Positions 1 to 64,000 of a DNA stretch of 64,000 nucleotides are shown piece after piece (the stretch's first letter is position 1; each line of letters opens with the position of its first letter). Source of the stretch: Caldimicrobium sp. (lineage in GTDB: Bacteria > Desulfobacterota > Thermodesulfobacteria > Thermodesulfobacteriales > Thermodesulfobacteriaceae); NCBI GenBank assembly GCA_009903935.1, contig WYEG01000050.1, positions 1-64,000 of the forward strand. Reading direction: 5' to 3'. Under the pieces are notes generated by a model, which was not told the origin of the DNA, ran no database searches, and saw nothing but the letters and a program-made list of their open reading frames with translations. Made by a program: the position numbers and the translations under genes.

Positions 1-120
1 CCCCTTCGTAGACAAAACCTTCGTTATCGCTGAAGTCAATGTCGTCTTACCATGGTCAATGTGCCCAATCGTCCCCACATTCAAATGCGGCTTCTTCCTC
101 TCAAACTTCTGCTTCGCCAT
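1..120 (-). CDS. tuf: Elongation factor Tu, 5' part only (cut by window edge)
   Basis: The 40 visible codons encode the EF-Tu N-terminus, with [20 protein letters not shown] and then the P-loop of domain I (GHIDHGKTT). EF-Tu is the GTPase that delivers aminoacyl-tRNA to the ribosome. The start ATG at 118-120 has a GGAGG ribosome binding site just upstream and lies 26 bp after the fusA stop, so this is the fourth gene of the str operon. The rest of the gene lies beyond the window. Identification is secure despite the truncation. Confidence 0.97.
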
Positions 121-146
121 CGTTATCCCTCCGCTTTCAAAAAGTT

Positions 147-2228
147 TTATGCCTTTGCTTTCTTGATTATCTCCTCCGCCAAATGAGCCGGCACCTTATC
201 GTAATGAGAAAATTGCATCGTAAAGTTTCCTCTTCCTTGGGTAAGTGAGCGCAAAGTGGTTGCATAACCAAACATTTCTCCAAGGGGAACAAAAGCCCGG
301 ATAACCCTTACATTTCCCCTCATGTCCATACCTTCTACTCTACCACGTCTTGAAGAAATATCACCAAGGACCTCGCCTAAGTATTCCTCTGGCACAACAA
401 CTTCTACCTTCATGATAGGCTCAAGAAGCACAGGATTAGCCCTCTTACAAGCCTCCTTAAAGCCAAGAGAACCAGCGATGGCAAAGGCAAGGTCTGAAGA
501 GTCAACTTCGTGATAGGAACCGTCAACAAGCCGGACCTTAACATCTATCACCGGATAGCCAGCTAAAACACCCTCTTGAGCTGCCTCTCTTACGCCCTTC
601 TCCACAGAGGGGATAAATTCTTTAGGAATAACTCCACCAACGATCTCAGACACAAACTCTATACCCTTGCCAGGGTTTGGCTCAACGACTAACTTAACAT
701 GTCCATACTGTCCTCTACCACCGGTCTGCCTAATATACTTTCCTTCAGCCTCTGCTTTAGTGGTAATTGTCTCTTTATAAGCCACCTCGGGTCTTCCCAC
801 ATTAACCCCAACCTTAAACTCCCTAACAAGCCTATCAACGATGATCTCTAAGTGAAGCTCCCCCATACCCCAAATAAGGGTTTGACCGGTTTCATGGTTA
901 ACGGTAACCCTAAAAGATGGGTCTTCCAGAGCAAGCTTCTGCAAGGCAAGAGAAAGCTTCTCCTGGTCAGCCTTGGTCTTAGGCTCAACCGCAACAGAGA
1001 TAACAGGCTCTGGTATCTCAAGCTTTTCAAGCTCAATGGGATGGTTCTCATCGCAAAGGGTATCACCCGTCGTTGTGTTCCTAAGCCCAAGCGCAGCAAC
1101 GATATCTCCGCAGATAGCCCCAGTTATCTCCTCCCTTTGGTTAGCATGCATCCGAACAAGCCTTCCTATTCTTTCCTTCTTTCTTTTGGTTGAATTGTAA
1201 ACGTTCATTCCGGTTTCGATCCTTCCGGAATAGACCCGCAAAAATGTAAGGGTTCCTACATAAGGGTCTGTCATTATCTTAAAAGCAAGAGCAGCAAAGG
1301 GCGCATCAGGGTCTGTTGGTCTCTCAATAACCTCACCCGTATCAGGATGCACACCCTTAACCGCAGGTATATCAAGGGGGGATGGTAGAAAATCTATAAT
1401 GGCATCAAGAAGGGGCTGAACCCCCTTGTTCTTAAAGGCTGAACCACAAAGGACTGGAACAAGCTTAAAAGAACAGGTCGCCTCTCTGATAGCCTTTCGA
1501 ATTTCTTCTGGAGTAATTTCCTCCCCCTCAAGATACTTTTCCATAATAGCGTCGTTAACATCCGCAAGCTTCTCAAGCATCATAATTCTATATTCTTCTG
1601 CCTTGTCTTTAAGATGGGCTGGGATCTCCTCAAAATGATACTTTGCTCCTAAGGTCTCCTCCTCCCAGACGATGGCTTTCATATTGATAAGGTCGATGAC
1701 GCCAACGAAAGAGTCCTCAGCCCCGTAGGGTATCTGAATAGGCAAAGGATTAGCTCCAAGCCTTGACTTCATCTGCTCAATAACACCCTCAAAATCAGCA
1801 CCAATCCTATCCATCTTATTGATAAAAGTAATTCTTGGGACCTTGTATTTATCCGCCTGCCTCCACACCGTTTCGGACTGGGGCTCAACCCCACCTACAG
1901 CGCAAAAAATCACCACCGCCCCGTCTAATACCCTTAAGCTTCTTTCTACCTCAATGGTGAAATCCACATGCCCAGGAGTGTCGATGATGTTTATACGATG
2001 ATTACGCCAGAAGGTGGTGGTGCAGGCTGAGGTAATGGTAATACCCCTTTCCTGCTCCTGGGGCATAAAGTCCATTACCGCCGTTCCCTCATGGACCTCA
2101 CCAATCTTATAGGTCTTCCCTGTGTAGTAAAGAATACGTTCAGTGGTCGTAGTTTTACCAGCATCAATATGGGCAACGATCCCTATATTTCTCGTCGTCT
2201 GAAGAATTTTTAGTTCTTCTGGCTTCAT
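147..2228 (-). CDS. fusA: Elongation factor G
   Basis: A 693-residue translational GTPase of normal EF-G length that drives translocation and, with RRF, ribosome recycling. The G domain is at the N-terminus, with the P-loop [19 protein letters not shown] near residues 19-37, switch [10 protein letters not shown] and the NKMD base-recognition motif. Domains III to V follow, ending in the usual FSHYDKVP region. It sits between rpsG and tuf in the classic str order. A 96-bp gap separates it from rpsG, longer than other gaps in the operon; I see no convincing extra promoter in it. There are no anomalies in motifs or length. Confidence 0.98.
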
Positions 2229-2324
2229 CCTCTCACCTACTCCTAATTTTGGTTTTTAAAACAAATAATAACCCTCTTTCTAATTACTTTTTTATCTTAT
2301 CGCAAAGAGTTAAGACTATTTATA

Positions 2325-2804
<480 letters not shown>

Positions 2805-2817
2805 TTACCTCTCCCTT

Positions 2818-3192
2818 CTATGATTTTGGTCTTGGCGTTCCATACTTTGAACGGGACTTTCTACGGTTCTGCACACCAGCTGCATCCAAAGCCCCACGAA
2901 TTATCTTATACCTTACACCGGGGAGGTCACGCACACGCCCCCCTCTAACTAATACCACCGAGTGCTCCTGAAGATTGTGCCCTATTCCAGGAATGTAAGC
3001 GGTAACCTCGATGCCGTTAGTAAGCCTAACCCTTGCCACCTTACGTAGAGCAGAGTTTGGTTTTTTGGGGGTAACGGTATAAACCCTTACGCAGACACCA
3101 CGCTTCTGCGGGCAACCCTGAAGAGCGGGTGCCTTAGAACGTTTCTCCTTTTTCTCCCTACCATACCTAACAAGCTGGTTGATGGTTGGCAT
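2818..3192 (-). CDS. rpsL: 30S ribosomal protein S12 (Arg at position 88)
   Basis: A 124-residue S12, the decoding-centre protein, with the invariant [20 protein letters not shown] block. Lys43 is intact. Position 88, Lys in E. coli (GGRVKDLPG), reads Arg here (GGRVRDLPG; the minus-strand codon at 2929-2931 is CGT). Changes at this residue, including Lys to Arg, are classical streptomycin-resistance substitutions in other bacteria. It is the first gene of the str operon and is preceded by a strong promoter. The start ATG at 3190-3192 has a GGAGGAG ribosome binding site about 10-12 bp upstream. Confidence 0.98.
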
Positions 3193-3229
3193 AGTCTTTT
3201 CACTCCTCCCTAAAAATTGACAAGCCCTT

Positions 3230-3257
3230 TATATACAACTTTTTCCAAGCTTGTCAA
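3230..3257 (-). promoter_or_regulatory. str operon promoter inside an inverted repeat
   Basis: Read on the minus strand, TTGACA (3252-3257) is followed after 16 bp by TATATA (3230-3235), about 40 bp before rpsL; an alternative TATAAA lies 2 bp further on. The -35 element is part of a perfect 9-bp inverted repeat, TTGACAAGC at 3249-3257 and GCTTGTCAA at 3217-3225 (minus-strand reading), which brackets the -10. A run of T residues follows the second arm, so the structure could also stop transcripts from the CBS-domain gene just upstream. Confidence 0.7.
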
Positions 3258-3266
3258 GAGGGGATG

Positions 3267-3671
3267 CTAAAGGGCAAGCTCCCTTAATACATCCGTTGCG
3301 GAAAGCACACCTACCGGCACAAACTTACCCACTGAAGATGGGGTTACAACAATTAAGCGATGAACTCGATGGTTTAACATCTTCCTTGCCGCTTCTTTTA
3401 AAGTCGCTCCCCCTTCTATAGTGTAAGGTTTGGGGCAAAGAATATCTTCCGCCGTCTTTTCCCAAACCTCCTTCCCAAACTTCTTTAAAGCTGATATAAC
3501 ATCTGTCTTACTTATGATACCCATAAACTCTCCGTTAGGAGCAGTCACAATTAAGGCTGAAACCTTGGCCTCCAAAAAAGCATCAACTATTTGAGAAAAA
3601 GTTGCATCAATCGGTATAGTATACAAGGTTCTACTCATTACCTCGGCTACAGTCTTTTCTTCAATGCCCAT
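3267..3671 (-). CDS. Two-CBS-domain protein
   Basis: A 134-residue protein made of a single tandem CBS pair (Bateman module). The first CBS motif covers roughly residues 8-65 (VAEVMSRTLYTIPIDATFSQ then GIISKTDVISAL) and the second about 72-133 (TAEDILCPKPYTI then GVLSATDVLREL). CBS pairs bind adenosine nucleotides and usually gate an enzyme or channel; standalone proteins like this have no assignable target. The ATG at 3669-3671 has a GAGGGG ribosome binding site. It diverges from rarA and ends just ahead of the str promoter. No partner gene is evident. Confidence 0.85.
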   Translation of the reverse strand: MGIEEKTVAEVMSRTLYTIPIDATFSQIVDAFLEAKVSALIVTAPNGEFMGIISKTDVISALKKFGKEVWEKTAEDILCPKPYTIEGGATLKEAARKMLNHRVHRLIVVTPSSVGKFVPVGVLSATDVLRELAL

Positions 3672-3729
3672 ACTTTTCCCCTCTTTTTTCCTCTAAATTT
3701 TAAAACCTTTTTTATAAAAATAAAGGGTT

Positions 3730-3743
3730 TATATTTTATAAGG
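3730..3743 (+). promoter_or_regulatory. Possible rarA promoter giving a near-leaderless mRNA
   Basis: TATATT at 3730-3735 (or TATTTT at 3732-3737) lies only 6-8 bp before the rarA ATG at 3744. No purine-rich ribosome binding site stands at normal spacing. The upstream hexamer near 3708-3713 is a poor -35. If this -10 is used, the transcript would begin at or next to the start codon. Confidence 0.35.
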
Positions 3744-5018
3744 ATGGGGAGCTTAGCAGAAAGGCTGAGACCGCAAAGTTTTTCTGAGTTTGTCGGACAG
3801 GAGCATCTTCTAGCTGAGGGGAGGATCCTTTGGGTCTTAAGGCAGAGGAAAAAGCCTATTTCTCTCATCCTTTGGGGACCTCCTGGCTCTGGTAAAACCA
3901 CCCTTGCCTATCTCTTAGGAAAAGAACTTCAAGCTAACTTTGTATCGGTAAGCGCTGTAGATACAAGTTTAAAGGACCTAAAGGATATCATTGCTCAAGC
4001 CAAACGTTTAAAGGGGCTAAAACAGGAAACGATAGTTTTTATAGATGAAATACACCGGTTCAACAAGTCTCAACAAGCCTTTCTTCTACCCTATGTTGAG
4101 CGGGGAGACATCTATCTCATAGGGGCAACTACAGAAAACCCTTCTTTTGAGGTTATCCCGCCCTTGCTTTCAAGGACCAAGGTTTTACTCTTAGAACCTT
4201 TGAAGCCGGAAGAGATAAAAAAAATTTTAGAGCGAGCTTTGGAACATCCCTTAGGGCTAAAGGAATACAGAGTAAAGGTTGAGGACGAAGTCCTTTGGAG
4301 CTTAGCAAATTCAGCTCACGGTGACGCTCGGTTTGCTTTAAACACCTTAGAGATATTGGTTGAAAAGGCAAAAGCCTTGGGAAAAGATAAACTCGAGCTC
4401 TCTGATATTACGCCTGAAGTTATAAAAAAACCCTTAGCTCATGATAAGGAAGGGGAAGCCCATTACAATTTGCTTTCTGCCTTTCACAAAAGCATGCGGG
4501 GTAGCGACCCTGATGCGAGCATCTACTGGCTTGCGAGGCTTCTTAAAGCCGGAGAGGACCCAGAGGTTGTAGCAAGAAGGATAATTGCCTGTGCGGCAGA
4601 AGATGTTGGCTTAGCAGACCCGATGGCTCTTGTCGTTGCGGTTTCGGCTCTTTTAGCTTATCAAGCTCTTGGCTCACCTGAGGGAGATTTAGCCTTAGCT
4701 TTGGCAACGCTATACAATGCCCTCTCAGAAAAGAGTAATTCTGCCTACCTTGCCCTAAAATCTGCCGAAGCCCTGGTTGAAGAGAAGGGAGACCTTTCTG
4801 TTCCTCTCCATTTAAGAAACCCTGTGACCAAACTCATGGAAAACCTTGGGTATGGTAGAGACTATCTTTATCCTCATGACTTTGAAGAGGGATTTGTGCC
4901 CCAAGATTATCTACCAGAGGAAATTAAGGATAAGACCTTTTATCATCCTAAGGATAAAGGGAAAGAAGCAGAGTTTAAAAAGAGGTTAAAGAAGCTTTGG
5001 GGCGAAAAGAAAGAATAA
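3744..5018 (+). CDS. rarA: Replication-associated recombination AAA+ ATPase RarA (MgsA)
   Basis: A 424-residue clamp-loader-like ATPase of the RarA/MgsA/WRNIP1 family that acts at stalled replication forks. The N-terminus MGSLAERLRPQSFSEFVGQ is the family signature. Walker A is WGPPGSGKTTL near residue 45, Walker B FIDEIHRFN near 105, then sensor 1 (GATTENPS) and the MgsA C-terminal domain with AEDVGLADP. The open frame extends 51 codons further upstream into the CBS gene's territory, but those residues do not belong to the family, so the ATG at 3744 was chosen. Its 3' end overlaps the next gene by 22 bp. Confidence 0.95.
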   Translation: MGSLAERLRPQSFSEFVGQEHLLAEGRILWVLRQRKKPISLILWGPPGSGKTTLAYLLGKELQANFVSVSAVDTSLKDLKDIIAQAKRLKGLKQETIVFIDEIHRFNKSQQAFLLPYVERGDIYLIGATTENPSFEVIPPLLSRTKVLLLEPLKPEEIKKILERALEHPLGLKEYRVKVEDEVLWSLANSAHGDARFALNTLEILVEKAKALGKDKLELSDITPEVIKKPLAHDKEGEAHYNLLSAFHKSMRGSDPDASIYWLARLLKAGEDPEVVARRIIACAAEDVGLADPMALVVAVSALLAYQALGSPEGDLALALATLYNALSEKSNSAYLALKSAEALVEEKGDLSVPLHLRNPVTKLMENLGYGRDYLYPHDFEEGFVPQDYLPEEIKDKTFYHPKDKGKEAEFKKRLKKLWGEKKE

Positions 5019-6268
5019 AAGAACTAATCCAAGCAAACCCAAACCTAAGCTTTTTAGCCACCCTTTTTATCCTGATAATTTTTGTTTCCTTTTTCTTACA
5101 GGTTGCCTACTTTAACCACTTTATTCATCAAAGATTAGAGGAATCGGTTGAAAGCACTTTTAAAGTCTTTCAAGGGAAGGTTTCTGACTACATCGACCTT
5201 TTAGAAACCATCTACCAAATCGAGTTTATCCCGGAGTTTGGAGAATTGGCTGAGAGTAAAGGACTGCTTGCCGAGCTTGTCGACATCCTTAATGAACCAG
5301 CAAAAAGGGTAAAAGTAACGGAGCTTGGGGTCTTCTATCAAGGTAAACCTTTTTTAACCTGGCACTATACCCAGACAAACCTTGATGTTAAAGCCTGCCA
5401 ACCCACAAGAATTAAGAACGGCGCCCTCTTGACCGTTATGAGACCCATCAAAACCGATAAGTATAACCTATGCGGTGTTTTAAGCTTTGATATTTCTTAT
5501 CATCGTGAGGTTATTCTAACCCATGCGCTGTTTGCCGGCGTTATAAGTCTTCTAAACCTTTTTGTCGTTATTTATCTAACCATAAGGGCTCTTAAGTCTG
5601 AAGTTTCAAGGATCAATGCTCAGAAAAAACTTCAAGCTGAAAGGGACCTTGCCCTTCTTGGAAGAATGGCAAGCTCCTTTGCCCATGAGCTAAGAAATAG
5701 CCTTAATCGAGTCTTCCTTGAGCTTCAAGGTTTGGGAGTGTCAACCACTAATACCTTTCTTTTCGAAGAGATTAAAAAAATGCTTCAATGGCTTGAAGAC
5801 ATTTTACTTTTTCAAAAGGAAATAAATATTAAGGCGGAGGTCTTTAAGGCAGAGGATTTTCTTTTAGAAGCTCAGCTCTTCTTTGCGGGTTTAAACAAAA
5901 AGGGGGTTAACTTTTATGTAGAAAGCAAAGTTGAAGAGGTTTGCGGAGATAGATTTTGGTTAAAAAAAGCCTTAGAAAACTTGCTAAAAAATGCTTATGA
6001 AGCGGTAAAAGAAGGAGGAACAATAAAGGTTTCATTGAATAAAGAGGGGGAAAATTTCGTGCTTGAGGTGTTCGATGACGGAGAACCTTTGCCCTCTTCT
6101 TCGGATAAGCTTTTTGAACCCTTTTTCACGACCAAAAGAGAAGGTTTTGGGTTAGGGCTATACTTAGTAAAGAAAGTAGCAGAGGCTCATGGGGGAGTGG
6201 TAAAGATCATACCCCAAACAGAAGGAAAAACCTTTCAGTTAAGCTGGAGTTGTAAGCCTAAGGTCTAA
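4997..6268 (+). CDS. Membrane-bound sensor histidine kinase
   Basis: A 423-residue two-component kinase with TM1 at about residues 17-38, a periplasmic sensor of about 135 residues, TM2 at about 174-197, a dimerisation helix with the phospho-acceptor His230 in SFAHELRNSLN, and a HATPase_c domain with N-box ENLLKNAYEAV, FFTTK and GFGLGLYLVKK. The TTG start at 4997 lies inside the end of rarA, indicating translational coupling. The sigma54-type response regulator gene follows 24 bp downstream and is the obvious partner. The sensor region has no family I can name, so the stimulus is unknown. Confidence 0.9.
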   Translation: MGRKERIKELIQANPNLSFLATLFILIIFVSFFLQVAYFNHFIHQRLEESVESTFKVFQGKVSDYIDLLETIYQIEFIPEFGELAESKGLLAELVDILNEPAKRVKVTELGVFYQGKPFLTWHYTQTNLDVKACQPTRIKNGALLTVMRPIKTDKYNLCGVLSFDISYHREVILTHALFAGVISLLNLFVVIYLTIRALKSEVSRINAQKKLQAERDLALLGRMASSFAHELRNSLNRVFLELQGLGVSTTNTFLFEEIKKMLQWLEDILLFQKEINIKAEVFKAEDFLLEAQLFFAGLNKKGVNFYVESKVEEVCGDRFWLKKALENLLKNAYEAVKEGGTIKVSLNKEGENFVLEVFDDGEPLPSSSDKLFEPFFTTKREGFGLGLYLVKKVAEAHGGVVKIIPQTEGKTFQLSWSCKPKV

Positions 6269-6292
6269 AGCTTAAGGGGGTTCATTGGAGAG

Positions 6293-7672
6293 ATGAAAAA
6301 AGGGAACATTCTTATCGTTGAGGATGATGAGGCGCAGAGAAAACTTTTAGCCGAAGCCTTGCGAAAACGCGGCTTTTATGTGGAGGGGGCAGAAAACCTC
6401 GCCGAAGCTAAAGAGCTTCTTGAAAAGAGGGATTTTAATGTCCTTCTACTTGACTATAAGTTGCCCGACGGAGATGGATTAGAATTCTTAGCCTACCTTA
6501 AAAAGAACTATCCTAATATTCCAACCATTATGCTAACAGCCTACGCCTCGGTAGAGAATGCTGTCTCTGCCATGAAGGCTGGTGCCTTCCATTACCTTGC
6601 TAAGCCCATAAACCTTGAAGAGTTAAACCTGATCGTAGACAAAGCCTTAGAAGAAAACAAGCTCATTCGGGAAATAACTCTTCTAAGAGAGAGGTTCAAA
6701 TTCCTTTCTGACAAGGAGCTTAAAATCGCTGAAAACATCGTAGCAGAAAGCCCGGCGATGAAAAAGGTTTTAAGCCTGGTTTCCAAGGTTGCAGAAACGG
6801 ATGCCCCAGTCCTGATCACAGGAGAATCAGGAACAGGGAAAGGAGTGATAGCAAGGCTCATCCATCAGCTTAGTCCAGACAAGGAAGGTCCCTTCCTGCA
6901 GATAAACTGTGCGGCAATTCCTGAAACCCTTCTTGAGGCTGAGCTCTTTGGTTATGAAAGGGGGGCTTTTACGGGAGCAACCCACTCCAAGGCAGGGCTT
7001 TTTGAGTTAGCCGAAGGTGGGACCCTCTTTCTTGACGAAATCGGAGACATGCCCCTTAGCCTTCAGGCAAAGCTTCTAACCGTCCTTCAGGATAAGACCA
7101 TTCGCCGGCTTGGCGGTTTGAAGGAAATCAAGGTCAATTTTCGTTTTATCTCCGCAACAAACCAAGACCTTGAAAGGATGGTTGAAGAGGGAAAGTTTAG
7201 GGAAGACCTCTTCTGGAGGTTGAATGTTATCCGCATAAACATCCCCCCTCTTCGAGAAAGAAAGGAAGATATAATACCCTTAGCTCAACTTTTCATAAAA
7301 AAATTCAACCAAAAATACCGAAAGGAGGTGCAAGGGCTTACCCAGGAAGCGATGTTAGCCCTTCTTAGACATGATTTTCCCGGTAATGTTCGAGAATTGG
7401 AAAATCGCATAGAGCGGGGTATAATCCTTGCTGAGGATGAATACTTGACAAGGGAGGACTTAGGGTTAGCCCTTGAGGGACAGACAGAGGAAGACTTGTT
7501 AGATAAACTTTTAAAATTGCCTTTAGAAGAGGCGTTAGAACACTTAGAAAGACTCCGCATAGAGATGGCTTTAAAGGAAGCAAAGGGAGTAAAGGTTAGA
7601 GCCGCAGAAATCTTAGGGATCACAGAAAGGATGCTCCGCTATAAGATGGAAAAGTATGGGCTCGGAGGTTAG
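6293..7672 (+). CDS. NtrC-family sigma54-dependent response regulator
   Basis: A 459-residue activator with three domains. The receiver domain has Asp54 as phospho-acceptor ([13 protein letters not shown]). The central AAA+ domain has Walker A GESGTGKG near residue 177, the sigma54-contacting loop GAFTGA, and Walker [13 protein letters not shown] Fis-type helix-turn-helix occupies roughly 420-459 ([19 protein letters not shown]). The Walker A ends GKG where most family members have GKE. It follows its probable cognate kinase and precedes glyA. No -24/-12 sigma54 promoter was recognised in the window, so its targets are probably elsewhere. Confidence 0.93.
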
Positions 7673-7676
7673 GACA

Positions 7677-8918
7677 ATGTATGAACCTTTAAAGTCTGTT
7701 GACCCAGAAATCTGGGAATTGATCGAGAAGGAGATCGACAGACAGGAGTATCAGCTTGAGATGATCGCTTCAGAAAACCTTGCCTCTCAAGCGGTTATGC
7801 TTGCTGAGGGCTCACCCCTTATGAATAAATACGCTGAGGGGTATCCGAAGGCACGATACTACGGGGGTTGCACCTTCGTTGATGAAGTTGAGCGCTTAGC
7901 TATTGAAAGATTGAAGCTTCTTTTTGGGGCAGAGTACGCAAATGTGCAGCCTCATTCGGGGACCCAAGCCAACATGGCTGTCTACTTTGCCGTTTTAAAT
8001 CCCGGGGATACTATTCTCTCGATGAACCTTGCCCATGGAGGGCATCTTTCCCATGGAGCTCCGGTAAACTTCTCAGGAAAGCTCTACAAGATTGTCCATT
8101 ACGGGGTAAACCGAGAAACGGAGATGCTTGACTACGACGAAATACTTAGGATCGCTGAAACGGAAAGACCAAAGCTAATCGTTGCTGGAGCAAGCGCTTA
8201 CCCGAGAACGATAGACTTTTATGCCTTCTATGAGATAGCTAAAGCAGTGAAAGCCTTTCTGATGGTGGACATGGCGCATATTGCGGGTTTGGTTGCCGCA
8301 GGAATTCACCCTTCCCCTCTTCCATACGCCGACTTTGTAACTTCAACGACGCACAAAACCCTGAGGGGACCTCGTGGAGGTTTTATCCTCTGCAAGGAAA
8401 AGTATGGACCGATCATCGATAAAACAGTCTTCCCAGGTATTCAAGGGGGACCTCACATGAACATCATCGCCGCAAAGGCGGTATGCTTCAAAGAAGCTCT
8501 TCAACCTGAGTTTAAGAGCTATCAGCAGCAGGTGGTAGCAAACGCCAAGGTCATTGCCAAGGTCTTTGCTGAAGAAGGCTTTAGGGTAGTCTCAGGGGGG
8601 ACGGACAATCATTTGGTCTTGATCGATGTTTCTGTTAAAGGTCTAACCGGAGCGCAAGCGGAAAAGATCCTTGAATCAGCAGGCATTACTGTGAATAAAA
8701 ACGCCATACCCTTTGACCCCCTTCCTCCAAAAATAACGAGCGGTATACGGGTTGGCACGCCAGCCATCACTACCCGTGGCTTAAAGGAAAAGGATGTGGA
8801 AGAGGTTGCTCGCTACATGTGCGAAGCCTTAAAAAATCCAGAAAACGAAAAACTTCACGCCTCAATCCGGGAAAAAGTAAGAGATATTTGCAAGAAATTC
8901 CCCTTCTACCGGAGGTAA
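7677..8918 (+). CDS. glyA: Serine hydroxymethyltransferase
   Basis: A 413-residue PLP enzyme that interconverts serine and glycine while loading tetrahydrofolate with a one-carbon unit. Family signatures include [15 protein letters not shown] near the N-terminus, [22 protein letters not shown], and the PLP lysine in [14 protein letters not shown] chose the ATG at 7677 ([13 protein letters not shown]) because GGAGG at 7664-7668 sits 8 bp upstream; an in-frame upstream start would only add residues overlapping the regulator gene. It precedes dCMP deaminase, a sensible pairing since dTMP synthesis needs both methylene-THF and dUMP. I saw no glycine riboswitch upstream. Confidence 0.97.
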
Positions 8919-8921
8919 AGG

Positions 8922-9476
8922 ATGCCGGTTAGACCCTCCTGGGATGAGTACTTCATGGTGATAGCAAAGCTTGTTGCTGTTCGTTCAGGCTGCAATTCCA
9001 GACCAACCGGAGCAGTCATCGTAAAAGATAAAAGGATCCTTGCCACAGGCTATAACGGACCGATGCCCGGGGCTTGGCACTGCACAGACAGAGGTCCAAC
9101 CTATTGCTTTCGGCGAGAAAAGGGGATACCGGATATTGACAAATACAACTACTGCCGAGCAAGCCATGCCGAAGCCAACGCCATAGCTCAAGCGGCAAGG
9201 TTTGGCATCTCTGTCGAAGGGGCAAGCCTATACTGTACCCTTGCCCCTTGCTATGTATGCCTAAAACTTATCGCAAGCGCCGGGATAAAAGAAGTCTACT
9301 ATGAGTATGACTACGAAAGCAGGGACTTTGAGCGAGACGCCTTCTGGAGGCAAGCCATTGAAGAGGCAGGTCTTCGCGTGTTTAAACAGGTAACCGTTTC
9401 CGAAGAGACCATCAAGTCCGTTATGGAAATACTTCAGTATCCAACCTCTAAAAGACGCCTTCCTCCAACGGAGTAG
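8922..9476 (+). CDS. Deoxycytidylate (dCMP) deaminase, ComEB family
   Basis: A 184-residue zinc deaminase that converts dCMP to dUMP for thymidylate synthesis. The zinc site is clear: His82-Ala-Glu84 in SHAEANAIAQ, and Cys110/Cys113 in TLAPCYVC. A longer insert with CFRREKGIP precedes the HAE motif, as in the ComEB/dCMP deaminase family rather than the small tRNA or cytidine deaminases. It starts 3 bp after glyA and is the last gene before a bidirectional terminator. The ComEB name reflects genome position in Bacillus and does not by itself imply competence. Confidence 0.92.
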   Translation: MPVRPSWDEYFMVIAKLVAVRSGCNSRPTGAVIVKDKRILATGYNGPMPGAWHCTDRGPTYCFRREKGIPDIDKYNYCRASHAEANAIAQAARFGISVEGASLYCTLAPCYVCLKLIASAGIKEVYYEYDYESRDFERDAFWRQAIEEAGLRVFKQVTVSEETIKSVMEILQYPTSKRRLPPTE

Positions 9477-9486
9477 AAAAGGGAAA

Positions 9487-9513
9487 AGCCCCTTGGATTT
9501 TAACCAAGGGGCT
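9487..9513. terminator. Bidirectional terminator between dCMP deaminase and porB
   Basis: AGCCCCTTGG (9487-9496) and CCAAGGGGCT (9504-9513) form a perfect 10-bp stem with a 7-base loop. On the minus strand the stem is followed by a T-rich stretch, so it best serves the por operon. It lies exactly between two convergent units. Confidence 0.85.
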
Positions 9514-9527
9514 AAATGACCTGTTGA

Positions 9528-10514
<987 letters not shown>

Positions 10515-10518
10515 AGCT

Positions 10519-11688
10519 CTACTCCTTTACTCCGTAGATTTCATAGCTAAACTTTGGCTTCTTAGATATGGCTTCAAAGGTCCTTTCAAAGAGCTCTATA
10601 AAATCATCTTTGGTGACATCCCTTCCCGAAAGTCCAGCGATAAAGTTTACTACCCGTGGTCTCTTATTGGACTGATATAGGGCAGAGCGAACCTCTATGC
10701 CCACAGGACCACCGGTTGAGGCATGGCTTACCGCTCTATCAACGACGCAAAGGGCTTTGACCCTGCCGATAGCCTTAAGAAAATCCTGCATGGGGAAGGG
10801 TCTCCAAAGCCTAAACCTAATAAGACCCACTTTTTTGCCCTTTGCGCGAAGCTCGTCTACGGCGTTGCAGGCTGTTTCAGCAAGGCTACCCATGATGACC
10901 ATGGCGACCTCGGCATCTTCCATGCGATAGGTCTCAACAGGCTGATATCTTCTGCCGGAAATCTTTTCAAACTCCTTCCAGGCTTGAACTACCATCTTGT
11001 AGCTTGCCTTAACGGCTTCATCTAAAGCCTTCTTAGCTTCGGTATAGATCTCGGGAACGCCGATTGCTCCCATAGTAATGGGCTTCTTTGGGTCAAGCTT
11101 ATACTTCATCTTAAGCGGGGGAAGGTATTTATCGACAAGCTCTTGGTCTAACATCTCAATTGGCTCAACCACATGAGTAACGATAAAGCCATCAAGGTTT
11201 ACCGCTACAGGAAGGAGACACTTTTCCGCCACTCGGTAGGCATGATAAACAAGGTCTACGGCTTCTTGACCGTTTTCAGCAAAGGTCTGGATCCAGCCAA
11301 AGTCTCGTGTGGTCATAACATCGCTATGGTCATTCCAGATGCTGATAGGGGCAGAGATCGACCTGTTGGCAATAACCATAACTATTGGGAGCCTAAAGGC
11401 AGAGGCAATGGGAAGGTTCTCATACATAAAAAGCAAACCCTGAGATGAAGTGGAGGTAAAGGTTCGAGCACCAGCTGCTGCGGCACCAATGCAAGCGCTC
11501 ATTGCTGCATGCTCAGACTCAACGGGGATGTATTCGGCGTCAAGCTCGCCGTTATTTACAAGCTCTGCCAAATGCTCAACTATATGGGTTTGCGGAGTAA
11601 TAGGATAGGCAGAGATTACATCTACTCTACACTGGGCAACAGCATCGGCTACCGCTATGGAAACTTCTTTAGCAACCCTTTTCCCCAT
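10519..11688 (-). CDS. porA: Pyruvate:ferredoxin oxidoreductase, alpha subunit
   Basis: A 389-residue subunit with the pyrimidine-binding TPP half and transketolase-like C-terminal domain. Recognisable family blocks are DVISAYPITPQTHIVEHLAE near the N-terminus, VESEHAAMSACIGAAAAGAR, FTSTSSQGLLFMYENLPIAS and SIWNDHSDVMTTRD. It follows porD with 1 bp between them and is 4 bp ahead of porB, so all subunits are made together in the cytoplasm. Nothing unusual was seen in length or motifs. Confidence 0.94.
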   Translation of the reverse strand: MGKRVAKEVSIAVADAVAQCRVDVISAYPITPQTHIVEHLAELVNNGELDAEYIPVESEHAAMSACIGAAAAGARTFTSTSSQGLLFMYENLPIASAFRLPIVMVIANRSISAPISIWNDHSDVMTTRDFGWIQTFAENGQEAVDLVYHAYRVAEKCLLPVAVNLDGFIVTHVVEPIEMLDQELVDKYLPPLKMKYKLDPKKPITMGAIGVPEIYTEAKKALDEAVKASYKMVVQAWKEFEKISGRRYQPVETYRMEDAEVAMVIMGSLAETACNAVDELRAKGKKVGLIRFRLWRPFPMQDFLKAIGRVKALCVVDRAVSHASTGGPVGIEVRSALYQSNKRPRVVNFIAGLSGRDVTKDDFIELFERTFEAISKKPKFSYEIYGVKE

Positions 11689-11689
11689 C

Positions 11690-11983
11690 TTAAGCCTCCT
11701 CTAAAACCATGGTTATAGCCCCTTTGGGGCAGATGGCTGCACAGATCCCACAGCCCTTACAGTAGTAAAGGTTGCAAATATAATAACCCTCTTCGTTTGG
11801 CTCGTAAGCTGGCTCTGGGCAGAGGAGATAACACTGCCCGCACTTGATACACTTTTCCTTGTCAAGGACTGGGCGATGGGACCTCCAGTCCCCGGTCTTA
11901 AACTTTGCTGAATTTCCGGGCTCAAGAATATACATGCCCGGAGCAAGCTCTTTCCAACTCATTAAGCCCTGGTCTTTCGGCAT
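11690..11983 (-). CDS. porD: Pyruvate:ferredoxin oxidoreductase, delta subunit (2x[4Fe-4S] ferredoxin)
   Basis: A 97-residue ferredoxin-like subunit with two CxxCxxCxxxCP clusters, CIKCGQCYLLCP and CKGCGICAAICP, in the C-terminal two thirds. It shuttles electrons from the TPP site to external ferredoxin. It lies between porC (12-bp gap) and porA (1-bp gap). A separate delta gene marks the four-subunit POR form common in archaea and deep-branching thermophilic bacteria. Confidence 0.95.
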   Translation of the reverse strand: MPKDQGLMSWKELAPGMYILEPGNSAKFKTGDWRSHRPVLDKEKCIKCGQCYLLCPEPAYEPNEEGYYICNLYYCKGCGICAAICPKGAITMVLEEA

Positions 11984-11995
11984 TTCTTCACCCCT

Positions 11996-12547
11996 TTAGT
12001 AGATTTTGGTTTCCGCTATTGCCCTCTCAAGGGCAGCTATGTTTTTGTCTGCCAATCGCCCAAACCGCTCCCTCAAAGCATCCTTCATAGCTTCAAGATC
12101 AACAAGCCCTGTAGCCTTAATGAATGCGCCAAGCATGGTGGTGTTAGTTATGGGAAGGCCGAGAACCTCAAGGGCAATCTTTGTGGCATCAAGAAGGGCA
12201 AGCTTACCCTTGTAGCCACCAAGCATCTCCCTTACTTCCTTTTCCGAATAAGAGGTGTTAAGAATGGCGATACCATCCTCATTTAACCCCTGGGTTACCT
12301 TGACGATCTTCGGAAGAGAAGCATCAAGAACTAAGATGACATCAGGATTGTAGATCTTCTCCCTGGTCCTTATGCGAGAATCGCTAATCCTCGCAAAGGC
12401 TTGCACCGGAGCACCTCTTCTTTCCGGTCCAAAGCTTGGGAAAGCTTGAGCATACTTCCCTTGATGAATGGCTGATATTGCTATCAACTCTGCGGAGGTG
12501 ACCCCTCCCTGTCCACCCCTTCCGTGGATCCTTATCTCTACCAGCAT
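11996..12547 (-). CDS. porC: Pyruvate:ferredoxin oxidoreductase, gamma subunit
   Basis: A 183-residue subunit with the family start IRIHGRGGQGGVTSAELIA and the block FPSFGPERRGAPVQAFARIS. The gamma subunit contributes to CoA binding and complex assembly. I chose the ATG at 12545-12547 (MLVEIRIHG), which has a purine-rich GGGGTGG upstream; a start 13 codons earlier is open but would put a charged non-family tail on the protein. It is the first gene of the por operon, with its own promoter upstream. Confidence 0.92.
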   Translation of the reverse strand: MLVEIRIHGRGGQGGVTSAELIAISAIHQGKYAQAFPSFGPERRGAPVQAFARISDSRIRTREKIYNPDVILVLDASLPKIVKVTQGLNEDGIAILNTSYSEKEVREMLGGYKGKLALLDATKIALEVLGLPITNTTMLGAFIKATGLVDLEAMKDALRERFGRLADKNIAALERAIAETKIY

Positions 12548-12589
12548 GGTCCACCCCTTTTTAAAGGATTTCGTTCTATTGAACACAAA

Positions 12590-12617
12590 TTTTTATCCCG
12601 TCAAGAGTGTTTGTTAA
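12590..12617 (-). promoter_or_regulatory. Probable por operon promoter
   Basis: On the minus strand TTAACA (12612-12617) is followed after 16 bp by TAAAAA (12590-12595), about 43 bp ahead of porC. It lies in the 85-bp gap between the upstream polymerase gene and porC, so por need not depend on read-through. Confidence 0.45.
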
Positions 12618-12632
12618 AATTTTCCCTAAACT

Positions 12633-13883
12633 CTAAGAGAGCCGAAGGGGCAAAAAGGGTATCCTTAAACTGTCTTTTCGTTTAAGAGGCTTCTCTTTCA
12701 CCACAAAAAGGGAGGTTGCGGTGGAGACAATAGTCCTTCCATACCGTCCGCTCAAGTAGTCTATGCCTTGATAGAGCTTCTCTATCTTCTCGCTTCTGAT
12801 TGTATCTTCAAAGAGGCTTCTCTGCTTAACTTGGTTTGAGGTGAGCCCGCTCAGCACTACCACCACCTGCCTGTAGAGTTTGCCCTCCCTGTAAAGCCTG
12901 CTAAAGGCTTCTCTTAGATGGGGAAGCACCTCTAACGGGTAGGCGCTCTCCTGCGGAAGTTCTATTTCCTCGGATAAGAAGTTAAAGTCTTCATCCTTCA
13001 GACCAAGGATAACCCTTTTAGCTCGAAGCCCATAAGCCCTGGCCTTAAAGCAGGCAAGCTCAAGGTTAAAGGCTATCTGAGAAAGCAAAAAATCCCTGTT
13101 TGAGGTGGGAGTAAAGCTTAGGGCTTTGCTTATGCTTTTGTATGAAGACTTTGGCGTTGGGTCTACGGGATAAACGGGGATCCCTCTCAGCTCAAACCAA
13201 ATCTCATGTATTCTTTTGTCGAAATACTTCTTTATGAAGTCTTCTGTCTTCAGGGCAAGGTCAAGGGCAGTCTTAAGGTTAAGCTTTTCGCAAAGGGCTG
13301 AGGTCTTGGGACCTATCCCCCAAACCTCAGAAACCGGAAGCTTAGAAAGGTAGTGGTGTATTTCCCTTCCGGGGATGACGGTTAGACCGTCTGGCTTTTG
13401 CCAAGATGAGGCAATCTTTGCAAGGACCTTGGTTAAGCTTATTCCAAGAGAGACGGTTAGGCCAAGCTCTTTCTTAATCCTCTCTTTTATGGCTAAGGCT
13501 ATGCCCTCATAACCGCAACGATAAAGCCTTCTAAGCCCGGTTAAATCCGCAAAGGCTTCATCGATAGAGTACTCCTCAACATCAGGGGTAAATTCCCTTA
13601 AGATGTCAAACATCCGCAGGGAAAAAAGAGAATACTTCTCGTAATCAGAATCGAGGATTACAGCTTGGGGAAAACGCCTTTTTACTTCGGCAATCGTCAT
13701 GCCCCTTTTTATCCCTAAGGCTTTACCTTCGTAAGACACCGCTGTGACGATACCCCTTTCTCTTCCTACGACGACGGGCTTTCCTCTAAGCTCTGGGTTT
13801 GTTGCTTGCTCTACGCTTGCAAAGAAGGCGTCAGCATCAACATGAAGGATGGCTCTCGGTAGGCTGTGGACGTTTAGAACCAT
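12633..13883 (-). CDS. Y-family translesion DNA polymerase (UmuC/DinB type)
   Basis: A 416-residue error-prone polymerase that copies past damaged bases. Palm-domain carboxylates are in ILHVDADAFFASVEQ and EYSIDEAFADLTGL; the steric-gate region and the thumb helix-hairpin-helix WGIGPKTSALCEKL follow. Length and the missing C-terminal extension resemble DinB, but the gene lies directly downstream of a UmuD-like peptidase, which suggests UmuC function. The ATG at 13883 was preferred to a TTG one codon earlier; no clear ribosome binding site is visible. The gene is 12 bp from the umuD-like gene. Confidence 0.88.
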   Translation of the reverse strand: MVLNVHSLPRAILHVDADAFFASVEQATNPELRGKPVVVGRERGIVTAVSYEGKALGIKRGMTIAEVKRRFPQAVILDSDYEKYSLFSLRMFDILREFTPDVEEYSIDEAFADLTGLRRLYRCGYEGIALAIKERIKKELGLTVSLGISLTKVLAKIASSWQKPDGLTVIPGREIHHYLSKLPVSEVWGIGPKTSALCEKLNLKTALDLALKTEDFIKKYFDKRIHEIWFELRGIPVYPVDPTPKSSYKSISKALSFTPTSNRDFLLSQIAFNLELACFKARAYGLRAKRVILGLKDEDFNFLSEEIELPQESAYPLEVLPHLREAFSRLYREGKLYRQVVVVLSGLTSNQVKQRSLFEDTIRSEKIEKLYQGIDYLSGRYGRTIVSTATSLFVVKEKPLKRKDSLRIPFLPLRLS

Positions 13884-13895
13884 CAAGATTTAATT

Positions 13896-14279
13896 CTATC
13901 TATACTTTCTGATTACGGCAACAATGACCCCAAAGATTTCAACTTCCTTTTCCGGGCTAACGATAAGCTCGGGATACCTTTTATTTGCTGGCTTAAGCCT
14001 TATCCCCTTTTCATCCCTGTAAAAATACTTCATCGTCCACTCATCCTCGATCCTGACGACCACTATGTCTCCGTTCCTTGGGGTGAGAGCCCGGTCAACG
14101 AGGACATAATCGCCTGGTAGAATTCCAGCCTCTATCATAGACTCTCCGTAAACCTTCACAAGATAGGTTGAGGCCGGGTTTCTGATAAGCCATTCCTCCA
14201 TGCTAATGCTTTCAAAGAGCGTGTCCTCAACCTGGGAGGGAAAGCCTGCAGTGATGCCCCCAAGTAAAAAAAGCTCCAT
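13896..14279 (-). CDS. UmuD-like self-cleaving S24 peptidase
   Basis: A 127-residue LexA/UmuD-family protein with no DNA-binding domain. The Ala11-Gly12 pair in GGITAGFPSQ is the expected autocleavage site. Catalytic Ser47 is in VYGESMIEAGILPGD and Lys84 in DEWTMKYF. In UmuD, RecA-stimulated cleavage produces UmuD', which joins UmuC as Pol V. The gene is separated from the upstream PhnD-like gene by only 2 bp and is followed by the polymerase. No LexA operator was recognised ahead of it, so its transcription may follow the upstream sensor genes. Confidence 0.9.
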   Translation of the reverse strand: MELFLLGGITAGFPSQVEDTLFESISMEEWLIRNPASTYLVKVYGESMIEAGILPGDYVLVDRALTPRNGDIVVVRIEDEWTMKYFYRDEKGIRLKPANKRYPELIVSPEKEVEIFGVIVAVIRKYR

Positions 14280-14281
14280 CG

Positions 14282-15130
14282 CTACTCAACCACTACATAT
14301 TTTTCAAGATTGAGCTTCTCAAGGGGCTTATAGTCTCGAGCATAATCAGCAGGAACAGGGTTTGGCATCTGCACCCTATCAAGAAGAGCTTTCATGCTCG
14401 GCTCATTTGCCATGTCTAAAATAGCCTTCTTTACCTTATCTCTAACCTCTTTTGGGACCCTTGGATGGACTGAGAAAGGATGGGGAGCAGCAGAAGGAGT
14501 CTCATAAAGGATCCTCAGCTCCCTTTTTACCTCCTCTGGTTGTCTAAGAAAGGTGTTGTTCACCCCACCGCCAGCTTGAGCCTTGCCAAGGATGACCTGC
14601 CTGTAGACATTATCATGCGTCTTAACATACTCTGGAATGAACCTTATCTTGAAGTTTTCCGCTAAGAGCGCCCTCATGTAAAGGGAAGCTGCAAAGGCGT
14701 TTGGGGCAGGAAAGGCTATGACTTTACCGTCTAAATCCTTTACCTCTTTGACCGGACTATCCCTTCTTACAACAAGAATACCGGTTAGAGGGGTTTTATC
14801 TCGCACAAGGGGAATGTACTTTTGAGCTTTATAAGCCATAACTTGATGGTAAGGGTTCATGAACACAAAATCAGGCTCGCCTTTGAGAAAAGCTTTCTCA
14901 AACTCAGGGATACTTTTATAAGTTTTTAATTCAAACTTTAAGCCTGTTCGATTTTCAAGCTCCTTAACCAAAGGTCCCCATCTTTCATAGATTTCAACGG
15001 GCGTAAACTGAGGCACAACCCCAATGGTGAAGACCCTTTCTTGAGCCAAGGACTTCCTAAAAGATGCTGTTATAAAGAAGATTAAAAGGATTAGCGCTAA
15101 AAGCCTAAACCAAAGCATAGTCCCCACCAT
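14282..15130 (-). CDS. PhnD-like periplasmic binding protein
   Basis: A 282-residue protein with an N-terminal signal sequence (hydrophobic stretch about residues 6-23, cleavage probably after SLA or nearby) and a phosphate/phosphite/phosphonate-type solute-binding fold: FTIGVVPQFTPVEIYERWGPL, DFVFMNPYHQVM, GKVIAFPAPNAFAAS. No permease or ATPase gene is nearby. It is 12 bp downstream of a membrane sensor kinase, an arrangement seen where PhnD-like proteins present a ligand to a kinase rather than to a transporter. The ligand cannot be named. A second ATG at 15118 with GGTGGGG before it is a possible start. Confidence 0.82.
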   Translation of the reverse strand: MVGTMLWFRLLALILLIFFITASFRKSLAQERVFTIGVVPQFTPVEIYERWGPLVKELENRTGLKFELKTYKSIPEFEKAFLKGEPDFVFMNPYHQVMAYKAQKYIPLVRDKTPLTGILVVRRDSPVKEVKDLDGKVIAFPAPNAFAASLYMRALLAENFKIRFIPEYVKTHDNVYRQVILGKAQAGGGVNNTFLRQPEEVKRELRILYETPSAAPHPFSVHPRVPKEVRDKVKKAILDMANEPSMKALLDRVQMPNPVPADYARDYKPLEKLNLEKYVVVE

Positions 15131-15142
15131 CCGTTCACTCTC

Positions 15143-17350
15143 TTAGGCTTTATTCAAAGCTTTTATTAGGTCTTCTAAAGTGTAGGGCTTACGAAGGACA
15201 CTTACGATGTCATACTTTGACAAGTCCTCCCCCTCCCCTACTTCAGCATAGCCCGTAGAAAGGATAGACTTCAAACCTGGAGCAAATTCTCTTAAGGTAT
15301 TTATTAGCTCTAAACCGTTTAAACGACCTGGCATGGTAAAATCGGTGATCAAAAGGTCAATATTTTTCCCCTGAGAAGCAAGGTTTAAGAAAGTGGAGAG
15401 GGCTTCTTCCCCGTCTCCTGCGGTGATAACCTCATGCCCAAGCTCTTTTAAGATAAGGGCTAAGCTTTCCCTCAAGTCTTCCTCATCGTCAACGACAAGG
15501 ATGCGAAGACGCCTATCTAAAGGCAAAGCTCTTTCTTCTACCCTTTCCTCTTCTATCGTCTCATAGGGAAGATAGATATAGAAGGTCGTCCCCTCTCCCA
15601 ATCTACTTTCTACCTTTACTCTACCCCCAAGTCTTTCTACTAAACTTTTTACGATGTATAAACCAAGCCCCGAGCCCTCTTTTTTAGTGGTAAAGAAGGG
15701 CTCAAAGACCTTGTCCAAAATCTCAGACGGGATCCCCGGTCCATCATCAGAAACTACAATTAGTAAATAGTCTCTTTCATCTTCTTTTGTCTTATCTACT
15801 TCTACTTTAATACTTTCTGCCCCGGCTTGGACGCTGTTTATAAATAAGTTCATAAGGATTTGAGAAAGGGCGTAGGGGTCGCTTTTTAGGTTTTTCACAT
15901 TGACCTTTAAGTCTAAATAAAACTTGGTTTTGCTTCCAGCTAAAGCAAAGCTTGAGGTATCCTTGATTACCATCTCAAGGTCGGACTTTTCTAAAATTAT
16001 CTCCCCACCCTTTGAAAGGCTTAAAAGCTGAAAGGCAAGGTATTTTGCCCTTTTTAGATGCCTCTCTAAAGTATGAATTACTCCTCGTATTTCTTCAGGC
16101 ACACCTTTGGAAAGAAGCATAAGATTTATAGTGTTAAACAAAATGGCTAACACATTGTTCAGGTCGTGAGCAATTCCTGCCGCAAGTTGGATAAGGCTTT
16201 TCATCTTTTCGGTTCGCAAAAATTCTTCTTGAGCTCGGATTCTTTGAGTAATATCCTTTAAAGAAAGAAGCCAATCTTGACGGTCTTCAAGGGAAGAAAT
16301 ACGCTTTAAGCTCAGTTCATACACCGAGCCGTTCACCTCAACTTGTAGCTCAACCCGGTCTCCCCTTTTTAAATTTTCAAGAAGCTCCTCAAGGCTTAGA
16401 GCCTTTCCTTCAGGATAAGCTCTAAGCCTACCCTCTAAGAAAAGCCCTTTTAAAACCTCTTGGTCTTCAGCTCCTAATCCTAATAATTTCTGCAAAAGTT
16501 CTTTTGCTCTTTCATTTTGATACTTTATCGTAAAGTCAGGTGCTAAAACAAACACTGCCTCGTCAATAGTTGAAAGAACGCCATCCATTAGAGCCTTCTC
16601 CCTAATCAGCTCCCTTTCCGTCTCCCAAAGTTGCCGGCTTGCCCAGTTCAGAGACTCTGCCAAGTCCTTTGTTTCGACAAAGAAAGGAGAGAGGCTTAAG
16701 AATTCGCCTTTTTTGAAAGGAAGCTCTTTAGAAAATGCGATAGCGCTTCCAAGCTCCTTCTTTATCTTGCGGTAAAAAGGATACCAAAGGACCAAAAGGA
16801 AAAGCAAAAAAATCGTATAAAGGCTTGCCAAAAGAATAGTTGTTGACCAATATATGTCTCTAATCTTAGAAAAATCGAAGGTTAGTATTAGATATCCAAA
16901 AACGATCTTTTTAAGTTTTAACTCAGAAAAGAAAAAATATTTAGCTCTCTTCTCATCGTAGTAGCTCTTTTCAGAAATTTTAACTCCAGGAGAAAGTGTT
17001 CGATAAAGCCTAACGATTTCTCTTTTTTCATCCTTACTTAGATAGATAATGGGACCTTTATCTGGACTTAAAAGTATAGCCCCTTCAATAAGCCCATCTT
17101 TTATGTAGAGCTCAAATCTTTTCTCTATCTCATCATACTGGTTAACAACCAAATTTTCGATAGTTTGGATCCGCAAGCTCTCCCCTAACCGTTCAACCTT
17201 TTCTATTTCAAGCTTTTTGATAATTTCAAATGTGTAGCTTCGGATGATAAAAAAGGTTATCAACGAGCCAATGAGCAGAGTAAAGAAAATCAAAAGGAAA
17301 ATAAAGGAGGTAAGGCTTAAATTTTTGGGTTTGCTAATCTTAAAGGACAT
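15143..17350 (-). CDS. Hybrid sensor histidine kinase with C-terminal receiver
   Basis: A 735-residue protein. TM1 lies near residues 13-35, then a short periplasmic domain, TM2 near 168-192, a PAS-like region (VLSTIDEAVFVLAPDFTIKY), a dimerisation domain with phospho-acceptor His in AAGIAHDLNNVLA, and HATPase_c (LMNLFINSVQAGAE, FFTTKKEGSGLGLYIVKSL). A receiver domain follows with VVDDEEDLRESL and the acceptor Asp in LLITDFTMPG. It heads a four-gene unit with the PhnD-like protein, UmuD-like peptidase and polymerase. No ribosome binding site is seen at the ATG; AT-rich -10-like sequence lies immediately upstream. No separate output regulator is adjacent. Confidence 0.9.
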   Translation of the reverse strand: MSFKISKPKNLSLTSFIFLLIFFTLLIGSLITFFIIRSYTFEIIKKLEIEKVERLGESLRIQTIENLVVNQYDEIEKRFELYIKDGLIEGAILLSPDKGPIIYLSKDEKREIVRLYRTLSPGVKISEKSYYDEKRAKYFFFSELKLKKIVFGYLILTFDFSKIRDIYWSTTILLASLYTIFLLFLLVLWYPFYRKIKKELGSAIAFSKELPFKKGEFLSLSPFFVETKDLAESLNWASRQLWETERELIREKALMDGVLSTIDEAVFVLAPDFTIKYQNERAKELLQKLLGLGAEDQEVLKGLFLEGRLRAYPEGKALSLEELLENLKRGDRVELQVEVNGSVYELSLKRISSLEDRQDWLLSLKDITQRIRAQEEFLRTEKMKSLIQLAAGIAHDLNNVLAILFNTINLMLLSKGVPEEIRGVIHTLERHLKRAKYLAFQLLSLSKGGEIILEKSDLEMVIKDTSSFALAGSKTKFYLDLKVNVKNLKSDPYALSQILMNLFINSVQAGAESIKVEVDKTKEDERDYLLIVVSDDGPGIPSEILDKVFEPFFTTKKEGSGLGLYIVKSLVERLGGRVKVESRLGEGTTFYIYLPYETIEEERVEERALPLDRRLRILVVDDEEDLRESLALILKELGHEVITAGDGEEALSTFLNLASQGKNIDLLITDFTMPGRLNGLELINTLREFAPGLKSILSTGYAEVGEGEDLSKYDIVSVLRKPYTLEDLIKALNKA

Positions 17351-17482
17351 TTTTATAATTAATTTAATCCTTATAAAATTTTAAGCAAGGGATTTTTGGA
17401 TACTCTCCCATCCCCTTGAGGCTGTTTTAAAAATTTGTGCAAGCCCCATGTCACACCGAGGCGTCCTATGTGTCCTATGTCA

Positions 17483-17608
17483 CCCCGAGCCCCTTTTTTG
17501 TCTCCCCGAGCCCCTTTTTTGTCTCCCCGAGCCCCTTTTTTGTCTCCCCGAGCCCCTTTTTTGTCTCCCCGAGCCCCTTTTTTGTCGCCCCGAGCCCCTT
17601 TTTTGTCG
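17483..17608. repeat. 21-bp tandem repeat, six copies
   Basis: Six end-to-end 21-bp units, each CCCCGAGCCCC, then six T, then GTCT (GTCG in the last two). Boundaries fall at 17483, 17504, 17525, 17546, 17567 and 17588. The first four copies are identical and the last two differ only at the final base, so the expansion is recent. The seventh unit, from 17609, turns into CCCCGAGCGAAGCGAGG, showing the array grew from one arm of the dispersed palindrome found elsewhere in the window. There are no spacers, so this is not a CRISPR array. Confidence 0.95.
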
Positions 17609-17740
17609 CCCCGAGCGAAGCGAGGGGTCCCTCGGCGCTTACGCACCTCGGGATGACACACCGAAGCGCCGTCCCGAGCGAAGCGAGGGATGCACGGCTT
17701 GCGCTCGGCAGGACAAAAAATGGGCGCTCGGCAGGACAAA
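17609..17740. repeat. Cluster of GCGAAGC-type dispersed palindromes
   Basis: Two copies of CCGAGCGAAGCGAGGG (17610 and 17674 areas) alternate with CCTCGGGATGACA and two copies of GCGCTCGGCAGGACAAA (17701 and 17724 areas). The shared motif GTCATnCCGAGCGAAGCGAGG in both orientations is a widespread bacterial dispersed repeat whose arms can fold. It is continuous with the 21-bp array. Whether it is made into RNA is unknown. Confidence 0.75.
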
Positions 17741-17775
17741 GTAGGGGGACTTTTTTAAACAGCCTTCCATCCCTC

Positions 17776-17803
17776 TTGACATTTGGCATAAAGAAACTAT
17801 ATT
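17776..17803 (+). promoter_or_regulatory. Initiator tRNA promoter
   Basis: TTGACA (17776-17781), a 16-bp spacer and TATATT (17798-17803) lie 20 bp before the tRNA. The -35 is a full consensus match and spacing is near optimal, as expected for a stable-RNA gene. Confidence 0.8.
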
Positions 17804-17823
17804 TATATCAGCTCTTTAAAGGA

Positions 17824-17900
<77 letters not shown>

Positions 17901-18002
17901 TTTTTCTCTTTTTTATAACCTCATAAACCCTCGGGGTGGTAGAGGAACGCTTTGTCTTTATCAAGACTAATCTCTGCGTTAAACTCAAACGGGAGGATTT
18001 GA

Positions 18003-19046
18003 GTGACCCCATATCAAAGGATAAAAAATCAAATCCTTCGCAGGCTTGCTCAAGGCAAGGCTACCTTTTGGCAGTTAGTAAACTATCAGGACAGCCATCT
18101 CGTTGACTTTCTTGAGGCTATTAAGGAGCTCCTAAAGGAAGGCCTCATCAAATACGAAAAACCTTTTTTTTATCTTTCCTCATCATATGCTGGATTACCC
18201 TATGAAGACCCAGGTTGTCTTTTCTGCAATTCCTTTTCTAAAAGCAAGTTTTGGCAAGAGCTTTTGGAAAGGTTTAAAGAGTTAACCAAGGACCGTCCCC
18301 TTCCAACAAGCGATTACGACCAAGGTTTTATACGACCCATTGACACGGTAAGAAGGGTTGCCTTCATCTACGAGAGGGGTGACCTCGAAAGGACAGAAGT
18401 CTTTATCCTTGGGGACGATGACCTTCTTTCTCTGGCCATGGCTTTGACCAAGCTTCCTAAAAGGGTCGTTGTAGTAGAAATTGATGAAAGGATAAACGAA
18501 TTCATAAGAAAAAAGACAAAAGAGATAGGCTATGAAGCCCTTGAGGTCTACAACTACAATGTAATAGATAGTTTGCCCTCACATCTTGAAAGGAGCTTTG
18601 ATGTTTTTTTCACCGACCCGGTTGAGACTGAAAAGGGATTAAAGCTCTTTGTCAGCAGGTGCATAAGTTCTCTCAAAGGAAAGGGCTCAGTAGGTTATAT
18701 GGGGTTTACCCATAGGGAAGCCTCCCTCAGAAAATGGCGGGACTTTGAGAAATTTCTCATCGATTCAGGCTTTGTGATAACCGATATTCTTCGGGATTTT
18801 ACAACCTATCCCGAAGCGGAAAACCAGTGGGAAGACTTTTACCGGACCTACCGTATCATGCAAGAGTTTGACCTTGAGCTTCCTGATGTTGATTGGTATA
18901 AAAGCTGTCTTCTAAGGTTTGAGGTGGTTAAAGGTCCATACCTTTTACCCATTGATAAGCCAAAGGACCTTGAAGAGCTTTATTTTGACGATGAAGCCTG
19001 GGCAACGCCCCTTCCATCCTATCTTGAAAAGAAGGAGGGACGATAA
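18003..19046 (+). CDS. bpsA: Branched-chain polyamine synthase (BpsA family)
   Basis: A 347-residue aminopropyltransferase of the N4-bis(aminopropyl)spermidine synthase family. It has an N-terminal winged-helix-like region, a Cys pair in DPGCLFCNS, and a Rossmann methyltransferase-like domain with the characteristic acidic loop EVFILGDDDLLSLAMAL, VVVVEIDERI and DVFFTDPVET. In characterised members the product is a quaternary branched polyamine that stabilises nucleic acids at high temperature. The GTG start at 18003 has GGGAGGA 7-9 bp upstream. It heads a long plus-strand operon and overlaps efp by one base. Family match is strong; product is inferred. Confidence 0.88.
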   Translation: MTPYQRIKNQILRRLAQGKATFWQLVNYQDSHLVDFLEAIKELLKEGLIKYEKPFFYLSSSYAGLPYEDPGCLFCNSFSKSKFWQELLERFKELTKDRPLPTSDYDQGFIRPIDTVRRVAFIYERGDLERTEVFILGDDDLLSLAMALTKLPKRVVVVEIDERINEFIRKKTKEIGYEALEVYNYNVIDSLPSHLERSFDVFFTDPVETEKGLKLFVSRCISSLKGKGSVGYMGFTHREASLRKWRDFEKFLIDSGFVITDILRDFTTYPEAENQWEDFYRTYRIMQEFDLELPDVDWYKSCLLRFEVVKGPYLLPIDKPKDLEELYFDDEAWATPLPSYLEKKEGR

Positions 19047-19609
19047 TGGCCTACACTACCTCGGATTTCCGAAGAGGGTTAAAGATTGAATGGGAAGGCA
19101 AGCCTTACGAAGTCATTGACTTTCAGCATACTAAGGTAGCTCAGGGGCAAGCTACGGTTAGAACAAAGCTTAAGGATTTGATCACCGGCAGGGTCCTCGA
19201 AGTAAACTTTCGATCTGGGGAAAGGTTTGAAAAGCCAGACCTTGAAGAAAAGAAGGCTCAATTCCTTTATAAAGAAGGAGGTCGTTTTGTGTTTATGGAC
19301 CTTGAGGAGTATGATCAAATTTATGTGGATAAAAAAGAGGTTGGTGAGGCCGAAAAGTATCTGACCGAAAACCTTGAAGTCTCTCTTCTTTTTTACAAGG
19401 GGAAAATAATCGGCATTGAACTACCCAAGGTGGTTGAGCTAAAGGTTGTTTCCGCTGAGCCAGGGGTTAAGGGAGATACCGTTGGCTCGGCAACCAAATC
19501 AGCAACTTTAGAGACAGGGTTAGTCATTCAAGTTCCCCTTTTTGTTAACGAGGGGGACATCGTGCGGGTTGATACTAGAACAGGAGAATATGTAGAGAGG
19601 GCAGGCTAA
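19046..19609 (+). CDS. efp: Elongation factor P, Gln at the modified tip position
   Basis: A 187-residue EF-P of full three-domain length. It starts DFRRGLKIEWEGKPYEV and ends VDTRTGEYVERAG with the family signature in domain III. EF-P relieves ribosome stalling at polyproline. The domain I tip loop, KPGKG in E. coli with the beta-lysylated Lys34, reads KVAQG here: the equivalent residue is Gln33 (codon CAG at 19142-19144), so neither Lys nor Arg modification is possible. Its ATG overlaps the bpsA stop. No EpmA/EpmB or EarP genes are in the window. Confidence 0.96.
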   Translation: MAYTTSDFRRGLKIEWEGKPYEVIDFQHTKVAQGQATVRTKLKDLITGRVLEVNFRSGERFEKPDLEEKKAQFLYKEGGRFVFMDLEEYDQIYVDKKEVGEAEKYLTENLEVSLLFYKGKIIGIELPKVVELKVVSAEPGVKGDTVGSATKSATLETGLVIQVPLFVNEGDIVRVDTRTGEYVERAG

Positions 19610-19610
19610 G

Positions 19611-19832
19611 ATGCTAACCTTAAAAAAACTCCAAGAATTCAAAGAGTACTTAGAAAGCGGCGCCTTTATCGAGGATTTTGAGATGAGAACGCCCGATGGT
19701 CAAGCTGAGATGCTTGACATGATCGACCTTCTCTTTGAAATCTGCGAGAAGGCAAACGAGGTCATAAGTCAGCACTTTTACCGAAGGCTTCAGGGCGTGC
19801 CCATCGGCGAAGGTGGCAAAGATTTAAACTAA
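19611..19832 (+). CDS. Small conserved-looking acidic protein, unknown function
   Basis: A 73-residue, acidic and probably helical protein (MLTLKKLQEFKEYLESGAFI, then DLLFEICEKANEVI). It has no signal peptide, membrane segment or cysteine pair; the single Cys is in LFEICEKA. It starts 1 bp after the efp stop, with GAGGG upstream, and ends 1 bp before the next gene, so it is embedded in a translated operon and is likely real. I do not recognise the family. Codon use resembles its neighbours. Confidence 0.65.
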   Translation: MLTLKKLQEFKEYLESGAFIEDFEMRTPDGQAEMLDMIDLLFEICEKANEVISQHFYRRLQGVPIGEGGKDLN

Positions 19833-19833
19833 C

Positions 19834-20193
19834 ATGGTCTTTTTTGTTAGGGCAAGGTATTACTTTAGCTACGCCGAATCGCTTTTAAAGGAAGTTCAAT
19901 CAGGCACAAGACCTCTTACCCCAAGCTTGGCTTTAGATATCTTTTCCCTCGGTCTAAAAGCCATTTATGCCCTTGAAGTAGCAAAGCCAGAAGAACAAAA
20001 ACCAAGCTTAGAAGAGCTTGTTCAAAGGGTCTCGGCTTCCGTCTCGCCAGGTTTGAAAAGACTGATCTTTGAGCTGAAAGAGGAGCTTAAAGGCTTATCC
20101 TCAGAGGATATAGCTCAAAAGCAAGCAATCATCATTGAAAAGCTTTCAGAATATCTTATGCTTATCAAGGAAGAGCTAAAACCCATCCTATAA
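19834..20193 (+). CDS. Helical protein of unknown function
   Basis: A 119-residue, mostly alpha-helical protein starting MVFFVRARYYFSYAESLLKE and ending SEYLMLIKEELKPIL. It has no transmembrane segment, Cys or known catalytic motif. It begins 1 bp after the preceding small gene and is followed, after 34 bp, by a diguanylate cyclase. The tight packing suggests co-translation with the 73-residue protein, and the two may act together. I do not recognise it. Confidence 0.65.
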   Translation: MVFFVRARYYFSYAESLLKEVQSGTRPLTPSLALDIFSLGLKAIYALEVAKPEEQKPSLEELVQRVSASVSPGLKRLIFELKEELKGLSSEDIAQKQAIIIEKLSEYLMLIKEELKPIL

Positions 20194-20227
20194 AGACAAG
20201 ATAAAAATAAAGGGGCTGCTTTACCTG

Positions 20228-21088
20228 ATGATAGATTGGTGCAAGCTTAGCCCTTTAATCCTTGAAAACTTGGGAAGCGGTTTAATCGTTATCTCTGAAG
20301 AGCGAACCATCGTATACGCAAACAAAAAGGCTTGCGAGCTTTTAAAAATGCAAAAAGAGGATCTTATCGGAAGGAACGCAAGAAGCACCCTTTTTGCCCT
20401 TTTTTCTGAGGGTAGTTCTTGCTCTTATGAAGCTTTACTTCAAGAAGGTAAGGTTTGCGAGTTTGATGCCCTTTTAAACAGAGGTGATGGAGAAACCTTC
20501 TTTGCCCACATCTTTGCAACCCTAATAAGACATGAAGGCAGACCTTATGTCCTCGTTAACTTCTATGATATCACCCCTCAAAAGGAGCTTGAAAAGAGGC
20601 TCTATCAGGCGGCGATTACCGACCCTTTGACCGGGCTTTACAACAGGAGGTTTGCAGATGAAATGCTAAAACAAGAAAAGCTCGCTTACAAACGGTATAA
20701 AACTCCTTTTTGTATCCTCCTTATCGACCTTGACAACTTTAAAACGATAAACGATGTTTACGGTCACGATGTTGGGGATAAGGTTTTGGTTGCGGTGGCT
20801 ACGGTTTTGAAAAATAGCGTAAGGGAATCAGATATTGTTGCCAGATGGGGAGGGGAGGAATTTCTCATCCTTCTTCGGAGGATTGAGCTTGAAGATGCGA
20901 TAAAAGTTGCTGAAAAGATTAGGAATGCAATCTGTCAATTAAAGGTACCCCCTGTTGAAGGCATAACAGTAAGCATAGGGGTCTCCTGCTATAGCGGGGA
21001 GGGAGATGTCTACAACCTTGTGAGAAAGGCTGACCTTGCCCTCTACCAAGCAAAGGCGCAAGGTAAAAATTGCGTGATCCTTTTTTAG
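20228..21088 (+). CDS. Diguanylate cyclase with N-terminal PAS domain
   Basis: A 286-residue cytoplasmic protein. A PAS domain covers about residues 10-120 (GLIVISEERTIVYANKKACELL) and a GGDEF domain about 128-286 (DPLTGLYNRRFADEML, IDLDNFKTINDVYGHDVGD). The active-site motif is RWGGEEFLIL, and RESD five residues before it forms the RxxD inhibitory site that binds c-di-GMP. It should therefore be an active, feedback-inhibited enzyme making c-di-GMP. No phosphodiesterase is nearby, but a PilZ protein with the flagellar stator genes occurs at 43 kb. Confidence 0.94.
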   Translation: MIDWCKLSPLILENLGSGLIVISEERTIVYANKKACELLKMQKEDLIGRNARSTLFALFSEGSSCSYEALLQEGKVCEFDALLNRGDGETFFAHIFATLIRHEGRPYVLVNFYDITPQKELEKRLYQAAITDPLTGLYNRRFADEMLKQEKLAYKRYKTPFCILLIDLDNFKTINDVYGHDVGDKVLVAVATVLKNSVRESDIVARWGGEEFLILLRRIELEDAIKVAEKIRNAICQLKVPPVEGITVSIGVSCYSGEGDVYNLVRKADLALYQAKAQGKNCVILF

Positions 21089-21103
21089 TGCTATTCTTAA
21101 AGC

Positions 21104-21307
21104 ATGGACGAAGAAAGGATAAAAGTTTATCTTGAGTTCCTTGCCTGCCCAAAATGTAAGGGAGACCTTGTCTATCATAAAGCTGAAAAGACCGAGGGTT
21201 TCGTCTGTCAAAAATGCTCCTTACTCTATCCTATCGTAGACGATATTCCGGAGATGCTTATCGAATCTGCGATACCCTGTAAAGATGAGCCATCCGCAAA
21301 GGGTTAG
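21104..21307 (+). CDS. Trm112-like zinc-ribbon protein
   Basis: A 67-residue protein with two CxxC pairs, LACPKCKGDLVYHK and FVCQKCSLLYPI, and the ending DDIPEMLIESA, the layout of the Trm112/UPF0434 (YcaR) family. Eukaryotic and archaeal Trm112 proteins activate RNA and protein methyltransferases; bacterial members have no settled role. It overlaps the DUF4416 gene by 23 bp, so the two are translationally coupled. Confidence 0.88.
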   Translation: MDEERIKVYLEFLACPKCKGDLVYHKAEKTEGFVCQKCSLLYPIVDDIPEMLIESAIPCKDEPSAKG

Positions 21308-21815
21308 ACCAGCCCTTTTTTTTATTGCTTTGACCGCAAGGGACCTTAGCCCAAAGAACCAAATCCTGAAAAGGCTTGAAGACCTTCTCGGTATGGTTGT
21401 GCTTGAAGGACCGGTTTATGAATTTAGCAAGTTTACTTCCTACTATGAAGAAGAGATGGGCTATCCTCTTTTTAAAACAGTCCTTTTTTTCGAAATTTTA
21501 AAGGACCCTGAGGAGCTTGTTGAGCTTAAACACCTTTGTTATGAAATCGAAAAAGAGCATTCGCAGGATGAGAAAAGGCTTGTGAACCTTGACCCTGGTT
21601 ATTTGACCCTCTCGAAGGTTATCCTTTCAACCTTTAAGGATTATGCTCATCGGGTATACCTTGGCAGGTCTGTTTTTGCTGAAGTAGAATACATCTTTAA
21701 AGAAGGCTCGTTTAGACCCTTGCCTTGGACCTATCCTGATTATCAAGAGCCTATGATTCTCTCTGCCTTCAATCAAGCCCGGGAAATCTACAAAGGGAAG
21801 CTTAAGTGCTTGTAG
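21285..21815 (+). CDS. DUF4416 family protein
   Basis: A 176-residue protein of the DUF4416 family, common in sulfate reducers and related anaerobes. Visible features are RPALFFIALTARDL at the start, FTSYYEEEMGYPL, VNLDPGYLTLSKVILST in the middle and WTYPDYQ near the end. The function is unknown. No membrane segments or cofactor motifs are apparent. It overlaps the Trm112-like gene upstream and moaA downstream (10 bp), so it belongs to the same translational unit. Confidence 0.85.
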   Translation: MSHPQRVRPALFFIALTARDLSPKNQILKRLEDLLGMVVLEGPVYEFSKFTSYYEEEMGYPLFKTVLFFEILKDPEELVELKHLCYEIEKEHSQDEKRLVNLDPGYLTLSKVILSTFKDYAHRVYLGRSVFAEVEYIFKEGSFRPLPWTYPDYQEPMILSAFNQAREIYKGKLKCL

Positions 21816-22765
21816 ACCCGAGGGGAAGAAGGATAGAATATCTTCGGATCTCGATAACTGACCGGTGCAACTTCCGCTGTATCTACTGTCAATCAAAGGG
21901 ACCATTTAAGTTTTTGCCCCATGAGGAAATATTAACCTTTGAGGAGATAGAAAGCATCGTCCGGGTAGGGGTTAAGCTCGGGGTTAAGGTAGTAAGGCTA
22001 ACGGGCGGTGAACCTTTATTAAGGAAAGGCATCGTTGAGCTTGTGGCAAGGCTTGCCAAGATCCCCGGGTTAGAAGACCTTAGCTTAACCACAAACGGCT
22101 ATTTTCTATCTGAGTTGGTAAAGCCTCTAAAAGAGGCTGGGCTAAAAAGGATAAACATAAGCCTTGATACCTTGTCTGAGGAGAAGTTCTCCGAGCTTAC
22201 AGGGGGCTTCTCTTTAAAAAAAGTAATGGAAGGTCTCTATCTTTCCCTATCTGAGGGTTTCACCGCGGTAAAGATAAACTCCGTCATCATACGGGGCTTT
22301 AACGATGAGGAATGCGAGGAGCTTGCAAAGCTTAGCATAGAGCTACCCGTTGAGGTTAGGTTTATAGAGTTTATGCCTGTTGGAAAAAACTCACTATGGG
22401 ATGAAAGCCGAGTTGTGCCTATTTCTGAAATCAAAGAAAGGGTTGAAAGGTTGGGGAAGCTTATGCCTGCAGAAAAAGTGGGAAAGGGTCCGGCAGCTGT
22501 TTTTCGATTTGAAGGAGCTAAAGGCAAGGTTGGTTTCATCTCCCCTCTCTCAAGCCATTTTTGCGGATCCTGCAACCGTTTAAGGATCACCGCAGACGGA
22601 AGGCTTAGACCTTGTCTTTTCTCAGACGAAGAGATAAACTTAAAGGACTATTTGCGAGGCAAAAAAGGCTCCCTTGAAGAAGCCTTTAGGGAAGCTCTGA
22701 GAATAAAGCCCGGAATAGGCGTTAAAGCATCCACTCAAAGACCGATGAGGGCTATAGGTGGTTAA
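21806..22765 (+). CDS. moaA: GTP 3',8-cyclase (molybdenum cofactor biosynthesis)
   Basis: A 319-residue radical SAM enzyme catalysing the first step of molybdopterin synthesis. The SAM cluster ligands are Cys21, Cys25 and Cys28 in TDRCNFRCIYCQ. The second cluster motif FCGSCNRLRIT and RPCLF binds the GTP-site cluster, and the C-terminus ends in the Gly-Gly pair MRAIGG needed for activity. The GTG start at 21806 overlaps the DUF4416 gene. No other moa or moe genes are nearby. The next gene, ricT, begins directly after its stop. Confidence 0.96.
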   Translation: MLVDPRGRRIEYLRISITDRCNFRCIYCQSKGPFKFLPHEEILTFEEIESIVRVGVKLGVKVVRLTGGEPLLRKGIVELVARLAKIPGLEDLSLTTNGYFLSELVKPLKEAGLKRINISLDTLSEEKFSELTGGFSLKKVMEGLYLSLSEGFTAVKINSVIIRGFNDEECEELAKLSIELPVEVRFIEFMPVGKNSLWDESRVVPISEIKERVERLGKLMPAEKVGKGPAAVFRFEGAKGKVGFISPLSSHFCGSCNRLRITADGRLRPCLFSDEEINLKDYLRGKKGSLEEAFREALRIKPGIGVKASTQRPMRAIGG

Positions 22766-23653
22766 ATGAAAAGGGAAAAGAAATCTGAAAAGAAGCCGGA
22801 AAAGAAAAGAACTATCTATCTTGTGCATGGAGCTACAAGACCTGGAAGACCGGAGAGGGTTTTAAAGGGGTATGAACCTCTTCCCAGCGGGACCTATGCT
22901 TTGGTTGAGATGCCGGATAATCGGAGGGAAGTTTTTTATCTTGATGATTTTTCTTACAGTATTCCCATGGATTTAGAGGGGTTGCCGACCATCCTTCGCA
23001 AAGCAAACCCTAAAGAGGTGGCAAACCATAAAAAGAGGCTTGAGCTTGAGGACAAGGGGAAAGAATTCTGTAAGCAGTTTGCTAAGGAATTGGGCTTAGA
23101 GATGAAGCTTGTTGATGTAGAGTGCTACTTTGACCGTTCAAAGATAATCTTCTACTATACCGCTGAAGGAAGGATTGACTTTCGGGAGCTTGTTAAACAG
23201 CTTGCTAAGGCTCTTAGGATGCGTATTGAGATGCGGCAGATTGGTGTAAGGAACGAAACCGGGCTTCTCGGTGGAATAGGCTACTGTGGAAAAGAATTCT
23301 GCTGCGCCCAATACCTTAAGAATTTTCAGCCCTTGACTATAAAGATGGCGAAAGAGCAGGGCTTAATCCTTGACCCGAATAAGATATCTGGACCTTGCGG
23401 GAGGCTTCTCTGCTGTTTAGCCTATGAAGAAAACTGGTATAGAGAATGCTTAACAAATCTTCCTCGCCTTGGGAGTAAAATTTCTTTGGGAGAAGAGAAC
23501 TTTCGTATCCTTAAATACAACTTCTTTCAACGAACCGTCACTCTTGAGAAAGAGGACGGAACCATCCTTTCTGTATCCTTTGAGGAGCTAAAAAACTTTG
23601 TGCTAAAGGAAGAACTTCCTGAAGAGCCGGAGGAAGGGTTAAAGGATGGATAA
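22766..23653 (+). CDS. ricT: PSP1/RicT family protein
   Basis: A 295-residue protein with a basic N-terminal tail and a PSP1 domain (FYYTAEGRIDFRELVKQLAK, MRIEMRQIGVRNETGLLGG). The diagnostic cysteines are in GYCGKEFCCAQYL and GPCGRLLCCLAYEENWY. In Bacillus RicT (YaaT) forms an Fe-S-containing complex with RicA and RicF that affects mRNA maturation by RNase Y; in other bacteria its role is less clear. It starts immediately after the moaA stop and overlaps metG by 8 bp. Confidence 0.92.
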   Translation: MKREKKSEKKPEKKRTIYLVHGATRPGRPERVLKGYEPLPSGTYALVEMPDNRREVFYLDDFSYSIPMDLEGLPTILRKANPKEVANHKKRLELEDKGKEFCKQFAKELGLEMKLVDVECYFDRSKIIFYYTAEGRIDFRELVKQLAKALRMRIEMRQIGVRNETGLLGGIGYCGKEFCCAQYLKNFQPLTIKMAKEQGLILDPNKISGPCGRLLCCLAYEENWYRECLTNLPRLGSKISLGEENFRILKYNFFQRTVTLEKEDGTILSVSFEELKNFVLKEELPEEPEEGLKDG

Positions 23654-25586
23654 AAGGTTTTACATCACTACCCCTATTTACTATGTAAACAGTCTCCCCC
23701 ATCTTGGGCATGCCTATACGACGATCGTTGCCGATGCCTTAGCAAGGTTCTACCGGCTTCAAGGGTATGAGGTCTTTTTCTTGACGGGAACGGATGAGCA
23801 TGGGGATAAGATTGCAAAGGCAGCGGAAGCTCAAGGCAAAACTCCAAAGCAATTTGTAGACGAAATAGCAAACACCTTTAAAGAAACTTGGGATAAGCTG
23901 GGGATAAACTATAGCTACTTTATCAGGACTACATCGGATAAACATAAACGGGTTGTCCAGCATGTGCTTCAGACCCTTTTTGATAAGGGAGAGTTTTACC
24001 TTGATGAGTATGAGGGGAACTACTGCTTTGGTTGTGAAAGATTCCTTACGCCCAAAGAGCTTGACGAAAAGGGGCTCTGCAAAGACCACAAGGCACCACC
24101 CGTCTATTTAAAGGAAAAAAACTACTTCTTTAACCTTGAAAAATACCGAGGCTGGCTTAAGGATTATCTCTCAAAGACCGAGGTTATCTATCCAAGCTTC
24201 TATCGAGAGGAGGTGCTAAACCTTCTTGAAGAGCCTTTACCTCCCCTTTGCATATCCCGTCCAAAGATAAGGCTTTCCTGGGGTATAGAGCTTCCTTTTG
24301 ATAAAGATTATGTGACCTATGTATGGTTTGATGCCCTGCTAAACTATCTAACGGGAATAGGCTACCCAGATGATCCTTCCTGGCAAGACTACTGGGCAAA
24401 CTCCCATCATCTTATCGCCAAAGACATCCTTCGTCCCCATGCCGTCTACTTCCCCATCATGCTAAAAGCCCTTGGAATACCAATGTATAAGAAGCTTTTC
24501 GTGCATGGCTATTGGCTTATGGGAAGCCTTAAAATGTCAAAGAGCCTTGGTAACATCGTGTCCCCCCTTGAGCTTTCCCAAACCTTTGGGGTAGACCAAG
24601 TAAGGTATTATCTACTTCGGGACATGGCTTTTGGGTATGATGCAGAGTTTAGCCTTCCTAACCTTATAAACCGCATTAATGCCGACTTAGCAAACGACTA
24701 CGGAAACCTTGTGAACAGAACTTTAAGCTTCCTTGAAAGAAACTTTGGCGGAACCATCCCTCCCTGGGGTGAGCTAACGCCTGAAGACAGAGAATTCCGC
24801 GAAAAGGTAGAAAGGGGAATCATTAGATACCTTGAAGAATTTCCCAGGCTAAACTTTCATACAGCATTGGAGGAGCTTTGGCAAGCCATTCGCTTTGCCA
24901 ATGTCTACATAGATAGGGAAGCCCCTTGGACAAGGGTTAAGGAAGGAAACTACCAAAGGGCAGGAACGGTCCTAAGGAATATTATTTCCGCCATAAAGAG
25001 CTTTGCCCTTGCCCTTTATCCTGTGCTTCCAAACTCTTCTCTAACCCTCCTTTCAGCCCTATCAGTCTTTCCGAACACCCCCTCTGTCATTCCGAGCGAA
25101 GCAAGCACCCTCTCCTTCAAAGACCTTTTCAACTGGGAGCTCCCAGCATCTGGTACAAAGATTAAAAGGTGCGGTCCCCTTTTCCCAAGGGTAGATGAGG
25201 AAAAAATTCTGAAGGAGGAGCAAAAAGTGGAAGTAAAGAAGGAGGCTGAAGTAAAGGAGGAGCCTCAATACATCACCATTGAAGAGTTTAGAAGGATTGA
25301 CCTTAGGGTTGCTAAGGTGCTTTTTGCGGAGAAGGTTGCTGGAGCAGACAGGCTTCTTAGGCTTGAAGTCAGCTGCCCTGAAAAAAGGCAGATAGTTGCT
25401 GGCATTGCTGAATACTATGAACCTCAGGAGCTAATCGGAAAAGAGATCATTATCGTTGCCAATCTCAAGCCAGCAAAGATAAAGGGCCTAGTATCTGAGG
25501 GGATGCTCCTTGCCGCAAAGGATGCTGACGGTTTAGCCATAATCATCCCAGAAAAAGAAAAAGAACCCGGAGCCAAGGTTGGCTAA
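23646..25586 (+). CDS. metG: Methionyl-tRNA synthetase with C-terminal tRNA-binding domain
   Basis: A 646-residue class I synthetase. The HIGH-type motif is in PHLGHAYTT, zinc-site cysteines are in YCFGCERFLT, and the KMSKS loop is LKMSKSLGNIV near residue 300. A C-terminal EMAP/Trbp-like domain covers about 540-646 (RIDLRVAKVLFAEKV, GLVSEGMLLAA). Between the anticodon-binding domain and this tail is a short segment, NTPSVIPSEASTLSF, encoded by a copy of the genome's dispersed repeat. The gene overlaps ricT and the FmdE-like gene by 8 bp each. Confidence 0.96.
   Translation: MDKRFYITTPIYYVNSLPHLGHAYTTIVADALARFYRLQGYEVFFLTGTDEHGDKIAKAAEAQGKTPKQFVDEIANTFKETWDKLGINYSYFIRTTSDKHKRVVQHVLQTLFDKGEFYLDEYEGNYCFGCERFLTPKELDEKGLCKDHKAPPVYLKEKNYFFNLEKYRGWLKDYLSKTEVIYPSFYREEVLNLLEEPLPPLCISRPKIRLSWGIELPFDKDYVTYVWFDALLNYLTGIGYPDDPSWQDYWANSHHLIAKDILRPHAVYFPIMLKALGIPMYKKLFVHGYWLMGSLKMSKSLGNIVSPLELSQTFGVDQVRYYLLRDMAFGYDAEFSLPNLINRINADLANDYGNLVNRTLSFLERNFGGTIPPWGELTPEDREFREKVERGIIRYLEEFPRLNFHTALEELWQAIRFANVYIDREAPWTRVKEGNYQRAGTVLRNIISAIKSFALALYPVLPNSSLTLLSALSVFPNTPSVIPSEASTLSFKDLFNWELPASGTKIKRCGPLFPRVDEEKILKEEQKVEVKKEAEVKEEPQYITIEEFRRIDLRVAKVLFAEKVAGADRLLRLEVSCPEKRQIVAGIAEYYEPQELIGKEIIIVANLKPAKIKGLVSEGMLLAAKDADGLAIIIPEKEKEPGAKVG
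25086..25105. repeat. Dispersed repeat copy inside the metG reading frame
   Basis: GTCATTCCGAGCGAAGCAAG lies in the metG linker and is read as VIPSEAS. It matches the repeat core seen in reverse orientation at 59155-59184 and 62563-62592, and in the 17.6-kb cluster. It keeps the frame open. Confidence 0.8.
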
Positions 25587-26211
25587 GTTTAACCCCTTTG
25601 AAATCCCCTTTGAAGAGCTTCTTGAGGTCTGCCGAGAAAGGCATGGTCATCTTTGTGCAGGGCAAGTGCTTGGTGCTCGTTTAGCCCTTCTTGGGCTTAA
25701 GCTAATTGGCATTAAAGACCCTTATGGTGTAGACCGAAAAAAGTTCTTAGTTTGGGTTGAGATCGACCGCTGCGCAACCGATGCCATTCAAACGGTTGCT
25801 GGAGTTAGCCTTGGCAAAAGAACGATGAAGTTTGTAGATTATGGCATCATGGCGGCAACCTTTCTCAACTTGGAGACAGGAAAAGCCTTCAGAATCGTTG
25901 CTAAAGAATCAGCAAAAGAGGAAGCAAAAAAATACTTCCCAGAGATTGCAAGCCCCGCTCAAAGGGAGCTTTTAGCCTACAAAATCATGCCGGATGAGGA
26001 GCTTTTTAGGGTTGAAGAGGTGGAAGTGATTTTCTCAGAGTGCGACCTTCCGGGAAAACCTCGAAGAAAGGTTGTTTGCGAAGAGTGCGGAGAAACTATA
26101 AGGGATGGAAAAGAGGTAGTAAAGGAGGGTAGAACCCTTTGTAAAGTGTGCGCTGGGCAAGCTTATTTCAAAGTATTATCCCGGAGGCCAGTGCATTTCC
26201 CTTCCTGCTAA
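25579..26211 (+). CDS. FmdE-family protein with C-terminal zinc ribbon
   Basis: A 210-residue protein. The N-terminal FmdE domain shows RERHGHLCAGQVLGARLAL and DRCATDAIQTVAGVSLGKRT; the C-terminus has a four-Cys ribbon, VCEECGETI and LCKVCAGQ. The family is named after a gene in methanogen formylmethanofuran dehydrogenase clusters, but it is widespread in anaerobes without that pathway and its role is unproven. The TTG start at 25579 has GGAG 6 bp upstream and overlaps the metG stop. Its last 36 bp overlap the convergent HIT gene. Confidence 0.88.
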   Translation: MAKFNPFEIPFEELLEVCRERHGHLCAGQVLGARLALLGLKLIGIKDPYGVDRKKFLVWVEIDRCATDAIQTVAGVSLGKRTMKFVDYGIMAATFLNLETGKAFRIVAKESAKEEAKKYFPEIASPAQRELLAYKIMPDEELFRVEEVEVIFSECDLPGKPRRKVVCEECGETIRDGKEVVKEGRTLCKVCAGQAYFKVLSRRPVHFPSC

Positions 26212-26517
26212 GAAGTGGAAATGCACATGAAAGACCGTTTGCCCAGCCTCTTCGTTGCAGTTTACCACTACCCGGTAGCCCCTTTCGGCAACGCCAAGCT
26301 CTCGAGCAAGCCTATTCATCACAAGGTAGATATGCCCGATAAGGTCTTTATCCTCCTCTGTGAGCTCAAGGAGGGTTGAAATATGCTTCTTTGGGATGAC
26401 AAGTATGTGGTAAGGAGCCTGAGGGTTGATATCATGAAAGGCTAGCACCTTATCATCTTCATAAACAATTTTGGCTGGAATTTCCTTGTTTGCAATACGG
26501 CAAAAAATACAGCTCAT
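26176..26517 (-). CDS. HIT family nucleotide hydrolase (HinT-like)
   Basis: A 113-residue histidine-triad protein with MSCIFCRIANKEIPAKIVYE at the N-terminus, the HVHFHFL triad containing the catalytic His, and WPPG at the C-terminus. HinT-type enzymes hydrolyse AMP-linked amines and phosphoramidates. It is monocistronic or first in a short minus-strand set and converges on the FmdE-like gene with a 36-bp overlap of coding ends. Confidence 0.95.
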   Translation of the reverse strand: MSCIFCRIANKEIPAKIVYEDDKVLAFHDINPQAPYHILVIPKKHISTLLELTEEDKDLIGHIYLVMNRLARELGVAERGYRVVVNCNEEAGQTVFHVHFHFLAGREMHWPPG

Positions 26518-26579
26518 GCTTCTCCCCCTTTTTAAGCTAAGCGTTATTATAAGTTCAATTTTTGGTTAGTCAAGAAGCA

Positions 26580-27305
26580 TCAAACTATTTTTATCTTTCC
26601 CCACAGAAAGGCTCTGTCCTCGAGGATGGCGATTAGGCCAAGGATGCCTTCCCTTCTTTTTACCTCCCTTTCAAGAAGCTTAAAGTCCCTTTTTTCCCGT
26701 AGAATGTTTCCCAAGGCTGTGGCTAAGGCATCGGCATAAGCTGTATCCTTCGCAAGGACCGTAATAGCATCAGCTTTCCCAAAGCTCAAACTATGGCCAA
26801 TTTTCCCTGAAGATGTGCAAACTCCGCAGGGCTGAAGCTCTTTTGGGACAAGAATAGTTAGTTCAGAAAATACTGTATTTCCAGCAAAGACCTTGACTTT
26901 AGCATCACGCTTAAGCGAAAGAAAGATGTCTCCTCCGTTTTCAACGGCTATAACCTTTGTCAATTCCCTTCGCAGAAGCTCCCTTCCTACAGCTTCAGCA
27001 ATAGCTCCGGCAACGCTCGCCATAGGACCAACTCCCGCTTTCTCCCCAGCCCTAAGCATCGTTTTCACAATCTCTGGAGCTTCCGGGTCAAAGGGCAAAG
27101 GAACTAAACTCTTTAGAAAAACCGGATTTTTAAAGATGTATTGTTCAAGGGGTGTTCGAACCCCCCGCACGATTTTAACAGCCTCTTCAGTAAGGTCTCT
27201 CTCCGCAAGGATAAAGAGGTCAGTTTGCTTTACAACTACACGAAAAGTAGTAAGCCCAGGGGAAACTTCCGTTCGGTAAAAGGTTATTCCTGCATAACGG
27301 TTCAT
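26580..27305 (-). CDS. UPF0280 family protein (ApbE-related fold)
   Basis: A 241-residue protein of the UPF0280 family. Recognisable blocks are GVGPMASVAGAIAEAVGREL, IAVENGGDIFLSL and GVCTSSGKIGHSLSFGKADA, with the late AYADALATALGN. The DIFLS and SSGKIGHS segments resemble FMN-transferase ApbE, but activity has not been established for UPF0280. It is common in methanogens and sulfur-reducing bacteria. It lies alone between hcp and the HIT gene. Confidence 0.85.
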   Translation of the reverse strand: MNRYAGITFYRTEVSPGLTTFRVVVKQTDLFILAERDLTEEAVKIVRGVRTPLEQYIFKNPVFLKSLVPLPFDPEAPEIVKTMLRAGEKAGVGPMASVAGAIAEAVGRELLRRELTKVIAVENGGDIFLSLKRDAKVKVFAGNTVFSELTILVPKELQPCGVCTSSGKIGHSLSFGKADAITVLAKDTAYADALATALGNILREKRDFKLLEREVKRREGILGLIAILEDRAFLWGKIKIV

Positions 27306-27347
27306 GCCTATATGTTAGCATAAACAATGAAGTTAGCACAAAATATA

Positions 27348-27367
27348 GGGCACCCCACAAGGCGCCC
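27348..27367 (-). terminator. Second hcp terminator-like hairpin
   Basis: On the minus strand GGGCGCC and GGTGCCC pair (one G-U) around a 6-base loop, followed by TATATTTT. It lies 69 bp beyond the hcp stop and downstream of the stronger hairpin. The sequence also resembles a common dispersed GGGGCGCC-type repeat. Confidence 0.5.
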
Positions 27368-27408
27368 CTACTTAAAAACACCTAAATTTTGCTCTGAGTT
27401 CATTAAGA

Positions 27409-27427
27409 AGGGGGGAGAGAACCCCCT
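27409..27427 (-). terminator. hcp terminator
   Basis: Read on the minus strand, AGGGGG and CCCCCT pair around a 6-base loop and run into TTCTT, 9 bp after the hcp stop. The position and shape fit an intrinsic terminator. Confidence 0.75.
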
Positions 27428-27435
27428 ATAGGACC

Positions 27436-29058
27436 TTAGCCTAAAATGCTTCTTAAATCTTCATCGGGTGTGGTTATGGGCTTTAAGTTGTAGTTCTGCG
27501 CGATGAAATTAGCCACATTTTTGCTCAAAAAGGCTGGCATGCTTGGACCAAGCCTCATGTTCTTTAGTCCAAGATAAAGGAGGGTAAGAAGAATGGCTAC
27601 CGCCTTCTGCTCATACCAAGAAAGGATAAGAGAAAGGGGTAGCTCGTTTACGCTAACGCCGAAGGCTTGAGAAAGGGCTAAGGCGACCTGGATAGCAGAG
27701 TAGGCATCGTTGCACTGCCCTATATCTAGTAGCCTGGGGATTCCCTCTATGGCTCCAAGGTCTTTATCAAAGAACCTAAATTTCCCGCAGGCAAGGGTCA
27801 AAACCAAGCAATCCTCTGGAACCTTTTCCACGAATTCGGTGTAGTAGTTTCTTACTGGCTTTGCGCCGTCGCATCCACCAACGAGGAAAAAGTGCCTAAT
27901 CTTGCCAGCCTTGACCAAATCTATGATTTTGTCAGCAACGGATAAAACTGCATTCCGGGCAAAGCCGGTCATGATCTCCTTGCCAGGGATATCTTCCTTG
28001 AAACCTTCCATGGCTAAAGCCATCTCGATAACCGGGGTAAAATCTTCACTAAGCAAATGCTTTACCCCAGGATAGCCTACTGGTCCAAGGGTAAACACCC
28101 TATCCTTGTAAGAATCCTTAGGAGGCATAAGGCAGTTTGTGGTCATAACAATAGGTCCTGGGAAGGCTTCAAATTCCTTCTGTTGGTTCTGCCAAGCTGT
28201 TCCGTAATGACCGGCAAGATGGGGGAACTTCTTTAGCTCAGGATAACCATGGGCAGGAAGCATCTCTCCGTGAGTGTAGACATATATCCCTTTACCCTCA
28301 GTCTGTTTTAGAAGCTCATAAAGGTCCTTAAGGTCATGCCCGGAGACAAGGATGGCTTTTCCTTTTTTGGCACCAAGGGAGACCTTGGTTGGTTGAGGAT
28401 GACCAAAGGCTGAAGTGTTTGCCCTATCCAAAGCCTCCATCGTAAGAAGATTTAACCTTCCTGTCTCCAAGGCTCGGTCAACCCAGGTCTTAAGGTCTGA
28501 AGTTTTATCCTTGAAGATATTTACTAAAAGTTCTTTGAACCCTTTATAGACCTCTTCATTCCTTACTCCAAGCTTTTCAGCGTGGTAAGCATAGGCAGCG
28601 ATACCCTTTAAACTATAAAGGATGGTAAGCTTAAGGCTTCCTACATCCTCTCCCTCTTCTCTAAACACCGTTGGTTCGATTTCCCTTTCTTCTCCTTGCT
28701 TGATAAGCTCTTCCATTGATTTTGCTGGCTTAAAGTTGCTAATAGGAGAATCAGTTTGGATGTTTGCTTCCTTTTTAAGAGATTCCCTAAGCTCTACCGC
28801 CTTTTCAATGTAATCTCTAATCCGCTCAGGGTCAAAATCAACGTTCGTCAAAGTTGAAAACATCGCCTCCATCAAGAAGAAATCAACCTCGGGTTTTTTT
28901 ACTCCCTTTTCCTCAGCTAAAAGGGCAACCTCAGCTAAACCAGCGCAGGTGTAGATTAAAAGGTCTTGTAAAACATCCGTCTCATGGGTTTTACCACAAA
29001 CTCCGCGAACGGTGCAGGCAAAACCCTTTGCTGTTTGTTCGCACTGATTACAAAACAT
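27436..29058 (-). CDS. hcp: Hybrid-cluster protein (hydroxylamine/NO-related reductase), class I
   Basis: A 540-residue Hcp. The N-terminal ligands Cys3, Cys6, Cys15 and Cys21 (MFCNQCEQTAKGFACTVRG) have the C-x2-C-x8-C-x5-C spacing of anaerobe-type class I proteins carrying a [4Fe-4S] cluster. Later conserved cysteines and histidines of the hybrid 4Fe-2S-2O cluster lie in SGHDLKDL, TTNCLMPP, GPVGYPGV, VGGCDGAKPVRNYY and IGQCNDAYSAIQVA. Hcp deals with nitrosative stress as an NO or hydroxylamine reductase. It has its own FNR-type promoter and terminators, so it is monocistronic. No Hcr reductase gene is adjacent. Confidence 0.97.
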   Translation of the reverse strand: MFCNQCEQTAKGFACTVRGVCGKTHETDVLQDLLIYTCAGLAEVALLAEEKGVKKPEVDFFLMEAMFSTLTNVDFDPERIRDYIEKAVELRESLKKEANIQTDSPISNFKPAKSMEELIKQGEEREIEPTVFREEGEDVGSLKLTILYSLKGIAAYAYHAEKLGVRNEEVYKGFKELLVNIFKDKTSDLKTWVDRALETGRLNLLTMEALDRANTSAFGHPQPTKVSLGAKKGKAILVSGHDLKDLYELLKQTEGKGIYVYTHGEMLPAHGYPELKKFPHLAGHYGTAWQNQQKEFEAFPGPIVMTTNCLMPPKDSYKDRVFTLGPVGYPGVKHLLSEDFTPVIEMALAMEGFKEDIPGKEIMTGFARNAVLSVADKIIDLVKAGKIRHFFLVGGCDGAKPVRNYYTEFVEKVPEDCLVLTLACGKFRFFDKDLGAIEGIPRLLDIGQCNDAYSAIQVALALSQAFGVSVNELPLSLILSWYEQKAVAILLTLLYLGLKNMRLGPSMPAFLSKNVANFIAQNYNLKPITTPDEDLRSILG

Positions 29059-29087
29059 ACACCCACCTCCTTAAGTTTTTTAACATT

Positions 29088-29129
29088 AAAATAGGAGATG
29101 GGATAAAATCTTTCCTTGATTTAGGTCAA
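29088..29129 (-). promoter_or_regulatory. FNR/HcpR-type operator and class II promoter of hcp
   Basis: On the minus strand TTGACCTAAATCAA (29116-29129) matches the CRP/FNR-family dyad TTGAn-N4-nTCAA. Its centre is 41.5 bp upstream of the start point expected from the -10 TATTTT at 29088-29093, which is exactly the class II activator arrangement. The operator lies 58-71 bp before the hcp ATG. HcpR and FNR proteins recognise sites of this form in other anaerobes. No regulator gene is present in the window. Confidence 0.75.
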
Positions 29130-29156
29130 AAAGTCACCCTTGAAGTTTTATATTAC

Positions 29157-29606
29157 TTAATTTACTTGTTTAAGTGTCTTTCTATATTTTGAGGGGACCG
29201 TTTCTGGAAATTGAGTGAAATGAACAACCCCATGTTCGTCAATGTACTTGTAGATAGGTTTAGTTGAGGGGTTTGATGTTAATTGGGATTGAAGAGTAGA
29301 GTTGCTATATCCAGATGGAGAAGCCATCCCTTCAACTTTTACATAAGGCTTTATAGCCTCAAGCTTCTTTTGTCCTATACCAGGAACCTCAAGAAGGTCT
29401 TCTACCCTTTTGAAACCCCCTTTTTTCTCCCGGAGCTCGATAATTTTTTGAGCCGTAGCTTGCCCTATACCTGGGAGCTTTTCCAGCTCTTCTTTTGAGG
29501 CTGTGTTAAGGTCGACCAGATTTTGAGAAAAGGTAGGATAAGCTATTAAAATGAAACAAAGAAGTATAAACAGAATTCTAATAAAAATTCTAATAAAATT
29601 ATACAT
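29157..29606 (-). CDS. Secreted helix-hairpin-helix (ComEA-like) protein with C-terminal DUF4124-like segment
   Basis: A 149-residue exported protein. Residues about 5-26 are a hydrophobic signal, then a double helix-hairpin-helix DNA-binding domain typical of ComEA (VDLNTASKEELEKLPGIGQ, LLEVPGIGQKKLEAIKPYV). After a Ser/Thr-rich linker the end (YKYIDEHGVVHFTQFPETVP) resembles DUF4124, a short periplasmic domain. The signal region contains a perfect 12-bp tandem duplication (29575-29598) giving FIRIFIRI. No clear ribosome binding site is visible. ComEA proteins bind incoming DNA in competence; a comEC homologue lies at 48.6-50.7 kb. Confidence 0.82.
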   Translation of the reverse strand: MYNFIRIFIRILFILLCFILIAYPTFSQNLVDLNTASKEELEKLPGIGQATAQKIIELREKKGGFKRVEDLLEVPGIGQKKLEAIKPYVKVEGMASPSGYSNSTLQSQLTSNPSTKPIYKYIDEHGVVHFTQFPETVPSKYRKTLKQVN

Positions 29607-29634
29607 TTCAATGGTAAGTTTTAATTAAAATAAA

Positions 29635-29649
29635 GGGGGCAAAGCCCCC
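29635..29649 (-). terminator. dsrC terminator
   Basis: On the minus strand GGGGGC-TTT-GCCCCC forms a tight 6-bp G/C stem followed by TTTATTTTAATT, 13 bp after the dsrC stop. It is a textbook intrinsic terminator. Confidence 0.9.
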
Positions 29650-29661
29650 AGAATATGCTTT

Positions 29662-29982
29662 TTACACGCAACCTGTTGGCTTAGGAAGACCGGCCATCTT
29701 GCAGGCACCCTTGCCAGGACCGGAGGGGAAAAGTTCGTAAATCTTTTTGAGAGGGAAACCTGTTACCTTAGAAAGGATCCTCACCATAGGGGCAACGCCG
29801 TTTTTCCTGTAGTAGTCTTGAAGAACATTGATTACCTTCCAGTGCTCCTCGGTGAGCTCCTGAATTCCTTCCTGTTCTTTAACATATTCAACCCATTCTT
29901 TACACCAAACATCCAAACCACCCTGAAGAAACCCGTCCTCATCAACCTCAAAAACCTTCCCTTTGTACTCAACTGTTGGCAT
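29662..29982 (-). CDS. dsrC: DsrC, sulfur-carrier subunit of dissimilatory sulfite reductase
   Basis: A 106-residue DsrC. The two redox cysteines that separate DsrC from TusE are both present: Cys94 (KGACKMAGLP) and the penultimate Cys105 (PTGCV), eleven positions apart. DsrC receives sulfite-derived sulfur from DsrAB as a trisulfide and passes it to membrane reductases. The gene stands alone, with a ribosome binding site AAGGAGG and its own terminator; dsrAB are not in the window, which is usual in many sulfate reducers. Confidence 0.95.
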   Translation of the reverse strand: MPTVEYKGKVFEVDEDGFLQGGLDVWCKEWVEYVKEQEGIQELTEEHWKVINVLQDYYRKNGVAPMVRILSKVTGFPLKKIYELFPSGPGKGACKMAGLPKPTGCV

Positions 29983-30040
29983 AACCCCACCTCCTTATTT
30001 TATTAGTTTAATTTTTTTTCTCAAGAGTTTTAAATAATAT

Positions 30041-30511
30041 TCAAAGTTTATTTTTTGTCAAGTCCTTGAGAACGGCAACCTCATCGCAATCAGGAAACTT
30101 ACTGCACCTAATACAATCCGCCCAAACCTTTTGAGGAAGCTCATTCTTTGCGACCTCTTCAAAGCCAAGCTTTTTAAAAAATTCAGGGGAGTTGGTTAGA
30201 GCAAACACTCTGTCTATTCCAAGGTCTTCGGCCTCTTTTAAACAGGAAAGGACCAATTCCTTGCCAATCCCCTGCTTTTGGTATTCCTCGGCCACAGCCA
30301 AAGACCTAATCTCTGCCAAATCCTCCCAGAGGATATGCAAAGCACAAACCCCAACGATTAAATCTTTGTCTTCATACACAAAAAATTCGCGCACATTTTC
30401 ATAAAGCTCAGAAAGAGGTCTCGGGACAAGGTCTCCCCTTTTGGCAAAGTAAAGAATAAGCTTATAAATATACTTTACATCGGATAGCTTAGCTTTGCGA
30501 ATTTTCCCCAA
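30041..30511 (-). CDS. GNAT N-acetyltransferase, ArgA-like
   Basis: A 156-residue acetyltransferase. The acetyl-CoA loop is in LAVAEEYQKQGIGKELVLS and the C-terminal block FALTNSPEFFKKLGFEEV resembles short N-acetylglutamate synthases, followed by a Cys pair in CIRCSKFPDCDE also typical of that group. If so it would make N-acetylglutamate for arginine synthesis, which fits a position two genes from argS. It starts 2 bp after the SPOR gene. The substrate is an inference. Confidence 0.78.
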   Translation of the reverse strand: MGKIRKAKLSDVKYIYKLILYFAKRGDLVPRPLSELYENVREFFVYEDKDLIVGVCALHILWEDLAEIRSLAVAEEYQKQGIGKELVLSCLKEAEDLGIDRVFALTNSPEFFKKLGFEEVAKNELPQKVWADCIRCSKFPDCDEVAVLKDLTKNKL

Positions 30512-30513
30512 GC

Positions 30514-31179
30514 TTACTTTACCTCAACCACAAAGGGCTTAACACCAAGGGTTGATTCAATCTTAGTTTTGTACTGTTCGGCTTTTTCTCGATTTTCAAA
30601 CCTTCCTGCTAAAACCTTGTATACTGTTTTCCCATCTTGAGTGCTCTCTTTGATAAGGGCTTTAAACCCCATCTTTTCAACCTCTGCCTTTACCTTTTCA
30701 GCTGACTCTTTCTTAGAGTAGGCACCTACCTGCAAGGCATAGAATGGCATACCCTCCTGGTGAGGTTGAGGCTTTACCTTCTCTTGGGGATGAACCTTGG
30801 CAGTTTTTACTGGTTCAGTCTTTGTTTTTTCAGTCTTTGGCTCTGGTTTTGGCTTTTCCTTTTCTACCTTTGCTTCTGGCTTTATTTTTTCTTCAGGCTG
30901 AACTTGAGAAGCTACCTGTTGAGATGCTGTTTGATTTCCTACCTGGGTTTGATTAGTTTGATTTTCAGAATGAGAAACCTCTTTTACGGAAGACACCTGA
31001 GGAGTTTGAGCTGGTTGAGGTTCAAGCTTTACCGTCTCAGCTTGAGGCTTCTCTCCGATCTTTGTCCCAATCCAAACCCCAAGGATAAAGGTCCAAACCA
31101 AAAGACAAAGGGCAAAAAGCACAATAAACACCAAACCAAGTTTACTTACTTCAAACTTAAATTTTTTCTCTCCATCCAT
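30514..31179 (-). CDS. SPOR-domain membrane protein
   Basis: A 221-residue protein with one transmembrane helix (about residues 14-38), a Pro/Lys/Gln/Glu-rich linker to about 140, and a C-terminal SPOR domain (MPFYALQVGAYSKKESAEKV to the end). SPOR domains bind peptidoglycan stripped of stem peptides at the division septum, as in FtsN and DedD. It is probably a septal or cell-wall accessory protein facing the periplasm. It sits 29 bp after argS. Confidence 0.88.
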   Translation of the reverse strand: MDGEKKFKFEVSKLGLVFIVLFALCLLVWTFILGVWIGTKIGEKPQAETVKLEPQPAQTPQVSSVKEVSHSENQTNQTQVGNQTASQQVASQVQPEEKIKPEAKVEKEKPKPEPKTEKTKTEPVKTAKVHPQEKVKPQPHQEGMPFYALQVGAYSKKESAEKVKAEVEKMGFKALIKESTQDGKTVYKVLAGRFENREKAEQYKTKIESTLGVKPFVVEVK

Positions 31180-31208
31180 AAATCTACCTCCTTCATTTTT
31201 TACATTTT

Positions 31209-32855
31209 TTACATTTTTTCTGGGGCTGACACCCCAAGAAGCTCTAAGCCATGTTTCAACACTCTCCTTACCCCTTCACAAAGGGCTAATCTTGCCTGCA
31301 TAAGCTCTGTATCATCCTGGATAATTCTATACTTTGTGTAATAGTCATGAAAAGCAGATGCTAAATCCATAAGATAATAGGTAATCTTATAGGGTGCAAG
31401 CTGAAGAGCAGAACTCTCTAAAACATCATCAAAGCTATCTATAAGCTTTAAAAGCTTCAATTCCTCTTTTTCTTGTAAAAGGGCTAAATTAGCTTCAAGA
31501 AAGTTTGGCTTTATGCCCTTTTCTTCAGCCTTTGCAAAAACGCTACAGATCCTCGCATGGGCATACTGCACATAGTATACGGGGTTTTCTTGGGATTGCT
31601 TTTTAGTTAGCTCGACATCGAAATCAAGGGAAGAGTCGCTTGAACGGGAAAGGAATATGAACCGGACCGCATCGGTGCCCACCTCAGAAATTAGCTCCTT
31701 TAGCTCCACAAACTCGCCCCGCCTTGTGGACATGCTTTTAAGCTCTGTCCCCTCAAGCAGGTTTACCATTTGAATGAGGATGACCCTTAGTTTTTCCTCA
31801 GGAACCCCCAGGGCTTTCATCGCAGACTTAAGTCTTGGCACATAACCATGATGGTCTGCCCCCCAGAGATTTACGCAAAGGTCAAAGCCCCGCTCAAAAA
31901 ACTTCTCATAATGATAGGCTATGTCGCTAGCAAAGTAGGTATAGTCTCCAGTGCTTTTCCGCAAGACCCTATCCTTTTCATCCCCAAAATCTTTTGCCCT
32001 AAACCAGAGGGCAGAATCCTTCTCATAAATTAGACCCTTCTCTTCAAGAAGCCTAAGAACCCTCGCCACGACCCCTCTTTCGAAAAGAGAACGCTCAGAA
32101 TACCAGCTATCAAAATGGGCTCGAAACTTCTCTAAATCCATCCTAATATCCTCAAGGATGACCTCAACCGCCAGGTCCCGACATAAGGCGATAGCCTCAT
32201 CTTCGGACACACTAAGAAGGTTTGGATACCTTTCTAAAGCAAGCTTCGCAATGTCGTAGATGTAGGCTCCCTGATAGCCATCCTCAGGGAATTCGATTTT
32301 TTCCCCTACTAACTCCTTTGCTCGAAGATAGACAGATTTACCCAGGGTATGCATCTGCGTCCCCTGGTCGTTTATATAGTATTCCCTAACAACCGAGAAG
32401 CCTGTCTGAGATAAGATGCGAGCGATAGAGTCTCCGTAGGCTGCCCCCCTTCCGTGACCAATGTGAAGAGGACCGGTTGGGTTTGCCGAGACAAACTCAA
32501 CCAAAACCTTTTGCCCTCTCCCTAAATCAAGCTTAAAAAATTCGTCCCCCTTTTTTAAGAGGTCTTTTAGGTTTTTTCGATAAAATTCTTCAGCAATCCA
32601 AAAATTGATAAAGCCAGGTCCTGCTATTTCAACCTTGCTAAAGTTTTCTTCTTGACTAAGCATCTCTGAAAAGGATTGAGCTATTTCCCTTGGGGACTTA
32701 CCAACCTTTCCTTTAAGAACTAAAGCTACATTCGTTGAATAATCACCAAAGGCTTCGTTTTTCGGAATTTCTACCTCAAAAAAAGTATCTTTGTGCTCGG
32801 GATAAAGGCTCTCTAAAACCTCTTTAACCTTGCTCCTTATGATCCTTTTTATCAT
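31209..32855 (-). CDS. argS: Arginyl-tRNA synthetase
   Basis: A 548-residue class I synthetase. An N-terminal Add-1 domain (EVEIPKNEAFGDYSTNVALV) is followed by the HIGH motif in SANPTGPLHIGHGRGAAYGD, WGADHHGY, and the degenerate KMSKS equivalent MSTRRGEFV. The anticodon-binding domain at the C-terminus ends HGLELLGVSAPEKM. Its first 32 bp overlap the end of a small Cys-containing gene upstream. All motifs are normal. Confidence 0.97.
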   Translation of the reverse strand: MIKRIIRSKVKEVLESLYPEHKDTFFEVEIPKNEAFGDYSTNVALVLKGKVGKSPREIAQSFSEMLSQEENFSKVEIAGPGFINFWIAEEFYRKNLKDLLKKGDEFFKLDLGRGQKVLVEFVSANPTGPLHIGHGRGAAYGDSIARILSQTGFSVVREYYINDQGTQMHTLGKSVYLRAKELVGEKIEFPEDGYQGAYIYDIAKLALERYPNLLSVSEDEAIALCRDLAVEVILEDIRMDLEKFRAHFDSWYSERSLFERGVVARVLRLLEEKGLIYEKDSALWFRAKDFGDEKDRVLRKSTGDYTYFASDIAYHYEKFFERGFDLCVNLWGADHHGYVPRLKSAMKALGVPEEKLRVILIQMVNLLEGTELKSMSTRRGEFVELKELISEVGTDAVRFIFLSRSSDSSLDFDVELTKKQSQENPVYYVQYAHARICSVFAKAEEKGIKPNFLEANLALLQEKEELKLLKLIDSFDDVLESSALQLAPYKITYYLMDLASAFHDYYTKYRIIQDDTELMQARLALCEGVRRVLKHGLELLGVSAPEKM

Positions 32856-33018
32856 CTTTTGCCTCTTTCAAAAGAGTTAGGTCTGGCGAGAAATCTGGGC
32901 ACTTTATGGGTTTAGTGTTGTCAAACTGAAACTTCTTTAGACAAAACTCTCGCCAAGCGCACCTTGCACAAAGAACAATCTCTTCAGATGCTTTTGAAGG
33001 TTCACTCTGGGAAGGCAT
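32824..33018 (-). CDS. Small cysteine-containing protein of unknown function
   Basis: A 64-residue hydrophilic protein with cysteines arranged CARCAWREFC and one more in IKCPDF, suggesting a metal or Fe-S site. The C-terminus is highly charged (EAKDDKKDHKEQG). It overlaps the CooT-like gene by 17 bp upstream and argS by 32 bp downstream, which argues for real, coupled translation. I chose the ATG at 33018; a TTG three codons earlier is possible. I recognise no named family. Confidence 0.6.
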   Translation of the reverse strand: MPSQSEPSKASEEIVLCARCAWREFCLKKFQFDNTKPIKCPDFSPDLTLLKEAKDDKKDHKEQG

Positions 33019-33202
33019 CACACTCAATTATAACCTTTGCTTTGAGAAAATCTATAGAGAGGATCCTTCCTTTAACACGCCTGGGTGGCTCAAAAAAAGT
33101 CTTAAACACGATTTCCTCTCCCTGAACTTCAAGCTGGGTTATATCCCTTATCCATTCCCTTTCCTCACCCTTACACCTTAGCCAAATCTTTGCTTGACAC
33201 AT
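33002..33202 (-). CDS. CooT-family small nickel-binding protein
   Basis: A 66-residue protein beginning MCQAKIWLRCKGEEREW, with the Cys2 that binds nickel in the CooT family, and the small beta-barrel pattern EVQGEEIVFKTFF and GRILSIDFLKAKVIIE. In Rhodospirillum CooT helps supply nickel to CO dehydrogenase; most homologues lie outside coo clusters and their role is open. It overlaps rluA upstream by 32 bp and the small Cys protein downstream by 17 bp. Confidence 0.78.
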   Translation of the reverse strand: MCQAKIWLRCKGEEREWIRDITQLEVQGEEIVFKTFFEPPRRVKGRILSIDFLKAKVIIECDAFPE

Positions 33203-33983
33203 AACCTAACTCCTTATCCAGAGCTTGCCTTACTCTTTTAAGAAACTCTAAGATAAAGGGTTTGTCAAGCCGAATGAGAAGTTTTTCCATTCTTTGGTCT
33301 TTTGTTAAGGATAGGGCAACTTCCGAAAAGGATTGAGGCAGAGGACAGAAGATATCTTCTCTTTCTTCCGTTGAGGGATGGGGAAAGCTTAAAAACAAAG
33401 AATGAAGAAGGATTCGTCCCCCAAAGTTAACCTTCGAGCCATAAAGCCTATCACCGACGATGGGTGCTCCTCTCCTACTTGTTGCTACCCTTAGCTGATG
33501 TTTTCTTCCGGTGATGGGACAAAGTAAGAGCAGGCTATATTTTTCTGTGGAATAAAGGCTCTCAAAGTAGGTTAAAGCTCTCTTTGTGGATGGGGCTTCT
33601 TTATCAAAGGCTATAACCTTTCGCAATCCTTCGTCATACTTAAGATAATCTATGAGCAAACCCTTTTCTAAAAATTTACCTTCAACCATTGCCAGATAAA
33701 CTTTGGCAAAATCCCCCTTTTGCATAGCCTGAAAGAGTTTGCTTGCCGATTTACTTCTTTTCGCAAAGAGGACTACTCCGGAGACGGGTTTATCAAGCCT
33801 ATGGACAACAGCAAGAAACACATTGCCAGGCTTTTTATCCCTTATCCTAATATGCTCTTTAAGCTGAAGAAATAAAGATTCTTCAACCCTCTTTGCACCC
33901 TGAACCACAAGCGAAAATGGCTTATAAACTGCTAAGATATGCCTATCTTCCTTGAGGATTTTCCAATTTTCTTTCAAGGACAT
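33171..33983 (-). CDS. RluA/RluD-family pseudouridine synthase
   Basis: A 270-residue RNA pseudouridine synthase. The catalytic Asp is in VVHRLDKPVSGVVLFAK; other family blocks are YLAMVEG, TGRKHQLRVATSRRGAPIVGD and RLYGSK. Specific rRNA or tRNA sites cannot be assigned. I start it at the ATG at 33983 (MSLKENWKILKEDRHILAV), within the end of the AsmA-like gene (41-bp overlap); a longer frame exists but adds a non-family basic tail. There is no S4 domain. Confidence 0.88.
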   Translation of the reverse strand: MSLKENWKILKEDRHILAVYKPFSLVVQGAKRVEESLFLQLKEHIRIRDKKPGNVFLAVVHRLDKPVSGVVLFAKRSKSASKLFQAMQKGDFAKVYLAMVEGKFLEKGLLIDYLKYDEGLRKVIAFDKEAPSTKRALTYFESLYSTEKYSLLLLCPITGRKHQLRVATSRRGAPIVGDRLYGSKVNFGGRILLHSLFLSFPHPSTEEREDIFCPLPQSFSEVALSLTKDQRMEKLLIRLDKPFILEFLKRVRQALDKELGYVSSKDLAKV

Positions 33984-36900
33984 CTTTTCTTTTAATTCCC
34001 TCAAGCTCTGGCTTCTTTTGGAAGAAATCTTCACTAATTCCAAAGAATTTAAACACAAAACGGAAAATCCCCTTTCCTATGCTTGCCGGATGAAGGGGAA
34101 CGATAATCGGATTGTCATAGGTGCCGACAACTTCAAGGGGAAGATAAATAAGCATCCTCTCTTTGCCAAGAAGTAGCCTACTTAAATAAGGAATATGCTC
34201 TATGATAACATCAACCGTCTTGAAGGGCGAAACAAGGAAGGTTAGAGATAAGCCTTTGTCCTTAAGATTGGCATAACCTGAGCTAAACAACCTAAAGCCC
34301 TGAGCGGACATAAAGAATTCGTCAACCAAAAGATAGGAATTAGAAGCCTTAAGTGCCAAGCTAAGCTCATCAAGGGGTAAAAGGTTTTTCTCAAGGTCTG
34401 GGATCTTACCCCTGAATAAGTCTATGGGACTTAAGAAGCCAAGAACCCTCATAAGAAGCGGAGCTCGGTACATGTAGCCTTTGTGAGATGTTGCATAGAC
34501 CTCACCGTAGCTATGCTCAATAAGTGATTTTTCTCCGTCAAAATAGAAAAAGCCATGAGCCTTAAAGGGTCCTTCAAAGATGACCTTAGGCATCTCGTTC
34601 GGATAGAGACAAGAAAAGAGGTCCAAAAGGTCTCCCTGAGAGAGGTTTAGCTCTATGTATCCATAATGGAAGGTGTTTGTCTTTTCAGCCTCAGCCGTAA
34701 AAGATAGCCCGCAAAGATTAACCTCTGGTAGCTTAAGGGCGTAGGTTGTTCCGTTTACTATGCTAAGAGTCCCGTTTAGACTTTCAATGGTATGGTTAGT
34801 CGGAAGGATAACCTTGTGAAGACTAAAGGCTATGTTTGCATTAACCGGAACCGTTAGCTCAATTTCGGTTGTTTTTTGCCTCTCTTTAGTGGCGTTTAGA
34901 GCCTCTGTAGGGAAGAATTTGGCAAGGTCTAAGGTTTCGCTAAAGAGCTTACCATCAAACCATAAGGACTCTTCTTTCGCTTTAACGGCTAAGCTCCCGT
35001 TAAAGTCTAAACCCTCCCTTTTTACCCTAAAAAAAGAGATAGATACCGTTGAATTTTCAAACTCTGCGGAAAGGGTTGCGGTTAAGCTTAAGGGCTCTTT
35101 AAGGGTTAAGTCTTTTATGTGAAGAGATGAAGGACGAGGAAAGAGGTTTCCAGAGCTTAGAAGCCTGTGAAAGGCTTGAAGAGGGTCTTTTTTAAAGCCT
35201 TCCAAAGCTTTGAAATCCCTTCCCTCAAGGTTTAAGCTCAAATCCGAAGAAATTTTCCCGTAGCTTAACGGCAAGCCTTCAAAAAGAAGTAAGGTGTTAA
35301 GGGCTGAGAGCTCTCCTTTAAGTCTTACTTTTAAACTTTGGTTATAATAAAGGCTAAGGCTTAAGTCAGAGCTATTTCCTTCAAACCTTGAGGTAAGATT
35401 AAGTCCCTTTGAGGTTAAACCATATTGAGCTTGAAGAGAAAGCTTTGCCCCTTCTCCGAGGATGGATAAATCTCCCGCTATTTTCTCTTTATCAAGCTTA
35501 AACTCTTGCAATTCCACCTTGGCAGGTAACTTAAGCCTTACACCCTGAGGTAGGCTCACAAGGCTTGATATCTTCCCATAAAGGCTTTCCTTAACCTCTC
35601 CCTTCCCCCTAAGAGTTAGCAAAGGATTAGCCAAGGCATAGGAACCAAAAAGGCTAAACTCGCTATCCTCAACCTTAACCAAGCTTTCATCTAAATAAAG
35701 GAGCCCGTTTTTAAAGGAAATAAAAAGCTCGGGTGAAGAAAGGTTAATCGTTTGATTGGTGAGGTCAAACCTTAGACTTAGCCCCTTTATCCTACCGGAA
35801 AAAGAAAGGCTTTGCGAGAGAAGGCGCAAAGCTTGCTCCTTATCTAAGCTCCCAAGGGATAAGGAGCTCAAAGTAACATCCTTTAAGAAGACCTCGTCCA
35901 AATCTATGGCATAGGGCTCAAGCTTTTGTTTTATCCCCTCATCTAAAGATAGAAGCGTAAAGAGAGTTTCCTTTGATAGGCTTACCTGAGAGATAGATAG
36001 AGAAAGAAGCTTATTTTTTATCTCAAAAAGCCCCTTTAAATCAAGAGCCCTCCCATCCTCAAAAAAGAGGTTTATCCCAGAAAAGCTAAGCCTTTCGTTC
36101 TTGTAGTCTATACTTCCTGAGGAAACTCTTACAGGTTTTTTAAGGGGGGCAATAGAAACGGCAACATCCTTTGGAAAAAGGCTAAGCGCTACATCTAAAG
36201 AGGCGGGATAACCTGAGAGGACAATGCTTCCCTCAACCTTTCCGCTCACTTGATATTTTTCAAGAGAGGAAGCATCTTTACTTAACCTAAGGGCTAAATC
36301 CTTGAGATTTTCTGCAAGCCCTGAAAATTGAGATTTAACCTCAAGCCGGGGCTCTTTAGACCCTAAATCCACAAGGACCTGAGAGTCTTTCAATTGAATG
36401 TTCTCGTTGACAATCCCGCTTCCTTCAAACCTAAGCTTTGCCTTTTCAAGGCTAACCTTACCCTCTACCCCGGCAAAAGAAAGGGGAAGCCCTGGGATTT
36501 CAACCTTTCCATCCTTTACCTTAGAGCTTAACTCTATAGAGTTTAAACTAAATGCTTCATCCCAGTCCTTTCCCCGTGCTTGAAAGACAAGTTCTGTAAA
36601 GAGACCACCCTTTAAGTAGTCTGAAATAGCCTTAAAAACATCCCTTGGAAGGAGCTTGGCTAAGAGTGGGCTTAGGCTTTCGAAATCTAAGGAATCTGCC
36701 TTAGCGCTAAGATCTATTCCCTTCTCAGTGGCTAAAACCTTGAGCTCTCCTTTAAGCCTTGGATTATGGAAATCAAGGAGTGGAAATTCAACCTCCCATC
36801 CATCTTTACCTAAGATTGCCACCCCCTCAAAGTAGCCACAGATAACCCTTTGTCCATCCTCAAGCCGAATGAGGCACGGTGCATCTCCTGAAAATCCAGC

Positions 36901-37617
36901 GTAAACTCTATCTTTTTCTACAGAGATTTGAGCTTGAAGGTTTAGCTTATTCTCCCCGGGGTCAAAGTCTACAAGCTTCAAAGCAGGCTTTAAGTTTAGC
37001 TCTTTAACTTCAACCGAACCCTCACCAAAAAGGCTTACATAGTTGATATATCCTTTTAGGCTTAGCTGAGAAAAGAAGTTGGCGCTAGCCTTAAGGTCAA
37101 AAAGAAGCTGGTCCTTCCTATCAACAAGATTAAGATTTAGCCCCTTTAGCTCAAAGTTTTTCCCTTTGTATTCTGCGGAAAAATTTCCATCCCGAACCAC
37201 AAACCGAATAGGAGCTAATTTTTGAAGAAGAGCTTTATAATCAAACTTTATCTCTTCTTCCTCAGGTGTTTCCGGAATCGATAATTTAATCGTAGGTGAG
37301 CTCAAATGAACCTCTTCCGGAAAATAAGAACCTCGCAAGAGCTTTGACCAATCAAAATCTATCTTTGCTTTTGGCAAGGCTAAAAAAAGCCTTGGATGCT
37401 CAAGCTTAAAATCCTGAAACTTAAAATGAAGTTTTACCAAATCAACGGAGACATAATGATATTCTACCTTTATCTGATGATTTCTCTCGAGGTAGTTTTT
37501 CAGCTTTTCTTTAAAAAAAGGATGATTGAGGAAAAAAGTAAGGTTTAGGGTGCAAAAGCCTAGTAAAAAAAGGAAAAATAGGAAAAGAAGACCAAAATAG
37601 AGGAGAAAGCGTTTCAT
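33943..37617 (-). CDS. Large AsmA-like (YhdP/TamB-type) envelope protein
   Basis: A 1224-residue protein with one N-terminal membrane anchor (about residues 5-28) and a long periplasmic beta-rich body full of short Leu/Ser/Gly repeats. The C-terminal part (VLGFLSPIDLFRGKIPDLEK, FSSGYANLKDKGLSL) matches the AsmA_C2/YhdP end domain. Such proteins bridge inner and outer membranes and carry phospholipids. It lies 15 bp after pdxA in the grpE-led gene series and overlaps rluA. Substrate and partners cannot be read from sequence. Confidence 0.82.
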   Translation of the reverse strand: MKRFLLYFGLLFLFFLFLLGFCTLNLTFFLNHPFFKEKLKNYLERNHQIKVEYHYVSVDLVKLHFKFQDFKLEHPRLFLALPKAKIDFDWSKLLRGSYFPEEVHLSSPTIKLSIPETPEEEEIKFDYKALLQKLAPIRFVVRDGNFSAEYKGKNFELKGLNLNLVDRKDQLLFDLKASANFFSQLSLKGYINYVSLFGEGSVEVKELNLKPALKLVDFDPGENKLNLQAQISVEKDRVYAGFSGDAPCLIRLEDGQRVICGYFEGVAILGKDGWEVEFPLLDFHNPRLKGELKVLATEKGIDLSAKADSLDFESLSPLLAKLLPRDVFKAISDYLKGGLFTELVFQARGKDWDEAFSLNSIELSSKVKDGKVEIPGLPLSFAGVEGKVSLEKAKLRFEGSGIVNENIQLKDSQVLVDLGSKEPRLEVKSQFSGLAENLKDLALRLSKDASSLEKYQVSGKVEGSIVLSGYPASLDVALSLFPKDVAVSIAPLKKPVRVSSGSIDYKNERLSFSGINLFFEDGRALDLKGLFEIKNKLLSLSISQVSLSKETLFTLLSLDEGIKQKLEPYAIDLDEVFLKDVTLSSLSLGSLDKEQALRLLSQSLSFSGRIKGLSLRFDLTNQTINLSSPELFISFKNGLLYLDESLVKVEDSEFSLFGSYALANPLLTLRGKGEVKESLYGKISSLVSLPQGVRLKLPAKVELQEFKLDKEKIAGDLSILGEGAKLSLQAQYGLTSKGLNLTSRFEGNSSDLSLSLYYNQSLKVRLKGELSALNTLLLFEGLPLSYGKISSDLSLNLEGRDFKALEGFKKDPLQAFHRLLSSGNLFPRPSSLHIKDLTLKEPLSLTATLSAEFENSTVSISFFRVKREGLDFNGSLAVKAKEESLWFDGKLFSETLDLAKFFPTEALNATKERQKTTEIELTVPVNANIAFSLHKVILPTNHTIESLNGTLSIVNGTTYALKLPEVNLCGLSFTAEAEKTNTFHYGYIELNLSQGDLLDLFSCLYPNEMPKVIFEGPFKAHGFFYFDGEKSLIEHSYGEVYATSHKGYMYRAPLLMRVLGFLSPIDLFRGKIPDLEKNLLPLDELSLALKASNSYLLVDEFFMSAQGFRLFSSGYANLKDKGLSLTFLVSPFKTVDVIIEHIPYLSRLLLGKERMLIYLPLEVVGTYDNPIIVPLHPASIGKGIFRFVFKFFGISEDFFQKKPELEGIKRKDVLERKLENPQGR

Positions 37618-37632
37618 GCTTTAAATTTAGCA

Positions 37633-38559
37633 CTAATCTAAAAGTTTTAAAGAAAGTTTGAGTGCAGATATTAGGCTGTCTGGGCTTGCAATGCCAAGGG
37701 GTGCTATGTCGTAGGCCGTGCCATGGCAAGGAGAGGTTCGAACAATGGGTAATCCAAGAGTGATGTTTACTCCATCCCTAAAATGAATTAGCTTGAAAGG
37801 AGCTAAGCCTTGGTCATGGTAGACGGCAATCACAAGGTCGTGTTTATCCTGGAGAGCATGATAAAAAAGGCTATCTGCCGGATAGGGTCCGCTCAAAGGG
37901 ATGCCTAAGGCTTTAGCTTTCTCAACCGCAGGGATAAGAATCTTTATCTCTTCGTCTCCAAGAAGACCTGCCTCCCCAGCATGGGGGTTTAACCCGCAAA
38001 GCGCTATGTTTAAGCTTTTCTTTTTGGGTTTAATCTTCCGCAAAAATTCGTAAGATAGCCTTGCTACGGAGAGCACCTTTTCTTCTGAAAGCGCACCTGG
38101 AACATCTTTAAGGGGTAGATGGGTGGTTAAGAGGGAAACGATAAGCCTTTTCCCATAAAAACACATCACATAGTCCTTAACGCCAAAGGCATCGGCTAAA
38201 AGCTCGGTATGTCCTCGGTATTTGGAGCCGACCTTAGCTAAACCCTCTTTAGTTATTGGCAGGGTAACGATGGCTTTGACTTGTCCATTTTTAGCAAGGG
38301 AAATAGCTTTCTCAAGATAAGAAAGCATTGCTTGGTAGCCTTCAAGGTTTGGCTGAGAAGGCTCTATGTCAAGCTCCGAGAGAGAAAGGATCTCTACTTC
38401 CTGAGGAAGCTTAAGGGAAAAGAGCTTAGCGCGGGATTCTAAGACCTTTCTATCACCGATTATGAGAAACTTTTTTAAGTGCCTTTTAAAATGAGGAAGG
38501 GCTTTGAGTAAAACCTCGGGGCCGACCCCAGCGGGGTCCCCAAGGGTTATGGCTATCAT
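37633..38559 (-). CDS. pdxA: 4-hydroxythreonine-4-phosphate dehydrogenase
   Basis: A 308-residue PdxA of the DXP-dependent vitamin B6 pathway. The N-terminus MIAITLGDPAGVGPEVLLKA is diagnostic; metal-ligand histidines are in YRGHTELLADAF and AVYHDQGLAPFK, and the ending RTSPCHGTAYDIA is conserved. Its ATG follows the dnaK stop by 1 bp, so it is translated with the chaperone genes. No pdxJ is in the window. Confidence 0.95.
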   Translation of the reverse strand: MIAITLGDPAGVGPEVLLKALPHFKRHLKKFLIIGDRKVLESRAKLFSLKLPQEVEILSLSELDIEPSQPNLEGYQAMLSYLEKAISLAKNGQVKAIVTLPITKEGLAKVGSKYRGHTELLADAFGVKDYVMCFYGKRLIVSLLTTHLPLKDVPGALSEEKVLSVARLSYEFLRKIKPKKKSLNIALCGLNPHAGEAGLLGDEEIKILIPAVEKAKALGIPLSGPYPADSLFYHALQDKHDLVIAVYHDQGLAPFKLIHFRDGVNITLGLPIVRTSPCHGTAYDIAPLGIASPDSLISALKLSLKLLD

Positions 38560-38560
38560 C

Positions 38561-40459
38561 CTACTTCATCTCTTCAAAATCAGCGTCAATTACATCATCC
38601 TTACCTTTCTGAGACTGGGATGTGCCTTCTCCTTCTGAAGCACCTGCCTTTGTCCGGTAAAGTATTTCAGCCAGCCTGTAAGAAGCTTGAGTTAGTTCAT
38701 CGCTTGCCCTTCTTATAGCCTCGATATCGTCGCCTTCCATCTTCTCCCTGAGTTTGGCGATCTTCTCTTCAACCTCTTTCCTTAAGTCGGCTGGTGCTTT
38801 ATCGCCAAGCTCTCTCAAGGTCTTCTCTACAGAGTAGATAAGGCTATCAGCCTGGTTCCTTGCTTCAGCAAGCTCTCTCTTTCTCCTATCCTCTTCAGCG
38901 TGTTTTTCTGCTTCTTCGATAATCCTCTTAATCTCATCTTCAGAGAGGCCAGAGGTTGGTCTAACAACTATTGATTGCTCCTTTCCGGTGCCAAGGTCTT
39001 TGGCTGTAACATGAAGGATTCCGTCAGCATCTATGTCAAAGGTAACCTCAATCTGAGGCACTCCTCTCGGTGCAGGAGGAATTCCCACTAAATCAAAGCG
39101 GGCAATGCTTTTGTTGTCCTTTGCCAAAGGTCTTTCACCCTGAAGAACATGAATAGTGACTGCCGTTTGGTTGTCGGCGGCAGTGGTAAAGATCTGGCTC
39201 CTTCTTGTGGGGATGGTTGTTCCCCTGGGAATGATGACCGTAAACACACCACCCAGGGTCTCAATACCCAAGGAAAGAGGAACAACATCCAAGAGAAGGA
39301 CATCTTTTACCTCACCCTTTAAGACTGCAGCCTGAATGGCTGCTCCCATAGCAACCACTTCATCGGGGTTTACACCCTTTACCGGCTCCTTACCGAAAAT
39401 CTCCTTCACCTTCTGCTGGACCCTTGGCATGCGAGTCATACCACCAACGAGGATGACCTCATCGATGTCCTTCGGGGTTATTCCGGCATCCTTCATAGCA
39501 ATTCGGCAGGGCTCCTCAAGCCTTTCAATTAAGTCCTCAACCAGGCTTTCAAGCTTTGCCCTTGTTAGCCTCATCACCAAGTGTTTCGGTCCGGTAGCAT
39601 CAGCGGTGATAAAGGGTAGGTTTATCTCCGTCTCAAGGGTTGAAGAAAGCTCAATCTTAGCCTTCTCCGCGGCCTCCTTAAGTCTTTGCAAAGCCATCTT
39701 ATCCTGTCTTAAATCGATACCATGCTCCTTCTTAAACTCCTCAGCGATGTAGTCAACGATCCTCATGTCAAAGTCTTCGCCCCCAAGGAAGGTATCCCCG
39801 GAGGTTGCCTTTACCTCAAAAACGCCGTCCCCAATCTCAAGAATGGAGATGTCAAAGGTTCCGCCACCGAGGTCAAAAACGGCGATTATTCCCTCTTTCT
39901 TCTTCTCAAGACCATAGGCCAAACAGGCAGCTGTAGGCTCGTTGATGATCCTTATAACATTTAAGCCAGCTATCCTTCCTGCATCCTTGGTTGCCTGCCT
40001 TTGAGTATCATCAAAGTAAGCGGGAACGGTAATGACTACATCTTTAACCTCAGTTCCAAGATACTCCTCAAGGTCCTGTTTTATCTTCCTTAGGATCATT
40101 GCTGAAATTTCTGGCGGGCTCATCCTTTTGCCGCGGACCTCTACATGGGCATCACCGTTTGGCGCCTCAACAATTTTGTAAGGCACCCTCTTTCTCCATT
40201 CCTGGACCACTGGGTCGTTAAACTTCCTACCCATCAAACGTTTGATACCAAAAATGGTGTTCTCAGCGTTAATGATGGCTTGCCGTTTTGCCGGCAAACC
40301 AACAAGAATTTCTCCACTTTCCTGAAAGGCAACAACGGATGGGGTCGTTCTTGTTCCTTCCCTATTAGGTATGACCTTAGGTTCGCCACCCTCAAATATG
40401 GCTACGCAAGAGTTAGTAGTTCCAAGGTCAATTCCAACGATAGGTGTTGCCTTAGCCAT
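38561..40459 (-). CDS. dnaK: Chaperone DnaK (Hsp70)
   Basis: A 632-residue Hsp70 with the ATPase phosphate loops [19 protein letters not shown] and [16 protein letters not shown], the linker [19 protein letters not shown], a substrate-binding domain and a lid ending in an acidic tail ([11 protein letters not shown]). The ATG at 40457-40459 has GGAGG 8 bp upstream; an in-frame GTG three codons earlier lies on the ribosome binding site and is less likely. It follows grpE by 26 bp. dnaJ and hrcA are not in the window. Confidence 0.98.
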
Positions 40460-40485
40460 CTTTTCCACCTCCTAAGTTTATCTGA

Positions 40486-41052
40486 TTATTCAGTTCCGTT
40501 GTCTTCCTGAACCGTTGTTTTTTCTTGGGCTTCTTCTTGCTGTCTTCCCAGGCAAACACAAACCAAAGCAGGTCTTATCACCCGGTTATGGAGCATGTAA
40601 CCCTTTTGGAAAACTCGGGTAATCTTCCCGTTTTCAATCTCGGGATGAGGCTCAGTTTGCAACGCCTCATGCAAATAAGGTTCAAAAGCCTCACCTATAG
40701 CTGGCTCAAACTGCTTTAACCCAAACTTCTCAAGCGTCTGAATAAGAACTTTTAAACTAAGGGCAACGCCTTCCTTTAGAGCAGAAATGTTCTGGGTGGT
40801 TTCAAAGGATTTTAGCGCAAGCTCAAGGTTATCTATCGAGGGAAGAAGCTCCCTAAAAACATTCTCTAAAGCAAACTTATAGTATTCTTCCTTTTCTCTT
40901 TGAAAGGCTTTTTTCAAGTTTTCAACCTCAGCAGCATACCGAAGGGCTCTTTCCTTCCAAAGCTTTAATTCCTCTTCTAAGTTTTTCGTTTCTTCCCCTT
41001 CCTTTGTCTGAGCCTCTTCCTTTTCTAATACTTCTTCTTTTACTGATTCCAT
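40486..41052 (-). CDS. grpE: Nucleotide exchange factor GrpE
   Basis: A 188-residue GrpE: an acidic N-terminus (LEKEEAQTKEGEETKNLEEE), a long coiled coil (ALRYAAEVENLKKAFQRE), LLPSIDNLELALKS, and the beta-wing with GEAFEPYLHEALQ and VFQKGYMLHNRVIRPALV. It promotes ADP release from DnaK. It heads the grpE-dnaK-pdxA series and diverges from nadC. I saw no HrcA CIRCE inverted repeat in the 87-bp upstream gap. Confidence 0.95.
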   Translation of the reverse strand: MESVKEEVLEKEEAQTKEGEETKNLEEELKLWKERALRYAAEVENLKKAFQREKEEYYKFALENVFRELLPSIDNLELALKSFETTQNISALKEGVALSLKVLIQTLEKFGLKQFEPAIGEAFEPYLHEALQTEPHPEIENGKITRVFQKGYMLHNRVIRPALVCVCLGRQQEEAQEKTTVQEDNGTE

Positions 41053-41139
41053 GTTCCTACTCCCCGTTTAATTTTTAGGAAAAAAGGCTATGATAAAATT
41101 AAGTATCCCTTTTAAATTTTCCAGAGGGGAAGACAAAAA

Positions 41140-41997
41140 TTGAATAAATGGCAAATAAGCGAGGTTGTCCAAAAAGCCCTCTCTGAAGACCTCCCCTTTG
41201 AAGACCTAACCTCTGAACTTCTCATAGAAGATAATCTTTACGGAGAAGCCTATTTTCTTGCTAAAGAAGACTTGGTGGTCTGCGGTATCCCGGTTGTAGA
41301 AGAAGTCTTTCAAAAGGTTGATGGGACCGTTGAGCTCTCCTTTAAAGTTAAGGAAGGGGAGGAAGTTTCTAAAGGAACAAAATTTGGGGTTGCCAGAGGC
41401 AAAGTAAAAAGCCTACTCAAAGGCGAAAGGGTTGCCTTAAACTTTCTTCAGCATCTCTCAGGTATTGCCACCGTCGTTAGAAGAATGCAAAAGAAGCTTT
41501 CTCCCTACGGAATCACCCTTCTTGATACAAGAAAGACTCTACCCGGTTTAAAGGTCTTACAAAAGTATGCAGTGCGGGTTGGAGGGGGGCAAAACCACAG
41601 GTTTTCCCTCTCCGATGGCCTTTTGATCAAAGATAACCACATAAAAGCCTGCGGAGGCATTGAAAAAGTTTTAGAAAAACTTAACCGAACCCCTCACTAT
41701 GCTGCCGTGGAAATAGAGGTCAAAAGCTTAACCGAGCTATCCTTAATCCTTGAATGCGAAGCCAACATATCAGCAGTTCTGCTTGACAATTTCAGCCAAA
41801 AAGACTTAGAAAAAGCCTTAGATATGATTAAAAGAAGCGGGAAAAAGGTCTTGGTTGAGGTTTCAGGCGGAGTGAAAGAGGAAAATTTAGATAGATTTTT
41901 AATCCCAGGAATTGATTACCTTTCATCAGGGGCAATAACTCACAGCGTCAAAGCTGTTGATATAAGCTTTAAAGTCGATAAGGTTTGGAAGGTTTAA
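41140..41997 (+). CDS. nadC: Nicotinate-nucleotide pyrophosphorylase (quinolinate phosphoribosyltransferase)
   Basis: A 285-residue QAPRTase converting quinolinate and PRPP into nicotinate mononucleotide in de novo NAD synthesis. Family blocks are ALNFLQHLSGIAT, LLDTRKTLPGLKVLQKYAVR, GGGQNHRFSLSDGLLIKDNH and the C-terminal ISVSGGV-like VEVSGGVKEENL and YLSSGAITHS. The TTG start at 41140 has GAGGGGAAG before it. It is a single gene followed by an intrinsic terminator. Confidence 0.96.
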   Translation: MNKWQISEVVQKALSEDLPFEDLTSELLIEDNLYGEAYFLAKEDLVVCGIPVVEEVFQKVDGTVELSFKVKEGEEVSKGTKFGVARGKVKSLLKGERVALNFLQHLSGIATVVRRMQKKLSPYGITLLDTRKTLPGLKVLQKYAVRVGGGQNHRFSLSDGLLIKDNHIKACGGIEKVLEKLNRTPHYAAVEIEVKSLTELSLILECEANISAVLLDNFSQKDLEKALDMIKRSGKKVLVEVSGGVKEENLDRFLIPGIDYLSSGAITHSVKAVDISFKVDKVWKV

Positions 41998-42012
41998 AAA
42001 GCTTAAGAGGAA

Positions 42013-42040
42013 TGGGGCAGGGTTTTGCCCCACCCCTTTT
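42013..42040 (+). terminator. nadC terminator
   Basis: TGGGGCA (42013-42019) and TGCCCCA (42026-42032) form a 7-bp stem with a 6-base loop, followed by CCCCTTTT. It lies between convergent nadC and the pyrophosphatase gene. Confidence 0.8.
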
Positions 42041-42044
42041 AATA

Positions 42045-43013
42045 CTATTGCCCAGCAAAAGCCTTCTCTAACGGAGGAATAACCTGCTTCTTTCTGCTCA
42101 TGACCCCATCAAGCCACATTGATTTTCCTTCAAGCTTTTTACCGAAGGCTTTCTCGATGATGGCAGGCTCATCGGTCACGACAAGGAGCTCAGTTCCTTC
42201 CTTCATGATGTCGGTTAGCATGAAGACGATGCTATGATAGCCTCCCTCCTGTTTCATCTTAACGAGCTCTTGATAGATTTCCTCCTTCCTTGGCTCAATG
42301 AGCGAGAGGTCAATAACTTCGATCTGACCAGCGCCAACCTTCTTTCCGCTCATGTTGTAATCCTTATAGTCTCTCATGATGATATCTCTCACAGACATTC
42401 CGCTAACATCAGAGAGCTTAGACTTAACTTCGATGCCAAACTTGGTAATGTCTTCAACGCCTGCAATCTTGGCTAAGGCTTCACCAGCCTCTTTGTCCAT
42501 CGGAGTAGTGGTTGCGGATTTAAAGATTACCGTGTCGCTAAGTATGGCAGAAAGCATAAGTCCAGCTATCTCTTTGGGAATGGCAACACCCGTTGTGTCG
42601 TAAAGATACTTGATGACCGTTGCACTGCAACCAACTGGAAAGTTGACAAAGCAGATGGGGTTAGGAGTGGTTACATCACCGATTTTGTGATGGTCAACAA
42701 CGGCGACAATTTCTGCTTGAGCATAATTATCAACCGTCTGGGCTATGTCTGAATGGTCAACTAAAGCAACCTTTTTGCCGGCACCATCCGTCATCTTTTC
42801 AGGAACGGAAAAACCAAACTTCTCAAGGACAAATTTAGTCTCAGCGTTTGGCTCACCCTGAACAACAGGCTTTGCCTCAAGGTCAGGCATCTTCATCTTT
42901 GCAAGGACCCCAGATTTCCTCCATTCATTCCAAAGGTAAGCAAAGGCTATAGCAGAACAAACAGAGTCCGTATCAGGGTTTTTGTGACCTACTACATAAA
43001 GCACATCTGCCAT
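42045..43013 (-). CDS. ppaC: Manganese-dependent inorganic pyrophosphatase (family II)
   Basis: A 322-residue DHH-family pyrophosphatase. Metal-binding motifs are VVGHKNPDTDSVCSAIAF at the N-terminus, ALVDHSD, the DHH motif VVDHHKIGD and LSDTVIFKS. The DHHA2 domain carries SRKKQVIPPLEKAF at the C-terminus. It hydrolyses pyrophosphate; in sulfate reducers that pulls ATP sulfurylase forward. No regulatory CBS insert is present. The ATG has GGAGG 6 bp upstream and the gene is preceded by a fully consensus promoter, suggesting high expression. Confidence 0.96.
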   Translation of the reverse strand: MADVLYVVGHKNPDTDSVCSAIAFAYLWNEWRKSGVLAKMKMPDLEAKPVVQGEPNAETKFVLEKFGFSVPEKMTDGAGKKVALVDHSDIAQTVDNYAQAEIVAVVDHHKIGDVTTPNPICFVNFPVGCSATVIKYLYDTTGVAIPKEIAGLMLSAILSDTVIFKSATTTPMDKEAGEALAKIAGVEDITKFGIEVKSKLSDVSGMSVRDIIMRDYKDYNMSGKKVGAGQIEVIDLSLIEPRKEEIYQELVKMKQEGGYHSIVFMLTDIMKEGTELLVVTDEPAIIEKAFGKKLEGKSMWLDGVMSRKKQVIPPLEKAFAGQ

Positions 43014-43042
43014 AAAGCACCTCCTTTTTTAGATTTTTAAGG

Positions 43043-43070
43043 ATTATATTGCTAAAATCTGCCTTGTCAA
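43043..43070 (-). promoter_or_regulatory. Consensus sigma70 promoter of the pyrophosphatase gene
   Basis: On the minus strand TTGACA (43065-43070) and TATAAT (43043-43048) are perfect consensus hexamers separated by 16 bp, about 30 bp before the ATG. It is the best promoter match in the window. Confidence 0.9.
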
Positions 43071-43095
43071 GAGAAAGATTTATCCTTAAAATGAC

Positions 43096-43122
43096 TGAAG
43101 AAACGGATACTTTTTCCGATAA
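43096..43122 (+). promoter_or_regulatory. Sigma28 (FliA)-type promoter ahead of pilZ-motA-motB
   Basis: TCCGATAA (43115-43122) matches the sigma28 -10 GCCGATAA at 7 of 8 positions. TGAAGAAA, 11 bp upstream, matches the TAAA core at 3 of 4. Position and target genes (flagellar stator) agree with a late flagellar promoter. Transcription would begin close to the first ATG. Confidence 0.6.
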
Positions 43123-43130
43123 ATTAACCG

Positions 43131-43655
43131 ATGGAAAAGGATATGGAAAGAGAAGCGGCAAGGATTGAGGTTGTTGTTCCGGTCTCGGTAAGGAAAATTT
43201 CTCCGGAAGAGCTTGAAAATTCTATTGCCCGGGTTGTAGGAGAAGTCCCTTACCTTTCCTACATACAGCTTCAAGACACCATGGACGAAGCCTTGAACAA
43301 CTGGCTAAAGCTTATCAACGCAAAGCTTGATTATTTAATCGGTCTACTAACCAGGGAAAAAGAGGGCTTCGGAGACCTTCCTTTACAAAAAGTCAACCTA
43401 AGCGAAAAGGGTATAAGTCTGAAATGTCATGAAAAATTAAACTCCGGGGACTTTGTAGAAATCAAGATAGTTTTAGACCTTTTCGGACCTCTTGGTTTTT
43501 ATCTTTACGGAAGAGTAGTTTGGGCAAAAGATACACCCGAGGGGACCCTGATAGGAGCTGAGTTTGTTAAACTGCCCATTGATATCAAAGAAAAACTTGG
43601 TTTATACATCCTAAACAAGGAAAGAGAGCTTATCCGAGAAAAAAGGTTGGGATAA
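43131..43655 (+). CDS. PilZ-domain protein upstream of motAB
   Basis: A 174-residue protein. The C-terminal part (about 85-165) is PilZ-like, with NLSEKG (NxSxxG) at 89-94 and the strand pattern VEIKIVLD, YLYGRVVWAKD and LIGAEFVKL. An RxxxR (REAAR, 7-11) is near the N-terminus, but about 78 residues from NxSxxG, much further than in classical PilZ domains, so c-di-GMP binding is plausible rather than certain. A helical segment lies between. Directly abutting motA, it probably tunes the stator. A start at the ATG at 43143 would fit the sigma28 promoter better. Confidence 0.78.
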   Translation: MEKDMEREAARIEVVVPVSVRKISPEELENSIARVVGEVPYLSYIQLQDTMDEALNNWLKLINAKLDYLIGLLTREKEGFGDLPLQKVNLSEKGISLKCHEKLNSGDFVEIKIVLDLFGPLGFYLYGRVVWAKDTPEGTLIGAEFVKLPIDIKEKLGLYILNKERELIREKRLG

Positions 43656-44513
43656 ATGCCATCGATCGTTGGCCTGCTCGTTGTTATTATATGCGTCTTT
43701 GGCGGCTATGCTTTAGAGCACGGAAACTTTTCCGTTATCATCCAGCCTGTTGAATGGCTCATCATCTTTGGTGCTGCGGGCGGATCCTTGCTTACCGCCA
43801 ATCCTATGTCTGTCGTTAAAGGTATAGTTCAAGGGGTTATAAAATGCCTAACCAAACCAGGGGTCTACACGAAGGATGATTTTGTCGACCTCCTCTTACT
43901 TCTTAACGACATCTTTAAAAAAATCAAAAAAGAGGGTCTAATCTCCATCGAGCAAGACATAGAAAACCCAGAAGCAAGTAAAATTTTCTCTTCCTTCCCT
44001 AAGATTCTTACCAATCATGTTGTCCTTGATTTCATCAGAGACACCTTTCGTTCTATCCTTACCACCAATCTTAGTCATTTTGAATTAGAAGCCCTGCTTG
44101 AAAATGAAATAGAGATCATTCATCATGAACTGGCTGAGCCTGCCCATCGTTTATCAAGCCTTGCGGACTCTATGCCGGGTCTTGGTTTGGTTGCTGCGGT
44201 TCTTGGCATCATCCTTACCATGGGAAAGATCGACGAACCCCCAGCAGTCCTTGCTCATCATCTTTCCATTGCCCTTGCAGGCACCTTTATCGGAATTCTT
44301 ACCTGTTATGGGTTTATGGCTCCCCTTTCTGCTCGGATGGAGAGGATGGCAAACGAGGAGAAGGAATACCTTATGGTTATAAAACAGGCTATAGTGTCTT
44401 TCATAGCTGGTGGCGCCCCTGCGATGGCGGTCGAGTTTGCAAGAAGGACTATTCCCCCCCACATGAGACCAAGTTTTAGCGAGCTTGAAGCCAAGCTTAA
44501 AGAGAGGAAATAA
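43656..44513 (+). CDS. motA: Flagellar stator protein MotA
   Basis: A 285-residue four-helix stator subunit. TM segments are near residues 3-21 (IVGLLVVIICVFGGYALEHG), 33-50, about 165-190 and 200-220. Diagnostic prolines and glycines are in ADSMPGLGLVAAVLGIILTMG and ALAGTFIGILTCYGFMAPL; the cytoplasmic loop carries charged residues for FliG contact. It starts directly after the pilZ stop and overlaps motB by one base. With MotB it forms the ion channel of the flagellar motor. Confidence 0.95.
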   Translation: MPSIVGLLVVIICVFGGYALEHGNFSVIIQPVEWLIIFGAAGGSLLTANPMSVVKGIVQGVIKCLTKPGVYTKDDFVDLLLLLNDIFKKIKKEGLISIEQDIENPEASKIFSSFPKILTNHVVLDFIRDTFRSILTTNLSHFELEALLENEIEIIHHELAEPAHRLSSLADSMPGLGLVAAVLGIILTMGKIDEPPAVLAHHLSIALAGTFIGILTCYGFMAPLSARMERMANEEKEYLMVIKQAIVSFIAGGAPAMAVEFARRTIPPHMRPSFSELEAKLKERK

Positions 44514-45325
44514 TGTCAACTCCACCCATCATTGTAAAAAGGGTTAAGAAGGTTGTAGGAGGGCATCATGGAGGTTCCTGGAAGATCGCTTATGCCGACT
44601 TTCTTGCTGGAATGATGACCTTTTTCCTGCTTTTGTGGCTTGTGACCCTCATGGAACCAAAAACCAAAGCTCAGGTTGCTGCCTACTTCAAAAAATTCAA
44701 CATCTTCTCTAAAGCCGGAGTTAGCATGCTCATGGAGTTTTACCGGACAGGTAAAATGGAAGCCCCAAAGGTTCAAACTTTATCTCAAGAACTTCCCGAG
44801 GTAAAGGGGGTTGGTGACCGCTTTAGGAGAATAGTTGAAACCAGACTTAAAAGCCTACGGGAGCATGTACTAATTGAAGTAACCGAGACCCCTACCAAGG
44901 AAAGGGTGGTCAAGATCGAGATAGTTGACCTTGCGGAAAAGCCTCTTTTCAAACCAGGTAGTGCAGAGCTTGAGCCAGAGGCCAAAGAGATCTTAAAAGT
45001 TATTGCCGAAGAACTTCGAGGAGAGAATGTGTTAGTCTCCATAGAGGGGCACACAGACGCTGTGCCCTCTCGTAGAGGAAAGGCAGGCAACTGGGAATTA
45101 TCCACCGCAAGAGCCATCTCAGCCATGCTTGAGTTTGAGAAAAACGGCTTTCCAGCAGAAAACATAACTGAGGTCGTAGGCTATGCCGACACAAAGCCCC
45201 TATTCCCAGACAACCCCTACGACCCAAGAAACAGAAGGATCACCCTCACGGTTCGCTACCCTCAGCCTAAGCCTACCCAAGCACTTGAGGGTAAACCAAA
45301 CCTTAGCCCCTCTCCCGAAAGATAA
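44513..45325 (+). CDS. motB: Flagellar stator protein MotB
   Basis: A 270-residue protein with one TM helix whose key ion-binding Asp29 is in WKIAYADFLAGMMTFFLLL. A plug/linker follows, then a C-terminal OmpA-like peptidoglycan-binding domain (FKPGSAELEPEAKEIL, SIEGHTDAVPSRRG, NWELSTARAISAML, DPRNRRITLTV). It anchors MotA to the cell wall. The basic side after Asp and the YADF sequence resemble proton-type MotB. Its last 23 bp overlap the convergent der gene. Confidence 0.95.
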   Translation: MSTPPIIVKRVKKVVGGHHGGSWKIAYADFLAGMMTFFLLLWLVTLMEPKTKAQVAAYFKKFNIFSKAGVSMLMEFYRTGKMEAPKVQTLSQELPEVKGVGDRFRRIVETRLKSLREHVLIEVTETPTKERVVKIEIVDLAEKPLFKPGSAELEPEAKEILKVIAEELRGENVLVSIEGHTDAVPSRRGKAGNWELSTARAISAMLEFEKNGFPAENITEVVGYADTKPLFPDNPYDPRNRRITLTVRYPQPKPTQALEGKPNLSPSPER

Positions 45326-46616
45326 GCTTTATAGGAACCCTTTTAAAACCGAGGACTTCCCTAAACCTTCTTTCAAAGAACTTCTGGACATGCTTTGGAA
45401 TGGTCTCCGGGTTAACGTTTACAAAGACAACAAAGGTTGGAGGAGCAACCTCAACCTGAGTGGCATAGTAGACCTTTAGCCTCTTTCCAGCGATGGTAAA
45501 GGAATATTGAGCCTTAATCTCTTCAAGGAGGGCGTTTAGCTTTGAAGTTGCTATTCTTCGGCTAAACTCCTCGTAAAGTTCTTCAACGAGCGGAAATATC
45601 TCCCCTACCCTTCTTCCCGTCTTAGCAGAAATCGTTAGGATCGGGACATAATCCATAAACTTCAACTCATGTTTGAGAAGCTCAAGAAAGACATTTCCTG
45701 CCTCTCTCCTTCCATCAAAGAGGTCCCATTTGTTGACAAGAAGTAGACAGGGGCGATAATTTTTTGCAATCTGACTCAAAAGGGTTTTATCCTGATGGGT
45801 TAAACCTTCCTCAGCGGTGATCATAAACAAGACCACATCAACCTTTTTTAGGATATCCAGAGCCTTATCGACGCTAAACTTTTCTACTCGTTCGTCAATC
45901 CTTGCTCGCCTTCTTATTCCAGGTGTATCGATTAAAAGAAAATTCTTACCCTCTGGGGTAGTTATAAGAATGTCTACGCAGTCCCTCGTTGTGCCAGGAA
46001 TTTCCGAGACTATCATCCTTTCAAAACCAACAAGCCTATTAACCAAGGTGCTTTTCCCTACATTTGGTCTTCCAAAGACGGCAATCTTGATGAAGGATTT
46101 TTCTGGGATCTTCTCAAGCCTGTCTTTGGCTAGCTCTAATAGTTTTTCTTTTAAAAGTCCGATGTTTTTGAGAGACTTAGCCGAAATAAAGACCACATCC
46201 TCAAACCCAAGCTGAAAAAACTCTAAAGCCTTTGCTTCCTCCTCTTTTCCATCAACCTTATTCACAACTAATAGAACCTTTTTGCCCTTTTTCCGCAGAT
46301 AATCTGCGATAACCTCATCACCTGAAGTTAAACCCTCCTTAGCAGAAACTACGAAAAGGACAAGGTCAGCATCCTCAACAAGCTTATCTACAATTTCAAA
46401 TATCTTCTGAGAAAAAAAATCCTCGCTTCCCCATTCGATACCGCCTGTGTCGATGAGCCTTATTCCGTATCCGTCCTCAAGCTCTGCATACTCAAACAAA
46501 AAATCCCTTGTAACCCCAGGAGTTCGCTCAACGATTGCCTTTCTCTCACCAATGAGAGTGTTGAACAGAGTGGATTTCCCAACATTAGGACGACCAACGA
46601 TGACCGCTTGATACAT
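45303..46616 (-). CDS. der: Ribosome assembly GTPase Der (EngA)
   Basis: A 437-residue protein with two tandem GTPase domains and a C-terminal KH-like domain. Both P-loops read GRPNVGKSTL, with VDG/NKWD base-recognition motifs (VVNKVDGK and LVNKWDLFDG) and switch motifs DTGGIEW and DTPGIRRR. Der acts in 50S subunit assembly. The ATG at 46616 (MYQAVIVGRPNVG) has GGAG about 9 bp upstream; an in-frame upstream TTG is rejected because it lies before that site. It closes the long minus-strand gene series. Confidence 0.96.
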   Translation of the reverse strand: MYQAVIVGRPNVGKSTLFNTLIGERKAIVERTPGVTRDFLFEYAELEDGYGIRLIDTGGIEWGSEDFFSQKIFEIVDKLVEDADLVLFVVSAKEGLTSGDEVIADYLRKKGKKVLLVVNKVDGKEEEAKALEFFQLGFEDVVFISAKSLKNIGLLKEKLLELAKDRLEKIPEKSFIKIAVFGRPNVGKSTLVNRLVGFERMIVSEIPGTTRDCVDILITTPEGKNFLLIDTPGIRRRARIDERVEKFSVDKALDILKKVDVVLFMITAEEGLTHQDKTLLSQIAKNYRPCLLLVNKWDLFDGRREAGNVFLELLKHELKFMDYVPILTISAKTGRRVGEIFPLVEELYEEFSRRIATSKLNALLEEIKAQYSFTIAGKRLKVYYATQVEVAPPTFVVFVNVNPETIPKHVQKFFERRFREVLGFKRVPIKLIFRERG

Positions 46617-46620
46617 AATC

Positions 46621-48141
46621 TCAACTCCTTTCAATTAAGGATTTGACCCTCGGGAAAAGATCTAAATTAACATGAGGGATAAACAAAGCACCGGTTAAAA
46701 GTTCCATAAACCTCGGTTCAGTGTTTAGTTCAAGATAGGTAATGCTGTCAACTATCTTTTTAATTTCTTCAAAATCGGCATGTTTTAAAAATTTTAAGGC
46801 TCCAAGCCCGGCAGAGTTTCCAACTGCTACTGCTTTATCCAAGGCTGAATCTGGAAGCATTCCAAGCATAACCGCAGAAGAAACATTGATGTTTACCCCA
46901 AAGCTTCCGGCAAAGTAAAACTTTTCTACATCCGCAAAGCTAAGCCCTGACTTTTCACAAAGGAGGCTAAGAATGCAAAACATAGCACCCTTTGACCTAA
47001 TAAAAGCCTTAATTTCAGGCTCCTTGATCAGGATCTGCCTTTGCCCATCCTCATAAACCAAAAAAGCCCTCCCCTCATCTGTCTCGATGACCCTCTCCCT
47101 CCAACTTTCTTTTATCAGCCTTCCTTCCGGGGAGAGAACTCCCTCTTTAAATAACTGAGCCATAAGGTCGATGATGGCTGAACCGCACATGCATTTGGGC
47201 GGATGTCCTCCTATCGTTTCAAGGTAGACTTGATTACTTGCTCGGTTGATGGAGACCTTGTAGATAGCTCCCGGCTCAGCCCTACATCCTGCGGAGAAGA
47301 TGCCCCCTTCAAGAGCAGGACCTGCAGCCCCTGCACAGGCAAGCAAAAAATCTCTATTACCAAGCACTACCTCAGCGTTTGTCCCAACATCGATAAAAAA
47401 GCAAGGTGCATCCTTCTTGTATAGCTCCACAAAAAAAAGTCCAGCTATCAAGTCTCCTCCAAAGTAAGCACCAGCTGAAGGAAAGATAAAAACCCGTCCC
47501 TCAGGATGGATCTTGAACTCAACCTCAAGGCTTCTAAAAACGCCATACCATTTTGCAACCGGAGGATAGGGCTCAAGGATTAAATAGTTGACAGGCAAAC
47601 CAAGCAAGAGATGGGTCATCGCCGTGTTCCCGCAGAGAGAAACATAATAAATTCTCTTACCGTTAAGCCTTTCTATCTCCTGGTTTATAGCCTCTAAGGT
47701 TTCAAGCCTAATTTCCTCAAGCTTTTCTCTCTTCCTTGCTAAATGAAGCCTCGTCAGGATGTCCTCTCCGTGCTTGGTTTGAGGGTTTAGAATGGAAGAT
47801 TCTTCAAGCACAGCATCCCTTTCAAAGTCGTAGAGATAGAAAGCAATCGTTGTGCTCCCAAGGTCAATAGCTAATCCATAAACAGGGCTTTCCTCCTCAA
47901 GAAGGTCAGCAAGAACAAGACCTTTTTCCTCTTTCACAAAAACTCCTTTAAAAGGTTTTTCCTGCCTTAAAAAATGGGAAAGCTTCCTTAAGGAGGTTAA
48001 ACTAAAGCTAAATTCTCCTAAGTCTAATCTATTTTGCAAAAAGCTCCTAAAAGATTCTGCATCAAATCGCTCAACAAGCTTAATCTCCCTCGGATTAACC
48101 TTTATCACCTTGCAGGAAGTCTCTACACATCCACCACGCAT
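46621..48141 (-). CDS. RACo-like ASKHA ATPase (DUF4445) lacking the ferredoxin domain
   Basis: A 506-residue protein. The middle region ends in the ASKHA ATPase core: YGLAIDLGSTTIAFYLYDF, YYVSLCGNTAMTHLLLGLP, CFFIDVGTNAEVVLGN, AGPALEGGIFSAGCRAEPGA and YFAGSFGVNINVSSAVMLGM. Most relatives (RACo, the reductive activator of corrinoid proteins) carry an N-terminal [2Fe-2S] domain of about 90 residues; none is present here. Corrinoid or CO dehydrogenase genes are not nearby. The ATG at 48141 was chosen over a GTG four codons earlier. It overlaps archease by 19 bp. Confidence 0.82.
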   Translation of the reverse strand: MRGGCVETSCKVIKVNPREIKLVERFDAESFRSFLQNRLDLGEFSFSLTSLRKLSHFLRQEKPFKGVFVKEEKGLVLADLLEEESPVYGLAIDLGSTTIAFYLYDFERDAVLEESSILNPQTKHGEDILTRLHLARKREKLEEIRLETLEAINQEIERLNGKRIYYVSLCGNTAMTHLLLGLPVNYLILEPYPPVAKWYGVFRSLEVEFKIHPEGRVFIFPSAGAYFGGDLIAGLFFVELYKKDAPCFFIDVGTNAEVVLGNRDFLLACAGAAGPALEGGIFSAGCRAEPGAIYKVSINRASNQVYLETIGGHPPKCMCGSAIIDLMAQLFKEGVLSPEGRLIKESWRERVIETDEGRAFLVYEDGQRQILIKEPEIKAFIRSKGAMFCILSLLCEKSGLSFADVEKFYFAGSFGVNINVSSAVMLGMLPDSALDKAVAVGNSAGLGALKFLKHADFEEIKKIVDSITYLELNTEPRFMELLTGALFIPHVNLDLFPRVKSLIERS

Positions 48142-48557
48142 TGAACTATCCACCCTTCCTCTCTTTTTTCTACCTTTGCTTGGGTAAAGGTTGCTCCCTT
48201 TACCTCAACCCCGTACCCAAACCTTTCCACATCAAAGGGAATAACCAAAAATTTCCCAGTAAGATAGTATCCGTATTCCCTTTCCTCAATCCTTCCTTGA
48301 AAACCAATTACTAAAACATCCTCAAGAGAAACAAGGCTTATAGCCTTATTCACAAAGAACACAAGGAGCTCATCCAGGGTATCGGCAGATACCTCAACTT
48401 CTCTTTCGCTTGCAGGAAAAACCTCATTAAAATCTATGCTTTCAACATAAAGAGTTGTAAGGGCTTTCAAGACTTCAGAGAAGGCTTCCTCTAAAGTCTC
48501 CCCATAGCCTCTTATACCAACATCTGCTCCGTGCTCAAAGGTCTCGTATCCCTTCAT
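48123..48557 (-). CDS. Archease
   Basis: A 144-residue archease, the small metal-binding chaperone that activates the RtcB RNA ligase. It begins MKGYETFEHGADVGIRGYGE, whose HGADVGI holds the metal-binding Asp, and contains ASEREVEVSADTLDELLVFF and the C-terminal VKGATFTQAKVE and QCVVDV. RtcB is not in the window. The ATG at 48555-48557 has GAGG 9 bp upstream. It sits between comEC and the RACo-like gene, overlapping the latter. Confidence 0.93.
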   Translation of the reverse strand: MKGYETFEHGADVGIRGYGETLEEAFSEVLKALTTLYVESIDFNEVFPASEREVEVSADTLDELLVFFVNKAISLVSLEDVLVIGFQGRIEEREYGYYLTGKFLVIPFDVERFGYGVEVKGATFTQAKVEKREEGWIVQCVVDV

Positions 48558-48567
48558 AGCGAACACC

Positions 48568-50718
48568 TCAAGGTAGGGTCTCGTGATGATAGTTTATTAT
48601 CTTGCCTATGTTATCTTCCAAATAATAAGGCACAAAGGGGAAAAGAAAATAGGCTAAGAATGAGTTCCGCCTTTCTTTTTCTGAAAAGAGAAGGGCATAC
48701 TTTTCCTTGGGAATAAGGATAAGCGCAGATTGCCTTTCGCCTTCTAAATAGATGCTTTCCGTGGGTAAATCCTTCATATCTTTTAGCTTGTGTAAAAGGA
48801 TTGAAACTTCAGCGGGTAAAGGCAAACTCGGTTTGCGATGAAAAACTAAAGCAAGGGTTAAGCCTTTAAACTCTAAGAAATAAGCTCCTTCTTTTAGTTC
48901 TATCAACTCAAACATTCTTGGGTCGCAAACTTCAATGTCCAAATATTTTTTTTCTTCAAGGGTAGAGACATTCCTTACCTCAAAATCCTTGCTAAAAACT
49001 CGATAGGGATTAAAACGTGAAAAATTTACTACGCATTCAAAGCTTGATACACCAAGTTTGTAATATATTGGAAAATACTTAGCTTTATATGGTTTGATAT
49101 CTTCTGATTTTAAGTTAAGCAATAGGGCAAATTTGTCCTGATTTTTAAGCAAAATGTGAGGAAAGTTTTTATCTTTAAAAACTATAATAAAATCAATCTT
49201 TTGGTAAAATTTATCAAAAAAGCAATAGGTTAAAATGAAGAATAAAAAGGCAAGCAAAAAGGGGAAACATTTACCATAAAAAGAGAGATGAAAATTAAGT
49301 TTTTGTATTATCTTTTGGTTTGTAAAATAGACTAAAGGGCAAATTAGAAAGATAATTAAAAGAAGATTGACAGAAAAGGGAGAAATATAAAGCCAATCAA
49401 AAAAAGGAATTTTCATATACCATTTAAAGATGGTGGCTACACATTCCATTATATACTTAGCTATGGTTTCATCAAGAAAATAAATTAGAGCTGAGAGCAG
49501 AGAAAGAGGAATAAAGATAAAGCTCCAGAAGGCTGAGGCTAATAAGTTATTAATCGGTGTAGCTATAGCATAATAGCCAATTCGGTATAAAAGAAGAGGC
49601 AGAAGCACAAGAGAAATAAAGCTTGAAACGAAAAGACCTTGAAGGCTTATGAATAAAGTCTTTTGCCATAAGTTATTAGGTTTTAGATTAAGCCTTTGCC
49701 AAAACTGATTGGCAAGGAGTAATCCTAAGGTGGCTAAAAAGGAAAATTGAAAAGAAAGATTTCCGATAAGGGAGGGCTCAAAAAGGCAAAGGATAAAAGC
49801 AGTCAAAAGAAGAATAAGAAGGCTTGGTGTGTTTCTAAAAAACACCTTGGCTAAAACTAATACAAAGAGAAAGAAAAAGGCTCTAACTGCTGAGCCAGCA
49901 AAGCCTGAAAGAAAAAGAACTACTAAAGCTCCAGGTAAAGAAAATATCATGGCGTAGATTTGAAGAGGATACCGTGTGAATACTAAAGGAGATCTTCTAA
50001 GCCAAAAAAGCGTAAATTTGTATAGGATCCCGTATAATATCCCGAGGTTAAAGCCAGATATGGCAAGCTGATGGTATAGTCCCTGTTTCTTTAAAGCCTC
50101 TAAATATTCCGAAGGAAGTTGGGTTTCAACACCAAGGACAAGGGCTTGAAAAAGCCCTTTTGCTAAACCGGAAAGCTCTTCTGAAAATCTAAATAGCTCA
50201 TATCGTATGCTTTCTATGTTAAAGCCATCGGTCTTACATATAGCCTCATCTTGTCGTTTAAACTCATAGAATCCCTCAACCCCTTGAGCCATTTCCAACT
50301 CCCTTGTTGCAGGACGAAAGGGATTTAACCCCTCCTTCATCTCCTTCGAGGTTAAGCTTAATAAACACTTCATCCCTGGACTAAAATCACCTTTATAGGC
50401 GGTAAAAAGAATCACTTCCCCAGATGTCAATCTAAGTAAAACTCTCTTTCCTTCGAAATAGGGCTCAACCGTTAAAACTTCACCGAAAAACTGAGCCTTG
50501 GTAGGAAGCTTGCTTTTTTCTTCTTTAAAGTAAAAAGAACCAAACATAAAACTTAAGACAAGAGTTAAGACAGCTAAAGCTTTCAGCTTATTTTGTGGAA
50601 AAAAGAAAAGCTGTAGCAGCAAAACATAAAAAAGAAAAACAAGATGCGCTGAATAAAAGCTTAGATAAAGACCGATTAAAAAAGAAGTTGCTACGGCAAA
50701 AAAATAAGCCTTTATCAC
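48568..50718 (-). CDS. comEC: ComEC/Rec2-like DNA-uptake channel, degenerate C-terminal domain
   Basis: A 716-residue polytopic membrane protein. N-terminal TM helices and a soluble domain are followed by the ComEC competence core: LVLGVETQLPSEYLEALKKQ, LYHQLAISGFNLGILYGI, GFAGSAVRAFFFLF and a series of about nine helices. In the usual SGxH motif the His is Asn (ISGFN). The C-terminal about 200 residues are soluble but lack the HxHxDH motif of the metallo-beta-lactamase nuclease found in most ComEC proteins. It overlaps yggS by 4 bp. Confidence 0.85.
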   Translation of the reverse strand: MIKAYFFAVATSFLIGLYLSFYSAHLVFLFYVLLLQLFFFPQNKLKALAVLTLVLSFMFGSFYFKEEKSKLPTKAQFFGEVLTVEPYFEGKRVLLRLTSGEVILFTAYKGDFSPGMKCLLSLTSKEMKEGLNPFRPATRELEMAQGVEGFYEFKRQDEAICKTDGFNIESIRYELFRFSEELSGLAKGLFQALVLGVETQLPSEYLEALKKQGLYHQLAISGFNLGILYGILYKFTLFWLRRSPLVFTRYPLQIYAMIFSLPGALVVLFLSGFAGSAVRAFFFLFVLVLAKVFFRNTPSLLILLLTAFILCLFEPSLIGNLSFQFSFLATLGLLLANQFWQRLNLKPNNLWQKTLFISLQGLFVSSFISLVLLPLLLYRIGYYAIATPINNLLASAFWSFIFIPLSLLSALIYFLDETIAKYIMECVATIFKWYMKIPFFDWLYISPFSVNLLLIIFLICPLVYFTNQKIIQKLNFHLSFYGKCFPFLLAFLFFILTYCFFDKFYQKIDFIIVFKDKNFPHILLKNQDKFALLLNLKSEDIKPYKAKYFPIYYKLGVSSFECVVNFSRFNPYRVFSKDFEVRNVSTLEEKKYLDIEVCDPRMFELIELKEGAYFLEFKGLTLALVFHRKPSLPLPAEVSILLHKLKDMKDLPTESIYLEGERQSALILIPKEKYALLFSEKERRNSFLAYFLFPFVPYYLEDNIGKIINYHHETLP

Positions 50719-51416
50719 ATCCTTGGACCAAAAAGTAGCGTCCCTATTCTTATGATAGTTGCACCCTCTTCTATCGCTATCTCAAAATCAGAGCTTGTTC
50801 CCATGGAAAGTTGAGTGAAACCTTCTCCAACTAAAGGCTTAATCCTCTCAAACAGATTCCTCATCTTTTGAAAATAAAACCTTGTCTTCCTTTCATCGTC
50901 TGTCAAAGGAGGAAGACACATAAGACCAATCAGGTTAAGATTAGGGAACCCCTTTAGCTCCTTTACAAATTCTTCTAAATTTTCCTCAAAAACACCGGCT
51001 TTAGTTGGCTCATGTCCAATGTTTACCTCGATTAGAACATTTATTCTTTTATTCAAAGACCTTGCCCTTTTTTCGAGCTCTTCTGCCAAAGACAGCCTAT
51101 CTAAGGAATGAATGGTGCTAAAAAAGGCTACAGCTTTTTTAGCTTTGTTTGTCTGAAGCCTGCCTATGAAATGCCAGTCAATGTCAAGGTCCGCTAAATT
51201 CTTTATCTTTTTTTCAGCTTCCTGAACATAGTTTTCACCAAAAAGCTTTAAACCTAAGGAATAAAGAACCCTTATCTTTTCTTCGCTCTGCCCTTTGCTT
51301 GCCCCAAGGATCTTCACTTCTTCAAGGCTTCGCCCGGCCCTCAAACAAGCCTTCTCCACTCTTTCTAAAAGGTTTTCATAGTTTTTTCTTAAAACATCAA
51401 CTAAGGCTTTTGACAT
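50715..51416 (-). CDS. YggS/PLPBP pyridoxal-phosphate homeostasis protein
   Basis: A 233-residue alanine-racemase-like barrel that binds PLP through the Lys in KILGASKGQSEEKI; further family blocks are LFGENYVQEAEKKI, WHFIGRLQTNKAKK, GLMCLPP and LSMGTSSDFEIAIEEGATII. It has no catalytic partner domain and controls free PLP and amino-acid balance. It overlaps the cyclo-ligase gene by 16 bp and comEC by 4 bp, so the three are coupled. Confidence 0.95.
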   Translation of the reverse strand: MSKALVDVLRKNYENLLERVEKACLRAGRSLEEVKILGASKGQSEEKIRVLYSLGLKLFGENYVQEAEKKIKNLADLDIDWHFIGRLQTNKAKKAVAFFSTIHSLDRLSLAEELEKRARSLNKRINVLIEVNIGHEPTKAGVFEENLEEFVKELKGFPNLNLIGLMCLPPLTDDERKTRFYFQKMRNLFERIKPLVGEGFTQLSMGTSSDFEIAIEEGATIIRIGTLLFGPRM

Positions 51417-51982
51417 TGTATGGTCCCGTCCTCTGTTAAGATTAAATCAACGGGAACATCGTGAGGCTCAACGGGCAAGCATTCCACTAGTTGAAAGGAA
51501 TAACAAACACCAACTTTTAAAGCGCTCGTTTCCCTTAATACCCTATCATAAAAGCCACCGCCATACCCAAGCCTATAACCCTTTACATCAAAGGCTAAAC
51601 CAGGGATAAATATAACTTCTAAAGAGCCTAAATCTGCCTCCTCATTCTTCGGGTTTGGTTCGAGAAGACCAAATGGACCTGGCACAAAGTCAGAAAAACT
51701 GTAGACCCTATGAAAGGTTAACCTCCGCTCTTTAAGCCAGGTCTTAGGTAAGTATACCCCTTTTCCCTCTATAAAAGATTTACCGATAGCCTTAGAAAGA
51801 GATACCTCCTTTCCCTTAGCCATGTAAAAGGCTAGTTTTGTAAATCCTTGGAGTAAAATGAATTTAAATGCTTCCTGAGAAATTTTACAAGATAAATCTT
51901 TGACTAAAACCTCGCTTAAAGCTTCCCTTTTTGCTAAAAAAAGGGACCGGAGCTTAGTTTTCTCTTCTTGATGGACACTCAA
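51401..51982 (-). CDS. 5-formyltetrahydrofolate cyclo-ligase
   Basis: A 193-residue enzyme that returns 5-formyl-THF to the folate pool as methenyl-THF using ATP. The family signature is in FIPGLAFDVKGYRLGYGGGFYDR; KTKLRSLFLAKREALSE and LPKTWLKERRLTFHRV precede it, with VPVEPHDVPVDLILTE at the end. It lies directly after the ATP synthase genes (adjacent to the atpC stop) and overlaps yggS. Confidence 0.94.
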   Translation of the reverse strand: MSVHQEEKTKLRSLFLAKREALSEVLVKDLSCKISQEAFKFILLQGFTKLAFYMAKGKEVSLSKAIGKSFIEGKGVYLPKTWLKERRLTFHRVYSFSDFVPGPFGLLEPNPKNEEADLGSLEVIFIPGLAFDVKGYRLGYGGGFYDRVLRETSALKVGVCYSFQLVECLPVEPHDVPVDLILTEDGTIQCQKP

Positions 51983-52411
51983 TTATTTTGGAACCCCAGA
52001 CCTCCCTCGTTCCGCAACTAAAAGGCGGGTGAGAGCTCGCTGAAGGGCCGCGCGAGCCCTCGCATAATCGATCTTTTCTGCTCCAGCTAAGTACTCTTGT
52101 ATCCTCTTTTCTGCCCTCTCTTTTGCTCTCAAAGCCCTTTCTACATCTATTTCATAAGCTCTTTCTGCCGCTTCCACAAAAAAGGTTATTTTATTTTCCG
52201 AAACTTCGCAAAAGCCTCCGCTTACCGCCAACCACTCTTCTTTATCTCCAACTTTGTATCTAAGCGGACCGATCTTTATCGCAGCAACCATTGGGCAATG
52301 GTTCGCTAACACTCCAAACTCACCCGCCACACCGGGGGCAGTAACAATGTCTACCTCTTCGCTTACCACCACCCGGTCTGGTGTTATAACTTCTAATAGG
52401 ATCCTTGCCAT
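51983..52411 (-). CDS. atpC: F1Fo ATP synthase epsilon subunit
   Basis: A 142-residue epsilon subunit: N-terminal beta-sandwich (LLEVITPDRVVVSEEVDIVT, GVAGEFGVLANHCPMVAAI, VSGGFCEVSENKITFF) and a C-terminal helical hairpin rich in Arg/Ala (RARAALQRALTRLLV). It couples rotation to catalysis and can inhibit ATP hydrolysis. It follows atpD by 11 bp as the last ATP synthase gene. Confidence 0.96.
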   Translation of the reverse strand: MARILLEVITPDRVVVSEEVDIVTAPGVAGEFGVLANHCPMVAAIKIGPLRYKVGDKEEWLAVSGGFCEVSENKITFFVEAAERAYEIDVERALRAKERAEKRIQEYLAGAEKIDYARARAALQRALTRLLVAERGRSGVPK

Positions 52412-52422
52412 ATCTCCTCCCC

Positions 52423-53847
<1,425 letters not shown>

Positions 53848-53871
53848 TTATACCCCCTTTAAAAGTTTCTT

Positions 53872-54750
53872 TTATCCTTTAATGGCTTCTGCTCCACCTA
53901 CTATATCCATCAGTTCTTTGGTGATGCTTGCCTGGCGAACCTTATTGTAATACAACGTCAACTGCTTGACCATATCTGTGCAAGCCCTGTTAGCGTTGTC
54001 CATAGCGGTCATCCTTGCCGCTTGCTCGCTTACTGCCGTCTCAAGCATAGCGGCAAAAACTAAAGTGTTAAGATATTGAGGTAAAATGACTGGTAACAAC
54101 TCTTCCTCATCTGGTTCGTAAAGATAAGCTGTTATCTTAGACCCCTCCTTCTCTTCTTCGGCCTTAGAAAACCTTAAGGGTAAAAAGGGTTCAACAACCG
54201 GAACCTGTTTGACAATGTTGATGAATTTCCCATAAATTAGATATACTTCATCCCACTCACCGTTTAAAAAGGCTTGAGTTGCCGACCGCGCTATCCTTCT
54301 TGCATCCTGAACTAAAACCCGAGCCATTACCTCAGGATAGGCCTCCCGAATAGGAACCTTCCTGTTAAAGTAGGTATAACCCTTTCTTCCAACGGTTATC
54401 AACTCAACTTCCTTGCCCTCTCTTCTGAAACGCTTTATCAGGTTTTCCGCTTCTCTAATGAGGTTGCTGTTAAATGCTCCGCATAAGCCCCTGTCAGCAG
54501 TTATCAACACTATTCCTACCCTTTTAACTTCCCGTTCCTGAAGAAGAGCTATGCGAGATTTGTTTAAACCAGGGCTTGCTAATATTCTTCCAAGAACTGT
54601 CTCAAACCGCGCCCTGTATGGACGAAAACCCTCTAAGCGCCCCTGAAGACCTCTTAACTTTGCAGAGGCAACCATGTTCATTGCTTTGGTAATCTGACCT
54701 ATCTTCTTTACCGCATCTATCTTCTTTCTTAAATCCCGAAGACCAGGCAT
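53872..54750 (-). CDS. atpG: F1Fo ATP synthase gamma subunit
   Basis: A 292-residue central-stalk subunit. The N-terminal helix is RDLRKKIDAVKKIGQITKAM, the middle contains ITADRGLCGAFNSNLIREAE, and the C-terminal helix ends MDNANRACTDMVKQLTLYYN and ASITKELMDIVGGAEAI, all conserved. It transmits rotation from the c ring to the beta subunits. It lies 47 bp after atpA. Confidence 0.97.
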   Translation of the reverse strand: MPGLRDLRKKIDAVKKIGQITKAMNMVASAKLRGLQGRLEGFRPYRARFETVLGRILASPGLNKSRIALLQEREVKRVGIVLITADRGLCGAFNSNLIREAENLIKRFRREGKEVELITVGRKGYTYFNRKVPIREAYPEVMARVLVQDARRIARSATQAFLNGEWDEVYLIYGKFINIVKQVPVVEPFLPLRFSKAEEEKEGSKITAYLYEPDEEELLPVILPQYLNTLVFAAMLETAVSEQAARMTAMDNANRACTDMVKQLTLYYNKVRQASITKELMDIVGGAEAIKG

Positions 54751-54797
54751 GCTTTTTTCCTCCTAAGCTATCTTACCCCAAGCCATCCTTTCCTCTA

Positions 54798-56342
54798 CTA
54801 TGGCACTGGAACTGGTTCTACATTATGAGCTCTCTTAAATTCTTCGTTAAACTCAGACAAAGCCTTTTTCATCTTCTCTTCAAGCTCGGGGCTTATCTCC
54901 TTCTTTTCCTTAATCTCTTGATAAATTTCTGGATACCTACTTCCAATAAACTCGTATAACTCCTTCTCATACTGGGCAAGAACTTCAAGGGGCATTTCAT
55001 CAAGGAAGCCTCTCGTTCCAGCAAAAAGGATGCAGACCTGTTTTTCTACAGGTAAGGGCTGATACTGAGGTTGCTTCAATATCTCAACAAGCCTTGCTCC
55101 TCTATGAAGAACCCTTTGAGTTGCCTTATCAAGCTCAGAACCAAACTGGGCAAAGGCAGCAAGCTCTCTGTACTGCGCTAACTCAAGCCTAAGCCTACCA
55201 GCTACCTGACGCATAGCCTTAATTTGCGCTGCACCTCCAACCCTGGACACTGACAACCCTACATTAATAGCCGGTCTAATACCGGCAAAGAATAAACCAG
55301 GCTCAAGGTAAATCTGCCCGTCAGTAATAGAGATAACGTTCGTTGGAATATAGGCTGACACGTCTCCCTGCAGGGTTTCAACGATGGGTAATGCGGTTAA
55401 GGAGCCGCCACCGTATTTATCATCAAGCTTTGCTGCCCTCTCAAGAAGCCTTGAGTGGTTGTAGAAGATGTCACCAGGGAAAGCCTCACGCCCCGGAGGT
55501 CTTCTCAAAAGTAGGGAAATCTCACGATACTCTGCTGCCTGCTTAGATAGGTCATCATAGATAACAAGAGCATGTCTTCCTGTATCCCTAAAGTACTCAC
55601 CGATAGCGCAGGCTGAATAAGGTGCGATCCACTGAAGGGCTGCGGAGTCTGAAGCACATGCCGCAACTACCGTAGTATACTCCATAGCTCCGTATCTTCT
55701 TAAAGTTTCTACTATCTGAGCAACCGTTGACCTTTTCTGTCCTATAGCGCAATAAATGCAGTAAACATCTGTATCCTTCTGAGCCAAAATTGCATCAATG
55801 GCTATGGCCGTCTTACCAGTCTGCCTGTCACCAAGGATAAGTTCTCTCTGCCCTCTTCCTATGGGGGTCATAGCATCAATAGCCTTTATTCCTGTATACA
55901 TAGGCTCATGAACGGGCTTCCTCATGATGATACCAGGAGCCTTGATCTCGATACGCCTAAACTCTTTAGCTTCAATTGGTCCTTTTCCGTCAAGAGGTCT
56001 TCCAACGGGGTCGATAACTCTCCCCAAAACCGATTCCCCTACCGGAATGGATGCCACCTTTCCTGTCCTTTTCGCAATATCACCCTCTTTAATCTTGGTA
56101 TAATCTCCCATAACAGGAATTCCAACATTATCAAACTCAAGGTTAAGAGCAATTCCTACCTCACCGCTATCAGGAAACTCTATAAGCTCCATGTATTCAC
56201 AGTTGCGTAGACCAAAAACTCTCGCTACACCGTCGGCAACGGAGATAACAACTCCCATCTCCTCAAGGTTCACCTTCTTCTCAAATTCCTCAATACGCTT
56301 CCTAATAAGGTCGCTTAATTCCTGAGCTTTTATTGCTTCCAT
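54798..56342 (-). CDS. atpA: F1Fo ATP synthase alpha subunit
   Basis: A 514-residue non-catalytic subunit with Walker [34 protein letters not shown], the nucleotide-binding [20 protein letters not shown] and the signature [13 protein letters not shown] with the catalytic Arg. The protein has the usual length. Its ATG follows the atpH stop directly. Confidence 0.98.
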
Positions 56343-56891
56343 TTATAGCACCCCCTTCTCAATAATTTCTTGCATAACTCTCAACTGTCTTTTAAAGGTG
56401 GCATCCCACACAAAATCTCCTATCTTTATCATTAAACCGCCTATTATGCTCGGGTCAACCCTTAAGTCTAAATAAACCTCTTTACCAAACTTCTCTCGTA
56501 ATACCCGCTTGACCTCCTCAACATCCTCAGGAGAAAGTTCAATCGGCGCTATCACTTCACCCCTTAAAATGCCAAGTTCCTCGTCAAGAAGAGCACGATA
56601 CATTTCTACTATCTCATTGAATAAATGCATCCTTCTTCTCTCAACTAATAGACGCAAAAACTTTTCAATCTCTGGGTCTAATTTAATTTGTTTGAAGATT
56701 TCATCAAGAATTTCTTGCTTTAGGTCTGGCGGATAGATAGGGCTTTGAAGGACACTTATGGCGGAGGGGACCTCTTTTATAAAATTCCTAAAAGCGGAAA
56801 GCTCATCCCAAAATTCCTTAATCTTACCTTTTTCTTTAGCAACCTCAAACAATCCCTTAGCATACTTTAAAGCGGTGGTTATCGCTCTCAA
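56343..56891 (-). CDS. atpH: F1Fo ATP synthase delta subunit
   Basis: A 182-residue OSCP-type subunit that clamps F1 to the peripheral stalk. An N-terminal helical bundle (TTALKYAKGLFEVAKEKGKI) is followed by a C-terminal domain with GEVIAPIELSPEDVEEVKRV and the conserved DPSIIGGLMIKIGDFVWDAT. It lies 23 bp after atpF and adjoins atpA. Confidence 0.94.
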   Translation of the reverse strand: MRAITTALKYAKGLFEVAKEKGKIKEFWDELSAFRNFIKEVPSAISVLQSPIYPPDLKQEILDEIFKQIKLDPEIEKFLRLLVERRRMHLFNEIVEMYRALLDEELGILRGEVIAPIELSPEDVEEVKRVLREKFGKEVYLDLRVDPSIIGGLMIKIGDFVWDATFKRQLRVMQEIIEKGVL

Positions 56892-56914
56892 GGCGCTCCT
56901 CCTCTCCTCTTATC

Positions 56915-57496
56915 CTAATGCTTAACTATACTTAAACTTCTTAAACTTTCCACAACATCCTGGAATATCCTCTTATGATCCTCTATGGTTAACCCTTTAA
57001 GCAACCTCTCTTCCGTAAGCTTGATCACTTCTTGAGCCAACTCCTTCCGAAGATCCTCTTTTGCCTTTTCTAATTCGTGTTTAATGTAAAGGTCAGCTTG
57101 TTCCATGATCCTTTTTGCCTGCTCTTCAGCCTCTTTAATAATCCTTTCCTTCTCTTTCTGCCCCTGCTCTATGTAGTTCTGTAAAATCTGTTTAGCCTCA
57201 TCTTCCATGTTTTTCAATTTTGCTTGCAACTCTAAATATTGAGCTTCAGCTTCTCTTTTTTTCCGAAGGAGCTCTTCATACTCCCTCTGAATAGTCTCTT
57301 TTCTATTCTGAAGAAAGTTGACTAAAGGTTTACGCAAGAGCTTAAAAAGAATGATAAGAAGAGCTATAAAATTTACCGTCCACCAGATAAGATTTTGAAC
57401 TTGGGTGGGGGTAATCCCATGATGCCCCTCTTCAGCACCATAAACAACCTGAACTAAAAAAGAAAGGATTAAAAATAAGGAGGCTAAAACTTTCAT
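56915..57496 (-). CDS. atpF: F1Fo ATP synthase b subunit
   Basis: A 193-residue peripheral-stalk subunit. It has a signal-like hydrophobic N-terminus ending in VVYGAEEGHHG, then the true membrane helix (about residues 35-52, IWWTVNFIALLIILFKLL), then a long charged coiled coil (QREYEELLRKKREAEAQYLE and on). An N-terminal signal ahead of the anchor is typical of delta-proteobacterial and related b subunits. It overlaps the b' gene by 4 bp. Confidence 0.92.
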   Translation of the reverse strand: MKVLASLFLILSFLVQVVYGAEEGHHGITPTQVQNLIWWTVNFIALLIILFKLLRKPLVNFLQNRKETIQREYEELLRKKREAEAQYLELQAKLKNMEDEAKQILQNYIEQGQKEKERIIKEAEEQAKRIMEQADLYIKHELEKAKEDLRKELAQEVIKLTEERLLKGLTIEDHKRIFQDVVESLRSLSIVKH

Positions 57497-57918
57497 ACTC
57501 TCCTCCCAACTAGCTTTTCGATGATCAAGTTTGCCAATGTTTCCTTTTGAGCCAAAATCTGTTGACGAATGCCCTCAAACTCCTTCTTAAATGCCTCTTC
57601 CCACTCCCTTTTCTTGGCTTCAACCTCCTTCATCACAGCCTGAAGCCTTTCCCTCTCAATCTTTCTTGCCTCTTCTTTTAAAAGCTCCTGTTTCTTTAAC
57701 CCTTCGCTACGAGCTTCATGAAGAGTTTGCTGATACTTCTCAAGCAGCTCTTTTGCTCTTAGGCTATAATCATCAATCTCCCTTTCCAACCCTTGGAAAC
57801 GCATTCTTCTTTCTTCAAAATTTTTCATAATGGGTTTAATCAAAAGGGCGTTTAAAATAATGGCTAAGACTATCGTTTCGATTATCTGAACAATCAAGCT
57901 GATATCGAATGAAAGCAT
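57493..57918 (-). CDS. atpF': F1Fo ATP synthase b' subunit
   Basis: A 141-residue second b-type stalk subunit: a membrane helix at about residues 5-27 (ISLIVQIIETIVLAIILNAL) followed by coiled coil (FEERRMRFQGLEREIDDYS). The presence of b and b' implies a heterodimeric peripheral stalk. It is the first gene of the ATP synthase unit, behind its own promoter; genes for the a (atpB) and c (atpE) subunits are not here. Confidence 0.9.
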   Translation of the reverse strand: MLSFDISLIVQIIETIVLAIILNALLIKPIMKNFEERRMRFQGLEREIDDYSLRAKELLEKYQQTLHEARSEGLKKQELLKEEARKIERERLQAVMKEVEAKKREWEEAFKKEFEGIRQQILAQKETLANLIIEKLVGRRV

Positions 57919-57965
57919 AGCTATGCTCCTTTGCTTAAAATCTAAGCCATACTTTAATCTTTTAA

Positions 57966-57993
57966 CTTTTAACTACTTCAAATGGGATGTCAA
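57966..57993 (-). promoter_or_regulatory. ATP synthase operon promoter
   Basis: On the minus strand TTGACA (57988-57993), 16-bp spacer, TAAAAG (57966-57971), ending about 48 bp before the b' gene. It lies in the 101-bp gap after rodA, so the ATP synthase genes probably do not rely on cell-shape gene transcription. Confidence 0.7.
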
Positions 57994-58019
57994 GCCCTAT
58001 TTCATTATAAAAATTCAAG

Positions 58020-59120
58020 CTATTTAAAGAGACTTTTTCTTTTTGCGAAATTAAATAGGAAAGAAAGCATGAGATAGGTCGTAATCGTAATAGAACCACC
58101 ATAGCTTAAAAAGGGTTGAGGGATACTGGTCATGGGGAGTAAGCCCATCGCTCCTCCGAAGTTGAAAAAAAGTTGCCACAATAATATTAAAACTATCCCT
58201 ACGATTAAGTATTTACCAAAGAGGTCCTTTACCTGTTGAGATAAAGTGAGACCCCAGTAGAGAAGGTAGCCATAGAGGCTTAAAAAAAACAAAACCCCTA
58301 TGAAACCAAAGGCTTCAGCCCATACGGCAAAGGCTAAATCAGTATGCTTTGCTGGAAGGTAGTTTAATCTTGTTGACCATCCCTGCCTAAAACCCTGTCC
58401 AGTCAATCCACCCGAACCTATGGCAATCAAAGATTGATAAAGCTGATAGCCCCAGGTTTTATAATACTTCTCTGGGTCTAAGTAGCCATAAATTCTACCC
58501 TTTTGATGAGGTTTAAGCTTTTGCCAGGCTATAGGAGCTAATAGAGCACTGAAGATTAATACTCCTACAGTCATCCCTACCACAAACCTCTTTGGCAGGC
58601 CTAAAACCATAAAAAAGACGAAAAACATCCCACCGATGATAAAGGCATAGTCAAGGTCAACGACCACGAGAAATAGAAGTGGGATAATTAGAATGATAAA
58701 TAACATCAACCAATCCTTAGAACTTAAAGGTAGACCTCTTCGCTTGCTTACCATATAGCTAAAAAGAAGGACAAGCACAATTTTTAAAAATTCTGAGGGT
58801 TGAAGACTAATAGGACCGATAACAAGCCATCGTTTCTTGAAGATGGCAAGGATAAACATCAAAAGCGTCAAAAAGAGGTAGGAGAAAAGGTAAATTTGAG
58901 GAGAAACCTTATTAAAATCAACCTTAAAAACACAGATCAAAAAAATTAAAAACCCAATAAAATGCCAAGCAATATTTTTAAGAATGTGGGCTGGGCTATC
59001 GCCCATATTAAATTGATTAAGGATCCCAAAAAAAATTAATCCGAGAAGAGCTACCCAAGCAAACAGGTTATCTTTAATGAAATGGACGATAGTATTTAAC
59101 CCCTCTTTCTGTTCTAACAT
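58020..59120 (-). CDS. rodA: Rod-shape peptidoglycan glycosyltransferase RodA
   Basis: A 366-residue SEDS-family polymerase with about ten TM helices. Family landmarks are GPISLQPSEFLKIVLVLLFS, VVDLDYAFIIGGMFFVF, QSLIAIGSGGLTGQGFRQG, LPAKHTDLAFAVWAEAFGF (catalytic Asp/Glu region) and the C-terminal TSIPQPFLSYGGSITITTY. It elongates lateral-wall glycan with its PBP2 partner MrdA, encoded immediately upstream. The ATG has GGAG upstream. Confidence 0.95.
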   Translation of the reverse strand: MLEQKEGLNTIVHFIKDNLFAWVALLGLIFFGILNQFNMGDSPAHILKNIAWHFIGFLIFLICVFKVDFNKVSPQIYLFSYLFLTLLMFILAIFKKRWLVIGPISLQPSEFLKIVLVLLFSYMVSKRRGLPLSSKDWLMLFIILIIPLLFLVVVDLDYAFIIGGMFFVFFMVLGLPKRFVVGMTVGVLIFSALLAPIAWQKLKPHQKGRIYGYLDPEKYYKTWGYQLYQSLIAIGSGGLTGQGFRQGWSTRLNYLPAKHTDLAFAVWAEAFGFIGVLFFLSLYGYLLYWGLTLSQQVKDLFGKYLIVGIVLILLWQLFFNFGGAMGLLPMTSIPQPFLSYGGSITITTYLMLSFLFNFAKRKSLFK

Positions 59121-59154
59121 TGGGGTCTCCTTTCCTCTAAAGGTTCATGAGGGG

Positions 59155-59203
59155 TGCCTCGCTTCGCTCGGCATGACAAAGTGGGGGGAAAGGCATGACA
59201 AAG
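59155..59203. repeat. Dispersed repeat element, copy 1 (between mrdA and rodA)
   Basis: A 30-bp block (TGCCTCGCTTCGCTCGGC then ATGACAAAGTGG), 8 variable bases, then GCATGACAAAG. It is identical in both conserved parts and in spacing to 62563-62611. It fills most of the 84-bp gap after the mrdA stop. Confidence 0.9.
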
Positions 59204-59204
59204 A

Positions 59205-61148
59205 TCATTGAGCTCCCCTTTCCTCTACAGGTGGTAAATTGAGTAAAGGTTCTAAGGGTGTTTCCTCAAGCGTTTCTTCCTCCGCACCCTCCTTTTCTTT
59301 AGGTTTTCGTTGCGAGGGCAATCCATAGTAGGCTCGATAAAGCTCTCCAGCAAGGGGGGCGGCAGCTTGTCCTCCGTGACCACCATGCTCTACAAGGACT
59401 GAGGTAACGATATCTATACTACCATTCCCCGCAAAGCTAACAAACCAGGCATGATGTTCGAGGTTTGCCCTTTTTCTCTCAAGGGACACAACCTGAGCGG
59501 TCCCGGTTTTTCCGTAAACCTGAAGACCAGGCACACGAGCTGACTTTCCCGTCCCTATCTCTACGACCTGTTTTAGCCCCTCATGAAGCCAAGAGAGATG
59601 CTGAGGGTTGATTGAGACCCGTTCTTCTAAGATTGGTTCAAACCTTTTTAAAACCGTTCCGTTTTTATCCCTCACCTCCCGAGCAACGCTGACCTTGTAT
59701 TTATACCCTCCATTAGCAAGCACTAAATATGCTTTAGCCATCTGGATTGGGGTGGCGGTTACATATCCCTGCCCGATGGCCACAACGATTGACTCTCCAG
59801 CATACCAATCCTCTTTAAATCTTTTTTTCTTCCAAGCCCTATCTGGAATTATCCCAGGCTTTTCATCTGGAAAGCCAAGTCCAGTAGGGTAGCCAAGACC
59901 AAGGCTACGAGCTACCTTAGCCAAAAAGTCGATATCAAGCTTTAACCCAAGATTATAGAAGTATACATCGCAGGATTGGGCAATGGCTTTAAAAAAGTCA
60001 ACGCTACCATGTCCTTTCCTTTTCCAGCAACGAAAAACCTTCTGTCCAAAGGGGAAACTACCTGAACAAAAGACAGAAGATTTTGTGTCTCTTATGGCCC
60101 CTGATTGAAGACCGGCAAGGGCTGTGACAATTTTAAAAGTTGAACCAGGAGGATAGGGCTGGATAGCTCGATTTAAAAAGGGTTTCTTCGGGTCAGACAT
60201 CAAGACTTTCCATTCCTCTGGGCTAAAGCCTGTAAGGTATTTGTTTGGGTCAACAGAGGGACTGCTAACCAAGGCAAGTAGAGAGCCATCCTTAGTGGAT
60301 AAGGCAACGATGGCTCCTCTTTTATCTTTAAGTAATTCATAAGCCCTCATCTGAAGCTTATGGTTAACACTTATAATTAAATCTTTCCCTGCCTTTGGGG
60401 GAACCCTATCTAAAACCTTCCCAAGCCTACCTTGAGCATCTCTTTCTACCTCAATCCTTCCATTTTCACCTCGAAGATACTCCTCAAACAACCTTTCTAC
60501 CCCGCTTTTACCGATGTAATCCTCAGGGGAATAGCCCTTATCCTTCAGCTTCAGATACTCCGACCGGTCGATTCTTGCCACATAACCTAAAAGATGAAAA
60601 TAGGCTTCTCCGTAAGGGTAATACCTTTCGGCTTCAACCTCAACGATAACCCCGGGTAAATAGTATTGTCGGACCAAGATTTTGCTAACCTCATCCCAGC
60701 TTAGGTCTCTTTTCAAAAGAACCCTACCAAAATACCTTTTTTTGGCAAAGTAATACCTTTCTTTAAGCTGACCAAAGTCTTCTCGCAGGATCTTGCTAAG
60801 CTTCATTAAAACCTCCTCTTCCTCTCCTTCTATAGATTCTGGGTCAAGGTAAAGCTGAAAGACTGCGCGATTGGTAGCTACCGCTACACCATCTAAAGTG
60901 ATAATCTCCCCTCTTGGTGCGCGGATTATGTAAGTTGCGACCGCCCGTTCCTTAGCTTTTTTTAAGTAGTAGCTGTGTTTAAGAATTTGTAGTTGAAAGG
61001 CACGTCCAATAAGTAAGAAAAGTATGGCAAATAAAAGGATTTGGACATAAAAGACCCTTCGTTTCCATATTATTTCTAATTCAGTAGTATCTGCATACCC
61101 GTTATCTTTAAGTGGGTGCCTAAAGTTAGACCTTATTTTCGGGTTCAT
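59205..61148 (-). CDS. mrdA: Penicillin-binding protein 2 (elongation transpeptidase)
   Basis: A 647-residue class B PBP anchored by one N-terminal TM helix (about 32-50, YVQILLFAILFLLIGRAF). A dimerisation/pedestal domain contains RAPRGEIITLDG and IGKSGVERLFEEYLRG. The transpeptidase has the active serine in PPGSTFKIVTALAG, the second motif AQSCDVYFYNLG and KTGTAQ. The C-terminal tail is Glu/Pro-rich. It cross-links wall made by RodA. Its start overlaps the mreD end by 23 bp. Confidence 0.96.
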   Translation of the reverse strand: MNPKIRSNFRHPLKDNGYADTTELEIIWKRRVFYVQILLFAILFLLIGRAFQLQILKHSYYLKKAKERAVATYIIRAPRGEIITLDGVAVATNRAVFQLYLDPESIEGEEEEVLMKLSKILREDFGQLKERYYFAKKRYFGRVLLKRDLSWDEVSKILVRQYYLPGVIVEVEAERYYPYGEAYFHLLGYVARIDRSEYLKLKDKGYSPEDYIGKSGVERLFEEYLRGENGRIEVERDAQGRLGKVLDRVPPKAGKDLIISVNHKLQMRAYELLKDKRGAIVALSTKDGSLLALVSSPSVDPNKYLTGFSPEEWKVLMSDPKKPFLNRAIQPYPPGSTFKIVTALAGLQSGAIRDTKSSVFCSGSFPFGQKVFRCWKRKGHGSVDFFKAIAQSCDVYFYNLGLKLDIDFLAKVARSLGLGYPTGLGFPDEKPGIIPDRAWKKKRFKEDWYAGESIVVAIGQGYVTATPIQMAKAYLVLANGGYKYKVSVAREVRDKNGTVLKRFEPILEERVSINPQHLSWLHEGLKQVVEIGTGKSARVPGLQVYGKTGTAQVVSLERKRANLEHHAWFVSFAGNGSIDIVTSVLVEHGGHGGQAAAPLAGELYRAYYGLPSQRKPKEKEGAEEETLEETPLEPLLNLPPVEERGAQ

Positions 61149-61638
61149 CTTTTAATAATACTTTCTTTTGTAGAAAATAAAAAATATAAGCAAAAAAATA
61201 AGTAAGACCGAAATATAAAAAGCCTTTACAAAAAACTTTGAAAAGTAAACCAAAATTTGGTTGATTAATCGAATTATAAAAATATAAAATTTTCATCATA
61301 AACAGAAACAAACAAAAAATTCCCCAAAAAATCAATATTACAGAAAACTTTTCTATTTTGAAATAGTTTCTATAAAAAAACCACAAAATTTGAAAAGTTA
61401 TAAAAATAAAGAACCAATAATAGTAGTGTAAAAAATCGTTAAATCCTTTTATAAGACTAATCATAAAATAACTTAAAATAAGGAAAACGGTTGGTTTAAA
61501 TAGAATAAGCATTGAGAGAAAAAGACTGATATAAACATCAAATAAACGATAGGAAAATAAATTAACGAAAAAATTTTCTATCAATGATAAGAGGAAAAAG
61601 AAGGGTAAAAAAAGGAAAAGAAACTGCTTGCTATTCAT
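61126..61638 (-). CDS. mreD: Rod-shape protein MreD
   Basis: A 170-residue, extremely hydrophobic Phe/Tyr/Leu-rich membrane protein with five or six helices and almost no conserved catalytic residues, as expected for MreD. Assignment rests on size, topology and position between mreC (1-bp gap) and mrdA (overlap). Its base composition is markedly more AT-rich than its neighbours because of the Phe/Ile/Tyr content. Confidence 0.82.
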   Translation of the reverse strand: MNSKQFLFLFLPFFFLLSLIENFFVNLFSYRLFDVYISLFLSMLILFKPTVFLILSYFMISLIKGFNDFLHYYYWFFIFITFQILWFFYRNYFKIEKFSVILIFWGIFCLFLFMMKILYFYNSINQPNFGLLFKVFCKGFLYFGLTYFFAYIFYFLQKKVLLKDEPENKV

Positions 61639-61639
61639 T

Positions 61640-62458
61640 TTATAATGGAATTTCTGGTATTTGCAGTATCACGGCAACCCAGTTCAAATTGTATACATCA
61701 ACATAAGGTCTTACTTCACCTTGCTTAAAAAGCCCTTGAGGGTCCTTGCTAACGGAAACGACCTCTCCGATGATTAGATTGGCAGGAAACAGGGCATCCT
61801 GCCCTGAGGTAACCACGATATCCTTTGGTTGAGCTTGGGAATAGAGCGGAAGGTATTCTAAAGAAAGAATAGGCTCGCCTTTTCCTCGGACTATAGCTCT
61901 ATCCCCTGTTCGCACTACTTTAACATCTACGGCAAAAGAAGGGTCGCTGATTAACATAACTTTACTAAAGTTTGGATATACTTCTATTACTTGTCCGATT
62001 AATCCTATAGCGGAATTACCAAAAAGGGCAAGCACAGGCATCTGGGGTTGAACACCGTCTTTGCTTCCTCGGTCGATAAGAATAAAATCCGAAAAGGGGT
62101 CGATGGCTTTATAGATTATCCTTGCCGGGACCTTAGGATGTTTAATGGATGAGGTAGCCTTAAGAAACTTCTCATACTCTGAGCAAAGCCTCATAGCATC
62201 ATGAGCCTCAGCAAGCCTTTGCTTCAATGCCAAATTTTCCTCCTTTAACTGCTGATTTTCCTTCTTTAGGTCAACAAGAAAGAAGTAGGAAGAGAAAAAC
62301 TCCTTAGTCTTCTGAGCAAGATGAGACTCAACGGAAAAAAATATCTTATACACTCCTCCAAAAAGGCTCTCAAAAAGCCTCCCTTTGTAGGATAACCAAA
62401 GGATAAACAAGACAAAAACTAAACCGAGAAGCGCAATGACCATGCGTCTGAGGTTCAT
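61640..62458 (-). CDS. mreC: Rod-shape protein MreC
   Basis: A 272-residue periplasmic scaffold with an N-terminal TM helix (about 6-22), a coiled coil (LKKENQQLKEENLALKQRL) and two beta-barrel domains (VPARIIYKAIDPFSDFILID, DRGSKDGVQPQMPVLA, VVTSGQDALFPANLIIGEVV). It organises PBP2 and RodA. mreB is not upstream; the neighbour is a divergent gene. The ATG at 62458 sits 6 bp after a strong extended -10, so the mRNA may be leaderless; an upstream TTG in frame overlaps that promoter and is unlikely. Confidence 0.93.
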   Translation of the reverse strand: MNLRRMVIALLGLVFVLFILWLSYKGRLFESLFGGVYKIFFSVESHLAQKTKEFFSSYFFLVDLKKENQQLKEENLALKQRLAEAHDAMRLCSEYEKFLKATSSIKHPKVPARIIYKAIDPFSDFILIDRGSKDGVQPQMPVLALFGNSAIGLIGQVIEVYPNFSKVMLISDPSFAVDVKVVRTGDRAIVRGKGEPILSLEYLPLYSQAQPKDIVVTSGQDALFPANLIIGEVVSVSKDPQGLFKQGEVRPYVDVYNLNWVAVILQIPEIPL

Positions 62459-62464
62459 GTATTT

Positions 62465-62473
62465 ATCATACCA
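62465..62473 (-). promoter_or_regulatory. Extended -10 promoter of mreC
   Basis: On the minus strand TGGTATGAT is an extended -10 (TGnTATAAT with one mismatch). The hexamer ends 6 bp before the ATG, placing the start point at the codon itself. No ribosome binding site is seen between. Confidence 0.55.
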
Positions 62474-62562
62474 CAAATAGAAGGTATTTCATGAGAATAA
62501 AAGGAGAGGGAAATCCCACTTGCCCTCTTGTGAAAAAACTTTAGAATAAACATTATGAGGGC

Positions 62563-62611
62563 TGCCTCGCTTCGCTCGGCATGACAAAGTGGCTAATAAA
62601 GCATGACAAAG
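62563..62611. repeat. Dispersed repeat element, copy 2 (between mreC and the HARP gene)
   Basis: Same 30-bp block, 8 variable bases and 11-bp tail as the copy at 59155-59203, in the same orientation. It ends 9 bp before the HARP start codon. Confidence 0.9.
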
Positions 62612-62620
62612 TGACTTATC

Positions 62621-63211
62621 ATGGAAAAAGAAAGGCTTGTTTGTGATACAAGCATCTTTACTAATCCGGATGTGTATGCCCAATTTGGAGATTCTCCCTC
62701 GGCTGCTTTTAAAAACTTCTTACTCATTGTAAGCGAAGTTGAGGGAGAAGTTTCGGTCTACATCCCTACTTCCATCTACGAAGAATTGAAGAGGATGATC
62801 TCTGACCTTAGGATCCCTCCCAAGGCTCGTTCAGTCCTCAAGATCAAATCTCCCAAAAAGTATGAGCTTTATATACCAGCTTTTTTGATGTATGAATTTA
62901 TAGAAGACTTAAGAGCAAGGATAAACAAAGGTTTAAGGGTTGCTGAGGAGGCCGTAAAAACTGCCCTTCAAAAAAAACCAGAAGAGGCTCTCAAATTTTT
63001 GCGCAGAAGATACCGAGAGGTCCTAAGGGAAGGTATCGTAGATTCTAAGGAAGATTTAGAACTTATTTTACTTGCTTTGGAGCTTGATGGGATAGTGGTT
63101 TCTGCTGACCAAGGCGTGTTGAAGATGGCTGATAAGCTGGGCTTAAGATTTCTTGACCCAAAGGAGATAAGAGACACAATCGAAGGCTTTAAATCTTGGT
63201 ATTCAGCTTAG
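62621..63211 (+). CDS. RNA-free RNase P of the HARP (Aquifex-type) family
   Basis: A 196-residue PIN-domain protein formerly annotated as RNA ligase partner. It begins ERLVCDTSIFTNPDVYAQFG with the first active-site Asp (Asp9). The acidic cluster Asp141, Asp145 and Asp163 (IVDSKEDLEL, VVSADQGVLK) has the spacing expected of HARP enzymes. A basic helical insert with FLRRRYREVLREG lies between. HARPs cleave the 5' leader of precursor tRNA without RNA. No ribosome binding site is visible. It diverges from mreC and its stop overlaps that of lptE. Whether the genome also has rnpA/rnpB is not visible here. Confidence 0.87.
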   Translation: MEKERLVCDTSIFTNPDVYAQFGDSPSAAFKNFLLIVSEVEGEVSVYIPTSIYEELKRMISDLRIPPKARSVLKIKSPKKYELYIPAFLMYEFIEDLRARINKGLRVAEEAVKTALQKKPEEALKFLRRRYREVLREGIVDSKEDLELILLALELDGIVVSADQGVLKMADKLGLRFLDPKEIRDTIEGFKSWYSA

Positions 63212-63732
63212 CGATTAAAGAGCTCTTGCATAATAAGCTCTGACAAATCCTTTACCAAAAGACGTAAAGCTTCGTCCTTACCAGGATTTAAAAGGTTTGA
63301 AGCAACCTCAGCCACGCGATAGGTTTCATACCTCGTAATCTTTGGATTTTCGTAAATCTTTTTACCCGTCCTTCTCTCGATTAAGGCAAACTTTCCTTCA
63401 AACTGGATGTTTCTTGTCTTAGTCTGTAAAAAGGTGGCGTAAGCCACGGGCTCAAAGTATACCTTTAAGACCTCGCCTTGGAGGATTAAATCTGCAGAAT
63501 CCGGGGAATAAACGGGAACCAAAAACCCGTCTTGGGCTATCTTTTTTCTTAACTCAAGGGCTAAGAGCTCCCCTACCGCCTTCTCACCTGTATAGTTCTT
63601 CCAGGGAGGAATGTAGATGGTTTTCCATTCCGGATTAAGAAGGGTTGGTTTTCCGGCAAGGGTATACCCACAGGCATAAAGGAAACAGCTAAACCACAAT
63701 ATTAATAAGCTTCTGAGGAACGAAGACCACAT
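63208..63732 (-). CDS. lptE: LPS-assembly lipoprotein LptE
   Basis: A 174-residue lipoprotein. The signal peptide ends in a lipobox with Cys21 ([12 protein letters not shown]), and the body has the LptE fold blocks [31 protein letters not shown] and [12 protein letters not shown]. It plugs LptD in the outer membrane and shows that the cell makes LPS. Its first 44 bp overlap the end of leuS. Confidence 0.88.
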
Positions 63733-64000
63733 TCTTTATGCTCTTTCCTTCAACGAATTTTTTAACCTTCGGAAGGGATAGAGCAAGCTCGAGCGCCTTT
63801 TCCTTAGTAATATCAGCGGGCACCTCAACTTGGTCTCTCACCCTACCGTTAACCTGGACCACAAGCACGAAGGTTTCTTCCTTTAAAAGGGTTGGGTCAA
63901 AGGTAGGAAATTTAGCGTTGACGATCCTCCCCTCTCCGCCAAGCTTTTCCCAAAGCTCTTCGCAAATATGGGGACAAACGGGTGAAAGAAGAAGCAAAGT
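63689..64000 (-). CDS. leuS: Leucyl-tRNA synthetase, C-terminal part only (cut by window edge)
   Basis: The visible 103 residues are the end of the LeuRS anticodon-binding domain and its C-terminal appendix: [19 protein letters not shown] and [20 protein letters not shown] are diagnostic, ending [11 protein letters not shown]. The upstream part, including the catalytic domain, lies outside the window. It overlaps lptE, a common gene pairing in Gram-negative bacteria. Confidence 0.95.

Follow-up and report, generated by a model that had tools for sequence, protein, structure and literature searches.

The window analysed here (64,000 nt from a Caldimicrobium sp. draft genome, whose assembly comprises 1.56 Mb in 68 contigs and is 97.4% complete) carries a gene, harp, which encodes a protein of 196 aa and is situated between mreC and a gene for an LptE-like lipoprotein. 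Upstream of harp, a candidate promoter is separated from the start codon by a copy of a dispersed repeat, a second copy of which lies a few kilobases away (Table 1).

Table 1. Features at and around the harp locus (positions refer to the window).
Feature	Position	Strand	Remarks
Second repeat copy	59147..59203	+	Between rodA and a penicillin-binding protein gene
mreC	61640..62476	-	Divergent neighbour upstream of harp
Candidate harp promoter	62520..62547	+	TTGCCC-N16-TAGAAT; ends 7 nt before the repeat; predicted (chance ~0.016)
Dispersed-repeat insertion	62555..62620	+	Between candidate promoter and harp ATG; shared repeat ~62555-62611; internal GCATGACAAAGTG repeat at 62579/62601
harp	62621..63211	+	196-aa HARP (PIN_5 / TIGR03875); catalytic Asp9/141/145/163, basic R98/100/106/128/132/136
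LptE-like lipoprotein gene	63208..63732	-	Tail-to-tail with harp, ends overlap by 4 nt

Judged from its sequence, the product of harp is a genuine HARP, i.e., an Aquifex-type RNA-free RNase P by family, as a preliminary description of this DNA had proposed. The Pfam profile PIN_5 (PF08745) spans the whole protein (E=1.1e-59; 201.8 bits, cut-off 27), and the model TIGR03875 gives 197.6 bits (cut-off 95.3); its title, "RNA ligase partner protein", is the former name of HARP. Among solved structures, the protein is best matched by RNA-free RNases P, represented by seven distinct sequences (E 3e-59 to 3e-44) and headed by 7e8k, the HARP of a Planctomycetes bacterium (structure names from PMC9051087). 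VapC-type toxins share the PIN superfamily with this protein, and VapC6 is the next PIN protein to follow the HARP structures. However, the VapC6 match is weak (E=0.003), HARP profiles and structures surpass it by about 50 orders of magnitude, the residues of the HARP spike helices are kept, and no antitoxin gene adjoins harp, its neighbours being mreC and lptE. The chance that the gene encodes a VapC-type toxin instead of a HARP is negligible, and scores and neighbours likewise rule out other PIN families, none of which comes close in score.

The preliminary description had also pointed to a pattern of four aspartates (Asp9, Asp141, Asp145, Asp163), and these are indeed invariant in an alignment of 67 HARP homologues. 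The same holds for R98, R100, R106, R128, R132 and R136 in the two long helices, while K103 is conserved at 94%. These aspartates and helix arginines correspond to the catalytic residues (Asp7, 138, 142, 160) and the tRNA-elbow residues of Aq880 (PMC8405995). HARPs form dimers and higher oligomers, in which one dimer grips the elbow of the tRNA and the Asp site of a partner dimer cuts (PMC9051087, PMC8266387); the residues required for this assembly and cleavage mechanism are all present in the predicted protein. As a HARP, it would be expected to assemble into dodecamers or at least tetramers. By homology, the product of harp would be a small PIN-domain metallonuclease that assembles into oligomers, with the basic helices of one dimer gripping the tRNA elbow, and the four-Asp site of the neighbouring dimer could then cut the 5' leader off the precursor tRNA. 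It resembles the solved HARPs (Aq880, Halorhodospira, Thermococcus celer, Planctomycetes bacterium) in its full-length match, the four aspartates, the basic spike-helix residues and its size, and no protein feature sets it apart from them.

HARP has already been documented in Thermodesulfobacteriota, alongside the RNA enzyme (PMC10941002). The nearest relatives of the present protein are found in Thermodesulfobacterium (82% at best) and Caldimicrobium (~77%), followed by Thermodesulfatator (~64%) and Thermococcus (~46%), and a HARP tree places it in the Thermodesulfobacterium/Caldimicrobium clade with a support of 99/99, its placement within the clade not being resolved. At every Thermodesulfobacterium/Caldimicrobium locus examined, harp and the lptE-like gene stand tail-to-tail, and this fixed arrangement across the clade indicates vertical inheritance. 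In total, HARP is carried by 36 of the 41 genomes of the order Thermodesulfobacteriales; three of the five HARP-less genomes are 64-72% complete, and the other two, G012 and G026, are 90% and 99% complete, respectively.

The 5' region of harp had been described as derived from a dispersed repeat and, oddly, as devoid of a ribosome binding site. The repeat is real: its 24-nt core occurs in two exact copies in the 64-kb window (at 62568 and 59160-59183; 0 expected by chance), and a third, diverged copy lies on a different contig (C57). As to the ribosome binding site, there is no Shine-Dalgarno-like motif in the 25 nt preceding the harp ATG, but this is usual for harp in the clade and not an oddity of the present gene. 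In 11 of 17 upstream regions from relatives, there is a promoter of the form TTGAC[C/T]-N16/17-TAAA[A/C]T, the end of which is only 6-8 nt away from the harp start codon (0.5 expected by chance; loci L052, L058, L059, L061, L088, L091-L095, and L102), which predicts a leaderless harp mRNA, and four other relatives have a Shine-Dalgarno-like GGAG, GAGG or GGGG upstream of the gene. A harp gene without Shine-Dalgarno motif is the usual state in the Thermodesulfobacterium/Caldimicrobium clade, most members of which look leaderless. The candidate promoter found here matches the geometry of the relatives' leaderless promoters. The simplest reading is that insertion of a ~66-bp repeat at the former start site may have given a once leaderless gene a short leader, supplied by the repeat itself. 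A structured 5' leader or regulatory hairpin in the repeat was considered as well and rejected, as the fold is no better than that of shuffled sequences (z=0.17). The predicted leaderless promoters provide a small new lead on the regulation of harp. The repeat family, with the core CATGCCGAGCGAAGCGAGGCA, also has related copies at 17670-17744 and 25078-25110, and the copies with this core at 59.2 kb and 62.6 kb are intergenic.

HARP and a full-score rnpB occur together in 31 of the 41 genomes of the order. Of the two genes for which the preliminary description had proposed to search the genome, rnpA was recovered (E=1.5e-21) and rnpB was not: the covariance models RF00010 and RF00011 gave no match in the source assembly, a divergent class B rnpB was sought there and not found, and blastn of a Thermodesulfobacterium rnpB against the assembly (E<=10), aimed at fragments, returned only chance pieces of 14-30 nt. 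The description had raised the possibility that the lineage has lost its RNase P RNA. HARP would then perform all tRNA 5' maturation, with rnpA as a relic, a view consistent with finding no rnpB in an assembly that is 97% complete, and HARP-only genera have indeed been reported in Aquificae and Nitrospirae (PMC6380272). However, rnpA lies intact in a complete rpmH-rnpA-yidD-yidC operon, a region that is reduced to rpmH-yidD-yidC in Aquifex (PMC10941002), and nearly all relatives retain rnpB.

Moreover, rnpB is not the only gene missing. In two sister genera, with which the HARP of the window groups (support 99/99), each of the 17 genomes with a full-length rnpB has this gene 21-1194 bp from engB, and in 15 of them the distance is within 100 bp. 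The source assembly also lacks engB, normally an essential gene, the search for which was answered only by Era/Der-type GTPases; two relatives with no full-length rnpB, G026 and G029, are likewise without engB. The absence of rnpB together with its usual neighbour is as expected for an assembly gap. In three other relatives for which no full-length rnpB was recovered, one contig breaks off within the 3' part of rnpB, immediately after engB (G025:C62, L170), another starts within engB (G028:C47, L171), and a third has only a short rnpB remnant at its start (G018:C180). Contig breaks within or next to rnpB/engB are thus recurrent in drafts of the group, and the absence of rnpB from such drafts is unreliable. 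The neighbours of rnpB and engB did not serve to place the gap: the radical-SAM gene of the Caldimicrobium arrangement is situated mid-contig here, beside L20/pheS, and the beta-lactamase-fold gene that neighbours rnpB in the G011/G014 arrangement is likewise mid-contig, beside other genes. In the relative G026, despite its completeness of 99%, neither HARP nor rnpB, engB or Rnl3 was found, a joint absence that probably reflects several gaps.

Together, the rnpA operon, the presence of both enzymes in most genomes of the order, the co-absence of engB and the contig breaks of relatives speak against a true loss of rnpB. Its absence from the draft looks like an assembly gap, in which we infer rnpB to reside, and a lineage that relies on HARP for all tRNA 5' maturation is very improbable. 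An equally slim chance is given to a variant of this idea, in which rnpB is truly gone from the genus and engB has either moved or disappeared, so that HARP alone and an orphan rnpA would represent a replacement intermediate independent of Aquificaceae. Aquifex aeolicus, with its HARP-only RNase P, uses the same enzyme family but has neither rnpA nor rnpB, whereas the rnpA operon is complete here. If it were true, loss of rnpB with retention of rnpA would capture a halfway stage in the change from RNA to protein catalysis.

Instead, as elsewhere in Thermodesulfobacteriales, HARP most likely works beside an RNA-based RNase P, consisting of rnpA and the rnpB assigned to the gap, and not as the sole RNase P as in Aquifex; we hold this reading with considerable confidence. 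It builds on family membership, the conserved active and binding residues, the conserved locus, the intact rnpA operon and the joint absence of rnpB and engB; oligomerisation, pre-tRNA cleavage, the location of rnpB in a gap and expression from an mRNA with a short leader or none are inferred. This is a HARP of a familiar type, belongs to an order for which the enzyme is on record, and very probably coexists with an RNP RNase P. In Thermodesulfatator indicus and relatives of the same order, HARP is likewise found beside the RNA-based enzyme and is vertically kept, according to a published review (PMC10941002); unlike there, rnpB is unrecovered in the present draft and a repeat is inserted before harp. 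As the evidence stands, the source genome is one more member of the order in which protein and RNA RNases P coexisted stably. The position of rnpB at contig breaks in several drafts of the group also means that HARP-only claims based on draft genomes need checking.

What HARP does beside the RNA-based enzyme is a separate question. Four recombinant bacterial HARPs were inactive on pre-tRNA in published tests (quoted in PMC12153264), and cleavage of pre-tRNA therefore cannot be assumed for the present protein. HARP might not be mainly a tRNA enzyme, but might pair with the RNA ligase Rnl3 in RNA processing or repair, e.g., by trimming ends before circularisation, while the RNP RNase P takes care of the tRNAs. 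Co-occurrence of HARP and Rnl3 has been published, as have HARP knock-outs without growth phenotype in two archaea (PMC12153264), and Rnl3 is present in the source genome (contig C52). A search of 45 genomes found it in 37, nearly all of which also have HARP. However, the ligase does not adjoin harp in Thermodesulfobacteriaceae. Instead, its neighbour in the source genome is a gene for the RNA 3'-phosphate cyclase RtcA, which precedes the Rnl3-type ligase gene with an overlap of 14 bp (L172:4541-6761, G000:C52). This pair recurs at three of four loci sampled in Thermodesulfobacteriaceae, in contrast to the pairing of HARP with the ligase known from other genomes, and a search of the available papers for RtcA together with Rnl3 or HARP found no relevant report. 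Moreover, every residue on which cleavage of pre-tRNA is known to depend is conserved, and in T. indicus, of the same order, HARP and the RNA-based enzyme are both reported as potential contributors to tRNA 5' maturation (PMC10941002). We consider a main role of HARP in RNA processing or repair with Rnl3 possible but rather unlikely, compared to processing of tRNA 5' ends beside the RNA-based enzyme. The window also includes an initiator-like tRNA-Met (17824-17900), the CCA of which is encoded; CCA-bearing precursors are reported to be cut more slowly by HARPs (PMC12153264).
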